45,286 nt of DNA from Pirellulaceae bacterium (GTDB lineage: Bacteria; Planctomycetota; Planctomycetia; Pirellulales; Pirellulaceae), in assembly GCA_016784735.1 (NCBI GenBank), contig JADHUC010000050.1:1-45286 (forward strand). The letters run 5' to 3'. How positions within the stretch are numbered: position 1 is the stretch's first letter; the number at the start of each line of letters is the position of its first letter. The notes beneath the pieces are model-generated. The model saw nothing but the letters and a program-made list of their open reading frames with translations. It did not search any database and was not told where the DNA came from. A program made the position numbers and the translations under genes. This document shows positions 1-45,286 of the stretch, one piece after another.

Positions 1-157
1 GGTGTCAGGTTTCAGGTGTCAGGGAAGAGGGCTCTCGGCGTCTGACACCCATCCCCCCCCCGGCAACCCGTATCACGTACCGCCTATCCAGTTTCGAACT
101 TTCTTGCTCGACACCCGACACCCGACACCTGAAACCTGACACCTGAAACCTGACACC
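1..157. repeat. GTGTCAGG-type inverted repeat, copy 1 (upstream of Dop-like gene)
   Basis: Bases 1-23 are an exact reverse complement of bases 135-157, so the whole stretch can fold into one long hairpin. The arms are made of degenerate GGTGTCAGG / CCTGACACC units, and the right arm carries extra units from about base 108. Near the right arm lies GTTTCGAACT (91-100), which is the same core, inverted, as in the two later copies. The left end may continue outside the window. A Shine-Dalgarno (AGGAG, 164-168) follows directly, so the element sits between the upstream gene and the ribosome binding site. Confidence 0.85.
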
Positions 158-176
158 CTTTTACAGGAGAAAACCA

Positions 177-1799
177 ATGGCCATACCAAAACGTGGCGGC
201 CGCGACTGCGAGTTCTCGACCACGGGCGTCGACGCTGCCGGCCGATCCATCGATCCCTGGAAAGTCACACGGAACATCCTGCGCCAAATCGGGCCGGCGC
301 TGGCAGCGTACGGGGCCAAAGCGTGGTCTCGCCAAACACGATCGCGAGGATACGGCTATGGAAGCTATGCCACGCAGTACTCGTCGGACTGCTTGCGAAG
401 CTGGACGAGTGCCGGCCAATGCTACTACTCGGACATGGCACATTACGAAGCGGCCTCGGCCACTAGCCTGGCGCCGAAGACTTTCGCCGCACAGTGTCTC
501 AGCACGGTGCTGGCGGGCGAGGCCGCTAGAAAGCTGGCCGAGGAGGAAGCGGACGAAGGCGAGACGTACGATCTGACGACCAGCAACGCCGATCTTTTGG
601 ACCCGTCGATCAGCTTCGGCACGCACCTGAACGTCCAGGTCCACAGCTCGCTGTGGGAAGACATCATCCGGGAACATCGGCATCCGGCGATCCTGGGATA
701 CGTGACAAGCGCGTTGGCTGCCGCGATTCCGTTCTTTGGCGCTGGCTATCTGCTGCCGTTGAACGACGGAACCACGATCTACAGCCTCAGCGCTCGTGCC
801 CATCATCTATCAAAGATCAAAACGTTGAGCACGACCCAGGCGTTCTCCCGCGGTTTATTGAACAGCCGGCGTGAATCGCATACCGAGAAACACGAGCGAT
901 TGCACCTGATCGGGTTCGATTTCGACATTCTTAGCTCGGCGCCCATGTTCTCTCTGGTTCAGTGCATCCTGGCTGCGGCCGAGGAAGGCTACTGCGGCAT
1001 GAGCCTGTTCGATCCGGTGCGCGCGCTGCGTACCTGGAGTTGGCGTTTGGATTTGAATACCGGAAAGCTGCCAGCGACCGCGATGCTGGTGGACGGCCGT
1101 CAGTTGACACTGCCGGCGTACGTGCGCGAGCTGGCGACGGTCTTGCTGAACATGTGCGAATCCGGCTTGATCACCGACGAGATCGCCCCCCAGGCCACCG
1201 ACATGCTAGCCCTGGTCATCGACCTTGCCAACTACGCCGATGAGGGTTCGATCGTCCAGTGTGCAAAGAATGTCTCATGGGCCGCCAAGCTCTTGTGGTT
1301 GACGCAACTCTGCTCGCAAAGTAGCGCCACGCTGGGCGATGCCGAGACGCGACTGGCCGACCACGACTTCTGTCACACCAACCCGGAACGCGGAGCATTC
1401 TGGCGTCTGTGGGAGGAAGGGATGGTCGACCCGATGGTCACCATCGAAGACGCAGAAGCGTGTCTGGTCGAGGGCCCGCTCGAAAGCCGCGACTGGGGAC
1501 GCGGCCGGATCATCGACAAGTTCTTCGATCAAGTCGCCGACGTGGACTGGGGCTTCGTGGATCTCCGCTCCGGCGACGGGCTCTGGAGCCCTCGGCTGCG
1601 AGTGGAATTGCCGCAACTGGACAGTCTGAACAAGCAACAGTTCGAAACGATCATCCGCTCTGCAGTCGATCCGGAGCATCTCAGCCAGTTGTTAATCAAC
1701 GGTACCGACGCCGAGACGCGTCAGACGGACCCTGTGGACGATATTACGCGAGAGCTGGCCATTGTGCCGGAGACCGCGTTTCAAGCGGAGGAAGAGTGA
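177..1799 (+). CDS. Dop/PafA-family enzyme, Dop-like (UBact deamidase/depupylase candidate)
   Basis: A 540-residue protein of the Pup deamidase/ligase superfamily (glutamine-synthetase-like fold, cytosolic). By family knowledge Dop deamidates a C-terminal Gln of Pup and removes Pup from substrates using ATP as cofactor. Seen: N-terminal DCEFSTTG (10-17) at the place of the ExEYG metal-binding strand; SDMAHYE (85-91), matching the Dop motif DHAHPE, with D86 as the expected catalytic Asp; GTHLNVQVH (148-156) where relatives have HENYL; and SRGLLNSRRESH (224-235) followed by RLHLIG, matching the family's RGIINTRDEPHA...RRLHVI. The DxAHxE pattern is why I call it Dop-like rather than PafA-like; this is inference. 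The N-terminal glutamate pair is D10/E12 and the HENY motif is degraded, so it is divergent. The start is fixed by AGGAG 9 bases upstream. It is 98 bases upstream of UBact in the same direction, with a repeat between. Confidence 0.82.
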   Translation: MAIPKRGGRDCEFSTTGVDAAGRSIDPWKVTRNILRQIGPALAAYGAKAWSRQTRSRGYGYGSYATQYSSDCLRSWTSAGQCYYSDMAHYEAASATSLAPKTFAAQCLSTVLAGEAARKLAEEEADEGETYDLTTSNADLLDPSISFGTHLNVQVHSSLWEDIIREHRHPAILGYVTSALAAAIPFFGAGYLLPLNDGTTIYSLSARAHHLSKIKTLSTTQAFSRGLLNSRRESHTEKHERLHLIGFDFDILSSAPMFSLVQCILAAAEEGYCGMSLFDPVRALRTWSWRLDLNTGKLPATAMLVDGRQLTLPAYVRELATVLLNMCESGLITDEIAPQATDMLALVIDLANYADEGSIVQCAKNVSWAAKLLWLTQLCSQSSATLGDAETRLADHDFCHTNPERGAFWRLWEEGMVDPMVTIEDAEACLVEGPLESRDWGRGRIIDKFFDQVADVDWGFVDLRSGDGLWSPRLRVELPQLDSLNKQQFETIIRSAVDPEHLSQLLINGTDAETRQTDPVDDITRELAIVPETAFQAEEE

Positions 1800-1803
1800 G
1801 GAG

Positions 1804-1873
1804 GGGTGTCGGGTTTCGGGTGTCGGGGAAGAGAGTTCGAAACTGGAAAGTCGACACCTGACACCCGACACCC
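1804..1873. repeat. GTGTCGGG-type inverted repeat, copy 2
   Basis: The left arm GGTGTCGGGTTTCGGGTGTC (from 1804) and the right arm CGACACCTGACACCCGACAC (1852-1871) are complementary. The loop carries AGTTCGAAAC (1834-1843), shared with copies 1 and 3. It begins 5 bases after the stop of the Dop-like gene and ends just before the UBact ribosome binding site. Confidence 0.85.
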
Positions 1874-1897
1874 GTCCACCTATTTGAAAGGAGCAGA

Positions 1898-2104
1898 ATG
1901 ATGACCTTGCAGAAAACTCAGGAACGTACGGCGAACCAGCAAATCGAGAATCCCGGCGGAGACCCGTTCGAAGGCGGCGCGGGCAATCTCGCCCAGCAAG
2001 CGACCGCCTTCGCGAACGTGGCTCGCCAGGCCCGGCAAGATTGCGAAAGAGGCGCCGATGCCGAACGTGCCCTCGAAGCACGCCGCAATCGTTCGGGACA
2101 ATAG
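1898..2104 (+). CDS. ubact: UBact, prokaryotic ubiquitin-like (Pup-like) modifier
   Basis: A 68-residue, hydrophilic, Gln/Arg/Glu-rich protein ending in RRNRSGQ. It lies between a Dop-like and a PafA-like gene. Pup and UBact are small, mostly disordered proteins with a C-terminal Gly-Glu or Gly-Gln by which they are joined to substrate lysines. The Gln end implies deamidation to Glu before ligation, the known logic for mycobacterial Pup. Seen: a probably disordered N-terminal third with NPGGDPFEGGAGN (18-30), then a probable amphipathic helix (about 31-62) rich in Ala, Arg and Gln, as in the Pup segment that binds the proteasomal ATPase (role inferred). There is only one lysine (K6), so modifier chains could form only there or at the N-terminus. 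GAAAGGAG at 1886-1893 supports ATG 1898; ATG 1901 is an alternative. Very short, but the position and the tail make the call strong. Confidence 0.88.
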   Translation: MMTLQKTQERTANQQIENPGGDPFEGGAGNLAQQATAFANVARQARQDCERGADAERALEARRNRSGQ

Positions 2105-2143
2105 CGAGAAAGCCTGGACGCGGTGTCTGGCCACAACCAAACA

Positions 2144-2256
2144 GGGTGTCAGGTGTCGGGCAAGAGAGTTCGAAACTGAACCGTCGGCACGAGATTCCGA
2201 GGGTTGGGCGTTGGGTGCGGGCAGCCCTCTTCCCCGACACCTGACACCCGACACCC
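2144..2256. repeat. GTGTCAGG/GTGTCGGG-type inverted repeat, copy 3
   Basis: The left arm GGTGTCAGGTGTCGGG (from 2145) is complementary to CCCGACACCTGACACC (2233-2248), with further CCCGACACC after it. The interior has AGAGAGTTCGAAACTG (2163-2178), the core shared with copies 1 and 2. It fills the gap between the UBact stop and the Shine-Dalgarno of the PafA-like gene. An open frame runs through it into the ligase gene, but the true start lies downstream. Confidence 0.85.
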
Positions 2257-2288
2257 CTCTTCCCTTCCCCCAGTCCCGGAGGCAAGCC

Positions 2289-4619
2289 ATGGTGAAGGTC
2301 AACGGCAAATTCGCTTTGAGTATCGAAATCGAATGCCTCACCGCCACCCCAGACAATCCGCGGTATCGTGAGCCGGCCATCTCGCGTTTTATTCAGGCCC
2401 TTCGCGATCTGGCTCCGTCTTTGCCTGCTGGCGCGGGCATCTTCAATGGATATGCCAAGGTGTACCGCGACGTGGGGCATATTGAGATAGCGGTCATCGA
2501 ATGCGACTCGCCGTACTTGCTGACGTCCGTCACCGAACGGATCCAGCTACTGGCGGCGCGTGCCGTCGACCAACTCCGCGCTGACGGCATCAACTTGTTG
2601 CTGGCCAACAACAATCATTCAGGACTGCTGCAAAGCAATTGCCCCGTGTGGGGCGACCACGAGAACTACTTGGTCGAGCAACATCCGTCATCGTTCACCG
2701 ACGACATTCTGCCCTTCCTGGTCACCCGAATCTACGGCGGTGCAGGCGGCGTGCATTTCCCGAGCGGAAAGTTCGTGGCGGCCGTGCGCCCGATTTGCAT
2801 GGCCTTGGCCACCGGCGGCGGGACAACCGAGATGCGAGCGATCCATAGTACAGCTCGCGAAGAACACCACATGGGCCCGTCGCCAGACAGCTATCGCTAC
2901 CACCTGATTCTGGGTGACGGTCACCGCAGTCACTTTAATCTTGCCGTTCAATTTGGCGCCACTGCATTGGCCATCAAGGCAATCCTGTTCGACAGCCAAC
3001 TGCGCCGCGAAATCGGCGTATTCCGGCGCGAGTTCGGGGACGATTGGGTGGGGGCGCTGCAGCGTTTGAACGTACTGGCGAAGCCGGGCGAGGAACTTCG
3101 GATCGATCCTCTGATCACCAAGACCCAACGCCTGTATCTTGAAGGCGCACGCCGGTACGCGGCTTCATTGGATGATCCACCCGACTGGATCAGCCGGTCG
3201 CTCGACGACTGGGAAGCCACGCTCGCTGCCTACCAACGGCTGGACCGACCGTGGCTATCGGCACGCCTGGACACGTTTGCCAAGTACGAGTTCTATTCGG
3301 CCGTGCTCAGCGAAGCCGGTTGTACGTGGCAGAACCTGCCGCAGCGCAAGAGCATGTTTGACGAGTTGGCATTGCTGGACCACAGCTATCATGAGTTCTG
3401 CAGTCAGCAGTCGGTCTTCAACCGGCTGGAAGAGGCCGGCGTATTACATCATCGCGTGTGCGAACCTATTGCTCCGGGCGAGGAACCCGATCCTCACGTT
3501 CCCGAGACGACCACGCGAGCGCGAGCACGCGCCCGCTTTATTCGCGACAATCAGAACCGTGACGAATTGGTAGTCGATTGGTCGTGGATTCACGACAAAC
3601 GCCAGAATCGCCGCTGCCATCTCTACGATCCCTTTGCCAGCAAAATGGGGCCGTGGGAAAGGGCGACCATGCGCGAATCGATTCGCCCTGAAATGAGCCA
3701 CATCGCCGTCCATTTGGACAGCGTTCTGGAAAGGTACGATCGCGGACTCTACGAAGAGGCTAGTCGGCGTTTGGAGGAAATCACGCATTTCTGCCACGCC
3801 ATGGGGGTCGATCTGCCGAATCGAGCTCACCGGTACCGGGCGTGGCTTCAGGCCCGAACCGGCCACGCTGACGCAATAAGCATGCTGGACCGCATCTATC
3901 GCGGCAGGTCGGTGACTTGGGGAACGGTGACCGACTACTCGAACGTGCACCGATTCCAGGGCGGACTTTGCCCCGATCTGCAGTCGATGGAGCCTTGGAT
4001 AGAACAGGGCAAACGTCTATTGGACGCGATTGGCGAAGGCGCACCCGAGCCGGAAGACGCCTTGGTCTTCCGCGAGCATGTGGCAGCGGTCCTTCTCAGA
4101 AACGGACGTGCCGAAGAAGCCATGGATATGCTCGAACAGTGCCGGACCGCGGGGCGTTTTCGGCAATGCACACCACGCGTCAGGGCGCGATTGACCGCCG
4201 CTCTGGGCGAAGCGCATCGTTTGCTCGGCAACCGCCGCGAAGCCCAACGACTTCTGCGAACTGCCATGCGGGTGCAGAGGCAGTACAACTACCTGGGCCA
4301 TCTCGCTTACTTCACCATGCCGGCGATGGCCAAGTGCGCCCGTGTACGCCGCGCCGCGCTACAATGGCTCGCCAAGGCATCGGAAATCCAGACCCAGCAT
4401 CGCGACCGCCTCGGCCACACCACAACGCTGCTGCTGGAAGCCCGTCTATGCCGAGACGACTCCCGATCCGCCGAGTTGAAACAGCAGATCACAGCGTATC
4501 GAGAACAACTGCCCGCTCTGTCGCAATGCTCACGCCTAGCCACGATCCTCGACGAGTGGAATGCCTGGACCGCCGGTGAACTGCTGGACGGCCAAAGCGA
4601 TGAGTTTTTGGGGCTCTAA
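2289..4619 (+). CDS. PafA-like UBact ligase with C-terminal helical-repeat extension
   Basis: A 776-residue protein. Residues 1 to about 450 belong to the Pup ligase PafA/Dop family: IEIE (12-15) at the ExE metal site; YRDVGHIEIAVIEC (59-72), matching PafA LYLDVGSHPEYATPEC, with D61 as expected catalytic Asp; DHENYLVEQH (123-132); ILPFLVTR (140-147); and RYHLILGDGHRSHF (203-216), which aligns with the family's RLHVIVGD region. PafA phosphorylates the modifier's C-terminal Glu with ATP and joins it to substrate lysines (family knowledge). From about residue 480 to the end the sequence looks like TPR-type helical hairpins (for example AVLLRNGRAEEAMDMLEQC and GEAHRLLGNRREAQRLLRTA). Classical PafA is about 450-480 residues, so this is an added region, perhaps for substrate or partner binding (inference). 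Start chosen at ATG 2289, preceded by GGAGG at 2278-2282; the frame is open upstream only through a repeat. Downstream is an unrelated oxidoreductase; no proteasome gene follows. Confidence 0.85.
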   Translation: MVKVNGKFALSIEIECLTATPDNPRYREPAISRFIQALRDLAPSLPAGAGIFNGYAKVYRDVGHIEIAVIECDSPYLLTSVTERIQLLAARAVDQLRADGINLLLANNNHSGLLQSNCPVWGDHENYLVEQHPSSFTDDILPFLVTRIYGGAGGVHFPSGKFVAAVRPICMALATGGGTTEMRAIHSTAREEHHMGPSPDSYRYHLILGDGHRSHFNLAVQFGATALAIKAILFDSQLRREIGVFRREFGDDWVGALQRLNVLAKPGEELRIDPLITKTQRLYLEGARRYAASLDDPPDWISRSLDDWEATLAAYQRLDRPWLSARLDTFAKYEFYSAVLSEAGCTWQNLPQRKSMFDELALLDHSYHEFCSQQSVFNRLEEAGVLHHRVCEPIAPGEEPDPHVPETTTRARARARFIRDNQNRDELVVDWSWIHDKRQNRRCHLYDPFASKMGPWERATMRESIRPEMSHIAVHLDSVLERYDRGLYEEASRRLEEITHFCHAMGVDLPNRAHRYRAWLQARTGHADAISMLDRIYRGRSVTWGTVTDYSNVHRFQGGLCPDLQSMEPWIEQGKRLLDAIGEGAPEPEDALVFREHVAAVLLRNGRAEEAMDMLEQCRTAGRFRQCTPRVRARLTAALGEAHRLLGNRREAQRLLRTAMRVQRQYNYLGHLAYFTMPAMAKCARVRRAALQWLAKASEIQTQHRDRLGHTTTLLLEARLCRDDSRSAELKQQITAYREQLPALSQCSRLATILDEWNAWTAGELLDGQSDEFLGL

Positions 4620-4638
4620 GGACCGGCGCTGGAATAGG

Positions 4639-4684
4639 TGGGGCACGATTCCATCGTGCCTGGCACGTTGGAAACGTGCCCCAC
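4639..4684. repeat. Twin hairpin repeat (GGCACGAT / GGCACGTT)
   Basis: Two hairpins side by side: GGCACGATTCCATCGTGCC (4642-4660) and GGCACGTTGGAAACGTGCC (4662-4680), flanked by GTGG/CCAC so that the ends also pair. There is no T-run after it, so it is better seen as an intergenic repeat that may also end transcription of the UBact cassette. The rest of the 4620-4844 gap shows no gene. Confidence 0.7.
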
Positions 4685-4844
4685 GGTCAATGTGCAACGG
4701 CAGTTGTTTCGCCGATCCTGGCCCGCAAGCCAACCGCTCGGACTTGTCGCCGCGTGTCATTCTGACCACAATGCTATCCGTCTTACAGGACTACGGGTCC
4801 GCCGCAGGCGAGAAGAACGGCACAAGTGAGTAAGGAGAGACGGA

Positions 4845-6200
4845 ATGGATGATTCCCTTAGTAGACGCGATTGGCTACGGGTACTTGGGATATCGGGGGT
4901 GGCTGCTGGTTTGAGTTCGTTGCGTGCCGGTGATGCGGCGGCACAGGACAGCGGCTTTCAGAGTTCCGTGGTCGATAGCCACGAAGTACAGGCCAACCGG
5001 GCCAGTCCGTCGTTCGTCGACGGCAAAATCATTCAACCCAGCCGAGAACTCCCATTGCTGCACAAGACCGACGTGCTGGTCGTCGGCGGCGGCCCGGCCG
5101 GAATATGCGCTGCGGTGGCTGCGCGGCGTGCGGGGGCTGATGTGACCGTGGTCGAACGTTATGGCCATTTCGGCGGCTTGTGGACCGGCGGCTTGGTGTT
5201 GCTGGTCCTCGGCCACATCGTCAAAGGAAACAAACAGGTTTGCCAGGGACTTGGGGAAGAAATGATGCGCCGCCTGGACAAGATGGACGGCGCGATCGTC
5301 GATCGCCGCCCGGGCGTGAACCCGACAGTCGATGCGGAGGCCGTCAAGTACTTGATGGTCGAGATGGTCGAAGAGGCCAAGGTCAAGGTATTCCTGCACT
5401 GCTGGGGCGTCGATGCCATTGTGAACGACAACACGGTCCACGGAGCGGTATTTGAAAGCAAGTCAGGACGTCAGGCCATCTTAGCCAAGACCGTGATCGA
5501 CGCGACCGGCGACGGAGACGTATTTGCTGCCGCTGGCGCCGAGTACGAACGTCGGTTGCACAACGTGGGACTCGTCTCTCGCGTCGGCAACATGGACCGG
5601 ATCGATCAGGCGAAAGCTCGCGGCGTGCCCAAGCCAAGATACCTGGGCCGCCACACGCCGATTCCCGGGGTCAACTGGGCCAACTTGCGCGGCCCGGAGG
5701 TCGACGGCTTGGACATCGAGACGCTGACCAAAATGGAAATGGATCATCGCAAGTTCATCTGGCGGAACATGCAGAAAGTCCGCCAGACGCCGGGATACGA
5801 GAAGGTCTACCTCATGGAAACCGCCCCACAGTTGGGCGTCCGCATCACTCGTGTCTTGAACGGGTTGGGGCGAGTAATGTTCAAGGACATATTGGCCGAA
5901 ACGAAGTACCCCGACGTCATTGGGGTGGGCGGTGCATCCAACGCCCAGCACGGCGAATGGCAAATCCCGTACGGCGCGTTGGTGCCGAAGAAGATCGACA
6001 ACGTGCTTGCCGCGGGCAGGTGTATTGACGCCGAAATGCGCATGGCGGACTTGGTGCGGCTGATCCCCAACTGTTTCGTTACAGGTCACGCCGCCGGTGT
6101 CGCAGCGGCCGTGGCGGCGCAAGACGGTTGCCGACCGCGAGATGTGGAAGTGCCGAAAGTCCAGAAGATTCTCAAGCAGCAGGAGGCCTACTTGGGTTGA
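4845..6200 (+). CDS. FAD-dependent oxidoreductase, Tat-exported
   Basis: A 451-residue protein of the FAD_oxidored family (flavin-binding Rossmann fold; substrates of planctomycete members are mostly unknown). Seen: a twin-arginine leader with SRRDWLRVLG (6-15), hydrophobic stretch and AAAQ at the likely cleavage site near residue 34; the dinucleotide motif GGGPAG at 81-86 followed by an acidic strand end VVERYG; and a C-terminal segment with NVLAAGRCIDAEMRM, typical of the family's second FAD contact. Start ATG 4845 has AAGGAGA 7 bases upstream. A second member lies at 28610-30037 and a decayed one at 18417-19447. It stands alone here: the gene before belongs to the UBact cassette and the one after is on the other strand. 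Confidence 0.88.
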   Translation: MDDSLSRRDWLRVLGISGVAAGLSSLRAGDAAAQDSGFQSSVVDSHEVQANRASPSFVDGKIIQPSRELPLLHKTDVLVVGGGPAGICAAVAARRAGADVTVVERYGHFGGLWTGGLVLLVLGHIVKGNKQVCQGLGEEMMRRLDKMDGAIVDRRPGVNPTVDAEAVKYLMVEMVEEAKVKVFLHCWGVDAIVNDNTVHGAVFESKSGRQAILAKTVIDATGDGDVFAAAGAEYERRLHNVGLVSRVGNMDRIDQAKARGVPKPRYLGRHTPIPGVNWANLRGPEVDGLDIETLTKMEMDHRKFIWRNMQKVRQTPGYEKVYLMETAPQLGVRITRVLNGLGRVMFKDILAETKYPDVIGVGGASNAQHGEWQIPYGALVPKKIDNVLAAGRCIDAEMRMADLVRLIPNCFVTGHAAGVAAAVAAQDGCRPRDVEVPKVQKILKQQEAYLG

Positions 6201-6271
6201 GGACGATCCTAAAGTTCATCTAACAGGGATTTGTAAAGGTGGTGAAGCTGGAAAGCCGGCGTGTGTGTGCC

Positions 6272-6440
6272 ACTGCTTTCGATTGGGGGAAGCCGACCAT
6301 TTGGCGACGATCACCACAATCGAAAGCAGTACCGTCGGGCATGGGCAACGCGCGCGTACGCATGGCTACGACGGCGGCGGCACTGCTTTGAACTGTGGTG
6401 CGTCCATGGGCATGCAGAGCCGAATCAGTTCAAAGCAGTG
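6272..6440. repeat. Pair of hairpins with a shared ACTGCTTT core
   Basis: The first hairpin pairs ACTGCTTTCGATTG (6272-6285) with CAATCGAAAGCAGT (6317-6330). The second pairs CACTGCTTTGAACTG (6381-6395) with CAGTTCAAAGCAGTG (6426-6440). The outer arms also match each other (GTGCCACTGCTTT at 6268-6280 against AAAGCAGTGGCAC at 6432-6444), so the whole block can fold as one structure. It fills the gap between two convergent genes (6201-6497). No gene is seen in this gap. Confidence 0.8.
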
Positions 6441-6497
6441 GCACACTGTGGACAGCCGGCAGTACGAGCAAGGGTGCCCGGCGAAGCCGGGTTAAGT

Positions 6498-7382
6498 TCA
6501 CTCTGGCCGCGTGCCATCCCGCGCTTCGCCGGTCATGGGCACGAAAGCGACGGGGGCCACGGTCCACTGGCGCGTTTTGCCGTCCTTCTGTTTCTCGACC
6601 ACGATCAGATTCTGCCTAAACGTCGGACCGACCGGTAGTACCAGCCGGCCGCCGGGGGCAAGTTGCTCGATCAGTGGCTTCGGTATGTGATCGGGAGCCG
6701 CGGCCAAGATGATCAAGTCGAACGGTGCGTGTTCGGGCCAGCCGCGGTAGCCGTCGCCGATGCGAACCTCGACGTTCTTGTAGCCCAGATCGGCCAGACG
6801 TTTCTTTGCGTCTTTGCCGAGCGATTCGACGATCTCGATGCTGTAGACCTTCTTGCACAATTCGGCGAGCACGGCCGCTTGATATCCCGATCCCGTGCCA
6901 ACGTCCAATGCAACCGAATCCGCTTTCGGCCGGGCCAGCTCCGTCATCAAGGCCACGATGTACGGTTGCGAGATCGTCTGGCTTTCGCCAATTGGCAACG
7001 GATGATCCGCGTACGCAACGTCTTCCAGCATCTTCGGAACAAAACGGTGCCTTGGCACCTTGCCCATCACATCGAGAATCCGCTTGTCCTTGACAGGCGT
7101 CCGCAGGTCGACAATGCCCGGACCGCCGAGATGTTTCTCAACCATCAGCCGCCGCTGACTTCGAAATCGGTCGCGATCGTCTTTCTTGGGGGCAACAACC
7201 TGCTGCTGCGTCGCACCTGTCTCGGGCGTCTCACTGTTTTCTTGCTGAGCGGCAACGACAAACCAAGCCGCCAGCCCAACCACAGCCAGCGTGCCGAGGA
7301 CGATGGCCGCCGAGAGAAAACGTCTACCGGACCGTGCCCTCATCTGCCGCCGGTCCTGTCGGTCTGTTAGCTCACTGTGCAT
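6498..7382 (-). CDS. pcm: Protein-L-isoaspartate O-methyltransferase, membrane-anchored
   Basis: A 294-residue SAM-dependent methyltransferase that repairs L-isoaspartyl residues in aged proteins. Seen: one N-terminal membrane segment (about 22-45) then a polar linker; catalytic domain from about residue 75 with RHRFVPKMLEDVAYAD (111-126), the family signature GESQTISQPYIVA (132-144), SAM motif I LDVGTGSGYQAA (159-170), and post-motif LIILAAAPDHIP. Soluble Pcm is about 210 residues; the extra 75 residues here are the anchor and linker, so it probably acts outside the cytoplasmic membrane face (topology inferred, positive residues precede the membrane segment). Start ATG 7382 is chosen because GGGAGG lies about 7-8 bases upstream; an in-frame ATG at 7415 lacks this. 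Convergent with the preceding oxidoreductase and codirectional with the large gene upstream. Confidence 0.9.
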   Translation of the reverse strand: MHSELTDRQDRRQMRARSGRRFLSAAIVLGTLAVVGLAAWFVVAAQQENSETPETGATQQQVVAPKKDDRDRFRSQRRLMVEKHLGGPGIVDLRTPVKDKRILDVMGKVPRHRFVPKMLEDVAYADHPLPIGESQTISQPYIVALMTELARPKADSVALDVGTGSGYQAAVLAELCKKVYSIEIVESLGKDAKKRLADLGYKNVEVRIGDGYRGWPEHAPFDLIILAAAPDHIPKPLIEQLAPGGRLVLPVGPTFRQNLIVVEKQKDGKTRQWTVAPVAFVPMTGEARDGTRPE

Positions 7383-7462
7383 GACCGTCCCTCCCTCGAA
7401 CGAAGCGGGCAGCATCGACCACCAAACCGATTCTACTGCAAAGACAATGCCGGAGTCAAAAA

Positions 7463-10400
7463 CTATCGAAACGTCACCGTCAACTTGGGCGTGTAGCGTT
7501 TTTCCTGGTACTCTGAAGCAAGTACCTGGAAGCGGTAATGCTGTCCGTCGTCGATCGAACGATCAATCTGCGGGGCAATCGCCAGACCGTAATTGGGCGT
7601 TTTCCCGGAAAGCCAAGCGCGAACCAAGTCGGCGACATCCAGCCGGTACTCGATCGGTGGATCTACGACATCGCGCTCCGCGTTTGGAGGAACGATGATG
7701 TGCGGCGAAGGCGTCGCTGTGTCGACACCGAAACGAAACGTCCGCCCGCCTCGCCACGTTTCACCGGCAGACGGTCGTTGCCAAGTTGCCTCGCTCTCGT
7801 CCCAAGGCGTCGTCAGGCCGAAGGCGTGCACCTTCGCGTTGCCTTTGCCGCTTGGGTCCCACACATGGAAGCTGACCGTGGCTTCGACGACGCGGGCGTC
7901 CTGCGGCATGTCAAGCTTGTCCAAATCAAAATGGACAAGAAACGCACTACATTCGTCGCGACGCTTCAGTCGATTGTCGCGTGGGACGCTGCCGAAGTTC
8001 TGGTCGGGCGACTCCGGATCGACGATCGTATCTCGCACGGCATCTCGACCCTGCAGGATGATTACCGAGCCAGTTCCTTCCTGCCCCGGAGTCTCGGACA
8101 TCGCCGCCGGACTATTGGGAGCGAACTCTTCAACATAGGCCGGCGGCGCATTGGCCGCGTCGCGACGCGGCGTGCGAAGGTCTACAAGGCGACGCACCGG
8201 CCGAGGCGCCGCCTCAGATATGACACGAGCCACGCGGACACGCAAAGCCCAAACGTCCTGTGGTCGCAAACTAGCATAGTGAACCTCGCCAGCGTCTTCG
8301 CCGCCGGCGACGCCGGTACCCCGATGTTCGGCTTTCAAGTTCAGTGCCTCCCTGACCGACTGGCCGACGGCCCATCGCGGCTGCCCCAGCACTTTGGCCA
8401 GCAGCGTCAGGTATTCCACGTCCTGCTCGCCACGGCGGTAGGCTTTCAGCCGAACCGACGGAATCGGCTCGCGTTGGCCCAAGTAACTGCCGGGATAGAA
8501 CAGCGAAAGTTGATCGGCCTGCTCCCACGATTCGTGACGGCCAATGGTCTGCCAGGGCAGGACGCCGTCGCTACCCAGAGTCCAGGAATCCAAACACCAG
8601 CCGACCGCCTGCATGTTGCTCTCGTGGATGGCGTTCGTTGTGCCATAGTCGACGACGATCTGGCCGAAGTCGCGTTTGCGGTCCAGCACGATACGCGTGT
8701 AACGGCGCAAGACACGGCCGTTTACCACGTTGTAATCAAGCACATGATCCAGGGAATCTCGTTGCCATTGGGGCCGCGAGATGTCGCAACGATAGAGCAG
8801 CTTGGCCTTCTCCCCTGTGTTACCGCGCGCCGCGGCTACGCCTTCATGAAATGCTTCGCCAAAGTAGCGCAGTGCCCAGTAGTCCTGGAAGTTCGCCGGT
8901 TCGTCCAACAGCCACGGCGACGACCCGCGCGACCAGCCGCGGCTCTTGAAGTTCACCTTGTTGTTGAAGTAGCAGTGAAACAGCGTGTCGTGCCAGCCTT
9001 GTCTTTCAACATGCGCGGCGATCTGCCGCGACGCTTCCGTAAAGGCCTCGCGATATCCGGGACGAAAAGCCCGGTCGGCCCAGTAGTCGCCGTTGTAGTC
9101 CGGATCGATCGGGCTGGGCCAATTCTCATGGAGCGGCAAGTAAAACACCTCCAGCGGCACGCCTTTGCGCGGCAAGTCGTCAAACGCCGCTCCGCTCAAG
9201 TAAGCGCCGAACCGCCGCTCCCATTTCGACCAATCGAGTTGCCCGTCACGCCACTCGGGAGCGCACCCATCGTCCACGCGGCCGTTCTGTGAATAAGGCA
9301 GTCGATTCAGCAGCGTACGATGAACGTGTGCCAACCGGTAATAGTCGCCCTCGTTTTCGGGCAAGCTGTAGCAATTCATCTCCGACAGGAAACTCAGAAA
9401 ATCCGGCAGGGTAAAATCCCAGACCCGGACGATCACGTTCAGTTTCAGCGTGCCGCCATCAGCCTCCAGCGTCAATGTGCCGCGATGGGCACCGGTTCGC
9501 GCCGCATGCGGCACGTAGACTTCGCACAAGAGACTAGCGCGAGTTTGGCCGGCAATTCGGTTGTCGGAGTGCGGTACACTGACCGGATTTTTCAGCGGGA
9601 CAACCGGATCCGGCAGTGGGCCAGCATTGGAGTTCACGTAGCGGTAGCGGCCCCAGGTGACCTCGAACCCCTGATCGTCTTCTTCGAACACAAGCGACGG
9701 CCGGACGTTGTGGACCTGACCGTCGAGCAATACCTGAAACGCCACGAACTCGTTACGCGCGGCGGCCAGCCGTACCTGTCTGTCTTTCGCTCGGAACAGG
9801 TGATTCGCGCTCGCGTACTCGGCCGGTTGTTCAGGAATCATCTTGCCGGTCGCCGGATGCACTTTGTCCAGCGCGTCGATCACCGTCACTTTCGCGCCCG
9901 CCAGCGTCGGCAGCGGAGCGGCCTCGCCCAACGATTCCGGAAACGTACCCGGCAGTGGCTCGCGGTCGAAATCCGAGACGCGGAAGGTCTCCGTCACCGC
10001 CGCTCCGATGTTCCCTGCCCCATCAACGGCCCGAACGGAGAGTTTGACTTCTTGCCCGGAGCGCAGGTCCAGATCGCGCAACCGCATCTTGACTTGCTGT
10101 TCTGGATCACCAGCCGCCGGAATCAGATACCTCGGCACCAGCTTGCCGTCGAGTGACACCAGAAAACCAATGGTGCCCGCCGGCCCTTCGTCACGCGGCG
10201 TCGTCCAAAGGATTTCGGCCTCGCCAGCCGGCAGATCGCTCGTGTCGACGGCTATCTCACCCGGAGCCGCCGGAGGGTCTCCGTCTGCCGGCCCCAGGGA
10301 CACTGTGAAAAACGGCGCACTCCCCTGCCCAGACTCGCGACTGTGGAAGAAGCGATTGGGGAAGTGACGCGAGTTGAACTGTTCGCCGTTGCGAGTCCAC

Positions 10401-10993
10401 TCGGTCCCCGTATCGTCAAAGACCAGCATCCCGTGACTGACGCCCGCAACTCGGGCCGCCACGATCCGCGGATCGACCGGAATCCGCTGCCAGCCCTGCT
10501 GGTCCGGCGGCGAAGCGTCGGCCATGCGCCAGATGGTACCGCCTTGCCCCAGCATTACGGCGGTCATGTCGCTTGCGGGAGACGCCCAAGGCACATCCGG
10601 ATACTGCCGTGCATTGTGCGTTGAACTGCCCGCTTGTGCTTGGTAGCTGGGCGAGGTGCCTTCGACCCACGGTGCAGCAAACGAGCTGACCGTCACCCGG
10701 CGAGCGATCTCGTTGCCCGATACGCGCAAATGCAGCGTTGCGCTCAGGATCACTCGGCCACGAAGCGGACCCGGCTCGATGTCCAGCAGGAACATCTCCT
10801 GAATCGACTTCAGCTTCAGCCGATTCGACCCTCCGGTATTACAGTTGGCTTCATCGCCGACATTGGAGAACCAAGCATCGCGAGTCACGGGAACCCGAAC
10901 CGTTTCAGGATTTTGGCCAAACGCCGCACCGGCAAAGGCAAGGCAGATCACGGCAATCCGTCGACAAGTGGTTCTCTGTGACATTGGATGCAT
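7463..10993 (-). CDS. Secreted DUF4091/DNRLRE multidomain protein, glycosidase-like
   Basis: A 1176-residue exported protein. Seen: signal peptide (about 1-26, ending AAFGQ); an N-terminal DNRLRE-like beta domain (about 30-230, starting VRVPVTRDAWFSN); a fibronectin-III-like stretch (about 240-345); a central region of about 500 residues that ends in RLKAYRRGEQDVEYL, the hallmark of DUF4091, a domain placed at the end of TIM-barrel glycosidase-like proteins; and a C-terminal second DNRLRE-like domain (about 990-1176) with AVRDTIVDPESPDQNFG and DVADLVRAWLSGKTPNYGLAI. By family knowledge such proteins are extracellular and probably bind or cut polysaccharides, but the substrate is unknown. Start ATG 10993 follows AGGGG; ATG 10984 is possible. 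Two DNRLRE domains flanking a DUF4091 core is notable. Confidence 0.82.
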   Translation of the reverse strand: MHPMSQRTTCRRIAVICLAFAGAAFGQNPETVRVPVTRDAWFSNVGDEANCNTGGSNRLKLKSIQEMFLLDIEPGPLRGRVILSATLHLRVSGNEIARRVTVSSFAAPWVEGTSPSYQAQAGSSTHNARQYPDVPWASPASDMTAVMLGQGGTIWRMADASPPDQQGWQRIPVDPRIVAARVAGVSHGMLVFDDTGTEWTRNGEQFNSRHFPNRFFHSRESGQGSAPFFTVSLGPADGDPPAAPGEIAVDTSDLPAGEAEILWTTPRDEGPAGTIGFLVSLDGKLVPRYLIPAAGDPEQQVKMRLRDLDLRSGQEVKLSVRAVDGAGNIGAAVTETFRVSDFDREPLPGTFPESLGEAAPLPTLAGAKVTVIDALDKVHPATGKMIPEQPAEYASANHLFRAKDRQVRLAAARNEFVAFQVLLDGQVHNVRPSLVFEEDDQGFEVTWGRYRYVNSNAGPLPDPVVPLKNPVSVPHSDNRIAGQTRASLLCEVYVPHAARTGAHRGTLTLEADGGTLKLNVIVRVWDFTLPDFLSFLSEMNCYSLPENEGDYYRLAHVHRTLLNRLPYSQNGRVDDGCAPEWRDGQLDWSKWERRFGAYLSGAAFDDLPRKGVPLEVFYLPLHENWPSPIDPDYNGDYWADRAFRPGYREAFTEASRQIAAHVERQGWHDTLFHCYFNNKVNFKSRGWSRGSSPWLLDEPANFQDYWALRYFGEAFHEGVAAARGNTGEKAKLLYRCDISRPQWQRDSLDHVLDYNVVNGRVLRRYTRIVLDRKRDFGQIVVDYGTTNAIHESNMQAVGWCLDSWTLGSDGVLPWQTIGRHESWEQADQLSLFYPGSYLGQREPIPSVRLKAYRRGEQDVEYLTLLAKVLGQPRWAVGQSVREALNLKAEHRGTGVAGGEDAGEVHYASLRPQDVWALRVRVARVISEAAPRPVRRLVDLRTPRRDAANAPPAYVEEFAPNSPAAMSETPGQEGTGSVIILQGRDAVRDTIVDPESPDQNFGSVPRDNRLKRRDECSAFLVHFDLDKLDMPQDARVVEATVSFHVWDPSGKGNAKVHAFGLTTPWDESEATWQRPSAGETWRGGRTFRFGVDTATPSPHIIVPPNAERDVVDPPIEYRLDVADLVRAWLSGKTPNYGLAIAPQIDRSIDDGQHYRFQVLASEYQEKRYTPKLTVTFR

Positions 10994-10999
10994 CTAACT

Positions 11000-11302
11000 T
11001 CATCCCCTGAAAGAATGGACGGTGAAGACCATCGGTGGCCATGGTTGGGAATCGCATCGACTAGAGGCCCCCAACGACGACCGAATCTCTCGGCAAGACC
11101 AAATCAGACGCCCAGCGTCGCGAGCGTCGTGGGACGTGGCAATGGCCTCCTCTAAGGTCTCGCCGTGGCCGACTACTTCCTTGGACACCGTATCCCAGGC
11201 AATCCAACGACCTTCGTGCTCCGACTCGACTTCGACGGGAATCTGGGTCTCCACTCGATACGCCTTTCCTTCAATTCGCTTCGATAACCGGTCGCCCTGC
11301 AT
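11000..11302 (-). CDS. Small hypothetical protein, DUF5678-like
   Basis: About 100 residues. The first 55 have the pattern of small 'GxWxAxD' proteins (EHEGRWIAWDTVSKEVVGHG followed by ETLEEAIATSHDA), similar to DUF5678, whose function is unknown. The C-terminal 40 residues (Cys-, Ser- and Pro-rich) look less like a folded protein, so the 3' end may be frameshifted. The ATG at 11302 has GGAG directly against it, an awkward spacing, and a TTG at 11308 is another option. Its stop lies 6 bases from the start of the large gene downstream on the same strand. Confidence 0.5.
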   Translation of the reverse strand: MQGDRLSKRIEGKAYRVETQIPVEVESEHEGRWIAWDTVSKEVVGHGETLEEAIATSHDARDAGRLIWSCREIRSSLGASSRCDSQPWPPMVFTVHSFRG

Positions 11303-11308
11303 CTCCAA

Positions 11309-11638
11309 CTATATCGACCTTTGGCTATGGCGGCGAGCAATCACTCTCCTTTCGGCTCTGTATCGTCATGCGAACTCGTCGTCCGCGAAGACGTTCGACA
11401 CACCAGGTGCCTGTAGCCGTGAGCTGCCAGGTTGTCGCCACGGACGAACGAAACTGACCCGGCATACCAAGAGCAAGTCCCGTTGCTTGTCCACATTTGC
11501 AGCTAGTCAGGCTTGCGAAACGTGGCGTAGCACGTACAATACGTGATTCCATAAGTGGAAAGAAGGTCAGCGTTCGCTGTCCGTGACAGCGTAAGGCATT
11601 AACACATAAGAGGTTACGAAAGGCATAGGACCGTCGCC
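11309..11638. other. Intergenic region, no confident gene
   Basis: About 330 bases between divergent genes. Open frames exist on the minus strand, but they lack recognisable motifs and have an unusual Cys/Trp/Thr-rich composition. It probably holds the promoters of the bS18 gene (+) and of the small hypothetical (-). I could not settle on a -10/-35 pair. Confidence 0.5.
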
Positions 11639-11914
11639 ATGTTCCGAGGCAGACCGAGAAACAGTAGGTCGAAAAAGCGTCTAAAGGCGCGCGCACGGGC
11701 CAAAAAGAAAGACCCCCTGTTCGTTGAGGGCAAACGACCGCGCCCCATGTATGTTGACTACAAGGATATTGACTTACTAAAGAAGCTGGTCAACCGGCAC
11801 GGCCGTGTGGTCGGCCGAAGAAAGACGGGATGCTCGGCCGCGAGTCAACATGCGGTGACGATTGCGGTCAAGCGTGCCAGATTCATGGCTCTCTTGCCGT
11901 ATTCGGGCGAGTAG
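11639..11914 (+). CDS. rpsR: Ribosomal protein bS18
   Basis: A 91-residue small-subunit ribosomal protein that binds 16S rRNA at the platform. Seen: a Lys/Arg-rich N-terminus (about 3-25), then YVDYKDIDLLKKLVNRHG (38-55), VVGRRKTGCSAASQHAV and the conserved end IAVKRARFMALLPYSGE. It has no zinc-type Cys cluster. In many bacteria rpsR lies in an rpsF-ssb-rpsR-rplI operon; here none of those genes is adjacent, and the next gene is a thioesterase starting 8 bases downstream. The start is supported by AGGA 9 bases upstream. Confidence 0.93.
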   Translation: MFRGRPRNSRSKKRLKARARAKKKDPLFVEGKRPRPMYVDYKDIDLLKKLVNRHGRVVGRRKTGCSAASQHAVTIAVKRARFMALLPYSGE

Positions 11915-11921
11915 GTCTGGC

Positions 11922-12407
11922 GTGAACCGCGCACCTGTCCGCTTCAAAACGAATCGTCGCGTCGAGTTCCGCGACACCGATGCCGCCGGGATTGTCCATT
12001 TCTCGGCTTTTTTTGTCTACATGGAGCAGGCCGAGCACGAGATGCTGCGGCATCTCGGTCTGAGCGTCATGCTGAAAGATGCGGATGGCCACATAAGCTG
12101 GCCGCGCGTGTCCGCTTCGTGCGACTATCGCAATGCGGCCAAGTTCGAGGACGTGTTGCAGGTCGAGGTCACCATCAACGAAGTGGGCCACACAAGTGTG
12201 ACCTACGGTTTTCGCTTCACTCGAGACGACAAACCCATCGCCACCGGGTCGATCACCGCCGTTTGTTGCCGCATCAAGCCGGATGGAACTCATCGCGCCA
12301 CCAGAATCCCCGCGAGGATCGCCGAGAAGCTGCGTGGCGAGACCGAGGCGGAGAGTGAAGAGCCGACAACAAAAGGGCAAGGAAATGGGGGCAGGGGAAT
12401 TGCTTAA
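11922..12407 (+). CDS. Acyl-CoA thioesterase, YbgC/4HBT family
   Basis: A 161-residue hotdog-fold thioesterase that hydrolyses acyl-CoA. Seen: FRDTDAAGIVHFSAFFVYME (16-35), the YbgC-type motif with the catalytic Asp in DTDAAG, followed by the AEHEML helix and the SCDYRNAAKFEDVLQVEV strand pair. The GTG start at 11922, 8 bases after the rpsR stop, gives the usual length; the frame is open upstream within rpsR, so the exact start is uncertain. The last dozen residues (TTKGQGNGGRGIA) are encoded by a palindromic repeat, which suggests the native C-terminus was extended by the repeat. Probably cotranscribed with rpsR. Confidence 0.85.
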   Translation: MNRAPVRFKTNRRVEFRDTDAAGIVHFSAFFVYMEQAEHEMLRHLGLSVMLKDADGHISWPRVSASCDYRNAAKFEDVLQVEVTINEVGHTSVTYGFRFTRDDKPIATGSITAVCCRIKPDGTHRATRIPARIAEKLRGETEAESEEPTTKGQGNGGRGIA

Positions 12408-12435
12408 TTGAGCATTCCCTTGCCCCGATTCCCAT
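12381..12435. repeat. Hairpin overlapping the 3' end of the thioesterase gene
   Basis: GGGGGCAGGGGAATTGCT (about 12387-12404) pairs with AGCATTCCCTTGCCCC (12411-12426), with further pairing of GGAAAT and ATTCCC outside. It lies between convergent genes, so it may end transcription from both sides, although no clear T-run is present. The thioesterase stop codon lies within the loop region. Confidence 0.65.
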
Positions 12436-12460
12436 GCCACATTCTTTGCGAACCATCGAC

Positions 12461-13513
12461 TTATCGGTCCTTCAGTTTCTCGGCTACTCTTTGAATGATC
12501 TCTCCTGCTCTGATAACTTCTTTGTCGGTCACATCAAGGTGTGTGACCGCGCGAATCTTCGCAGGGCTCACCGTCAGAACCAAAACGCCTTTTTCCTCCA
12601 GAGCCGCCAAGAAATCGAACGCGGTCCCCAAAGAAGAATCGACACGGAAGATCACCATGTTTGTGTCGACGTTTTCCGGTTCCAGTGACAGCCCCTCCGT
12701 TTCGCGAATGGCGTTGGCTAGAATCTTGGCATTCGCATGGTCTTCCGCCAGGCGTTCCACGTTGTTTTCCAGAGCATACAGGGCGCCGGCAGCGATGATA
12801 CCCGACTGGCGCATCCCGCCTCCGAAGACTTTTCGGTGACGCCGCGCCAATTGGATCAAGTCGCGTGGTCCGGCCAACGCCGAACCGACCGGAGCTCCGA
12901 GCCCTTTGCTGAAGCAGACGCTGACCGTATCGAAGTGCTTCGCCCACTCGGCTGCTTCGATTCCCGAGGCGACAACGGCGTCGAACAGCCGAGCACCGTC
13001 CAAGTGACGGCGAAGCCCGTTCTCTTCGGCCCAGCGGCATACGGCCTCGACGTTTTCGTAAGGCAGAATGCGTCCGGCGCCTCGGTTGTGTGTGTTCTCC
13101 AGACACACCAGTCGCGTACGCACCATGTGCTCGTTGTCGGGACGTATCAAATCGCGTAACTGGTCAAGTTGCATCACGCCAAAATCGCCTTCCACGGTTC
13201 GCGTCGCCACGCCGCTCAGTTGCGCATAGGCGCCTTGTTCGTAGTTGTAAATGTGGCAGTTGACGTCGCAGATCAGCTCGTCGCCCGGCTGGCAGTGAAC
13301 GCGGACGGCGACCTGATTGGTCATCGTGCCCGACGGCATGTAAATCGCGGCCTCCTTGCCCAGCATCTCGGCGCAGAGGTCCTGCAGCCGTTTCACGGTC
13401 GGGTCGACGTCAATCACGTCGTCGTTCACCTCGGCGTTCGCTATGGCGACGCGCATCTCGGGCGACGGTTTGGTCACCGTGTCACTGCGGATGTCTATGG
13501 GACGGTCAGTCAT
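12461..13513 (-). CDS. ltaE: Low-specificity L-threonine aldolase
   Basis: A 350-residue fold-type I PLP enzyme that cleaves L-threonine/L-allo-threonine to glycine and acetaldehyde. Seen: DIRSDTVTKPSPEM (7-20), MPSGTMTNQVAV (59-70) for phosphate binding, LENTHNRGAGR (138-148), HLDGARLFDA (170-179) with D172 contacting the PLP ring, and SVCFSKGLGAPVGSAL (198-213) with K203 as the Schiff-base lysine. Length is normal for the family. Start ATG 13513 has AGGA about 8 bases upstream. Divergent from hisD. Confidence 0.93.
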   Translation of the reverse strand: MTDRPIDIRSDTVTKPSPEMRVAIANAEVNDDVIDVDPTVKRLQDLCAEMLGKEAAIYMPSGTMTNQVAVRVHCQPGDELICDVNCHIYNYEQGAYAQLSGVATRTVEGDFGVMQLDQLRDLIRPDNEHMVRTRLVCLENTHNRGAGRILPYENVEAVCRWAEENGLRRHLDGARLFDAVVASGIEAAEWAKHFDTVSVCFSKGLGAPVGSALAGPRDLIQLARRHRKVFGGGMRQSGIIAAGALYALENNVERLAEDHANAKILANAIRETEGLSLEPENVDTNMVIFRVDSSLGTAFDFLAALEEKGVLVLTVSPAKIRAVTHLDVTDKEVIRAGEIIQRVAEKLKDR

Positions 13514-13700
13514 GAATCAAGTCCTCGCTCGGTAGAATTAGCCCGTTTCCGCTCAAACGGCGTGCGGGAGATATCCAGAAAGCTACCAGCGTTGGCATCA
13601 TCTTTCCAGAGGACTGTCAGCGGGCCTTTCGCGAAAAGTGTAATCCGCACACAATAGGTTTGCAGCAGACAGGACAAAGCCAAACACAACCGACACGGTG

Positions 13701-15071
13701 ATGGCGATGACAACCAACCAACCCTTGAACATTCAACGAATTGACACGAAACGCGACAATGTCGAGCAAGCTCTAGACACACTTCGCGAAAAGCTCAGCC
13801 CGCGCGGCGATATCGTCAGCGAGCGCGGTCGCCAACTGACGATCGAGGTGTTCGGCGATCCGCTCAGTCCACAGCAAGTCGTAGAGAAGATCTGTGGCGA
13901 CGTTCAGCGCGAGGGTATGGCCGCCGTGTTGCGATACTCCGATAGACTGGACGGCGCCCAATTGACGCCCGAAACGATTCGCGTGAGTGACGAAGAAATT
14001 GGGGCGGCACACAGTCAGGCTTCGCCCGAATTCCTGGAAACAGTTCGCCGCATTCGCGAGAACATCCTGGAGTTCCAGAAAGCCATTTTGCACCAGGATG
14101 TGGAAATCGAGCGGCCTGGTGGCGCGAAATTAGGGCAACGGTACGTGGCTCTGAAGCGTGTCGGCGTGTGCGTTCCGGGCGGTGCGGCGGCATATCCTTC
14201 CACGGTGCTGATGACGGCCGTACCGGCAATGGCCGCCGGAGTGAAGGAAATCGCCGTGGTGGCCCCGCCGACTTCGTTTGGCGCCAACAATCCGGACGTG
14301 TTGGCCACCTGCTGCGAGGTGGGAGTCGGCGAGGTGTATCGCGTCGGCGGTGCTCAAGCCGTGGCCGCATTGGCGTATGGCGTCGATGGCATCCGGCAAG
14401 TGGACAAGATCGTTGGTCCGGGCAACCTGTTCGTCGCTTTGGCCAAGCGACACGTGTACGGCGAAGTGGACATCGACTCGATCGCCGGCCCCAGCGAAGT
14501 GGTCGTTATCGCCGACGCGACGACGCGCCCCGACTTCACGGCAGCGGACCTTCTGGCACAGTCCGAACATTCGCCCGGCGCCAGCATTTTGATTACTTGG
14601 AGCGCCGACGTGTTGGAAGCGACGGTCGGGGAACTCGAGCGGCAAGTTGCACGGTTGTCGCGAGCCGAGCTGACCGTGCAAAGCCTGCAAGACTTCGGAG
14701 CGTTGATATTGGTGCAAGACGAAGACGAAGCGTGCCAGATAACCGATCTCATCGCACCCGAGCATTTGCACATCGCCACGGACAACGCAGCATCGTTCCT
14801 GAGTAGAATCCACAATGCCGGAGCGACCTTCCTGGGCAACTACAGCCCCGTGGCCTTGGGCGACTATGCCGCCGGCCCCTCGCACGTCTTGCCCACGAGC
14901 GGTACGGCGCGCTGGGCTTCGGGACTGTCCGCCAACGATTTCCTCCGCGCCCACAGTGTGATTGCGTACACGAAAGAGAGCATGGAGAAGGTCGCCGTCG
15001 ACGTTCAACGCATGGCGGACAAGGAGGGCCTGACGGCCCACCGGGCAAGCGTGGACGTGCGGATCGGTTAG
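13701..15071 (+). CDS. hisD: Histidinol dehydrogenase
   Basis: A 456-residue NAD-dependent zinc enzyme that performs the last two steps of histidine synthesis (L-histidinol to L-histidine). Seen: GVCVPGGAAAYPSTVLM near residues 155-171, the GPGN loop, DIDSIAGPSEVVVIAD, zinc ligands Q287 and H290 in AQSEHS (spacing as in E. coli Q259/H262), the Asp of GDYAAGPSHVLPTSG and the C-terminal His of EGLTAHRAS. The N-terminus carries about 20 more residues than E. coli HisD. Start is uncertain: GTG 13698, ATG 13701 and ATG 13707 lie close together and the ribosome binding site is weak. It stands alone, not in a his operon. Confidence 0.94.
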   Translation: MAMTTNQPLNIQRIDTKRDNVEQALDTLREKLSPRGDIVSERGRQLTIEVFGDPLSPQQVVEKICGDVQREGMAAVLRYSDRLDGAQLTPETIRVSDEEIGAAHSQASPEFLETVRRIRENILEFQKAILHQDVEIERPGGAKLGQRYVALKRVGVCVPGGAAAYPSTVLMTAVPAMAAGVKEIAVVAPPTSFGANNPDVLATCCEVGVGEVYRVGGAQAVAALAYGVDGIRQVDKIVGPGNLFVALAKRHVYGEVDIDSIAGPSEVVVIADATTRPDFTAADLLAQSEHSPGASILITWSADVLEATVGELERQVARLSRAELTVQSLQDFGALILVQDEDEACQITDLIAPEHLHIATDNAASFLSRIHNAGATFLGNYSPVALGDYAAGPSHVLPTSGTARWASGLSANDFLRAHSVIAYTKESMEKVAVDVQRMADKEGLTAHRASVDVRIG

Positions 15072-15091
15072 ACACTTGCAGTCCGTCTTCA

Positions 15092-15159
15092 ATTCGCTGC
15101 CGCCCTGAATTCGTTGGGAATCAAATCTCTTCCCCAGCGAATTCAGGGCGGCAACGAAT
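15092..15159. terminator. Long hairpin between convergent genes (bidirectional terminator candidate or repeat)
   Basis: The left arm from 15092 (ATTCGCTGCCGCCCTGAATT, continuing to 15120) pairs with a right arm to 15159 (ending AGGGCGGCAACGAAT), about 29 positions with a few mismatches and a 9-base loop. It lies between the ends of hisD (+) and the isomerase-like gene (-), so it can serve both. There is no strong T-run. Confidence 0.65.
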
Positions 15160-15162
15160 GAG

Positions 15163-16608
15163 TTAGACGATCACGCTTTCGATTCCCAGCAACTCACCGA
15201 TGCTTTTGATTGTCGTCGCGTGGTGGCCCACACCCAGAGCGAAGTGATGCGTGGGGCCTTCTGCCACCCAGCGTTTCAGGAACGTGCGCACGTCGGGTTC
15301 AAAGAAGCCACGGGTGTTCGTGTTGCCCGTGGGCGGAATCGGTCCATGCACTGACTGGCCTTCGGCAATCACGAACTTGAACTTGCCTTCGTACGTGATG
15401 CCGATGCTCAGCATCGTGATCGGGCCTTCCTTGATCTTGAATTCCACGCTGGCACCGGAACCAGGCTTGCCGTGGTACTTCAGCAGGCTGCGCAACACCG
15501 GTTTGCCCTGAGCGATGTTGACGTGATGCGGGCCGTCGTGACCTACTAAAACGAATCCCTCGTCGAAGTCGATCGGATGGAACTCGGCGAAACTGCCGCC
15601 GATATCCAGCCGGTCCATAATCAGCATGGCGATGCACGTCTTCAGGTCCGACTCGCCGCACATGGGAAAACCGGCCGCCGTCAGCAGCGAATTCCCGACG
15701 ATCAGATTCGTTACGAACTCGCGAGTTTCGCTGCCTTCCTCGCCTTCGTAGTAGTACGCCAATCCGTCCAATTCGTACTCATCGACGAATTTGTCCAACG
15801 CCACGGCAACGCGCGCGGCGACCAACAGGTCGTCCTCGGTCAACTTGCACGTGATCGGGTCGGATTCTGGATCGGGTGTGTCGAACAAATCGAGTATCTG
15901 ACGCTGCTTCGCTTCGATTTCCGGCGGCGTGACAGTTCGCCCAAGGCAAACGAGATCGTCGACTTCGGTCTGAACTATGTGGCAGCCGAAGGCCGCGGTA
16001 AACGCCGTTGGGTCGGAGTGCATGTCGAGCATCGACTCCAGTACGTGGCCAAAGTGCCCGATGCGTGCCCGCCCGAGGTCGTGCAGCACTCTTGCGATGC
16101 TGCACCATTCGGCAATCTCCCGGTCGGCGGCCGGATCGTCGTGGAGGGTTCCCAAGATGACCGGCGGCGGTCGTTTGCCCATGCGTATCGCCACTCCCGT
16201 AAACTCCGGGACGCTACAGAAATCGTCATTCGAGAGCTGCATGTACGTCGAGGCGCGCGAGTAGTCCATGGCTCGAAGCGGCTGCAAAGCGACCAGCACG
16301 ATGGGGACATCCAGCTCGCGAACCAGAATCCCGAAGGTCGAGGATGTGGCGTACGTAACCATGTCGCAAAAGACGAGATCCAGAGGCGCCGACTTCAGCT
16401 CTGGCAGTACGGCATAAGCGGATCTGGCGTCGTCCACCAAGCCGAAGTTAGTGACTTGGACATCGTGAGCCTCAACCTTCTCCACGAACGTATCGAGCTT
16501 GCCGTGCATCTCGTCGAGCAGACCATCGAACTGATTCCAGTACGTATGGTGCCCGACGCCGAACACGCCTACATTCGCCGTCAGCTTCTTGCGTCGTTCA
16601 ATTCTCAT
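15163..16608 (-). CDS. L-fucose/L-arabinose isomerase family protein
   Basis: A 481-residue sugar-isomerase-like protein (aldose-ketose isomerase superfamily, metal-dependent). Seen: N-terminal domain with GVFGVGHHTYWNQF (14-27); a middle domain with DGLAYYYEGEEGSET and the following GNSLLTAAGFPMCGESDLKT, in the place of the active-site Glu region; and a C-terminal domain with EGPTHHFALGVGHHATTIK, matching AraA's conserved His pair near the end. It is close in length to AraA (about 500). The substrate cannot be read from the sequence. Its ATG overlaps the stop of the upstream sodium symporter (ATGA at 16605-16608), so the two are cotranslated and probably handle the same sugar or polyol. Confidence 0.8.
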   Translation of the reverse strand: MRIERRKKLTANVGVFGVGHHTYWNQFDGLLDEMHGKLDTFVEKVEAHDVQVTNFGLVDDARSAYAVLPELKSAPLDLVFCDMVTYATSSTFGILVRELDVPIVLVALQPLRAMDYSRASTYMQLSNDDFCSVPEFTGVAIRMGKRPPPVILGTLHDDPAADREIAEWCSIARVLHDLGRARIGHFGHVLESMLDMHSDPTAFTAAFGCHIVQTEVDDLVCLGRTVTPPEIEAKQRQILDLFDTPDPESDPITCKLTEDDLLVAARVAVALDKFVDEYELDGLAYYYEGEEGSETREFVTNLIVGNSLLTAAGFPMCGESDLKTCIAMLIMDRLDIGGSFAEFHPIDFDEGFVLVGHDGPHHVNIAQGKPVLRSLLKYHGKPGSGASVEFKIKEGPITMLSIGITYEGKFKFVIAEGQSVHGPIPPTGNTNTRGFFEPDVRTFLKRWVAEGPTHHFALGVGHHATTIKSIGELLGIESVIV

Positions 16609-18098
16609 GTTGATCCTCGATCGTTATTCCCGCAGACGAGTCCTCGCGACGATTCGGGCCGCGGCGGCGGGAACAGATAACTAGCGGCGGCTCCGACGAA
16701 GAACACCGGCGTGCAAGTGAAGAGGCCATACCACCAACCGTGGATGTCGGTACACGCCCAGACGATTGCTAGACTTGCCGCGCCGGTGGCCAGTCCGACC
16801 AGCGCCCCCCCTGTGTTCGCTCGCGGAACGAGCATGCCCAGCAAGTACACGCCCAGCAGAAGTCCAAGGAACGAACCGGCGATCGTCATAATGATGTCGA
16901 TGACGTGTTTGCCCAGCAGCGGGGCCAGCAGTGCAGCCCCGATCACGCAGATACCGAACAAGAAACACAACGCGCGGCTCACGGAAACGGGAACCTGCCG
17001 GCCAGACAACCAGTCGTACACCAGCACGGCGGTCAAGCTGTTGATGCCGCTGTCGATCGTGCTCATCACGGCAGCGAACAACCCGGCAAGCAGCAGGCCG
17101 CTCAAACCGGCATACGGCAGTTCGTTCAAAACGAAATGCGGCATCAGTTGATCTTGCTTTTCCAGTGCGGGAAAACCGTCGCTTCCTGGTTGGTTGTAGA
17201 ATGCGAACAACGTGGTTCCCACGGCGAAGAACAGTACGGCCACCACAGTGGCCACCGCTGCATTGATCAACAGTGCCTTCCGCGCGTCGCCCAGGCTTCG
17301 TGTGCAGAGAAACCGCTGGACAGCAACCTGCGAAGTGGTGTAGCCAGGCAAATAGGCAAACAGTCCGATGGCAAGGGCGGAGAAGAACGTCCGTCCCCGT
17401 GTCATGTCCAGGTCCATATCGAACATCTGGAATTTGTCGTCGGCTGTTCCCAGGCTGAGGACGGTGTCCCAGCCGCCGTCGATTTTCCCCAGCGTCAGGA
17501 AAAACACCGCGATCATCCCGCCGCCCAACGTCGCTGCCTGTAGCACGTCCGTCCAAATGACCGCCCGGATTCCGCCGAGGGCCGTGTAGAACGTCGCGAA
17601 CAACCCCACGGCAACAAGCGTCCAGGTGAATTGAGTTTCGTTGAGCTGTAAGACCGCCTTGAGGATCAATCCTGTGGCGTACACCATACTGCCCATCCAG
17701 CCGATGGCGTAGAGGGCGAACAGCAGCGTGCCCAGTCGCCGCATCGGTCGGCTGAAACGGATTTCCAAGTACTCATAGACGCTGGTCACTCCCAAGCGGT
17801 GATACACTGGCACGAATATCCACCACAAGACGGGCGTGATAATCAGGGGAATACAAAGGTACGTGACCAGCAAATGATAGTTCTCGTAGGCGCCTTCGCG
17901 AGGCAACGCGACGAACGAGATCGAGCTGAACGCCGTGGCAAACAACGACACTCCGACCGCGAACCAATTCATCCGCCGACCGCCGACGAAATAGTCTTCG
18001 TTGTCCCGCTGGCCGCGAGCAAAGAAAATTCCCAACGCCAGGACCACGCCCAAATAGCCGACGAACACACACCAGTCGGTGACCGCCAATTCTCTCAT
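16605..18098 (-). CDS. Sodium:solute symporter (SSS family)
   Basis: A 497-residue inner-membrane Na+-coupled transporter of the SSSF/SGLT type. Seen: about 13 hydrophobic helices; EDYFVGGRRMNWFAVGVSLFAT near residues 34-55, which is the family's conserved region after the first helix; SVYEYLEIRF (about 105-114); the GGIRAVIWTDVLQ loop typical of the family; and AVMSTIDSGINSLTAVLVYD in the later half. It is first in a two-gene operon with the isomerase-like gene (ATGA overlap), which suggests sugar or sugar-alcohol uptake. The start has a modest AGGCGAG upstream. Confidence 0.9.
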   Translation of the reverse strand: MRELAVTDWCVFVGYLGVVLALGIFFARGQRDNEDYFVGGRRMNWFAVGVSLFATAFSSISFVALPREGAYENYHLLVTYLCIPLIITPVLWWIFVPVYHRLGVTSVYEYLEIRFSRPMRRLGTLLFALYAIGWMGSMVYATGLILKAVLQLNETQFTWTLVAVGLFATFYTALGGIRAVIWTDVLQAATLGGGMIAVFFLTLGKIDGGWDTVLSLGTADDKFQMFDMDLDMTRGRTFFSALAIGLFAYLPGYTTSQVAVQRFLCTRSLGDARKALLINAAVATVVAVLFFAVGTTLFAFYNQPGSDGFPALEKQDQLMPHFVLNELPYAGLSGLLLAGLFAAVMSTIDSGINSLTAVLVYDWLSGRQVPVSVSRALCFLFGICVIGAALLAPLLGKHVIDIIMTIAGSFLGLLLGVYLLGMLVPRANTGGALVGLATGAASLAIVWACTDIHGWWYGLFTCTPVFFVGAAASYLFPPPRPESSRGLVCGNNDRGST

Positions 18099-18416
18099 AA
18101 TCTCGCCTGCTCTGATTTCGTCATCGTGAGCTTGAACATGTCAGCGACGTTCTTAACGCAGAAGTCTCAGCAGGATACTACAAACGGCCTTACTCAGAAA
18201 CCATCATGCTGAGGGAAAACAGCGACGGGTGTCTGACAGAAGGCTCGACGTTGCGGCGAGATACGAGTCTTGCCAGAATAGTCGATAAGTGATTCCACAG
18301 GGAGTATTTCACGGCAGCGGTTGCCGCGGCGATTGCCGCCGCGGACGAACTTGGCGAAGAAGATACTCCAGGGCGACAAACACCCATCGACCGCGTCGCC
18401 CAAAACTCTAAGGCCC

Positions 18417-19447
18417 ATGCATGTTAAGAAAACGCTTGACGAAACGCTGCTGGACGCAGGTGTCACGTACTTGTATGGCTGTTACGCGACAGATGTACTG
18501 CTAGACGCGGACGCCCGACCGTGCGGCATCGTCGTGGCCAATCGCGCTGGTCGGCGACTACGTGTTGACCATCTGCGATCATATGGTCCACCGCACGTTT
18601 CCAGACACGGTGGTCCAGTCGTTCAGCAACTACGACTCGCATGGCTATCCGAGCGACCTCTATTTCGCGCTCACGCCGCGCGGGATCGACCTACGCAAGC
18701 TACAGGAACATCTTGTACAGAAAGGCAAATCTCGACGCGGAGGTACTCGAACACGAGGACTCACTGCCGGTGCCGCCCGGTCGAATCGCCACGGCCGTGC
18801 AGCGATTGAAGACGGGCGAGAACATGAGTCTGGAGGCAGCCATTGTGTTGCTCCATCAAGATGTGGCGCTGCCCTCGCTGCGCGACGCTCATGCAAGCGC
18901 CGTGGGCGAACAACGCATCACCTACGCTCGTTTTCTGGGCGTCTGTGGCGATCCCGCGGCACTGTCCACGTTGATTGCTGCGATCGAAGACACGGACCAA
19001 TGGGACGCGAAGATCCCGCTGGGCGCGATGGCCGAGTATTCGCAGTTGCCGACGCGCTTGGACAGCCTGCTCCTGGCGATCGGTTTCATCCGCGATTCCA
19101 GGGCCCTGCCAGCCATTCTGAGAAAAGCCGAAAGACTCGACGCCAGTGTGTGTCTGTCCCACCATCGCGCAGTCGCCTTGGCGTTGGACCAAATCGACGA
19201 TCCGGCCGCAGCCGGGCCATTGGCCGAATTGCTTCGCAAGCCGCGCATGATGGGCCACGCGAAGACATCGCTGGACAAACCCAGCAGCCGCATCGAACCG
19301 CTGCGCGAGATCGTCTTGGCACGAGCGTTATTTCGCTGCAGTGACCATCAAGGACTTGGCAAGAGAATCCTGACCGAGTACACGCAAGACATCCGTGGCC
19401 ACTTCGCCCGGCACGCAACGGTCGTACTTGGCGACAACGACCGCTAG
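18417..19447 (+). pseudogene. Decayed FAD-dependent oxidoreductase with C-terminal HEAT-like domain
   Basis: Remnants occur in three successive frames. The first (18417 to about 18560) reads PMHVKKTLDETLLDAG with YLYGCYATDV and GIVVANRAGR, as in the middle of FAD oxidoreductases. The second (about 18562-18730) reads LTICDHMVHRTFPDTVVQSF, with YDSHGYPSDLYFAL following. The third (about 18725-19447) is an intact-looking helical stretch with ITYARFLGVCGDPAALSTL, LLLAIGFIRDSRALPAILRK, SHHRAVALALDQIDDPAAAG and LREIVLARALFRCSDHQG. The N-terminal FAD-binding motif is missing upstream and part of the middle is deleted. At least two frameshifts and a 5' truncation therefore make it a pseudogene. Intact FAD relatives in this window have Tat signals. 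Confidence 0.72.
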
Positions 19448-19602
19448 CACCCTACGATATTCGCGACGCAGTTCGCGGACCATAGAATTGTGCGGGTTCG
19501 TACCGGGGTAATCCTTGCGAGGCAGACGGCAACCATGGCTGCCTTCTGCCTCCGTTGGCCGCCTGGGAGTGGTCTGCGGCAGTCGACCCTCAGCCCCGAC
19601 CA

Positions 19603-19642
19603 AGAGATCATCGCGGACTTCCAGAAGTCCGCGATGATCTCT
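19603..19642. repeat. Palindromic repeat (ATCATCGCGGACTTC family), copy A
   Basis: The 19-base arms AGAGATCATCGCGGACTTC (19603-19621) and its complement (19624-19642) are separated by CA. It encodes the last residues and the stop codon of the ArsR-like gene (stop at 19608-19610). Confidence 0.88.
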
Positions 19643-20282
19643 CCACCCACGTAGCCTGGACGATCTCCCACATTCGCTCGTGAATTGGGCTTTTCAAGTC
19701 ACTGCAGAGGGCATACGTCGCAGAACGGCCGTCCCGCCCGCGAGGGGCGATCAGCCCGCGTCGTCGCAGCTTGATTGTGTGGCGACTGACAGCGTCCTTG
19801 GACATGCTCAACTCGCTCGCCAGCTCATTCGGTGTGGCCGGACCCTGCGTTTGAAGATGCCGCAGGATCTGAAGCCGTCGCAAGTCTGTGAATGCCGTCG
19901 CTATCTCGAAGATGGCCTCGTGCAGTTGCGGACGAAGTTCGGGCGGAGGATCATCGCGGACTTCCGGAAGTCCGCGATGATCCTCTCTTAACTCTGGTCC
20001 GCCGAGCACTTTGAGAAGCCACCGGCTCATTTTCCCGCTGAGAGTATTGCCCGCGTAGGGTGAATCCAATCTGTAGTGGCAGTTTGGGCCGGATTTCCGA
20101 CCTTGAATCAATCCGGCGGTGGTCAGTGCCCGTAGGTGAGCGGATATTGTGTTCAGCGGAACGTGCAGCTTCTCGGCAAGCGCCGTTGGCTGGGTCTCGC
20201 CGTGTTGCGCCAAGTACTCCAGGATGCGCAGTCGAGGATAGGAGGCGAGGACACGGGCCACGCGAACGATGATTTCGTCCAT
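19608..20282 (-). CDS. Tandem winged-helix (ArsR-type) transcriptional regulator with repeat insertions
   Basis: A 224-residue DNA-binding regulator with two wHTH domains. Domain 1 (about 5-75): RLRILEYLAQHGETQPTALA (17-36) then LNTISAHLRALTTAGLI. Domain 2 (about 120-215): RRLQILRHLQTQGPATPNEL then SKDAVSRHTIKLRRRGLIA. ArsR-like proteins usually have a single domain of about 100 residues, so this is a fused duplicate; the ligand is unknown and no metal-binding Cys cluster is seen. The linker LREDHRGLPEVRDDP is encoded by a perfect 40-bp palindrome (copy B), and the C-terminal SSRTSGSPR plus stop by copy A. The repeats therefore appear to have entered the gene, one in frame and one replacing the original end. 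Start ATG 20282 has GGGAG about 9 bases upstream; copy C lies just before it. Confidence 0.82.
   Translation of the reverse strand: MDEIIVRVARVLASYPRLRILEYLAQHGETQPTALAEKLHVPLNTISAHLRALTTAGLIQGRKSGPNCHYRLDSPYAGNTLSGKMSRWLLKVLGGPELREDHRGLPEVRDDPPPELRPQLHEAIFEIATAFTDLRRLQILRHLQTQGPATPNELASELSMSKDAVSRHTIKLRRRGLIAPRGRDGRSATYALCSDLKSPIHERMWEIVQATWVERSSRTSGSPR
19946..19985. repeat. Palindromic repeat, copy B (in-frame within a coding region)
   Basis: A 40-base perfect palindrome (left half GAGGATCATCGCGGACTTCC). It lies between the two wHTH domains of the regulator and is read through in frame. Confidence 0.92.
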
Positions 20283-20300
20283 GGTGCTCTCCCAATAACC

Positions 20301-20326
20301 ATCGCGGACTTCCAGAAGTCCGCGAT
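20301..20326. repeat. Palindromic repeat, copy C
   Basis: ATCGCGGACTTC, CA, GAAGTCCGCGAT: 12-base arms with the same core as copies A, B and D. It is 18 bases upstream of the ArsR-like start codon, so it lies in its leader or promoter. Confidence 0.85.
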
Positions 20327-20535
20327 GATTCTATCGTGTTTCTGCCGCCTGGAGAAGATGGCACGGAGAGTGTGGTTGCCATCGAGTCCGACTTTACCAG
20401 ACAATGATGGGGCTGAATCGGAAGTTGACGTTTCAGGACAAGGTATTCTGGTTTATCCCTAAGGATCGCCTGCACTCTTTGGACTAACAAAGGACTCCGG
20501 GAGGTTCTGGTAAGACTAGATGAAGGAGGTCAATC

Positions 20536-21726
20536 GTGAGACTGACGAAAATGACACATGTGAGAACACGAGGGCACTCAACGGGATTGGCGGTGCTGGC
20601 TGGGATGGCTTTGTGTGCATCGTGCGGGTGGTGCCTTGGTCAAGACGTGCCGGACCCAGGAAACGCACGCGTCCTCGAAATCCAGGATCTTTTTGAGTCT
20701 GTGCGTATACCCAACATTACGGTGACAACGGACGGGACGGTCCTGGCCTTCGCAAGAAGCGGACGGCTGCTTCGCCGCAGTGAGGACGGTGGCAAGACGT
20801 GGAGTCCCGTTCAGGAAGTGGGACACGATGCATCGGGTAGTGCGATCGTCGACGAGAACACCAAGGACGTGATGGTGGTCAACCCCAAGGGGCCGTACCT
20901 GTGGCGCAGCCGCGATCACGGGAAGACATGGGAGCGAGAGACGATTGTCGTCAAGCCGAACGCGGTCGATCATGGCGATCCCGACGGTGTTCCGGCGCAC
21001 ACGGCTTGCTCGGAATCGGGAGTTACGCTTCGTTACGGCAAGCACAAAGGCAGGCTGCTTATGCCCGCCCGCGTACAACCGCCGAAGGGCAACAACGATC
21101 AGGAGTGGTGGCCGTACAACTACAACATGGCGATCTACAGCGACGACGACGGCAAGACGTGGCAGGCGAGCGGTCCGGTGCAGAACGGCACGGGCGAAGG
21201 CACGCTGGCCGAATTGTCCGACGGTGCGATCTACTACAACTCGCGCTCGCACATGGCAATCGACCACCGGAGACGTATCGCCTGGAGCTACGACGGCGGG
21301 CACATGTGGACGGACTGGCGAGTCTGTGAACATCTGTTTGAAGTCGGGGAGCCGTTCTATTTCAAGTACGGCACCAAGCCAAGCTACGGCTGCAACGCGG
21401 GCTTGGTGCGTCTGCCGTTGGAGTGTACCGACGGAAAGGACGTGCTGCTCTTCAGCGCACCGGACGATCCCGGCGGCACGCGAATTCGGATGACTGTGTG
21501 GGCCAGCTTCGATCGCGGCGAAACTTGGCCGGTGAAACGGCTGGTGTACGAAGGCCCCAGTGCCTACTCGTCGTTAGCGGCCGGCCCGGACGGCACGGTC
21601 TATTTGCTTTTCGAGCGGGGCCAGAAGAAACTGTACGAGAGTGTGGCCGTGGCTCGCTTCAATCTCGCCTGGCTCAAGGCAACCGACGCTGCGACGGCAA
21701 AAGGCGCGTCGCCAAGTTTGCCGTAG
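20536..21726 (+). CDS. Secreted BNR-repeat exo-sialidase-like protein
   Basis: A 396-residue six-bladed beta-propeller of the sialidase superfamily. Seen: an N-terminal signal (hydrophobic core about residues 16-34 ending GQDV); Asp-box repeats SEDGGKTW, SRDHGKTW, SDDDGKTW and SFDRGETW; and FARSGRLLRR and GRLLMPARV strands at positions where sialidases carry arginines. Sialidases release terminal sialic acids, but many planctomycete members have unknown substrates, so hydrolase activity is an inference. GTG start at 20536 is supported by GAAGGAGGT at 20522-20530. It is first in a long run of + strand genes for exported proteins. Confidence 0.85.
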   Translation: MRLTKMTHVRTRGHSTGLAVLAGMALCASCGWCLGQDVPDPGNARVLEIQDLFESVRIPNITVTTDGTVLAFARSGRLLRRSEDGGKTWSPVQEVGHDASGSAIVDENTKDVMVVNPKGPYLWRSRDHGKTWERETIVVKPNAVDHGDPDGVPAHTACSESGVTLRYGKHKGRLLMPARVQPPKGNNDQEWWPYNYNMAIYSDDDGKTWQASGPVQNGTGEGTLAELSDGAIYYNSRSHMAIDHRRRIAWSYDGGHMWTDWRVCEHLFEVGEPFYFKYGTKPSYGCNAGLVRLPLECTDGKDVLLFSAPDDPGGTRIRMTVWASFDRGETWPVKRLVYEGPSAYSSLAAGPDGTVYLLFERGQKKLYESVAVARFNLAWLKATDAATAKGASPSLP

Positions 21727-21742
21727 TCATCCCCGACCCCAG

Positions 21743-21826
21743 TAGGTCCCGTCTGCCGGACGGGCCCTTGAAGTGGCAAGAGACGTCGCCACGTGATTCG
21801 AGGTCCCGTCCGGCAGACGGGACCTA
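21743..21826. repeat. 22-bp perfect inverted repeat (GGTCCCGTCTGCCGGACGGG family)
   Basis: Bases 21743-21764 and 21805-21826 are exact reverse complements (AGGTCCCGTCTGCCGGACGG with one more base each side), with a 40-base spacer. Each arm can also fold on itself (CCCGTC/GACGGG). It lies between the sialidase-like stop and the next start; an open frame crosses it but has no start signal. Confidence 0.88.
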
Positions 21827-21858
21827 CCATCCGCGCCGGACTTCGGAGAAACAACAGT

Positions 21859-24800
21859 ATGAAGAATCGACGCAAACGGCTTTGCATGGCAGTCGCGTTC
21901 GCCGTGCTTTCGTGCCACGGCTTGGCGGCCCAGGAGACGCAAAAGGAAGAACCAGCCGGCCCATTGCCGTCGATCGACAAGGCGTCTTGGATCTGGCAGG
22001 CCACCAACGTTGACGTCTGCGAGATCCGCACCACGTTCACGCTTATTGAAGTACCCTCGTCCGCCAGCATTCTGATCACGGCAGACAACGGCTACGAGCT
22101 TTACGTCAACGGAGCTTTGGCGGGCTTCGACGTGGGAGCCGGCGGTGAGATCTGGAGTTCGCTGGAACGCTACGACATCAAGTCGCGGTTGGCGCAGGGC
22201 AAGAACGTAATCGGTGTCCGCAGTATCTGTCTGGGCGGCTATCGAGGGCTGGTGGCGGCGGCCAGGATCGAAATGCCCGATCGGCCGCCATTGGAGATTC
22301 AGACCGACGCCTCGTGGCGAGTGACCATCAAGGGCGATCCCGAGGAATATTCGCACCCTGAGTTCCTCGAAGACGAGCATTGGGCCGCTGCCAAGGTCTT
22401 AGGAACGATGGGCATGGATCCCTGGGGCAAACTGACGTACGCTGGGTCGAAAGGAGGCAGGCGTCATGGAGCGCTGCCGGTTTCAATCGCGTTGAGCGAT
22501 CCCGATGCGGATTTCCGCTGGCCCGATGCGGTGGCGTTCGTGGGCGACGACTGCAGCGTCTACGTGCCCATGCGCGGCGACGCCTGGGGCGTCTGCTTCC
22601 GAGTTAACAATTGGTCGCGGGCTTATACGGAATTCGATATTCCTTGCCCCTCGAAAATCGGGCGCAAGCTGTTCGTGCTCAATCCCCTGGGGCCTGACGC
22701 CGACCCTCGCTTGTTGGTCGATGCCGGGAAGGGTGCCATCGGCTCGCCCAGCGTCAGCTATGACGGCAAGTCCATCTATGTGGCGATGGCTGCCGACGGC
22801 GAGAGCTTCTTCCACATCTATCGTGTGCCGGCCGAGGGCGGGTCGCCCGAGCGACTGACCGACGGTCCTTTCCATGACATTGATCCCGCCGAGCTGCCTG
22901 ACGGGCGGATTGTATTCACCTCGACCCGTGCCGGCAGCTTCGAGGAATACCATAACCCGCCGTCGCGAGCGTTATTCGTCATGCAGCCGGACGGCAGTGA
23001 AATCGAACCGATCACCTTTACGCCGACCTTCGATAACGAGCCGAAGGTCATGTCCGACGGTCGGATCGCCTTCATCCGCACGGACAACTTCTTTGATCGC
23101 GCCAAAGTCGAAACGCAAATCCACATAATCCGCCCGGACGGTAGCGACGGCTTGACCGAACTGGGCGCCGACGTGGGGGCCGACTACGGTGTGCGTTTGC
23201 GGGCGCTCGGCTACGGCAGCCCGGCACCGTTACCCGGCGGCAAGCTGGCCTGCATCTCCAGCCGCGGGAACTTCATTGCCACTCCCGGCGCGCCGGAGGC
23301 ATCCTTCCACAAACTGCCGGGCGGGTTGGGCGATTTGGCATCGCTACCCGACGGGCGTTTGCTTGCGACGGTGCTGAGGCCGGAGGTAACGCGGATGGTC
23401 TCGGATGTGCTGGCCGTAATCGACCCGAGCGACGATCGGGTCGTCGCCGTCTACGAATCGCCAGACGGCTCGATCCATTCACCCGTGTTCCTGGGGCCAC
23501 GGCCGCGCCCGCCCATCCTGGCCGATACTGTGGACCGCGAACAAATCGGCAGTAACGACGCCACCGGATTCCTCTACTGCCAAGACGTTCGGTTTACCAG
23601 AAAGCACAAAGCCGACTGGGAGCAGATCCGCGCCATTCGTGTTCTCGGCGCGAAAGCCCTCACTACTCGCTCGTCCCATTCACACATCGTGCACGCGGGT
23701 CACGAGACGGTGGAATTGGGTACCGTGCCGATCGCACCGGACGGGTCTTTCTACGTCGAGGTCCCCGCCGATCTGCCGCTGGCACTGCAAGCCGTCGACG
23801 CCGAAGGTCGATCCGAGTTGAACGAGATGTCATGGACCTATGTCCGTCCGGGTGAAACGCGATCGTGCCTGGGCTGTCATCATGCACGCCGCGCAACGCC
23901 GCCACGCGAGCTCGGCTTGTCCCAAGCCATGCGAGCGCGACCCTTGAAACTGCTGGGCCAAGGACAACCGCATCACTTTCGCGGAAACAACTCCGGTGTC
24001 ACGGGCATGATGGATCTGCAATTCGAACGCTTCCGCGAAACGGCCTCGTTGAACCTGCACACCAACTGCGCTGGACCGCTTACCACTGGCACGCAGGAAG
24101 TTGCCGCGCTCGTCGAACAACTTGGCGGCGATGATGATGCGATTCAGATTTCCGCTGCACAGCGATTGGCTCTCTTCCGAGATCGTTCCGCCACAGCAGC
24201 GTTGGTCGACGCGTTGCAGGACAAGAACCGCGAAGTCCGCGTCGCTGCCGCGATCGCACTGGCAGCATGCGGCACTCGCGAGAGCATACCGTCCCTATTG
24301 GAAGCGTTAACGGACAGATACCAAGTCGCGGCACAAGCGGCGGCAGTGGCGTTAGAGAATCTGACCGGACACGCCGAGCCGTTTCAACCTTTCGTCTCCA
24401 CGACGGAACGCCAGCCACAGGCCGACGCATGGCAAGCCTGGTTCCAGGAGAACGATTGGGGGACGATCGAAGAATCGCTGATCGAGCGCATCTCCACCGA
24501 GGATCGTGCGACACAGCGGCGAGCGATTGTTGCCCTGGGGCACATTGGTGGCGATGCGGCTCGCACGGCTCTCCGAAACTTCGTGACAACAGAAAAGGAC
24601 AACAACCCTTATCCGCCATTCGAGAACAACAACCGCACAGACCGATTTACGTTCCCGGCCGATTCGCCCCTGAACCCCCGCACCTTGCAGGAGGCAGTTC
24701 GGGCGATTGGCTACCTCCAGGACACCAGCGCCGCCGGCTTGCTGCGCGATATCCTGGCCAATCACATCGACCCGAAGACGGGCAATCTGTTCCTGGCCGA

Positions 24801-25791
24801 GGCGGCAATTGATGCGTTGGGGCGTATCGCTACGCCTGAGGCCGAGACGATTCTGATCGACACATTCGCTAAGCTCCAAGATTACATACACTACGTGGGC
24901 TGGTACAGCGATCACCCGGCGCTGTATGCCTGCCATGCATCTCCGTTGCACGCCCGCATCATCGCGGCCCTCGATCGGATCGGCTCGACGCGTGCTGGGG
25001 ACATCGTGCCTCACCTGATCCGCTCGGTGCCGACCGATCCCGACCGCGCTTTGTTCCCGGAAAGCGACACGTATGAAACGCTCGTCGGACGTGTCATCCT
25101 TCGCAGCGGCCGCGGCGATGAACTTGTCGAGACCTGCCTGGCGTTGCTCGGTGATCCGCAGGCGAAGGCAGTGGAAGATCTCAAGCAAGCCGTTAGCACG
25201 ACCTTCGGCGCCTGGGCCGGCACGCCCGCCCCGGACAACCGAGCCGCACACATGCTGTCGCTCGCGTGCCGTGGCCAGGAGTACGAGCCGCAAGTCCGTG
25301 CGGCATACGAGCGTTATCGAGCGAAGCCTGAAGACGAGATCAAGCGTCCGTTGGGCAACCCAAGCTGGATTCCACAACGGCACTGGGTGCTGTTCTACTT
25401 AGGCCGCACGTTGGGCAACCTCGGAGATCCACATTCCGTCGACACGCTGATGGCGTCGTTGGCGCCCGAATTGAACGAAGCGCGTCACGGCCGCCCCGAT
25501 CCGTCCGAGCCCAACATCCACTTCCTACAACTGGAATACACGCCCTGCTGGCGCGCCGCCGCTGCATGGGCTTTGGGCCAGATCGGCGACCGCCGCGCCG
25601 TACCGGTTCTGCTGGATGTCATCCGCAACCTGGACAACGCCACCGACACACGCCACGCCGCCGCCGAAGCCCTCGGAAACATCGCCGATCCAGCCAGCCT
25701 CGAAGCGATCCAACAACTCGCCGCGGGATATCCCGAAGTATCCACACGCCGTGCGTTGATCGAGGCGCGTGAGCACTCGTCACCACGTTGA
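21859..25791 (+). CDS. Large secreted protein: PD40-like propeller, CxxCH heme site and HEAT repeats (HzsA-related type)
   Basis: A 1310-residue exported protein. Seen: signal peptide (1 to about 24, LAAQ); a galactose-binding-like domain (about 35-200, with SWIWQATNVD, ITADNGYELYVNG and LAQGKNVIGV); a TolB/PD40-like propeller (about 280-560, with SPSVSYDGKSIYVAMAADG, ELPDGRIVFTSTRAG and GSPAPLPGGKLACIS); a single heme-type motif C670LGC673H674; and HEAT-like repeats (about 750-1310, with NREVRVAAAIALAACG and AAWALGQIGDRRAVPVLLDV). The propeller-plus-CxxCH arrangement matches proteins annotated as related to the hydrazine synthase alpha subunit, but this does not imply anammox: one heme site is seen and no partner subunits. 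Probably extracytoplasmic; role unknown. Start ATG 21859 (GGAG upstream) excludes the repeat-derived upstream frame. Confidence 0.8.
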   Translation: MKNRRKRLCMAVAFAVLSCHGLAAQETQKEEPAGPLPSIDKASWIWQATNVDVCEIRTTFTLIEVPSSASILITADNGYELYVNGALAGFDVGAGGEIWSSLERYDIKSRLAQGKNVIGVRSICLGGYRGLVAAARIEMPDRPPLEIQTDASWRVTIKGDPEEYSHPEFLEDEHWAAAKVLGTMGMDPWGKLTYAGSKGGRRHGALPVSIALSDPDADFRWPDAVAFVGDDCSVYVPMRGDAWGVCFRVNNWSRAYTEFDIPCPSKIGRKLFVLNPLGPDADPRLLVDAGKGAIGSPSVSYDGKSIYVAMAADGESFFHIYRVPAEGGSPERLTDGPFHDIDPAELPDGRIVFTSTRAGSFEEYHNPPSRALFVMQPDGSEIEPITFTPTFDNEPKVMSDGRIAFIRTDNFFDRAKVETQIHIIRPDGSDGLTELGADVGADYGVRLRALGYGSPAPLPGGKLACISSRGNFIATPGAPEASFHKLPGGLGDLASLPDGRLLATVLRPEVTRMVSDVLAVIDPSDDRVVAVYESPDGSIHSPVFLGPRPRPPILADTVDREQIGSNDATGFLYCQDVRFTRKHKADWEQIRAIRVLGAKALTTRSSHSHIVHAGHETVELGTVPIAPDGSFYVEVPADLPLALQAVDAEGRSELNEMSWTYVRPGETRSCLGCHHARRATPPRELGLSQAMRARPLKLLGQGQPHHFRGNNSGVTGMMDLQFERFRETASLNLHTNCAGPLTTGTQEVAALVEQLGGDDDAIQISAAQRLALFRDRSATAALVDALQDKNREVRVAAAIALAACGTRESIPSLLEALTDRYQVAAQAAAVALENLTGHAEPFQPFVSTTERQPQADAWQAWFQENDWGTIEESLIERISTEDRATQRRAIVALGHIGGDAARTALRNFVTTEKDNNPYPPFENNNRTDRFTFPADSPLNPRTLQEAVRAIGYLQDTSAAGLLRDILANHIDPKTGNLFLAEAAIDALGRIATPEAETILIDTFAKLQDYIHYVGWYSDHPALYACHASPLHARIIAALDRIGSTRAGDIVPHLIRSVPTDPDRALFPESDTYETLVGRVILRSGRGDELVETCLALLGDPQAKAVEDLKQAVSTTFGAWAGTPAPDNRAAHMLSLACRGQEYEPQVRAAYERYRAKPEDEIKRPLGNPSWIPQRHWVLFYLGRTLGNLGDPHSVDTLMASLAPELNEARHGRPDPSEPNIHFLQLEYTPCWRAAAAWALGQIGDRRAVPVLLDVIRNLDNATDTRHAAAEALGNIADPASLEAIQQLAAGYPEVSTRRALIEAREHSSPR

Positions 25792-25857
25792 GCTATAATG
25801 GCAATCGCTCAATCAGAAGGCAGCCGAACACCCAACACGTTACGAGGAGACCAAGCG

Positions 25858-27204
25858 ATGAAATCTGGGACCACGCGTCGGACGTTTCTTCGGAGTTCTA
25901 TCCTTGGTGGAGCGGGCTTGCTTCTGCTTCGCGACAGCCGTACCGCACTTGGCTATCAAGCCAATGACAAGCTTGGGATCGCATCGGTTGGTGTCGCCGG
26001 GATGGGATGGGGCGACCTGAGCAACGTCTCCGGCGAGAACATCGTGGGTTTGTGCGATGTGCATGAGAGTCGGGCAGTGAAAGCCTTCGAGAAGTACCCG
26101 CAGGCGAAGCGATTCAGGGACTTCCGCCGCATGCTTGACGAGTTGGACAAGCAGATCGACGCGGTGCTGGTAAGTACGCCCGACCATACCCACGCCGTGG
26201 CGTCCGTGGCGGCGATGAAGCGAGGAAAACACGTATACTGCCAGAAGCCATTGACTCGCACCGTGTTCGAGGCGCGGGTGATGCGGGAGACGGCGGCCAA
26301 GCACAAAGTCGTGACGCAAATGGGTAACCAGGGCTCGGCCTCCGAGGGCGTCCGCCGGTCGGTGGAACTCGCGTCGGCGGGGACGATTGGCACGGTCCGC
26401 GAGGCCCATGTGTGGTTCGGTGGCGGAGATGGCCCGCAGACTCGGCCAACGGACGAACCGCCGGTGCCGCCCGACATAGCGTGGGACCTTTGGCTCGGAC
26501 CGGCGCCCTTTCGGCCGTACCATCCGGCATATATGCCAGGGGTCTGGCGCAGGTGGCGTGCCTTTGGCAGCGGGTCGATGGGCGACATGGGTTGCCACAC
26601 GATCAACATCGTGTTCCGTGCGCTGCGGTTGGTTGATTTGTGGACACCGGATCCCGCGAAAGCTCGCTCGGAGCGAGTGGTGATTGGTGTCGAGGCAGAG
26701 GCTTCGGAAGTGGACGCTGAAGGCTACCCGCGATGGATGCGGGTCAACTACGACGTGCCCGCGCGCGGTGAAATGCCTCCAGTCAAGCTGAAGTTTTACA
26801 CCGGCGGCCAGAAGCCTGACGAAAAAGTGATGCGCGGCGAACCGATGACCAAGTGGGGCTCGCTGCTGGATGGCGAAAAAAGCGCGATCTTTTCAGACTG
26901 CCCATGGAACACGCGGTACAACCTGTTGCCGAAGAAAGAGTTCGAGGGATTTACAGGTCCGGAGAAGACCCTGCCGCGACCCAAGAGCCACTATGTCGAA
27001 TGGCTCGAAGCCTGCAAAGGCCGAGGCGAGACGTTTTCCAGCTTCCAGATTGGCGGTCCAATGACGGAGTTGATCCAACTTGGCAACGCCGCCGTGCTGA
27101 TCGGTAAACCGTTCGAGTACGACACACTCAGCGGCCAGATCCTCAACGCGCCGGACGCGAACCAGCACCTCCATCGCGAATACCGCACGGGCTGGAAACT
27201 CTAG
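25858..27204 (+). CDS. Gfo/Idh/MocA-family oxidoreductase, Tat-exported
   Basis: A 448-residue NAD(P)-dependent oxidoreductase of the glucose-fructose-oxidoreductase/inositol-dehydrogenase family. Seen: Tat leader TRRTFLRSS (6-14) with hydrophobic stretch; Rossmann motif GVAGMGWGD (45-53); STPDHTH (106-112); VYCQKPLTR (126-134), where the classical EKP lysine motif is QKP, as is common in planctomycete members; and the C-terminal sheet domain with a GDMGCHTIN segment near residue 242 supplying the catalytic His. Substrate is probably a sugar or cyclitol (inference). Start ATG 25858 has GAGGAG about 11 bases upstream; an earlier in-frame ATG at 25798 lacks a signal. Lies in a run with the sulfatase downstream (48-base gap). 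Confidence 0.9.
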   Translation: MKSGTTRRTFLRSSILGGAGLLLLRDSRTALGYQANDKLGIASVGVAGMGWGDLSNVSGENIVGLCDVHESRAVKAFEKYPQAKRFRDFRRMLDELDKQIDAVLVSTPDHTHAVASVAAMKRGKHVYCQKPLTRTVFEARVMRETAAKHKVVTQMGNQGSASEGVRRSVELASAGTIGTVREAHVWFGGGDGPQTRPTDEPPVPPDIAWDLWLGPAPFRPYHPAYMPGVWRRWRAFGSGSMGDMGCHTINIVFRALRLVDLWTPDPAKARSERVVIGVEAEASEVDAEGYPRWMRVNYDVPARGEMPPVKLKFYTGGQKPDEKVMRGEPMTKWGSLLDGEKSAIFSDCPWNTRYNLLPKKEFEGFTGPEKTLPRPKSHYVEWLEACKGRGETFSSFQIGGPMTELIQLGNAAVLIGKPFEYDTLSGQILNAPDANQHLHREYRTGWKL

Positions 27205-27252
27205 CCCTCTTCACGTTTCAGATACCACCAAGACCATAAGAGGAGAGACAGG

Positions 27253-28548
27253 ATGCGAAAACGCATTTTCCTGTTCGTTCTGTCCTGCGTTTGTGTGTCA
27301 GGCCTATGCCAAGCCTCGGCCGAGGAGCGACAGCCGAACATCGTGCTGATCATGGCCGACGATCTCGGCTACGAGTGTATCGGCGCCAATGGCGGCACTT
27401 CGTACAAGACGCCCGTGTTGGACAAACTGGCAGCCGAGGGCATGCGTTTCGAGCATGGTTACTCGCAGCCGCTTTGCACGCCGTCGCGAGTGCAGATCAT
27501 GACGGGCATCTACAACGTGCGGAACTACGTCCGCTTCGGCGTGTTGGACCGGAAGGAGACAACGTTTGCCAACCTTCTGCGCGATGCGGGCTATGCGACA
27601 TGTATCGCTGGCAAATGGCAACTCCTGGGCGATTTCGAGGGGGCCGGACACTTCGGCTTCGACGAGTACTGCCTGTGGCAACTCAATCGACGCCCAGGCC
27701 GCTATCCGAATCCGGGTTTGGAAATCAACGGAAAACAAGTCGATTACTCCAGCGGCGAGTACGGCCCCGGCGTAGTCACAGACTTCATTTGCGATTTCAT
27801 TACGCGCAAACAAGATCAACCTTTCCTGGTCTACTACCCAATGATCCTGACCCATTGTCCGTTCGAGCCGACTCCGGACTCGCCGGACTGGGATGCTTCC
27901 AGCAAGGGGTCACCGACCTACAAAGGTAACGCCAAGTATTTCGGAGACATGGTCGCGTACATGGACAAACTGGTCGGCAGGATCGTTGCCACGTTGGAGG
28001 CACATGGCCTTCGCGACAACACCTTGGTTCTCTTCACCGGCGACAATGGCACGGATGTTCCTGTCGTCTCGATGATGGGAGACCGCAAGGTCAAGGCCGG
28101 TAAGGGCAATATGAGTGACAACGGCACGCGCGTTCCTCTGATCGCCAATTGGCCCGGGACGATTCCTACAGGCCGCGTGTGTCAAGATCTGGTCGACTTC
28201 AGCGACTTCCTACCGACCATGTGTCAGGCGGCGGGAGTGTCAGTACCGGAGGAACTGAAGATTGATGGTCGAAGCTTCCTTCCACAGCTCAAAGGAGAGA
28301 AGGGAAATCCGCGCGACTGGATCTACTGCTGGTACTCGCGCGGAGGCCAAACCGAAAAGGCAAAGACCTTCACCCGCAACCAGCGATACAAGCTCTTCCA
28401 CGACGGCAAGTTCCTCGACATGATCGACGGGTACGCACCCAATACGCTCGACGTAACCGAGCTGGACAACGATGCAGCCGAGGCCCACCGACTGTTGAAG
28501 GGCGTGCTGGAACAGTACAAGGATGCCAGGCCGAAGAACCTCCGATAG
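27253..28548 (+). CDS. Secreted sulfatase, arylsulfatase family
   Basis: A 431-residue formylglycine-dependent sulfatase that hydrolyses sulfate esters, here probably of sulfated polysaccharides (inference). Seen: Sec signal (1-23, QASA); metal ligands in NIVLIMADDLGYE (29-41); the modification motif CTPSR at 75-79, where Cys is converted to formylglycine; the second half of the signature, TGIYNVRNY; and the metal-binding FTGDNGTD later on. Length is normal to slightly short. The classical motif requires a maturation enzyme: either the FGE-like protein at 44369-45277 or an anaerobic one elsewhere. Start ATG 27253 has AGGAGA 10 bases upstream. Confidence 0.93.
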   Translation: MRKRIFLFVLSCVCVSGLCQASAEERQPNIVLIMADDLGYECIGANGGTSYKTPVLDKLAAEGMRFEHGYSQPLCTPSRVQIMTGIYNVRNYVRFGVLDRKETTFANLLRDAGYATCIAGKWQLLGDFEGAGHFGFDEYCLWQLNRRPGRYPNPGLEINGKQVDYSSGEYGPGVVTDFICDFITRKQDQPFLVYYPMILTHCPFEPTPDSPDWDASSKGSPTYKGNAKYFGDMVAYMDKLVGRIVATLEAHGLRDNTLVLFTGDNGTDVPVVSMMGDRKVKAGKGNMSDNGTRVPLIANWPGTIPTGRVCQDLVDFSDFLPTMCQAAGVSVPEELKIDGRSFLPQLKGEKGNPRDWIYCWYSRGGQTEKAKTFTRNQRYKLFHDGKFLDMIDGYAPNTLDVTELDNDAAEAHRLLKGVLEQYKDARPKNLR

Positions 28549-28609
28549 CCGTGAACACGAGCAAGAGTAGTTCGCGGCCCCTACATTTCGAAAAGCGAGG
28601 AGATCCACA

Positions 28610-30037
28610 ATGGCAGAACACCTTCCACGCCGAGATTTTCTGAAAGGGCTACCGGCGATAGCTGCCGCGAGTACGCTCGCCGGAGCGTCCACGGCCGCCG
28701 AGGCCACACGCCCTGGCGAGGATTCGGCGCTGGGCATGATCCAGGAACCGCCCCGCGAGACCCCCGTCGTGCATGAATGCGATGTCTGCGTGATCGGCGG
28801 CAGTTGCACCGGGGTGTTTGCCGCCGTGGCCGCCGCGCGCCTGGGCGCACGGGTCGCCTTGGTGGAGCTGAACGGGTTCTTCGGTGGCGTGGCGACGGCC
28901 AGCCTGGTTAACATCTGGCATTCGCTGCACGATCGCTCCGGCAAGCAGCAGATCATTGCCGGTCTGACTGCCGAAGTGATCGAACGTCTTCGTCTCCGTG
29001 ACGCTGTCACCGGAGCGCACGTGTTGAACACCGAGGTGTTGAAACTGGAGTTGGATCAAGTGGTTGTCGAGGCGGGCATACGCCCCTTCCTGCACACGAT
29101 GTTCGTCGCGCCGGCCGTGAAAGACGGACGGATGACGGCAGCCATCATCGAGGACAAATCGGGCCGCCGGGCAATCCGCGCTAAGCAGTTCATCGACGCC
29201 AGCGGCGATGCCGACGTGGTGGCGCGCATGGGCTTGGAGGTTTATCGCCGCGAGTACGTGCAGCCGCCCACCATGTGTTGTATCCTCCGCGGCCTGAAAG
29301 CTGTCGCCAAGTCGCACCCTGGTTTCAATATCCACAAAGTCATCTTCGACGAGCAATACGAGCAGGCGTTGCGAAAAGGCTTTGCCTGGTCGTCACAAGT
29401 ACCGGCTGACTGGGGTCGCCCCGGCGAAGCAGCCGCCCCTATCGCGGATGACCACCGGATGTTGGCCGGCACTCGCATATTTGGCATCGACTGCAGCGAC
29501 GCGGATCAATTGACGCAGGCCGAGTTGGAGGGCCGCCGACAGGTGAACGCCATCTGCGAGTTACTGCGCGAGAACTTCTTGGGAGACCGAGGCGTACCGC
29601 TGGTGGAACTGCCGACCAGGATCGGCGTCCGCGAGACCCGCCACGTGCGCTGTCAGCACCAGCTTACGGTCGATGAACTGCTCACCGGAAAGCGATTCCC
29701 CGACGCCATCGCCAACGGAACGTATCACATCGACGTGCACAATGCCAAAGGCGCCGGCGTCAAGTTCCGTGAACTGAACGATAACGCGCCGTTCTATCAG
29801 ATCCCGTTCGCGTCGCTGGTGCCCCGCGGTGCGAAGAACGTGTTGATCGCAGGCCGTTCGATCGACGCGGACGAGCAAGCCTTTGGCGCCGTCCGTGTGA
29901 TGGTCAACTGCAATCAGATGGGCCAGGCCGCCGGCGTCGCCGCATGGCTTGCTCTGGATTCCGGCAGCCAAGTCGACTTGCTCGATGTGGACAAGTTGCG
30001 CGCAATACTGAAGAATCAGGGAGCGAATGTTATCTGA
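28610..30037 (+). CDS. FAD-dependent oxidoreductase, Tat-exported (second copy)
   Basis: A 475-residue FAD_oxidored-family protein. Seen: Tat leader PRRDFLKGLP (6-15) with an Ala-rich stretch; the dinucleotide motif CVIGGSCTGVFAAVAAARLG (62-81), with GGSCTG in place of the usual GGGPAG (third Gly is Ser, then Cys); LVELNGFFGG; and a C-terminal NVLIAGRSIDADEQAFG. It shares the architecture of the gene at 4845-6200, including spacing of FAD contacts, but is diverged. Start ATG 28610 has GAGGAG 9 bases upstream. Its substrate is unknown; a neighbouring sulfatase suggests a shared catabolic role. Confidence 0.87.
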   Translation: MAEHLPRRDFLKGLPAIAAASTLAGASTAAEATRPGEDSALGMIQEPPRETPVVHECDVCVIGGSCTGVFAAVAAARLGARVALVELNGFFGGVATASLVNIWHSLHDRSGKQQIIAGLTAEVIERLRLRDAVTGAHVLNTEVLKLELDQVVVEAGIRPFLHTMFVAPAVKDGRMTAAIIEDKSGRRAIRAKQFIDASGDADVVARMGLEVYRREYVQPPTMCCILRGLKAVAKSHPGFNIHKVIFDEQYEQALRKGFAWSSQVPADWGRPGEAAAPIADDHRMLAGTRIFGIDCSDADQLTQAELEGRRQVNAICELLRENFLGDRGVPLVELPTRIGVRETRHVRCQHQLTVDELLTGKRFPDAIANGTYHIDVHNAKGAGVKFRELNDNAPFYQIPFASLVPRGAKNVLIAGRSIDADEQAFGAVRVMVNCNQMGQAAGVAAWLALDSGSQVDLLDVDKLRAILKNQGANVI

Positions 30038-30192
30038 GACGCTGACCGGGGCGGCAGATACGCGTTGAGTCATGCCTCGCACGGCGAGAAGGCGAATCCG
30101 TGTTATGGCCCGCACCAGTGCCTCTGCAACACGAAGACTAGCTTGACGCGCGAGTTTTGATGTTACGAATTTCAGAGGAAGGTGCAAGAGAT

Positions 30193-30220
30193 CATCGCGG
30201 ACTTCTAGAAGTCCGCGATG
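30193..30220. repeat. Palindromic repeat, copy D
   Basis: CATCGCGGACTTCT and its exact complement AGAAGTCCGCGATG form a 28-base perfect palindrome, with the same core as copies A-C near 19.6-20.3 kb. It lies in the leader of the OPT transporter gene; the rest of the 30038-30267 gap shows no gene. Confidence 0.88.
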
Positions 30221-30267
30221 GTTTTCTATTGTCGACGGAAGTCCAGACGTAACTTGGGCAGACAGCC

Positions 30268-32292
30268 ATGGAAGATCAGACCGACTCGACCAAATCGCCG
30301 CCGTCGAAGCAGTCGCCTCCCCTCACGTGCACGCCGTACGTTTCGGCCGCGGAGTCTCCGTTGGAGTTTTCGCTCAAGGCCGTGGTCGCAGGCGTGTTGT
30401 TCGGGATCTGTTTCGGGGCGGCCAACGCGTATCTCGGACTACAGGCGGGGCTGACCATCTCCACGTCCATCCCCGTTGCGGTGATGACCGTGGCCGCGTT
30501 TCGCCTGCTGCGACAGGTTGGAATGCCAGGAACGATCCTGGAGGCAAACATTTCGCAGACGGTCGGCTCCGCTTCCAGTTCCGTGGCCAGCGGTGTCATC
30601 TTCACTTTGCCGGCGCTGTTCATGTGGCAAATGGCGCCCGGGTTGCTGCAAATGACCCTCTTGGCAATGACCGGCGGTCTGCTGGGTGTGCTGTTCATGA
30701 TCCCGTTGCGGCGATACTTGATCGAGAAAGAGCATGGCAAGTTGCCTTATCCAGAGGGGACCGCGTGCTCGGAGGTACTGGTTGCCAGCGAAGTGGGCGG
30801 CTCGCGAGCCCGAAACGTGTTCTTGGGGCTGGGGGCAGGGCTGTTGTTCAAGTTCTTCTTTGGGTGGCTCAAGGTGCTGCCCGCGCAGGTAAAGGTCGCG
30901 GTGCCGGGTCTGCTGAAAGCGCAAGTTGGAATGAAAATGTCCGCGGCGCTGTTTGGCGTGGGTTACATCTTGGGACCGCGCGTGGCGTCGATCATGGTCG
31001 CGGGCGGGCTCTTGTCTTCGCTGGTGATCATTCCCGGGATCGCGTACTGGGGCGCAGATCGCGGCCAACCATTCTTCCCGGAGACAGAATTGACAATCGC
31101 CGAAATGTCGGCGGGCGAAATCTGGAATCGGTACGTCCGCTACATTGGTGCAGGTGCCGTGGCGGCGGCCGGATTGATCACGCTCATACGCAGCATTCCC
31201 GTGATGGCGGCCAGTTTTCGGCTAGGCGCGGCGCAACTAACTGAACGATTTGGGGCGGAGCCTTCGGACGTACCGCGGACGCAACGGGACCTTCCTCTCC
31301 GCGTGGTTGGCTGTGGCGTGGTTGTGCTGGCCGTGGCAATGGCCGTTGTTCCACAGGTATTCGGGGAACTCCCGGCGTCGGGCGCACGGATATGCGCGGC
31401 GGTGCTCGTGGTGATTTGCTCATTCTTCTTCGTGACGGTGGCCGCCCGAATTGTTGGCTTGGTTGGCGTGACATCCAACCCAACCAGCGGCATGACGATC
31501 GCATCCTTGCTGGGCACGTCTACCGTCTTTCTTATGATGGGTTGGACGGACTCCGCCGGCAAGGCCGCGGCGCTGACAGTGGGATGCGTGGTCGCGATTG
31601 CCGCTTCGATTGCCGGTGATACATCGCAGGATCTCAAGACGGGTTTCCTGCTTGGAGCGACGCCGAGGCGTCAGCAGATTGGCGAACTGCTGGGCGTACT
31701 GACGTCGGCGGTTTTCGTGTGTCTGACCGTGTTGTTGTTGGATCGGGCTTACGGCTTCGGCAGCCCCGAACTGCCGGCCCCGCAGGCGACGTTGATGAAG
31801 TTGGTCATCGAAGGCGTTCTCGAAGCCAAACTACCGTGGATCTTGGTTGGGATCGGCGCGGGCATCGCATTGGCGACCGAGCTTTGCCGGCTTCCATCGT
31901 TGCCGCTAGCCGTCGGCGTGTATCTTCCCGTCTCGACCATGGCCACCGTTTTTGCGGGCGGGTTGCTGCGATGGGTGATGGAACGCCGCGCCGGAAGCGA
32001 AGAGGATCGACTCCGCCGGCGCGAGCAAGGCGTGCTTTTCGGATCCGGGCTGGTCGGCGGTGAGGGTGTGCTGGGAGTGATGGTGGCAGGCGTCGTATTC
32101 TGGCAGAGTCTCAGGACCGCTCCAGGAGAGAAAGTGCCGCTGCCGCTGGAGATTGGCCAGAGGTGGATCGAGTCCGCTGCCGAAGCGGTGGGATTGACCG
32201 GTGCTGCCTTGGCGGCAATACCCCAGGTGGGCGCCGCGCTCGTCTTCGTCGTGCTCGCTACGATCTTCGCGCGGTGCTGTCGAAGCCGATAG
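30268..32292 (+). CDS. OPT-family oligopeptide/metal-chelate transporter
   Basis: A 674-residue integral membrane protein of the OPT family, which takes up oligopeptides or metal-chelates. Seen: about 15 hydrophobic segments; the family's first helix region FGICFGAANAYLGLQAGLT (49-67); ILEANISQTVGSASSSVASG; the PYPEGTACSEVLVASE loop; a gap region of GMTIASLLGTSTVF; and ATPRRQQIGELLGVLTSA. Length agrees with bacterial members. Start ATG 30268 has only a weak ribosome binding site. Last gene of the + run; convergent with the following gene. Confidence 0.9.
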   Translation: MEDQTDSTKSPPSKQSPPLTCTPYVSAAESPLEFSLKAVVAGVLFGICFGAANAYLGLQAGLTISTSIPVAVMTVAAFRLLRQVGMPGTILEANISQTVGSASSSVASGVIFTLPALFMWQMAPGLLQMTLLAMTGGLLGVLFMIPLRRYLIEKEHGKLPYPEGTACSEVLVASEVGGSRARNVFLGLGAGLLFKFFFGWLKVLPAQVKVAVPGLLKAQVGMKMSAALFGVGYILGPRVASIMVAGGLLSSLVIIPGIAYWGADRGQPFFPETELTIAEMSAGEIWNRYVRYIGAGAVAAAGLITLIRSIPVMAASFRLGAAQLTERFGAEPSDVPRTQRDLPLRVVGCGVVVLAVAMAVVPQVFGELPASGARICAAVLVVICSFFFVTVAARIVGLVGVTSNPTSGMTIASLLGTSTVFLMMGWTDSAGKAAALTVGCVVAIAASIAGDTSQDLKTGFLLGATPRRQQIGELLGVLTSAVFVCLTVLLLDRAYGFGSPELPAPQATLMKLVIEGVLEAKLPWILVGIGAGIALATELCRLPSLPLAVGVYLPVSTMATVFAGGLLRWVMERRAGSEEDRLRRREQGVLFGSGLVGGEGVLGVMVAGVVFWQSLRTAPGEKVPLPLEIGQRWIESAAEAVGLTGAALAAIPQVGAALVFVVLATIFARCCRSR

Positions 32293-32309
32293 GGAAGACC
32301 GCAAAACGC

Positions 32310-33758
32310 CTACTCACAAATCTCGAAGTCGTCCAATAGTATGCGGTCAGACTCGGCTCCTTCGTACACCAACTTGATATTGTCCAGCACGTCGCCTTCG
32401 AGACTCGGCCCTTTTCGGCCCCAGCCGACGCGGGCCTCGATCGCTTGGAATTCGACGTCTCGCCACTGGCCTTTCTGGAGTCCTGATACGTTGTAGCGGC
32501 AATTGTCTTTGTGCTTTTTTGACCAGATCAATATGCTCACCGTGCGAGCGTCACACAGAGGTTTGAGCTTGAAGCGGATGGTTGTTGATTCACGCACAGG
32601 CGTCGAGTAGGTGTCCCAGATCGAGACTCCTTTGGGAGGGAATGCGTATGCCTTCGAACCGTCGACGCCATCGTCGGTAACGGAGCCGCCTTCGAAGTTA
32701 TCAGGACCATTTTCGAACTTCTGCGCATAAACGGCAGACCCGGGTTCGGGCGTCAGCAAACCCGGAGTCAGCAAAGCGCTCTTGGAAGGCACTGCCTTCT
32801 TCTTCCCTTGGCTTGGCCGAGCGCTGACGGGCCCGACATACTCGGTGGCGATCACCACGTCGTCGAACCAGACTTCCATGACCCGGCTTTCCGGCTTCGG
32901 ATCCTTGTTGTGTCGCGCGGGCTGATCCGTATTGTAGAACAGGAGCCAGAAGCTGTTGAGTTTCAGCTTGTCGGTCGTCCGCCAGCGGAAGTCGGTGAAC
33001 CGGCCATACAGTTCGCCGTCCACCCAGAACGCCTGTTCGCCGTCGGCCTTGTCCGGACTGGAGTTTGCTTTGAGCATTGCTTCAACGCAGTACCAGCGTC
33101 CCGGCTCGATCGGCGTCGGTTTGCCCTCGTACACCGATCCCCATTTGCTTTTCATTTCGTGCCAGTAGGTATAGAAATTCCAGATCCCCGGCGGCGGGTA
33201 TTTGCCCCAGCGGCCGGACGGCTCGATGCCCGTCGAGAATTTGGCGTCGCCCGGCGGCGTCTCGCCGGCGCCTCCCTTCGGCCACGGCGTAGGCGTGCGG
33301 TCGGCGACCAGATGGACGAAGTGATGCACGTAACCGGTCTTTTCGTGAAACTTGACGTAGAACCTCGCGTACATCGAGTCCGCGCCCGCTGTGTGCGTGT
33401 ACAAGTGGCCGTTTTCCGAAATGTGAACTGACTTGTTGCCCGGCGAATTGCCATGGATGTCGTCTGACAAGTCGATGTTTTCCTTGTTGCTGATGCTTCC
33501 CCAGCGAGCGCCGATTTGGTCGATCGTGCCCGTCTCGAAGTCATCCACATAAAGAACCCGCGGATCGCGTTCGATCCCCTCGTCGCCAGGGTACAGCGAG
33601 GCCAGCCCTCCCTTTTCCGGTCCGGGCGCCGGCAGCGACGCTTGGGGCGGTAGTGTACTCGTCTGAGCCGCCGAGGCATTCTCGCCCCCTGCCCACAACG
33701 AGAACATGAGACTCATCAAAGCCGTGACTGCCATCAACCTTTGCTTTGAAAACATCAT
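32310..33758 (-). CDS. Secreted LamG/polysaccharide-lyase-like protein (unknown)
   Basis: A 482-residue exported protein. Seen: signal peptide (about 1-28, ending ASAAQ); a concanavalin-like beta domain (about 60-300) starting VLYVDDFETGTIDQIGARWG with FWVDGELYGRFTDFRWRT; this resembles polysaccharide-lyase/alginate-lyase-like jelly-roll proteins; then a Pro/Ser-rich linker and a second beta domain (about 330-482) ending in DNIKLVYEGAESDRILLDDF. No catalytic residues identified, so activity is open. Start ATG 33758 is preferred (AGGG 6 bases upstream); ATG 33755 is next to it. Confidence 0.65.
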   Translation of the reverse strand: MMFSKQRLMAVTALMSLMFSLWAGGENASAAQTSTLPPQASLPAPGPEKGGLASLYPGDEGIERDPRVLYVDDFETGTIDQIGARWGSISNKENIDLSDDIHGNSPGNKSVHISENGHLYTHTAGADSMYARFYVKFHEKTGYVHHFVHLVADRTPTPWPKGGAGETPPGDAKFSTGIEPSGRWGKYPPPGIWNFYTYWHEMKSKWGSVYEGKPTPIEPGRWYCVEAMLKANSSPDKADGEQAFWVDGELYGRFTDFRWRTTDKLKLNSFWLLFYNTDQPARHNKDPKPESRVMEVWFDDVVIATEYVGPVSARPSQGKKKAVPSKSALLTPGLLTPEPGSAVYAQKFENGPDNFEGGSVTDDGVDGSKAYAFPPKGVSIWDTYSTPVRESTTIRFKLKPLCDARTVSILIWSKKHKDNCRYNVSGLQKGQWRDVEFQAIEARVGWGRKGPSLEGDVLDNIKLVYEGAESDRILLDDFEICE

Positions 33759-33856
33759 GTCGTTCCCTTTCACGTTCGCTTGCGGTCCTACAATGCATCG
33801 CTCGGCGGAAATCATATGCCGCCGTGTATATCGGCTTACTGTGTTCAAGACAGCAG

Positions 33857-35554
33857 TTACTCCGGTTCTCGTACGTGAACGACTAAGCGTTGGTCGGCAT
33901 CGACGTTCTCGCGAACCAGCCGACCCTGACCGTGGGGCAGAGTCACCACCACATCGCACACATCCACGTGCCCCAATCCGAGATGCGCCACGGGCGGCTG
34001 TCCCGAGCAGAAGCCGTATCCGGTGGCGATCTCCTCGGACGTCAGCAAAGAGGTCACTTTGCCAGCTTGTCCCGCGCGGTATGCCCGCACCATCGCTCCA
34101 ATGCCGTTCCGATTGACCTTTCCAGTACCGACCACTTCGACGTCCAGGTAATGCCCCGACGTTGTCTCATTCTTCAGCAGCAGCGATGGAAACCTCGGCC
34201 AGAAACTTGCCAGAAACAGATCCAGCCGCCCATCACGGTCGAAGTCCCCGGACGGACCAGGCGCGAAATACATCGTTTTGCAGTTGGCAACCAGTCGCTG
34301 GTAAAAACCGGCGGACCGCTCGCTCGGAACATAGTCCTCGGGTCCGGGGAAATCCGGGCGGTGCACAAAGGCCGTTTCCTGGAACCTGGGAGGTCCGCCG
34401 CGCGATGTACCAAGGTTCCGATAGATTGCTGGATAGATCCTATCGTTGCGCAGCGTGACGACTGCCGTGTACAGATCCGGCCAACCATCGTTGTCGAAGT
34501 CGCGGATTTCGACGTGCGGAATCTTGATCGGGTACTTGACGATGCCAACACGGTCGGTGACTTCCTCGAAACGGACGCGTTTGGGAGTGGATCCGTCGTT
34601 CAGCAATAGCCGAAGTGCATTCGGCTTGGCCCAGGGGCGCTTGTGATGTGAACCGATCAGCATGTCCAGATCGCCGTCGCGGTCGACATCGCCAAAGGCA
34701 ATACCACAGGAGGGACTATCGTCTTCGCGAGTGAACGGTTCGCTCGGACCAAGTTCGGTGGCTTCTCGATAGCTACCTCCGCCAAGATTGACGAACAGCC
34801 GGTTGGGACCGCCGATCATCACGTCCGGCCAGCCGTTTCCCGTTAGGTCACCTACGGCCAAGCCAAGACCCACGGCATCGCGTGGAATGGCTTCGGATAA
34901 CTCGAACCGCATCCCACCGCGATTGCGAAACAACAGCGTTTCATCTTTGCGCACGCTGGCGAGCACGAGTAAATCCAAGAGTCCATCGCCGTCGAAGTCG
35001 AGAACACTGACGCTTCGTGCGTCGTCCGGTAAGTCTATCGGCGCGCCCGCGCCGTCGGTTACCTTTTCCAATTGGCCACCGCCAACGTTGTGATACAGGA
35101 GGTTTTCACGACCAAGTCGCCCGTTGTTGGTCACATACAGATCGGATCGCCCATCGTTGTCCAGATCAACGACGACCGCCCCGGACGCTCGACCGAGCCA
35201 GGCAATCGATTTCTGGTCGGACAGCGTGAACCGACCGTTGCGGTTGATCAACAGTCGATTGGGCACAGGCCCTTTCGCCCCACCAGCAATGTACATCTCG
35301 ATCGGGCGGTCGGCGTACGTACCCACAAAGAGGTCGATCCAACCATCGCCATTCACGTCGCCCCAGGCCGCCGCATGAGCCATCAGCCCCGTCAGAGGCT
35401 CGCTCAGGCCTACTTCTGCGGCAACGTCACGGAAGACAAACGGCGAGTCGGCGGCCACGGTGCGATTGGCAAACAAGACAATCGCAGCTAGTGCCAGGAA
35501 CCAGTGGCCCCCGGAATCCCACACATTTGTTTTATCATTTGAGAGTCCGGCCAT
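33857..35554 (-). CDS. CRTAC1-family secreted protein (FG-GAP/VCBS repeats)
   Basis: A 565-residue extracytoplasmic protein. Seen: signal peptide (about 1-35, hydrophobic core LALAAIVLFA); Asp-rich calcium-binding repeats of the FG-GAP/VCBS type: GDVNGDGWIDLFVG, DLDNDGRSDLYVTNNG, DFDGDGLLDLLVLAS, DVDRDGDLDMLIGS, DFDNDGWPDLYTAV and DFDRDGRLDLFLASF; and a C-terminal ASPIC/UnbV-like domain (about 470-565) with EIATGYGFCSGQPPVAHLGL. The repeats form a beta-propeller; the role is probably binding to the cell surface or glycans (inference). Start: GTG 35557 has ideal spacing to GGAG, ATG 35554 is also plausible. Confidence 0.87.
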   Translation of the reverse strand: MAGLSNDKTNVWDSGGHWFLALAAIVLFANRTVAADSPFVFRDVAAEVGLSEPLTGLMAHAAAWGDVNGDGWIDLFVGTYADRPIEMYIAGGAKGPVPNRLLINRNGRFTLSDQKSIAWLGRASGAVVVDLDNDGRSDLYVTNNGRLGRENLLYHNVGGGQLEKVTDGAGAPIDLPDDARSVSVLDFDGDGLLDLLVLASVRKDETLLFRNRGGMRFELSEAIPRDAVGLGLAVGDLTGNGWPDVMIGGPNRLFVNLGGGSYREATELGPSEPFTREDDSPSCGIAFGDVDRDGDLDMLIGSHHKRPWAKPNALRLLLNDGSTPKRVRFEEVTDRVGIVKYPIKIPHVEIRDFDNDGWPDLYTAVVTLRNDRIYPAIYRNLGTSRGGPPRFQETAFVHRPDFPGPEDYVPSERSAGFYQRLVANCKTMYFAPGPSGDFDRDGRLDLFLASFWPRFPSLLLKNETTSGHYLDVEVVGTGKVNRNGIGAMVRAYRAGQAGKVTSLLTSEEIATGYGFCSGQPPVAHLGLGHVDVCDVVVTLPHGQGRLVRENVDADQRLVVHVREPE

Positions 35555-35596
35555 CACATGCAAGATCTCCGTAGGATCAGAGTCCGTGCTGGCAGC

Positions 35597-36934
35597 TTAC
35601 GGCCGTCGCTCCGACTCTGGAATATGCACAATGGTCAACGCACACGTATCAAACCGCAAACGGCCTCGCTGGTCCGGGCCGCCACGATTGCCGTTCCAAG
35701 TTATGTACAGTCGCTCGCCGCTCTCATCAACTGCCGAACCGAACGTGCCCAACGGCGTGTAACCGTAGCGTTCGCGGTAGAACGGATAAAGGAACGCGAT
35801 CACCTTCTTTCTGCGCGTTTTCACATCAAACTGAACGACCGGAGTGCCGTCTTGCTGGCTGCCGCCGTGGGCTCCGTTTACGTAGTACAGGTATCGGCCT
35901 GTCGGGTCGACGTCCAAGCTGGTGACGTACTCTTGCGTGCCCACTCGTGCGTTCCCAATCCGTTCAGCCTTCTCTGTCTTCGTGTTGAACCGCCAGATCG
36001 TGGCGTCCCTGCGCGTGGAAACCGTGTAGACGTAGCCGTCGGCCGTCTCTTGCGTCGCGGACCGCAAACCGAGGCTCCCAGGGATTCGGATGGGCGGCTT
36101 GCCGCTTGCCGGATCGTAACGCATTAGCGGACCACTGTCTTCGTTGACGTAGTAGATCCGGCCGGTCGAGCGGGCGAAGATCATGTACCGGTACGGGCCG
36201 TTCTCGACCGCATGTAAGACTTTTCGCCGGTTGATGTCGTAGGCGAAAAACATGACCGGATCGACTCGATTCCCCGCCGCCGTTCCTCCGTAGAAGATGA
36301 GCCGGTCCGGGTCGAGCACGCTGGTGGGGATGCAATGCTTGGGAACGGGAGCGTGGGCGACGATTTCCGTCTTTCCCGTCTCCGGATTGTGCCGGACGAT
36401 CCAATCGCCTTTGTAGTGATACTGGTCAGTGGTCACGCGCGTCGAACCGCGGTGTGTCGAAAAGTACAGCCAACCGTCGCCGCCCATGTCGATCCGGCTG
36501 TGGATCTTGCCGGGCGTGTAGTGGTTCTCCGGAAGCTTCAGCAGCTTTTGCATGTTGACAAGCGTTCGCAGGCTTTTCGTCTCCGGGTCGTATTCAAACA
36601 CGAACGCGTTGCCATGCGGGCCCAAGTGATCGCCAATGGCCGAGTAGTACACGCCGTTGGCGGCCAGGCCATCACCCCATACCGACCACGGATTGCCTGG
36701 ATAATCTTGTTGGGGGTAGAAGAGGAAATCGACAGTAGGCGGCGTCGCGCCGATGGAAACACCTTTTTCGATCGCAGCCGGTGATTCCAGGAACGCCTTC
36801 GATGTATCGGTCACCAAAGTCTTGCCGCCGGGCAGCTTCGGCGGATAGGAAAGCTCGGCGCCCGAGGCGAAGACTGCCAGGAGAACGGCTGAAGAAGACG
36901 ACAAGCAACGACCTACAAATTTGAAGTGAGTCAT
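35597..36934 (-). CDS. Secreted beta-propeller protein (unknown)
   Basis: A 445-residue exported protein. Seen: signal peptide (1 to about 25, FASGAEL) and repeated blade-like segments (VFEYDPETKSLRTLVN, IVRHNPETGKTEIVAH, FAYDINRRKVLHAVENG, LMRYDPASGKPPIRI, IWRFNTKTEKAERIG, VVQFDVKTRRKKVIAF). This is a seven-blade-like pattern. No catalytic signature is visible. It is upstream of and on the same strand as the CRTAC1 gene (33 bases), so probably in one operon. Confidence 0.72.
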   Translation of the reverse strand: MTHFKFVGRCLSSSSAVLLAVFASGAELSYPPKLPGGKTLVTDTSKAFLESPAAIEKGVSIGATPPTVDFLFYPQQDYPGNPWSVWGDGLAANGVYYSAIGDHLGPHGNAFVFEYDPETKSLRTLVNMQKLLKLPENHYTPGKIHSRIDMGGDGWLYFSTHRGSTRVTTDQYHYKGDWIVRHNPETGKTEIVAHAPVPKHCIPTSVLDPDRLIFYGGTAAGNRVDPVMFFAYDINRRKVLHAVENGPYRYMIFARSTGRIYYVNEDSGPLMRYDPASGKPPIRIPGSLGLRSATQETADGYVYTVSTRRDATIWRFNTKTEKAERIGNARVGTQEYVTSLDVDPTGRYLYYVNGAHGGSQQDGTPVVQFDVKTRRKKVIAFLYPFYRERYGYTPLGTFGSAVDESGERLYITWNGNRGGPDQRGRLRFDTCALTIVHIPESERRP

Positions 36935-37434
36935 GATCCGCAGTCACCTATTCTCACGATATGCCATCATTCGGTTTGCAGTGGCGAGTATACGGGGTAC
37001 GATCATCGTACGAGAAATGTGCATGGAAAGCCACCTTTTGCCGCCGATCGGAATACGACCACGACAATCTCTTCGAGGAGCGAGCGGATGATTACGCTGC
37101 ATGCAAAACCGCCTGTCACGTGAAAATCTTGGCCGTCGCGATTGCGTTGGCAGCCTGTGCAACGAATGAGCCCGTCCGTTGGTCTCTTCAAACAGAACGG
37201 ATGCCCGAAGGAGATGGGCGCCAACTTCGCTTGGCTCACGGAGATAGAGCTCTCGCGTGGAAAATACTGCTGCCAAAGGATGTGGTCGCAAAGATGGTGA
37301 AGAGGCCGCGCCCGTCCCACACGGAATCACAGCCACCCCAGCATGCGGTGGAGTTGATCCCGACGGGCAACAACGGCCCAGTCCGGTTTATCCAAGTCTT
37401 TCATCTTAGCGGCACCGGCGAGGACACTGTAGCC
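36935..37434. other. Intergenic region, no confident gene
   Basis: About 500 bases between two minus-strand genes. Several open frames of 90-190 codons exist on both strands, but they overlap each other, have no recognisable motifs and no good ribosome binding site; one on the + strand runs into the antisense of the downstream dehydratase. It could hold a decayed gene or a long leader with regulatory sites. Confidence 0.5.
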
Positions 37435-39165
37435 TTACAGCGCGTAAGCTCCCTTCATGGGCGAAACGGCTCGTTCGCAATACCGCTTGAGAACACCGGT
37501 CTTTGGTTTTTGTTCAGGCGGAGCGTGCGCCGCCTGTCGAGTCTGTAGGACACGATCGACATCGTCGAGGCTGCTGCGTTGGCCCTCAATGCCCACAATG
37601 TGAAGCGACCGATTGGGGATGTCAATCTCGATCAGATCGTCGTCCTCGACCAGCGCGATCGGGCCGCCTGCTTCGGCTTCGGGCGAGACATGACCGATGC
37701 ATGGGCCCTTGGTCGCGCCCGAAAAGCGGCCGTCTGTGACAAGGGCCGTCGTCGCGGCAAGCTCAGGCGTGGCGGCCATGGCGCCGGTGGTCATCAGCAT
37801 CTCCGGCATGCCGCTTCCGCGAGGGCCTTCGTATCGGATCACGACGACGCATCCGGGTTGGATCTGATCTTTCAGAACCGCGTCATGTGCCTGTTCCTCC
37901 GAGTTGAACACTCGCGCGGCCCCGCAATGCTGCATCATCTCGGGTGCAACAGCCGTGTACTTCACCACGGCGCCTTCCGGTGCAAGGTTTCCCTTCAAAA
38001 CAGCGACGCTGCCCGTGCTCTTGGCGTCCGCCGCGCGACGTATCACGTCCGTACGATCCAGCGAGTAATTGGCCAGATATCGCTCGCCTCTCTCGAAGAA
38101 TCCATCCTTTTCCACGTCATCAAGATTCTCGCCCACCGTCTTGCCCGTGATGGTTATGGCGTCCAGGTCGAGCAAATCGCGGATTTCCATTTGCACGCGG
38201 GGCACGCCGCCGGCGAACCACAACGGTTCGGTCAGGTACTGGCCGCTCGGTTGCACGTTCGTCAGGTAGGGAACGGTGCGGCTGGCCTTGTCGAACAGTT
38301 CCACGTCCAATTCGATCCCACATTCGTGGGCGATGGCCGGCAGGTGCAACAGCGCGTTGGTCGAGCCGGCCATCGCCGCATGGACCTTGATCGCATTCTC
38401 GAATGCCGCTTGCGTAAGGATGTCGCGAGCGCGGATTCCTCGTCGCATCATCACGGCTGCCGCACGACCGGCCTGTCTTGCCGTGCGACCGAGTTGCTTC
38501 AGGGATGTTGGCGTGAGTGCGTTTCCGGGCAGTGCCAAGCCCAACGCCTCGCTCATGCACTGCATCGTGCTGGCCGTACCCATGAACTGGCAAGCGCCAC
38601 AGGCCGGGCAGCCGGTCAGCCGAAAATCCCGGATCTCGCGTGGGTCTCCTTCGCCTTTGCTTGCCTTGGTCGACGTGACCGCGGTCAAATCAGAAGCCGA
38701 CATCGCCGGCCCAGGACGCATGCTGCCACCGGGCACATGGACCGTTGGCAGATTCACCCGCGCGGCGACCTTCAGGTGCGCTGGAATCGACTTGTCACAA
38801 CTCGACACAAGCACCAACGCGTCCCACGGAAGCACCGATGCATGAATTTCTACCATGTCGGCGATCAGCTCTCGCGAAGGCAAGATATAGTTCATGCCGT
38901 CGTGGCCCATGGCCCAACCGTCGCAGATGTCGGTCACGTGGAACTGCGCCGGCCGGCAGTCGGACTGCCACAAGCCAATCGAAACTTGTTCGGTCAACTC
39001 GTGCAGATGCCCGCTTCCTGGGTGACTGTCACCAGCCACATCCTCCACCAGCACTTGCGGCAGTTCTGTGTCTTCTTCGCTCCAATTCGTTCCCATGCGC
39101 AAAGCGTCAATTTGGTGCCAGGCGGCGCGATTCTTCGCACATCGTTGCTGCGGATCGTTTGTCAC
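37435..39165 (-). CDS. IlvD/Edd-family dehydratase
   Basis: A 576-residue Fe-S dehydratase of the dihydroxy-acid/sugar-acid dehydratase family. Seen: GDSHPGSGHLHELTEQV (45-61); three cysteines at cluster-binding positions, C70 in SDCRP, C123 in SSCDKSIPAHL, and C192 in CGACQFMGTASTM; DGWAMGHDGMNYILPSREL (82-100), with the family's MGHEGM pattern; and the C-terminal half with SGMPEMLMTTGAM and VTDGRFSGATKGPCIGHVSPEA. Members act on dihydroxy acids (IlvD) or aldonic acids such as xylonate; the substrate is not clear from the sequence, and no other branched-chain gene is near, so a sugar-acid role is plausible (inference). GTG start at 39165 follows AAGGAG; an open frame upstream overlaps the kelch gene and is not used. 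Confidence 0.87.
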   Translation of the reverse strand: MTNDPQQRCAKNRAAWHQIDALRMGTNWSEEDTELPQVLVEDVAGDSHPGSGHLHELTEQVSIGLWQSDCRPAQFHVTDICDGWAMGHDGMNYILPSRELIADMVEIHASVLPWDALVLVSSCDKSIPAHLKVAARVNLPTVHVPGGSMRPGPAMSASDLTAVTSTKASKGEGDPREIRDFRLTGCPACGACQFMGTASTMQCMSEALGLALPGNALTPTSLKQLGRTARQAGRAAAVMMRRGIRARDILTQAAFENAIKVHAAMAGSTNALLHLPAIAHECGIELDVELFDKASRTVPYLTNVQPSGQYLTEPLWFAGGVPRVQMEIRDLLDLDAITITGKTVGENLDDVEKDGFFERGERYLANYSLDRTDVIRRAADAKSTGSVAVLKGNLAPEGAVVKYTAVAPEMMQHCGAARVFNSEEQAHDAVLKDQIQPGCVVVIRYEGPRGSGMPEMLMTTGAMAATPELAATTALVTDGRFSGATKGPCIGHVSPEAEAGGPIALVEDDDLIEIDIPNRSLHIVGIEGQRSSLDDVDRVLQTRQAAHAPPEQKPKTGVLKRYCERAVSPMKGAYAL

Positions 39166-39236
39166 CAGTAATTCTCCTTCAAGTCTTGGCCCAGCCTGCT
39201 TGGCTGCGGCTCGATGCCGCGGTAAGGGAACGCAAC

Positions 39237-41594
39237 CTACCGGTACTTTGCCGTTTTCGGATCGAAACGATACAGGAAGGTCTGCATTGGCCCGCTGAAG
39301 CTGCGGGGGATCAGGGCGATGCAGATGTCGTGCTTCAGATCGTAGACAAACGCGCATTCGTGAGTGTATAGGCCGTCGGGCAGTTCGGCGTCCAGCTCGG
39401 CCATTCGATTCGTCTCGCAGTCGAAAGCAAACAACTGCTTGTTGCCCAGCCAAAGGACCGTGTCGTGTCCGCCGATGTAGACCGCCTCGCGACCGATGGC
39501 GGCCGAGCCGTCCGTCTCCAGTTGTTCCCACTTGCCCTCTTGGGCCAGCGGCCGGGCGTAGACGTCCACGCGTGTGTCATCGCCTTTCAACTGGATCAGC
39601 CGATTACGACGCATGTTGCGCAAAAGCGGTTGAAACTCGTAGTGATACTTGATATCGCTGTGCGGCTTGGGAAAGTCCGAGTCGACCGGTTTCCATTCGA
39701 TTCGGCCGGTCTTCTTGTCCACCGTGCCGTGATACAGCGTGTTGTTCGACATGGCGTACACGCCGTCTGGCGTACCGACCAGTGACAGGTGCCAAGGGTT
39801 GGCGAAGGGTCGACCGAAGCTCGGCTTGTGCAGCTTCTTGGCTGCCAGGTCGTAGACCCAACTGGCATAGCCGTGTTTCTTGGCATTGTACACGAACACG
39901 TCGTTCGCATCGTCGCTGATCTGGACATCCACCCCGTCGTATAGAGACGGCCTGGCCAAGTAAACCACGGTCTTGGAAACCGGATCGTAGCAGTACCACA
40001 GATACGTGTGTTGGCTGAACGGAATCATCCCGTAGCTCCAGCCGAAAATGCCGGCGTTGGTGCTTTCCAGGAACGGTGGAAAGTGGGGTGGGAAGTCGAG
40101 GCTCCAGCGGTTGTTGGCAACGCTGTAGCGGGCGAAATCGTTGCCCGAGTAGCCCGAGTGTCCGCCGCCCACGTAGATGACTTCGCTACGGTCCGTGTCG
40201 ATCACCGCCGTCGACCAGGTCTTGCTGATCAGCATGCCTGGAGGTTCGGCATCCACGAACTCGCCCGCAGGCAGCGAGTCCAAGAATGCAGCGTGCGCCG
40301 CCGCGTCCGGCTCGGGCGCTTCCTCAATTGACAGCTTCTGCTCAGGGTACTTCCACGCAACCGTGCCGGGCGGTGCGCCGTCGAGTTCGATGGTGGGAAC
40401 TGTGGAATCGTAACGCAAGGTATACGTCCGCCGTTCGGGCCCAAAGGCCACCAGGAAAATCAAATCGTGCTTTTCCGAACCGGATGCGGTCAGCCAGCGA
40501 TAGCCTTGAAGCGTCAAGTCGCCATTGATCGGGGACCAATCGTTCTTCTCGATGTCGTAAATCCAGGTTTCCTTGCCGGCTGAACTGCTGGACTTGTGAT
40601 GAAGCTTCACCTTCCGGGCGTCGTTTCCGCAGACCAAGATCTTGCCACCGCCCGGTACGACCGCCGTGGTTGGGGCGCACATTGGTGGTGGCGCGACCGT
40701 CGGCTTGCGCTCTTCCCAGCGGCCTTCGCGACAGTTGTAGACCCATGTGTCGTTCAGTGCGGCGGCCTGATTGTCGCCGCCGAACATGACCATCAACTCG
40801 CTGATCGGATCGTAGACGATCGGTGCGTTACACCGCAACGGCGGTTCGACGTTCAACTTCGGCCGGCGCCACGCATTGCCGGCACAGCCGTAGATCCACG
40901 TTGGCGCTCCGCCAGCCGGGTTGGTGGCCAGTCCGCCGCCAAACAGCAACACCTCGTCCCCCAACGGATCGTAGCACATGCTGGCCCACGCGACGGCGCG
41001 ACAGGTGGCGGGATGGTTCTTCGGCTGCAGGTCCGCCCAGGCGTTCGTGGTCGGGTCCAGTGCAAGGGTGAAACCGTCGCTGTAGTAGACGATGCGTTTG
41101 CGCCGCGAGTCCCAGCAGGCCATATTGAACGTGTGGATGGGACTCGGGCGTCCGATGCCGTCGAAGTCCCACCATCGGACGCGGTTGGTGTGATGGTACC
41201 CGCCCACACACTGCAAACGAGGTCCTTCGTCGTAATCCAAACCGTCCGGGCCGGTCTGCCCGTAGATGCGAAACGGCGGAAACTCCTCGTCCGTCCACAT
41301 GCCCTGCACGGAGCGAGGAAACGCCGGTAGCCATTTGGGTGCCGCCGGATCGAGGCTCTCCAATTCGTAACGCAAGAAGACGTTTCTTGCTGGCTTCTTG
41401 CCGCCAGTGCCCCACAGGTACAGCCGATCAACATTGTCGGCAAATACGGCGCGGGCAAACGTCTTGCCACCCGAACTGTCTTCGCTGTGAACCAAGACCC
41501 ATGTATTGGCCGGCACAGGCCCCGCTGGATGCGCCGTCGAGAAGAGGCAAACTACCCACCACGCACCGAACGATGTAATGTACTTCTTCATCAT
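39237..41594 (-). CDS. Secreted kelch-repeat protein
   Basis: A 785-residue exported protein. Seen: signal peptide (about 1-24, hydrophobic core AWWVVCLFSTAHP); kelch-type blades with paired Gly and Trp/Tyr motifs, for example VLLFGGGLATNP, NDTWVYNCREGRWEERKP, KETWIYDIEKNDWSP and VIYVGGGHSGYSGNDFARYS; and a C-terminal stretch DGLYTHECAFVYDLKHDIC. Probably a double propeller; no galactose-oxidase copper site is evident. Start ATG 41594 (or 41591); the ribosome binding site AAGGCGGC is close. It lies 71 bases upstream of the dehydratase on the same strand and probably shares its transcript. Confidence 0.78.
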   Translation of the reverse strand: MMKKYITSFGAWWVVCLFSTAHPAGPVPANTWVLVHSEDSSGGKTFARAVFADNVDRLYLWGTGGKKPARNVFLRYELESLDPAAPKWLPAFPRSVQGMWTDEEFPPFRIYGQTGPDGLDYDEGPRLQCVGGYHHTNRVRWWDFDGIGRPSPIHTFNMACWDSRRKRIVYYSDGFTLALDPTTNAWADLQPKNHPATCRAVAWASMCYDPLGDEVLLFGGGLATNPAGGAPTWIYGCAGNAWRRPKLNVEPPLRCNAPIVYDPISELMVMFGGDNQAAALNDTWVYNCREGRWEERKPTVAPPPMCAPTTAVVPGGGKILVCGNDARKVKLHHKSSSSAGKETWIYDIEKNDWSPINGDLTLQGYRWLTASGSEKHDLIFLVAFGPERRTYTLRYDSTVPTIELDGAPPGTVAWKYPEQKLSIEEAPEPDAAAHAAFLDSLPAGEFVDAEPPGMLISKTWSTAVIDTDRSEVIYVGGGHSGYSGNDFARYSVANNRWSLDFPPHFPPFLESTNAGIFGWSYGMIPFSQHTYLWYCYDPVSKTVVYLARPSLYDGVDVQISDDANDVFVYNAKKHGYASWVYDLAAKKLHKPSFGRPFANPWHLSLVGTPDGVYAMSNNTLYHGTVDKKTGRIEWKPVDSDFPKPHSDIKYHYEFQPLLRNMRRNRLIQLKGDDTRVDVYARPLAQEGKWEQLETDGSAAIGREAVYIGGHDTVLWLGNKQLFAFDCETNRMAELDAELPDGLYTHECAFVYDLKHDICIALIPRSFSGPMQTFLYRFDPKTAKYR

Positions 41595-41732
41595 GCCGCC
41601 TTGCCCAGAATGATCCTCTCGCCCCCACAACGGCTAGATTAGAGCAATCCGCTATTGGAATGCAACAGGCCCCTGTTTCAGCACAGCAAGTCTGAAAGCG
41701 TGTGATTGAAAGGTGCTGGCGTGATGCCAACG

Positions 41733-41766
41733 AAAAAGCCGCCACGGGGATGGAACCGCGACGGCT
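41733..41766 (-). terminator. Rho-independent terminator, copy 1
   Basis: On the minus strand an 11-base stem (AGCCGTCGCGG with CCGTGGCGGCT, two G-T pairs), an 8-base loop and then TTTTT. It lies 30 bases past the stop of the secreted protein at 41796 and is duplicated at 42472-42505. Confidence 0.8.
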
Positions 41767-41795
41767 GGTAGAGGCGGACCTTGCGAAACGCCAAT

Positions 41796-42317
41796 TTACT
41801 CTTGGCGAACGGACTTACCTTCTTGGTGATAGAGGATTTTGCCACCGGAATCCCGGGAGATTATTGAATGGACAAACGTAGTCTCATCAAGGAATCGAAT
41901 CGTGATCGCTCCCGCAACGCCATCTGCTGGCTTGCTCGTAAAGGTAAACGTCTGGTTTTGCTCGTCCCACGTTCCGGTTGACTCATTGTAGAACCCTCCC
42001 GACACGAAGAGCCAATAGCGATAGGTCTTTCTGTTCGAGTCATAGGTGTACATCCCCGCGAAGCCGGGCTTCCCTTTGTCATCGAATCCTCCCGCCTCTT
42101 GGACGAATCGACCGCCGAGAACCAGTTCCCTCTTGACGTCGAGTTTGGTCGGGCCGTTCTCCTTCGGCACTTTAACGATTTGTTCGACCTTCCAAGTACC
42201 AACCAGTCTTTCCAAGGCTTTGATTTCCGGCGGCGTGTCACCGTCTTGGCCTCGAACGTTGGACTGCATCAGTACGGCCACGACCAAGAACGCAGGCATC
42301 GGAGTCAGACATCTCAT
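41796..42317 (-). CDS. Secreted DUF1579-like protein, tandem copy 1
   Basis: A 173-residue exported protein. Seen: signal peptide MRCLTPMPAFLVVAVLMQ with cleavage near VRGQD; then LERLVGTWKVEQIVKV, GGRFVQEAGGFDD, GMYTYDSNRKTYRYWLFVSG and TGTWDEQNQTFTFTSKP, the strand pattern of DUF1579-type lipocalin-like proteins of unknown role. It is a tandem duplicate of the gene at 42534-43064, with the signal peptide nearly identical. Ribosome binding site AAGGAC, spacing acceptable. A terminator follows. Confidence 0.8.
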   Translation of the reverse strand: MRCLTPMPAFLVVAVLMQSNVRGQDGDTPPEIKALERLVGTWKVEQIVKVPKENGPTKLDVKRELVLGGRFVQEAGGFDDKGKPGFAGMYTYDSNRKTYRYWLFVSGGFYNESTGTWDEQNQTFTFTSKPADGVAGAITIRFLDETTFVHSIISRDSGGKILYHQEGKSVRQE

Positions 42318-42373
42318 GGCGGTGTCCTTGCGAGAGGTTGAGGGGAAGTACGAAACGCGTCCAATACCCTATC

Positions 42374-42414
42374 ACACGCCAGATGCGGGGGGAAGCTTTT
42401 CCCTTGCGCTGTCG
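42374..42414. repeat. GGGGAAGCTTTTCCCC-containing repeat, copy 1
   Basis: Contains GGGGAAGCTTTTCCC, nearly palindromic, followed by TGCGCTGTCGC; matches 43711-43753. It lies upstream of the secreted-protein gene that starts at 42317. Confidence 0.7.
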
Positions 42415-42471
42415 CTTTCACCGCATACCCAACGATTGGATTCATTGAAGGGTGCTGGCGTGATGCCAACG

Positions 42472-42505
42472 AAAAAGCCGCCACGGAGATAGAACCGCGA
42501 CGGCT
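42472..42505 (-). terminator. Rho-independent terminator, copy 2
   Basis: Same structure as the terminator at 41733-41766, on the minus strand: stem AGCCGTCGCGG/CCGTGGCGGCT, then TTTTT. It lies 29 bases past the stop of the gene at 42534. Confidence 0.8.
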
Positions 42506-42533
42506 GGTGGAAGCGGACCTTGCATGACGCCAA

Positions 42534-43064
42534 CTACTTCTGGCGAACCGCGTTGCCTTCCATGTGAAAGCCGATTTCGCCATCCGCGTCTTTCGCGATG
42601 ATCGACCAGTCAAATGTCTTCTCGTCCAAAAAGTGGATCGTTGTCACTCCCGTAAGACGCGACTCGGAACGTGGCCGGAAGATCAGCGTCTGGCGATCGG
42701 CGATCCACGTTCCAATAAACTCTCCGAAGGCTCCGTCCGAGACGTAGAACCACCAGAGATACGCCTTCTTCTCCGTGTCATACGTGTACGTTGACGTATG
42801 GATTAGGTTGCCTTCGTCATCGAATCCTCGCCTTTCCAGGAATCGCCTGCCGAGAATCACCGCTCCTTTGTCAGTGGAGTTCGTGCGACTCTCGTCCGGC
42901 GCCCATTTGGATGGTTTGTTGATGTTCAAGACCTTCCAAGTGCCAGCCAATTTTTCCAGAACTTTCATTTCAGGCGGCGGAGCACTTGAGTCTTGGCCGC
43001 GAACTTCGGCATGCATCAGTACAGCGACAACCAAGAACGCAGTCATGGGAGGCAAACATCTCAT
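42534..43064 (-). CDS. Secreted DUF1579-like protein, tandem copy 2
   Basis: A 176-residue exported protein, paralog of the gene at 41796. Seen: signal peptide MRCLPPMTAFLVVAVLMH, then LEKLAGTWKVLNIN, GRRFLERRGFDDEGN, STYTYDTEKKAYLWWFYVSD and DEKTFDWSIIAKDADGEIG. The two copies share the domain plan and the downstream terminator and flank, and are diverged in the mature region. AAGGAG 8 bases upstream of ATG 43064 makes it the better-signalled copy. Confidence 0.8.
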   Translation of the reverse strand: MRCLPPMTAFLVVAVLMHAEVRGQDSSAPPPEMKVLEKLAGTWKVLNINKPSKWAPDESRTNSTDKGAVILGRRFLERRGFDDEGNLIHTSTYTYDTEKKAYLWWFYVSDGAFGEFIGTWIADRQTLIFRPRSESRLTGVTTIHFLDEKTFDWSIIAKDADGEIGFHMEGNAVRQK

Positions 43065-43121
43065 AGCGGTCTCCTTGGGGAAGCTGACGGTGAGAACGAT
43101 ACATTTCAGCCAAATTGGCTG

Positions 43122-43640
43122 TTACTGTTGAGTGATCTCCACGTGCCGAATTCGCACGTTGCCTCGCTCTGCGGTGCAATACACAATCACGTCTTTGTTT
43201 GTAAATGAGCCGAGTTCAAAGTCCATCCTTCCGGCGATGAACTCGCTCCAGTTTTGCATCGGGACAGGGACACCCGCTGGATCGGTAGATGTCACGACGA
43301 GCGGCAAGTCATTTGCTGACAGCGTGACCTTGCTGCTGTCCTCGGCGAGAATGTCCAATGTCCCATCGTCGGCCACTTTCAACTGCTGTGGTTCGCTGAG
43401 CATCTCTTGGGCCTCGTCGTAGTGTTTGTGAAAGACCACCGAGATGAAGTGTTCGGCCGTCTGCTTCGGCCAGACTGTCCACCATCTTACGAACATGCTA
43501 ACGGCAAGGAGGAGAGCCAAGACACCCGCTACCGCCCAATTCCACTTCTTGTTTCGGCGAGAGCGGAGAATCAAGAACAAGCCGACGATGAGCGCCACGA
43601 TGGCCGTGGCCCATGTTCCCCAATGTATCCCGATATTCAT
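43122..43640 (-). CDS. Small membrane protein (unknown)
   Basis: A 172-residue protein with two hydrophobic segments near the N-terminus (about 5-24, ATAIVALIVGLFLIL; about 34-53, AVAGVLALLLAVSMF) separated by an Arg/Lys-rich loop (RSRRNKK), then a soluble region of about 115 residues with no recognised domain. The soluble part is probably outside the cytoplasmic membrane. ATG 43640 has AGGAG 9-10 bases upstream; ATG 43658 lies before it. Function unknown. Confidence 0.68.
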   Translation of the reverse strand: MNIGIHWGTWATAIVALIVGLFLILRSRRNKKWNWAVAGVLALLLAVSMFVRWWTVWPKQTAEHFISVVFHKHYDEAQEMLSEPQQLKVADDGTLDILAEDSSKVTLSANDLPLVVTSTDPAGVPVPMQNWSEFIAGRMDFELGSFTNKDVIVYCTAERGNVRIRHVEITQQ

Positions 43641-43710
43641 CGTATCGCTCCTGTTCAACCCGCCCTTGCGGGCGGCCTCTCACGTTGTGAAGAATCTGCC
43701 TCACTCTACC

Positions 43711-43753
43711 ACACGCGAGATGCATGGGGAAGCTTTTCCCCTGCGCTGTCGCC
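43711..43753. repeat. GGGGAAGCTTTTCCCC-containing repeat, copy 2
   Basis: GGGGAAGCTTTTCCCC is a near-perfect palindrome followed by TGCGCTGTCGC, matching 42374-42414 (same order GATGC, GGGGAAGCTTTTCCC, TGCGCTGTCGC). It lies upstream of the membrane-protein gene that starts at 43640. Confidence 0.72.
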
Positions 43754-43826
43754 GCCGCTGTAGGCAAGCGCCGTCTGTTGGGGCGACGAAAGGACAGCAC
43801 ATCGCCGGGGTAACGGGACGTCGCAG

Positions 43827-44213
43827 TCAGTGTGTTGCTAGCCGCATCGCGTCCATCCCGACCACCACGATGACCGCGATTAAGAGGCTCAACGCGATGG
43901 TGATGATCAAGTAAAGCAATGTGATAACGACAGCACGTCCGAACGTCGTGGGCAACATTGCGGTGAGCATCACCGCCATGGTCAAGAGGCTGAGCGGTAA
44001 TGCGACCACTTGAGCAAGCACCCCAAAGCCGCCCGCCGGCACGAATTCGATGGCAGCGGTGGATTTCGCTGCCAAGGCGACGCCGATGCCGACCGCCGCG
44101 TTGATCAAGGCAGCCGCAAAGGTAATCCCCGCGGCCTTGACAAAGTTGGGAGCGGCGGCACTGCCAGGCGACTCGGCGCCACCCGCCATCTTGTTATGGA
44201 GAGCGATCGTCAC
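43827..44213 (-). CDS. Hydrophobic membrane protein (unknown), GTG start overlapping upstream stop
   Basis: A 128-residue protein with about three hydrophobic segments (AAGITFAAALINAAVGIGVA, FGVLAQVVALPLSLLTMAVM and VVITLLYLIITIALSLLIAV). The GTG at 44213 overlaps the stop of a 29-residue hydrophobic reading frame (GTGA at 44210-44213), which would give translational coupling. Alternatively, it was once one gene with that frame: joining them gives a continuous helix before HNKMAGG. No recognisable family. Confidence 0.55.
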   Translation of the reverse strand: MTIALHNKMAGGAESPGSAAAPNFVKAAGITFAAALINAAVGIGVALAAKSTAAIEFVPAGGFGVLAQVVALPLSLLTMAVMLTAMLPTTFGRAVVITLLYLIITIALSLLIAVIVVVGMDAMRLATH

Positions 44214-44299
44214 AAGAAGGAGAGCGCCCCGAGAAGCGCCCCGATCGCCGCGGGATACAGCATGATGACCAAGTCTAACCATACGAATGCAGACCACAT
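44210..44299 (-). CDS. 29-residue hydrophobic reading frame (leader or N-terminus of a frameshifted gene)
   Basis: ATG 44299 is preceded by AAAGGA with 7-base spacing and encodes MWSAFVWLDLVIMLYPAAIG followed by ALLGALSFL. The strong ribosome binding site and hydrophobicity argue it is translated. It ends in the GTGA overlap with the next frame. A one-base slip near GGGGCGCTC would join them into a single membrane protein of about 155 residues. Confidence 0.5.
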   Translation of the reverse strand: MWSAFVWLDLVIMLYPAAIGALLGALSFL

Positions 44300-44368
44300 T
44301 GACGTGTCCTTTCGCTCGGTGTGCTCACCAGCCCAAGACGATTCGAGAAGCAGAGAACTCGTGCGTGC

Positions 44369-45277
44369 TTACTTGCCAGACGCATCTGTGGCCACGCGGA
44401 AGCCAATGCTGCTGAAGCGGTACGTCGGCTCTAACCAACTGCGTAGCGACGATCGGCACACCAAGTCGCCGAAGCACCAGGCGCCGCCGCGATGCACGCG
44501 GTTCGAGCCCGTCTCTGGCCCCGATGGGTCGCTCACCTCCTCGCTGGCATAGGGTCCGCGCCAATCAGCACACCACTCGCTCACATTCCCGTGCATGTCA
44601 TGAAGCCCATAGGCGTTCGGCTTCTTCTCTCCTACTGGATGCGTCTTCATGCCGGCGTTGCCCCTATGCCACGCATACTCTCCCACGTTTGCCTGATCAT
44701 TACCACAAATCCACCGCGTCGTCGTTCCCGCTCGGCAAGCGTATTCCCACTCGGCTTCGGTCGGCAGACGATACGCCTTCCCTTCCTTGGCCGATAGTCG
44801 CTTGCAGAACTCAGCCGCCTCGTCCCAAAGCACATTCTCCACTGGATGACGCGACGTGTCCTTTTCGGGGACCCTATTCGCGTAACGTCCTCCCTTCGAG
44901 TGGACGCTTGGGTTCTTCCCCATCACTTTCTCGTACTCCGCCTGCGTCACCTCGTACACGCCAATGTAAAACGGCTTGGTAATCCGAACTTTGTGCCGAA
45001 GTCCAAAATGAGATTCAAGATAATCTCGCGTACCCATCATGAACTCGCCCGCCGGTATCAGCTTCAGCTTCGTGCCGATGCTGTTGGTGATTTCGACTGG
45101 TAATCCCAACCTCTTGCCGCACTCGTTTTGTGCAGCCTCCGCCTCCTCTCGCGTGAACGGTGCCTTCAGCATCGGCCCCTTGGCGTCGGTGCCCGCAGCC
45201 TTACCGTCTTCCGCTGAGTACGCCAAGGAAGGAAACGTCAAGAGAACAGCCAACAGGTAAAGATGTCGTCGCGTCAT
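44369..45277 (-). CDS. Secreted formylglycine-generating-enzyme-like (SUMF1) protein
   Basis: A 302-residue exported protein of the FGE-sulfatase/SUMF1 family. Seen: signal peptide (1-21, LAYSA); domain from about residue 70 with LKLIPAGEFMMGTRD (71-85), KPFYIGVYEVTQAEYEKVMG, DTSRHPVENVLWDEAAEFC, YRLPTEAEWEYACRAGTTT and NAYGLHDMHGNVSEWCADW; then HRGGAWCFGDLVCRSSLRSW. In true FGE the pair of catalytic cysteines is C-x4-C, whereas here it is C-x5-C, so activity toward sulfatases is uncertain. The family fold is also used in other roles. Only nine bases of upstream sequence are in the window. Confidence 0.85.
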   Translation of the reverse strand: MTRRHLYLLAVLLTFPSLAYSAEDGKAAGTDAKGPMLKAPFTREEAEAAQNECGKRLGLPVEITNSIGTKLKLIPAGEFMMGTRDYLESHFGLRHKVRITKPFYIGVYEVTQAEYEKVMGKNPSVHSKGGRYANRVPEKDTSRHPVENVLWDEAAEFCKRLSAKEGKAYRLPTEAEWEYACRAGTTTRWICGNDQANVGEYAWHRGNAGMKTHPVGEKKPNAYGLHDMHGNVSEWCADWRGPYASEEVSDPSGPETGSNRVHRGGAWCFGDLVCRSSLRSWLEPTYRFSSIGFRVATDASGK

Positions 45278-45286
45278 TTCGTTGCC

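Follow-up and report, generated by a model that had tools for sequence, protein, structure and literature searches.

BIL and Bub are bacterial defence systems built on ubiquitin-like proteins (Ubls). UBact, of Gram-negative phyla, was reportedly described by Lehmann and colleagues in 2017. The coupling of Ubl and Pup conjugation is itself already published: the passages available from Kaur et al. 2020 (PMC7159879) state it for planctomycetes in a single sentence. Among the texts reached by our literature search, covered in part, this paper was the sole source found, and the available passages of PMC11354881, PMC9503650, PMC7947786, PMC13296761 and PMC7203096 make no mention of the coupling. 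Type 6d bacterial Ubl operons, with Ubl, JAB, E1 and E2, appear in excerpts of Iyer et al. 2006 (PMC1779556), and excerpts of Iyer et al. 2008 (PMC2588565) describe the single-ligase Pup system of Rhodopirellula and Plesiocystis.

The locus described here is a detailed variant of the published coupling, in which the ligase ends in a TPR-like tail. Like the system of Kaur et al. 2020, as far as the available passages go, it belongs to the planctomycetes and brings Ubl-conjugation and Pup-conjugation genes into one neighbourhood. Those passages give no genes, gene order, loci or mechanism, and a match at the level of the subfamily cannot be told from them; beyond them, we describe a gene order seen in two divergent subfamilies, the TPR-like ligase tail, an Mpa-like ATPase, a proteasome search that found none and a rule for the modifier tail. 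With Pup-proteasome and UBact systems the locus shares Dop, PafA and a small modifier with a Gly-Gln or Gly-Glu end, together with a putative Mpa/ARC-like ATPase. It differs from them in that no proteasome was found, the modifier matches no Pup or UBact model, and E1, E2, Ubl and JAB genes lie in the same gene run.

Separate Ubl, JAB, E1 and E2 genes, and a region ahead of the JAB part with an invariant Trp and Arg, are features in common with type 6d operons as excerpted in PMC1779556, whereas here the E2 keeps its HPN motif and the locus has, in addition, a Pup-type cassette and a proteasome-type ATPase. Like the single-ligase system as excerpted in PMC2588565, the locus has a planctomycete Pup ligase and no linked proteasome; however, that system has one ligase and no linked Dop, whereas the window has two enzymes. 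Single-ligase, membrane-type Pup is defined by a transmembrane insertion, and the two enzymes of the window fall in a separate clade. In our analysis, all 26 modifiers found at single-ligase loci had a Glu tail, and the six single-ligase ligases sampled formed a clade of their own in the tree.

The Dop-like, modifier and PafA-like genes

The window, by which we mean the whole stretch of 45,286 nucleotides analysed, is a complete contig (C394) whose start lies inside an operon. Its relevant features are as follows.

1–74, plus strand: overlap with the beginning of C20, another contig of this genome (74 versus 75 bases, 99% identity)
177–1799, plus strand: putative Dop-like deamidase/depupylase, 540 amino acids; PF03136 2e-34, TIGR03688 8e-28 (below cut-off); Dop side of the tree
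1898–2104, plus strand: Pup-like small modifier, 68 amino acids, C-terminus ...RRNRSGQ; conserved small gene in 9 of 9 subfamily cassettes
2289–4619, plus strand: putative PafA-like ligase with a C-terminal TPR-like region, 776 amino acids; PF03136 6.7e-35, TIGR03686 8e-29 (below cut-off)

The original prediction had placed a Dop-like gene, a 68-residue modifier ending in RNRSGQ and a PafA-like gene on one strand at 177–4619, with good ribosome binding sites. These coordinates were right, and Shine-Dalgarno-like sequences precede all three genes (CAGGAG, AAAGGAG and CGGAGG, respectively). As was also anticipated, both enzymes match the Pfam Pup_ligase profile, PF03136. NCBIfam models separated them, at scores that fall well short of the equivalog cut-offs (about 490–550): the protein encoded at 177–1799 reached 97.5 bits with the Dop model versus 65.8 with PafA, and that encoded at 2289–4619 reached 100.6 bits with PafA versus 53.9 with Dop. 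In the tree, the window's two enzymes lie on opposite sides of the Dop/PafA split with support of 100/100; profile preference and tree thus rule out a swapped identity. Residues R9, D10, E12, D86, H89 and E91 are invariant in all 10 Dop-like proteins, as are E13, E15, D61, H64 and E66 in all 11 PafA-like proteins. The motifs claimed for both enzymes are therefore borne out in their catalytic acids, although the canonical GxExE motif has Asp in place of its first Glu in each of the 10 Dop-like proteins. Mean identity between the Dop and PafA of the window's subfamily and divergent planctomycete Dop and PafA is about 25%.

The ligase part of the PafA-like protein spans about residues 1–450; the TPR-like region follows, and its TPR_12 match (3e-4) is under that model's cut-off. 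Upstream of its stop at 4619, the reading frame extends without interruption as far as an ATG at 2058, but a start at 2058 is ruled out by the N-termini of homologues, which lie near 2289; homologues and upstream sequence support 2289 as the probable start.

A profile seeded with the modifier found a small gene in all nine subfamily cassettes whose sequence spans the gap between Dop and PafA, with E values from 2e-30 (the window's own row) to 2e-10, in keeping with the expectation of a conserved small gene between the two enzymes. Most change in these nine cassettes falls at third codon positions (0.65 vs 0.47 and 0.42). Conservation of the gene, the alignment and the third-position excess rule out a chance open reading frame. 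The C-terminal alignment, comprising the nine cassettes and two more, shows G[QE] ends in 10 of 11 modifiers and AE in the other; that of the window is GQ. Compared with the Pup and UBact family models of Pfam and NCBIfam at E values up to 10, the modifier had no match.

Among 44 modifiers typed, Gln tails occurred only beside a linked Dop (10/16), whereas all 28 modifiers without a linked Dop ended in Glu (Fisher p = 3e-6, a value that ignores the kinship of related rows). This association backs the view that planctomycete Pup systems in general need a deamidation step, and it favours the proposed conversion of Gln to Glu as the natural role of Dop.

The upstream genes and the conservation of the operon

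Positions 1–74 and the C20 overlap differ only in the length of a C run, by one base. Apart from itself, the C20 overlap is the top match of these bases in the genome; the runner-up outside the window contig covers 49 bases at 86% identity. The overlap indicates that the operon continues upstream of the window, on the minus strand of C20. The result is a run of ten co-directional genes, presumably co-transcribed, of which the Pup-like tagging genes form the second half. The C20 half encodes a possible RING-like protein, an E1, an E2, a TY-chaperone-like protein, a Ubl, a JAB protease and an Mpa-like AAA ATPase. A single bacterial locus thus apparently combines two protein tags of unrelated kinds. 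A UBact cassette had been predicted; its Dop-like, Pup-like and PafA-like genes stand, but it is not a stand-alone cassette, being the end of this ten-gene run; the modifier has no match to a Pup or UBact model, and no proteasome was found in the genome.

The E1 of this genome matches ThiF (PF00899, 1.8e-18) above the Pfam cut-off. Its E2 has no Pfam match; the HPN motif and the active-site Cys are invariant in all five E2s compared, and the four best matches in a profile search were all E2s (E 0.011–0.043). The predicted E2 model is of moderate confidence (pLDDT 71.5), and the 50 hits listed for it were all entries of E2s or their complexes, with E below 0.001 for the top one alone. The Ubl is predicted to have the ubiquitin (beta-grasp) fold: its model (pLDDT 88.6) has the Get5 Ubl and ubiquitin as top Foldseek matches, and its sequence has no match among known Ubls. 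In 7/7 Ubls the C-terminus is [SA]AG followed by 0–6 further residues. JAB residues E203, H274, H276, S299 and D302 are invariant in eight of eight proteins, and the match to Pfam Prok-JAB (0.0028) is under cut-off. The RING-like protein of the window's own subfamily has no RING match in Pfam; its counterparts at two divergent loci match Prok-RING_1 (PF14446) at 3e-5 and 0.15, both under cut-off.

The AAA protein matches Pfam AAA (1.6e-14) and, over positions 107–542, the proteasome ATPase model TIGR03689 (2.3e-25; 89 bits vs a cut-off of 505). In a PDB search, CDC48-type ATPases outscored proteasome-type ones. The C-termini of these AAA proteins do not end in a GQYL-type motif.

Parts of the operon order recur in 10 genomes of the window's subfamily (its own included), in which the order is kept as far as the sequence extends, and partly in 5 further genomes with divergent proteins, the second subfamily. 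Across 392 genomes of the phylum, Dop at an identity of at least 50% occurs in 4, again including its own. Seven of the 392 have this JAB family, and all seven also have Dop; conversely, 3 of the 10 genomes with a Dop match in the phylum sample have no match to this JAB. For E1, JAB and AAA, distances correlate with the corresponding Dop and PafA distances, with r of 0.40–0.82 within the subfamily (3 of 10 correlations at permutation p 0.048–0.10) and 0.95–0.98 over both subfamilies. Because the correlations cover operon genes alone, with no unrelated gene as a control, shared species history could account for part of this agreement. Beyond the run, no conserved genes were detected at 1e-6 among frames of at least 100 residues at nine loci, some with short flanks.

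A single PafA-like gene with a Glu-ending modifier occurs in genomes G190 and G272, with no match to E1, E2 or JAB within 20 kb and 6.6 kb, respectively; the examined locus sequence of two-enzyme loci in G467 and G481 likewise has no E1, E2 or JAB. The genome of the window itself has a second Pup-type pair, of the single-ligase kind, on contig C410 and in a different clade of the tree. A scan of viral contigs, sensitive to close relatives alone, found no relative, and the plasmid set gave one match, at 26% identity, in a chromosome-sized Nonomuraea record of 11.9 Mb; on these results, mobile or viral carriage was rejected.

Proposed mechanism and competing explanations

We consider it reasonably probable that the window holds the latter half of an operon for dual protein tagging that works as set out below; each enzyme's activity, the sharing of substrates and the final outcome are what we infer. 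Two reversible conjugation pathways probably work together, with their products passing to an unfoldase that has no 20S partner. JAB would trim any residues past the -SAG end of the Ubl, which E1 would then activate; E2, through its HPN motif and active-site Cys, would pass the Ubl to targets, perhaps with the RING-like protein, and JAB may also remove it from them. In the other pathway, the Dop-like enzyme would convert the modifier's terminal Gln to Glu, the PafA-like enzyme would link this Glu to target lysines, with its TPR-like region partly selecting the targets, and the Dop-like enzyme could take the modifier off again. The Mpa/ARC-like AAA ATPase would bind proteins carrying the Pup-like tag, or doubly tagged ones, and unfold or disassemble them. 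Since no 20S proteasome was found, the end point would be remodelling, or hand-over to another protease.

We think it very unlikely that the locus is a plain UBact or Pup-proteasome cassette, in which proteins carrying the modifier are degraded by a 20S proteasome and the genes upstream are neighbours without any relation to it. Such a cassette would account for the Dop and PafA homologues, the Gln tail and the proteasome-ATPase-like AAA gene. However, the upstream genes share history and order with Dop and PafA, the AAA C-termini lack a GQYL-type end, and a search of the window's own genome for PF00227 gave no match and found no proteasome elsewhere; that genome is 79% complete and 5.5% contaminated, and absences are therefore provisional. 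Among the 10 subfamily genomes, four have no PF00227 match and six have one each, which is HslV by model in four (G234, G693, G041 and G408) and HslV-like by motif only in two (G009 and G417). Over all 21 genomes searched, PF00227 matched 11 places in 10 genomes, of which 5 are HslV by model, 4 are HslV-like by motif and 2 are in neither class (one in G481, the other a weak additional match in G125). It is also rather doubtful, though less so, that this is an anti-phage or conflict system, with the Ubl and the Pup-like modifier tagging proteins of an invader or effector. This role has been proposed for other bacterial Ubl operons, a link between the Ubl part and conflict systems is drawn in the available passages of Kaur et al. 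2020, and the spread of Dop across the 392 genomes is patchy. In addition, three of seven flank proteins scanned had strong matches, and one a weak match, to defence-candidate or reverse-transcriptase models, and among PADLOC models the AAA protein hits TRIP13 (1e-5), while the E1 accounts for part of 19 E1-E2 models (best 6.8e-7). However, ATPases of the matched kind give loose hits across many models, one such protein matching 99 families, flank genes vary from locus to locus, the conserved gene set contains no effector or toxin, and the viral and plasmid scans point away from such a role. With the E1 and AAA protein matching PADLOC weakly or partly, and the other eight operon proteins having no match up to E 1, a defence label was rejected.

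Two independent tagging pathways might also share the locus, each with its own substrates and no common readout. Either half has a full enzyme set, and the G190, G272, G467 and G481 loci lack E1, E2 and JAB in the sequence covered; however, Dop accompanies this JAB in every genome that has it, and gene histories agree across two subfamilies. We judge this arrangement improbable, and return to the dual tagging operon with cooperating pathways. Within it, a bolder version is a tentative possibility: two chemically unrelated tags, the ubiquitin-fold Ubl attached by E1 and E2 and the Pup-like peptide attached by the PafA-like ligase, would meet on shared substrates or modify one another, and the Mpa-like unfoldase would read the mixed signal without a proteasome; if true, this would amount to a bacterial tag code, with remodelling in place of degradation. 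Ubiquitin-type and Pup-type tagging, usually seen as separate inventions, are found here together in one locus, which is retained, partly or wholly, in 15 genomes of two divergent subfamilies. The locus makes the cooperation of the two tags, and the role of a proteasome-type ATPase where no 20S was found, testable in a simple host.

The operon across two contigs

The window contig, C394, starts inside an operon. In a related genome, G041, seven further genes lie upstream of the cassette in the same direction, and a search with the G041 AAA protein located the copy in our own genome (66% identity) at the extreme end of contig C20. Window bases 1-74 match C20 bases 1-75 on the opposite strand, with a single indel in a run of C. 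This overlap is the best in the genome besides the window itself, the next outside the window's contig being 49 bases at 86%; given this unique best overlap, we conclude that C20 and C394 almost certainly adjoin each other in the genome. A stand-alone cassette is not supported: the operon continues upstream onto C20 with seven more genes. Intergenic gaps along the joined operon range from -20 to 324 bases, and we infer that the ten genes, listed below in operon order, are on one transcript.

Genes of the joined operon (C20 coordinates are those of stretch L083)
C20 6629-7228, minus strand: possible RING-like protein; conserved Cys
C20 5470-6645, minus strand: E1; Pfam ThiF 1.8e-18
C20 4537-5142, minus strand: E2; HPN + Cys, predicted fold
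C20 3554-4447, minus strand: TY-chaperone-like protein; PF22551 0.0029, under cut-off
C20 3248-3517, minus strand: Ubl; model with ubiquitin-type topology
C20 2008 to 3036 or 3066, minus strand: JAB; Pfam 0.0028, under cut-off
C20 137-1906, minus strand: AAA ATPase; PF00004 1.6e-14
Window 177-1799, plus strand: Dop-like gene; Pfam Pup_ligase, NCBIfam prefers Dop
Window 1898-2104, plus strand: modifier gene; profile finds counterparts in 9/9 cassettes
Window 2289 (likeliest start) to 4619, plus strand: PafA-like gene; upstream CGGAGG, homologues begin there

A dispersed repeat, with GACACCTGA/GACACCCGACACC-like units, lies in three consecutive gaps between operon genes (window 1-160, 1801-1880 and 2135-2260), and may be the cause of the assembly break. 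Window 1-120 is repeat-rich, with 31 genomic matches, itself included, over many contigs; this spread suggests that the window contig belongs to this genome (11.66 Mb, 79% complete, 5.5% contaminated).

The best NCBIfam match of the AAA protein was the proteasome ATPase TIGR03689 (2.3e-25, positions 107-542, under cut-off). In the PDB search, CDC48-type ATPases outranked proteasome-associated ones; the latter matched over a longer single stretch. JAB had no match in the PDB search, and its metal-site residues are invariant (8/8). Sequence search with the Ubl gave no match; its model (pLDDT 88.6) is closest among solved structures to the Get5 Ubl and ubiquitin, and its C-terminal PEV[SA]AG is conserved in 7/7, with 0 to 6 residues beyond it. 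For the E2, the top four profile matches were eukaryotic E2s (0.011-0.043), with unrelated proteins and more E2s below them. All 50 structure matches listed for its model (pLDDT 71.5) were E2 or E2-complex entries, only the first being <0.001, and the HPN and the Cys ten positions further are invariant (5/5). The first gene matched no family within this subfamily; two divergent counterparts matched Prok-RING_1 at 3e-5 and 0.15, both under cut-off.

The two enzymes and the modifier tail

The three cassette genes were confirmed on the sequence where they had been placed, and the HMM check proposed for both enzymes gave matches to Pfam Pup_ligase (2e-34 for the Dop-like and 7e-35 for the PafA-like protein). 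In NCBIfam the Dop-like protein scored better against Dop and the PafA-like protein against PafA, with both scores far under the equivalog cut-offs. In a midpoint-rooted tree of 41 proteins from the compared genomes, the two fell on opposite sides of a 100/100 split between 17 Dop-like proteins and 18 PafA-like plus 6 single-ligase proteins. Residues R9, D10, E12, D86, H89 and E91 are conserved in 10/10 Dop-like proteins, as are E13, E15, D61, H64 and E66 in 11/11 PafA-like proteins; D86 and D61 align with the motif D of solved Dop and PafA, respectively, which we take to be the catalytic Asp. In all ten Dop-like proteins the canonical GxExE motif has Asp in place of its first Glu.

PafA carries a fused TPR-like tail (TPR_12 3e-4, under cut-off) in G000 (our own genome), G009, G041, G417 and G620; in G449 at least part of the tail is fused. 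The tail is absent from G234, G408 and G693, and the G040 contig does not reach PafA. The C-terminal third and WGL end of a 1046-residue frame in another genome, G015 (L056 2512-5652), are common to this tail; its N-terminal part looks NTPase-like by eye, and PADLOC gave no family for the frame. In G404 (L058 1-819), part of Dop followed by part of PafA is recognised in a single frame, which an AAA fragment adjoins; it looks like a decayed copy.

A profile seeded with the window modifier found a small gene between the enzymes in all nine subfamily cassettes whose Dop-PafA stretch is available (in G040 the contig ends first), bearing out its predicted conservation. When these nine modifiers and two from Dop-less relatives were aligned, as had been proposed, the C-termini were G[QE] in 10 and AE in 1. 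Third codon positions vary most across the nine modifier genes (0.65 vs 0.47 and 0.42). The modifier matched no Pup or UBact model in Pfam or NCBIfam.

Among 16 modifiers with a linked Dop, 10 end in Gln and 6 in Glu (not counting G746 and G040, where typing was impossible), whereas Glu ends all 28 without one. The latter come from G190, G272 and 26 single-ligase loci; 29 such loci were examined, with the modifier missing in 3, and the filter let through Gln and Glu equally. The Fisher test gives p 3e-6, although the rows are related and in some cases nearly identical. Because Gln ends occur only beside a linked Dop (10/16 vs 0/28), this rule supports the earlier suggestion that the Dop-like enzyme deamidates the modifier.

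G190 (L054 9341-10979) and G272 (L055 4275-6093) carry a minimal variant, one PafA-like gene of the window clade with a GE-ending modifier; each genome has one Pup_ligase match, and E1/E2/JAB matches are absent from the sequence available at both loci. Our own genome also carries another Pup-type pair, of the single-ligase kind (contig C410, L038 8364-8531 and 8554-10170), whose modifier ends HGGE and which no Dop adjoins.

Linkage of the Ubl and Pup-like halves

Kaur et al. 2020 (PMC7159879) already state the principle of Ubl/Pup coupling in planctomycetes, which is therefore not new. The literature searches turned up nothing on gene order, a ligase with a TPR-like tail or the tail rule.

This subfamily was detected in ten genomes, G000, G009, G040, G041, G234, G408, G417, G449, G620 and G693. 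The stretch from the first gene through the modifier is complete in five: G000 (on two contigs), G041, G234, G693 and G449, where a contig end cuts PafA. Contig ends truncate the other five loci, except in G620, where the limit is the extent of the sequence retrieved. No deviating gene order was seen among the ten, as far as sequence reaches. Dop at ≥50% identity was found in 4/392 genomes across the phylum, own included, and PafA was matched at 1e-10 in 12/396 genomes of the order, some only in part.

The second subfamily is represented by G125, G147, G443, G446 and G480; its Dop and PafA are on average 25% identical to those of the first. Profiles recognised JAB, AAA, Dop and PafA in 5/5 genomes, E1 in 4/5 (G147 is cut by a contig end) and E2 in 2/5, with the HPN...C motif of E2 in 5/5; the modifier was recognised by its tail in 5/5. 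The Ubl was seen by eye in G125 and G147 and weakly in G443 (0.01), and was not identified in G446 and G480.

This JAB family occurs in 7/392 genomes of the phylum, and Dop is present in all seven. The converse fails, however: 3/10 Dop genomes (G467, G481 and G746) are without this JAB. E1, E2, JAB and Ubl are absent from the sequence available at the two-enzyme loci of G467 and G481, the latter ordered modifier, PafA, Dop; the G746 locus lies on a 5.7-kb contig, too short to judge its neighbours. Distance matrices of E1, JAB and AAA were compared with those of Dop and PafA. Correlation was r 0.95-0.98 when both subfamilies were pooled, a range driven mainly by their separation; within the second it was 0.92-0.95 (JAB and AAA, n=5) and within this one 0.40-0.82 (n 5-9), where 3/10 pairs were at permutation p 0.048-0.10 and the others lower. 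Shared species history may add to this agreement, the comparison being confined to operon genes. The flanking frames of nine loci had nothing in common at 1e-6. As judged from these sequence comparisons, the two halves of the operon appear to belong together.

PADLOC labelled flank genes as PDC-M25A (a defence-candidate ATPase), reverse transcriptase and PDC-S01 (L035 13279-14490, L037 3387-4424 and L072 11161-12000), with a weak Avs2 match in a fourth flank (L034 1-2373). Two adjacent window genes (41796-42368 and 42534-43121) have nearly the same start (MRCL.PM.AFLVVAVLM) and are apparently a tandem duplicate.

Probable fate of tagged proteins

No PF00227 match was found in our own genome (79% complete). 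Of the ten genomes of this subfamily, four lack a match and the remaining six carry a single one, assigned to HslV by model in four and by motif only in two. In the second subfamily, 4/5 lack a match; G125 carries two, of which one is HslV-like and the other weak and unclassified. The AAA proteins have short C-terminal tails such as RYLRVQPA, with no terminal motif of the GQYL type. On these findings, tagged proteins would probably be unfolded or disassembled by the AAA ATPase, or handed to another protease, rather than passed to a 20S proteasome.
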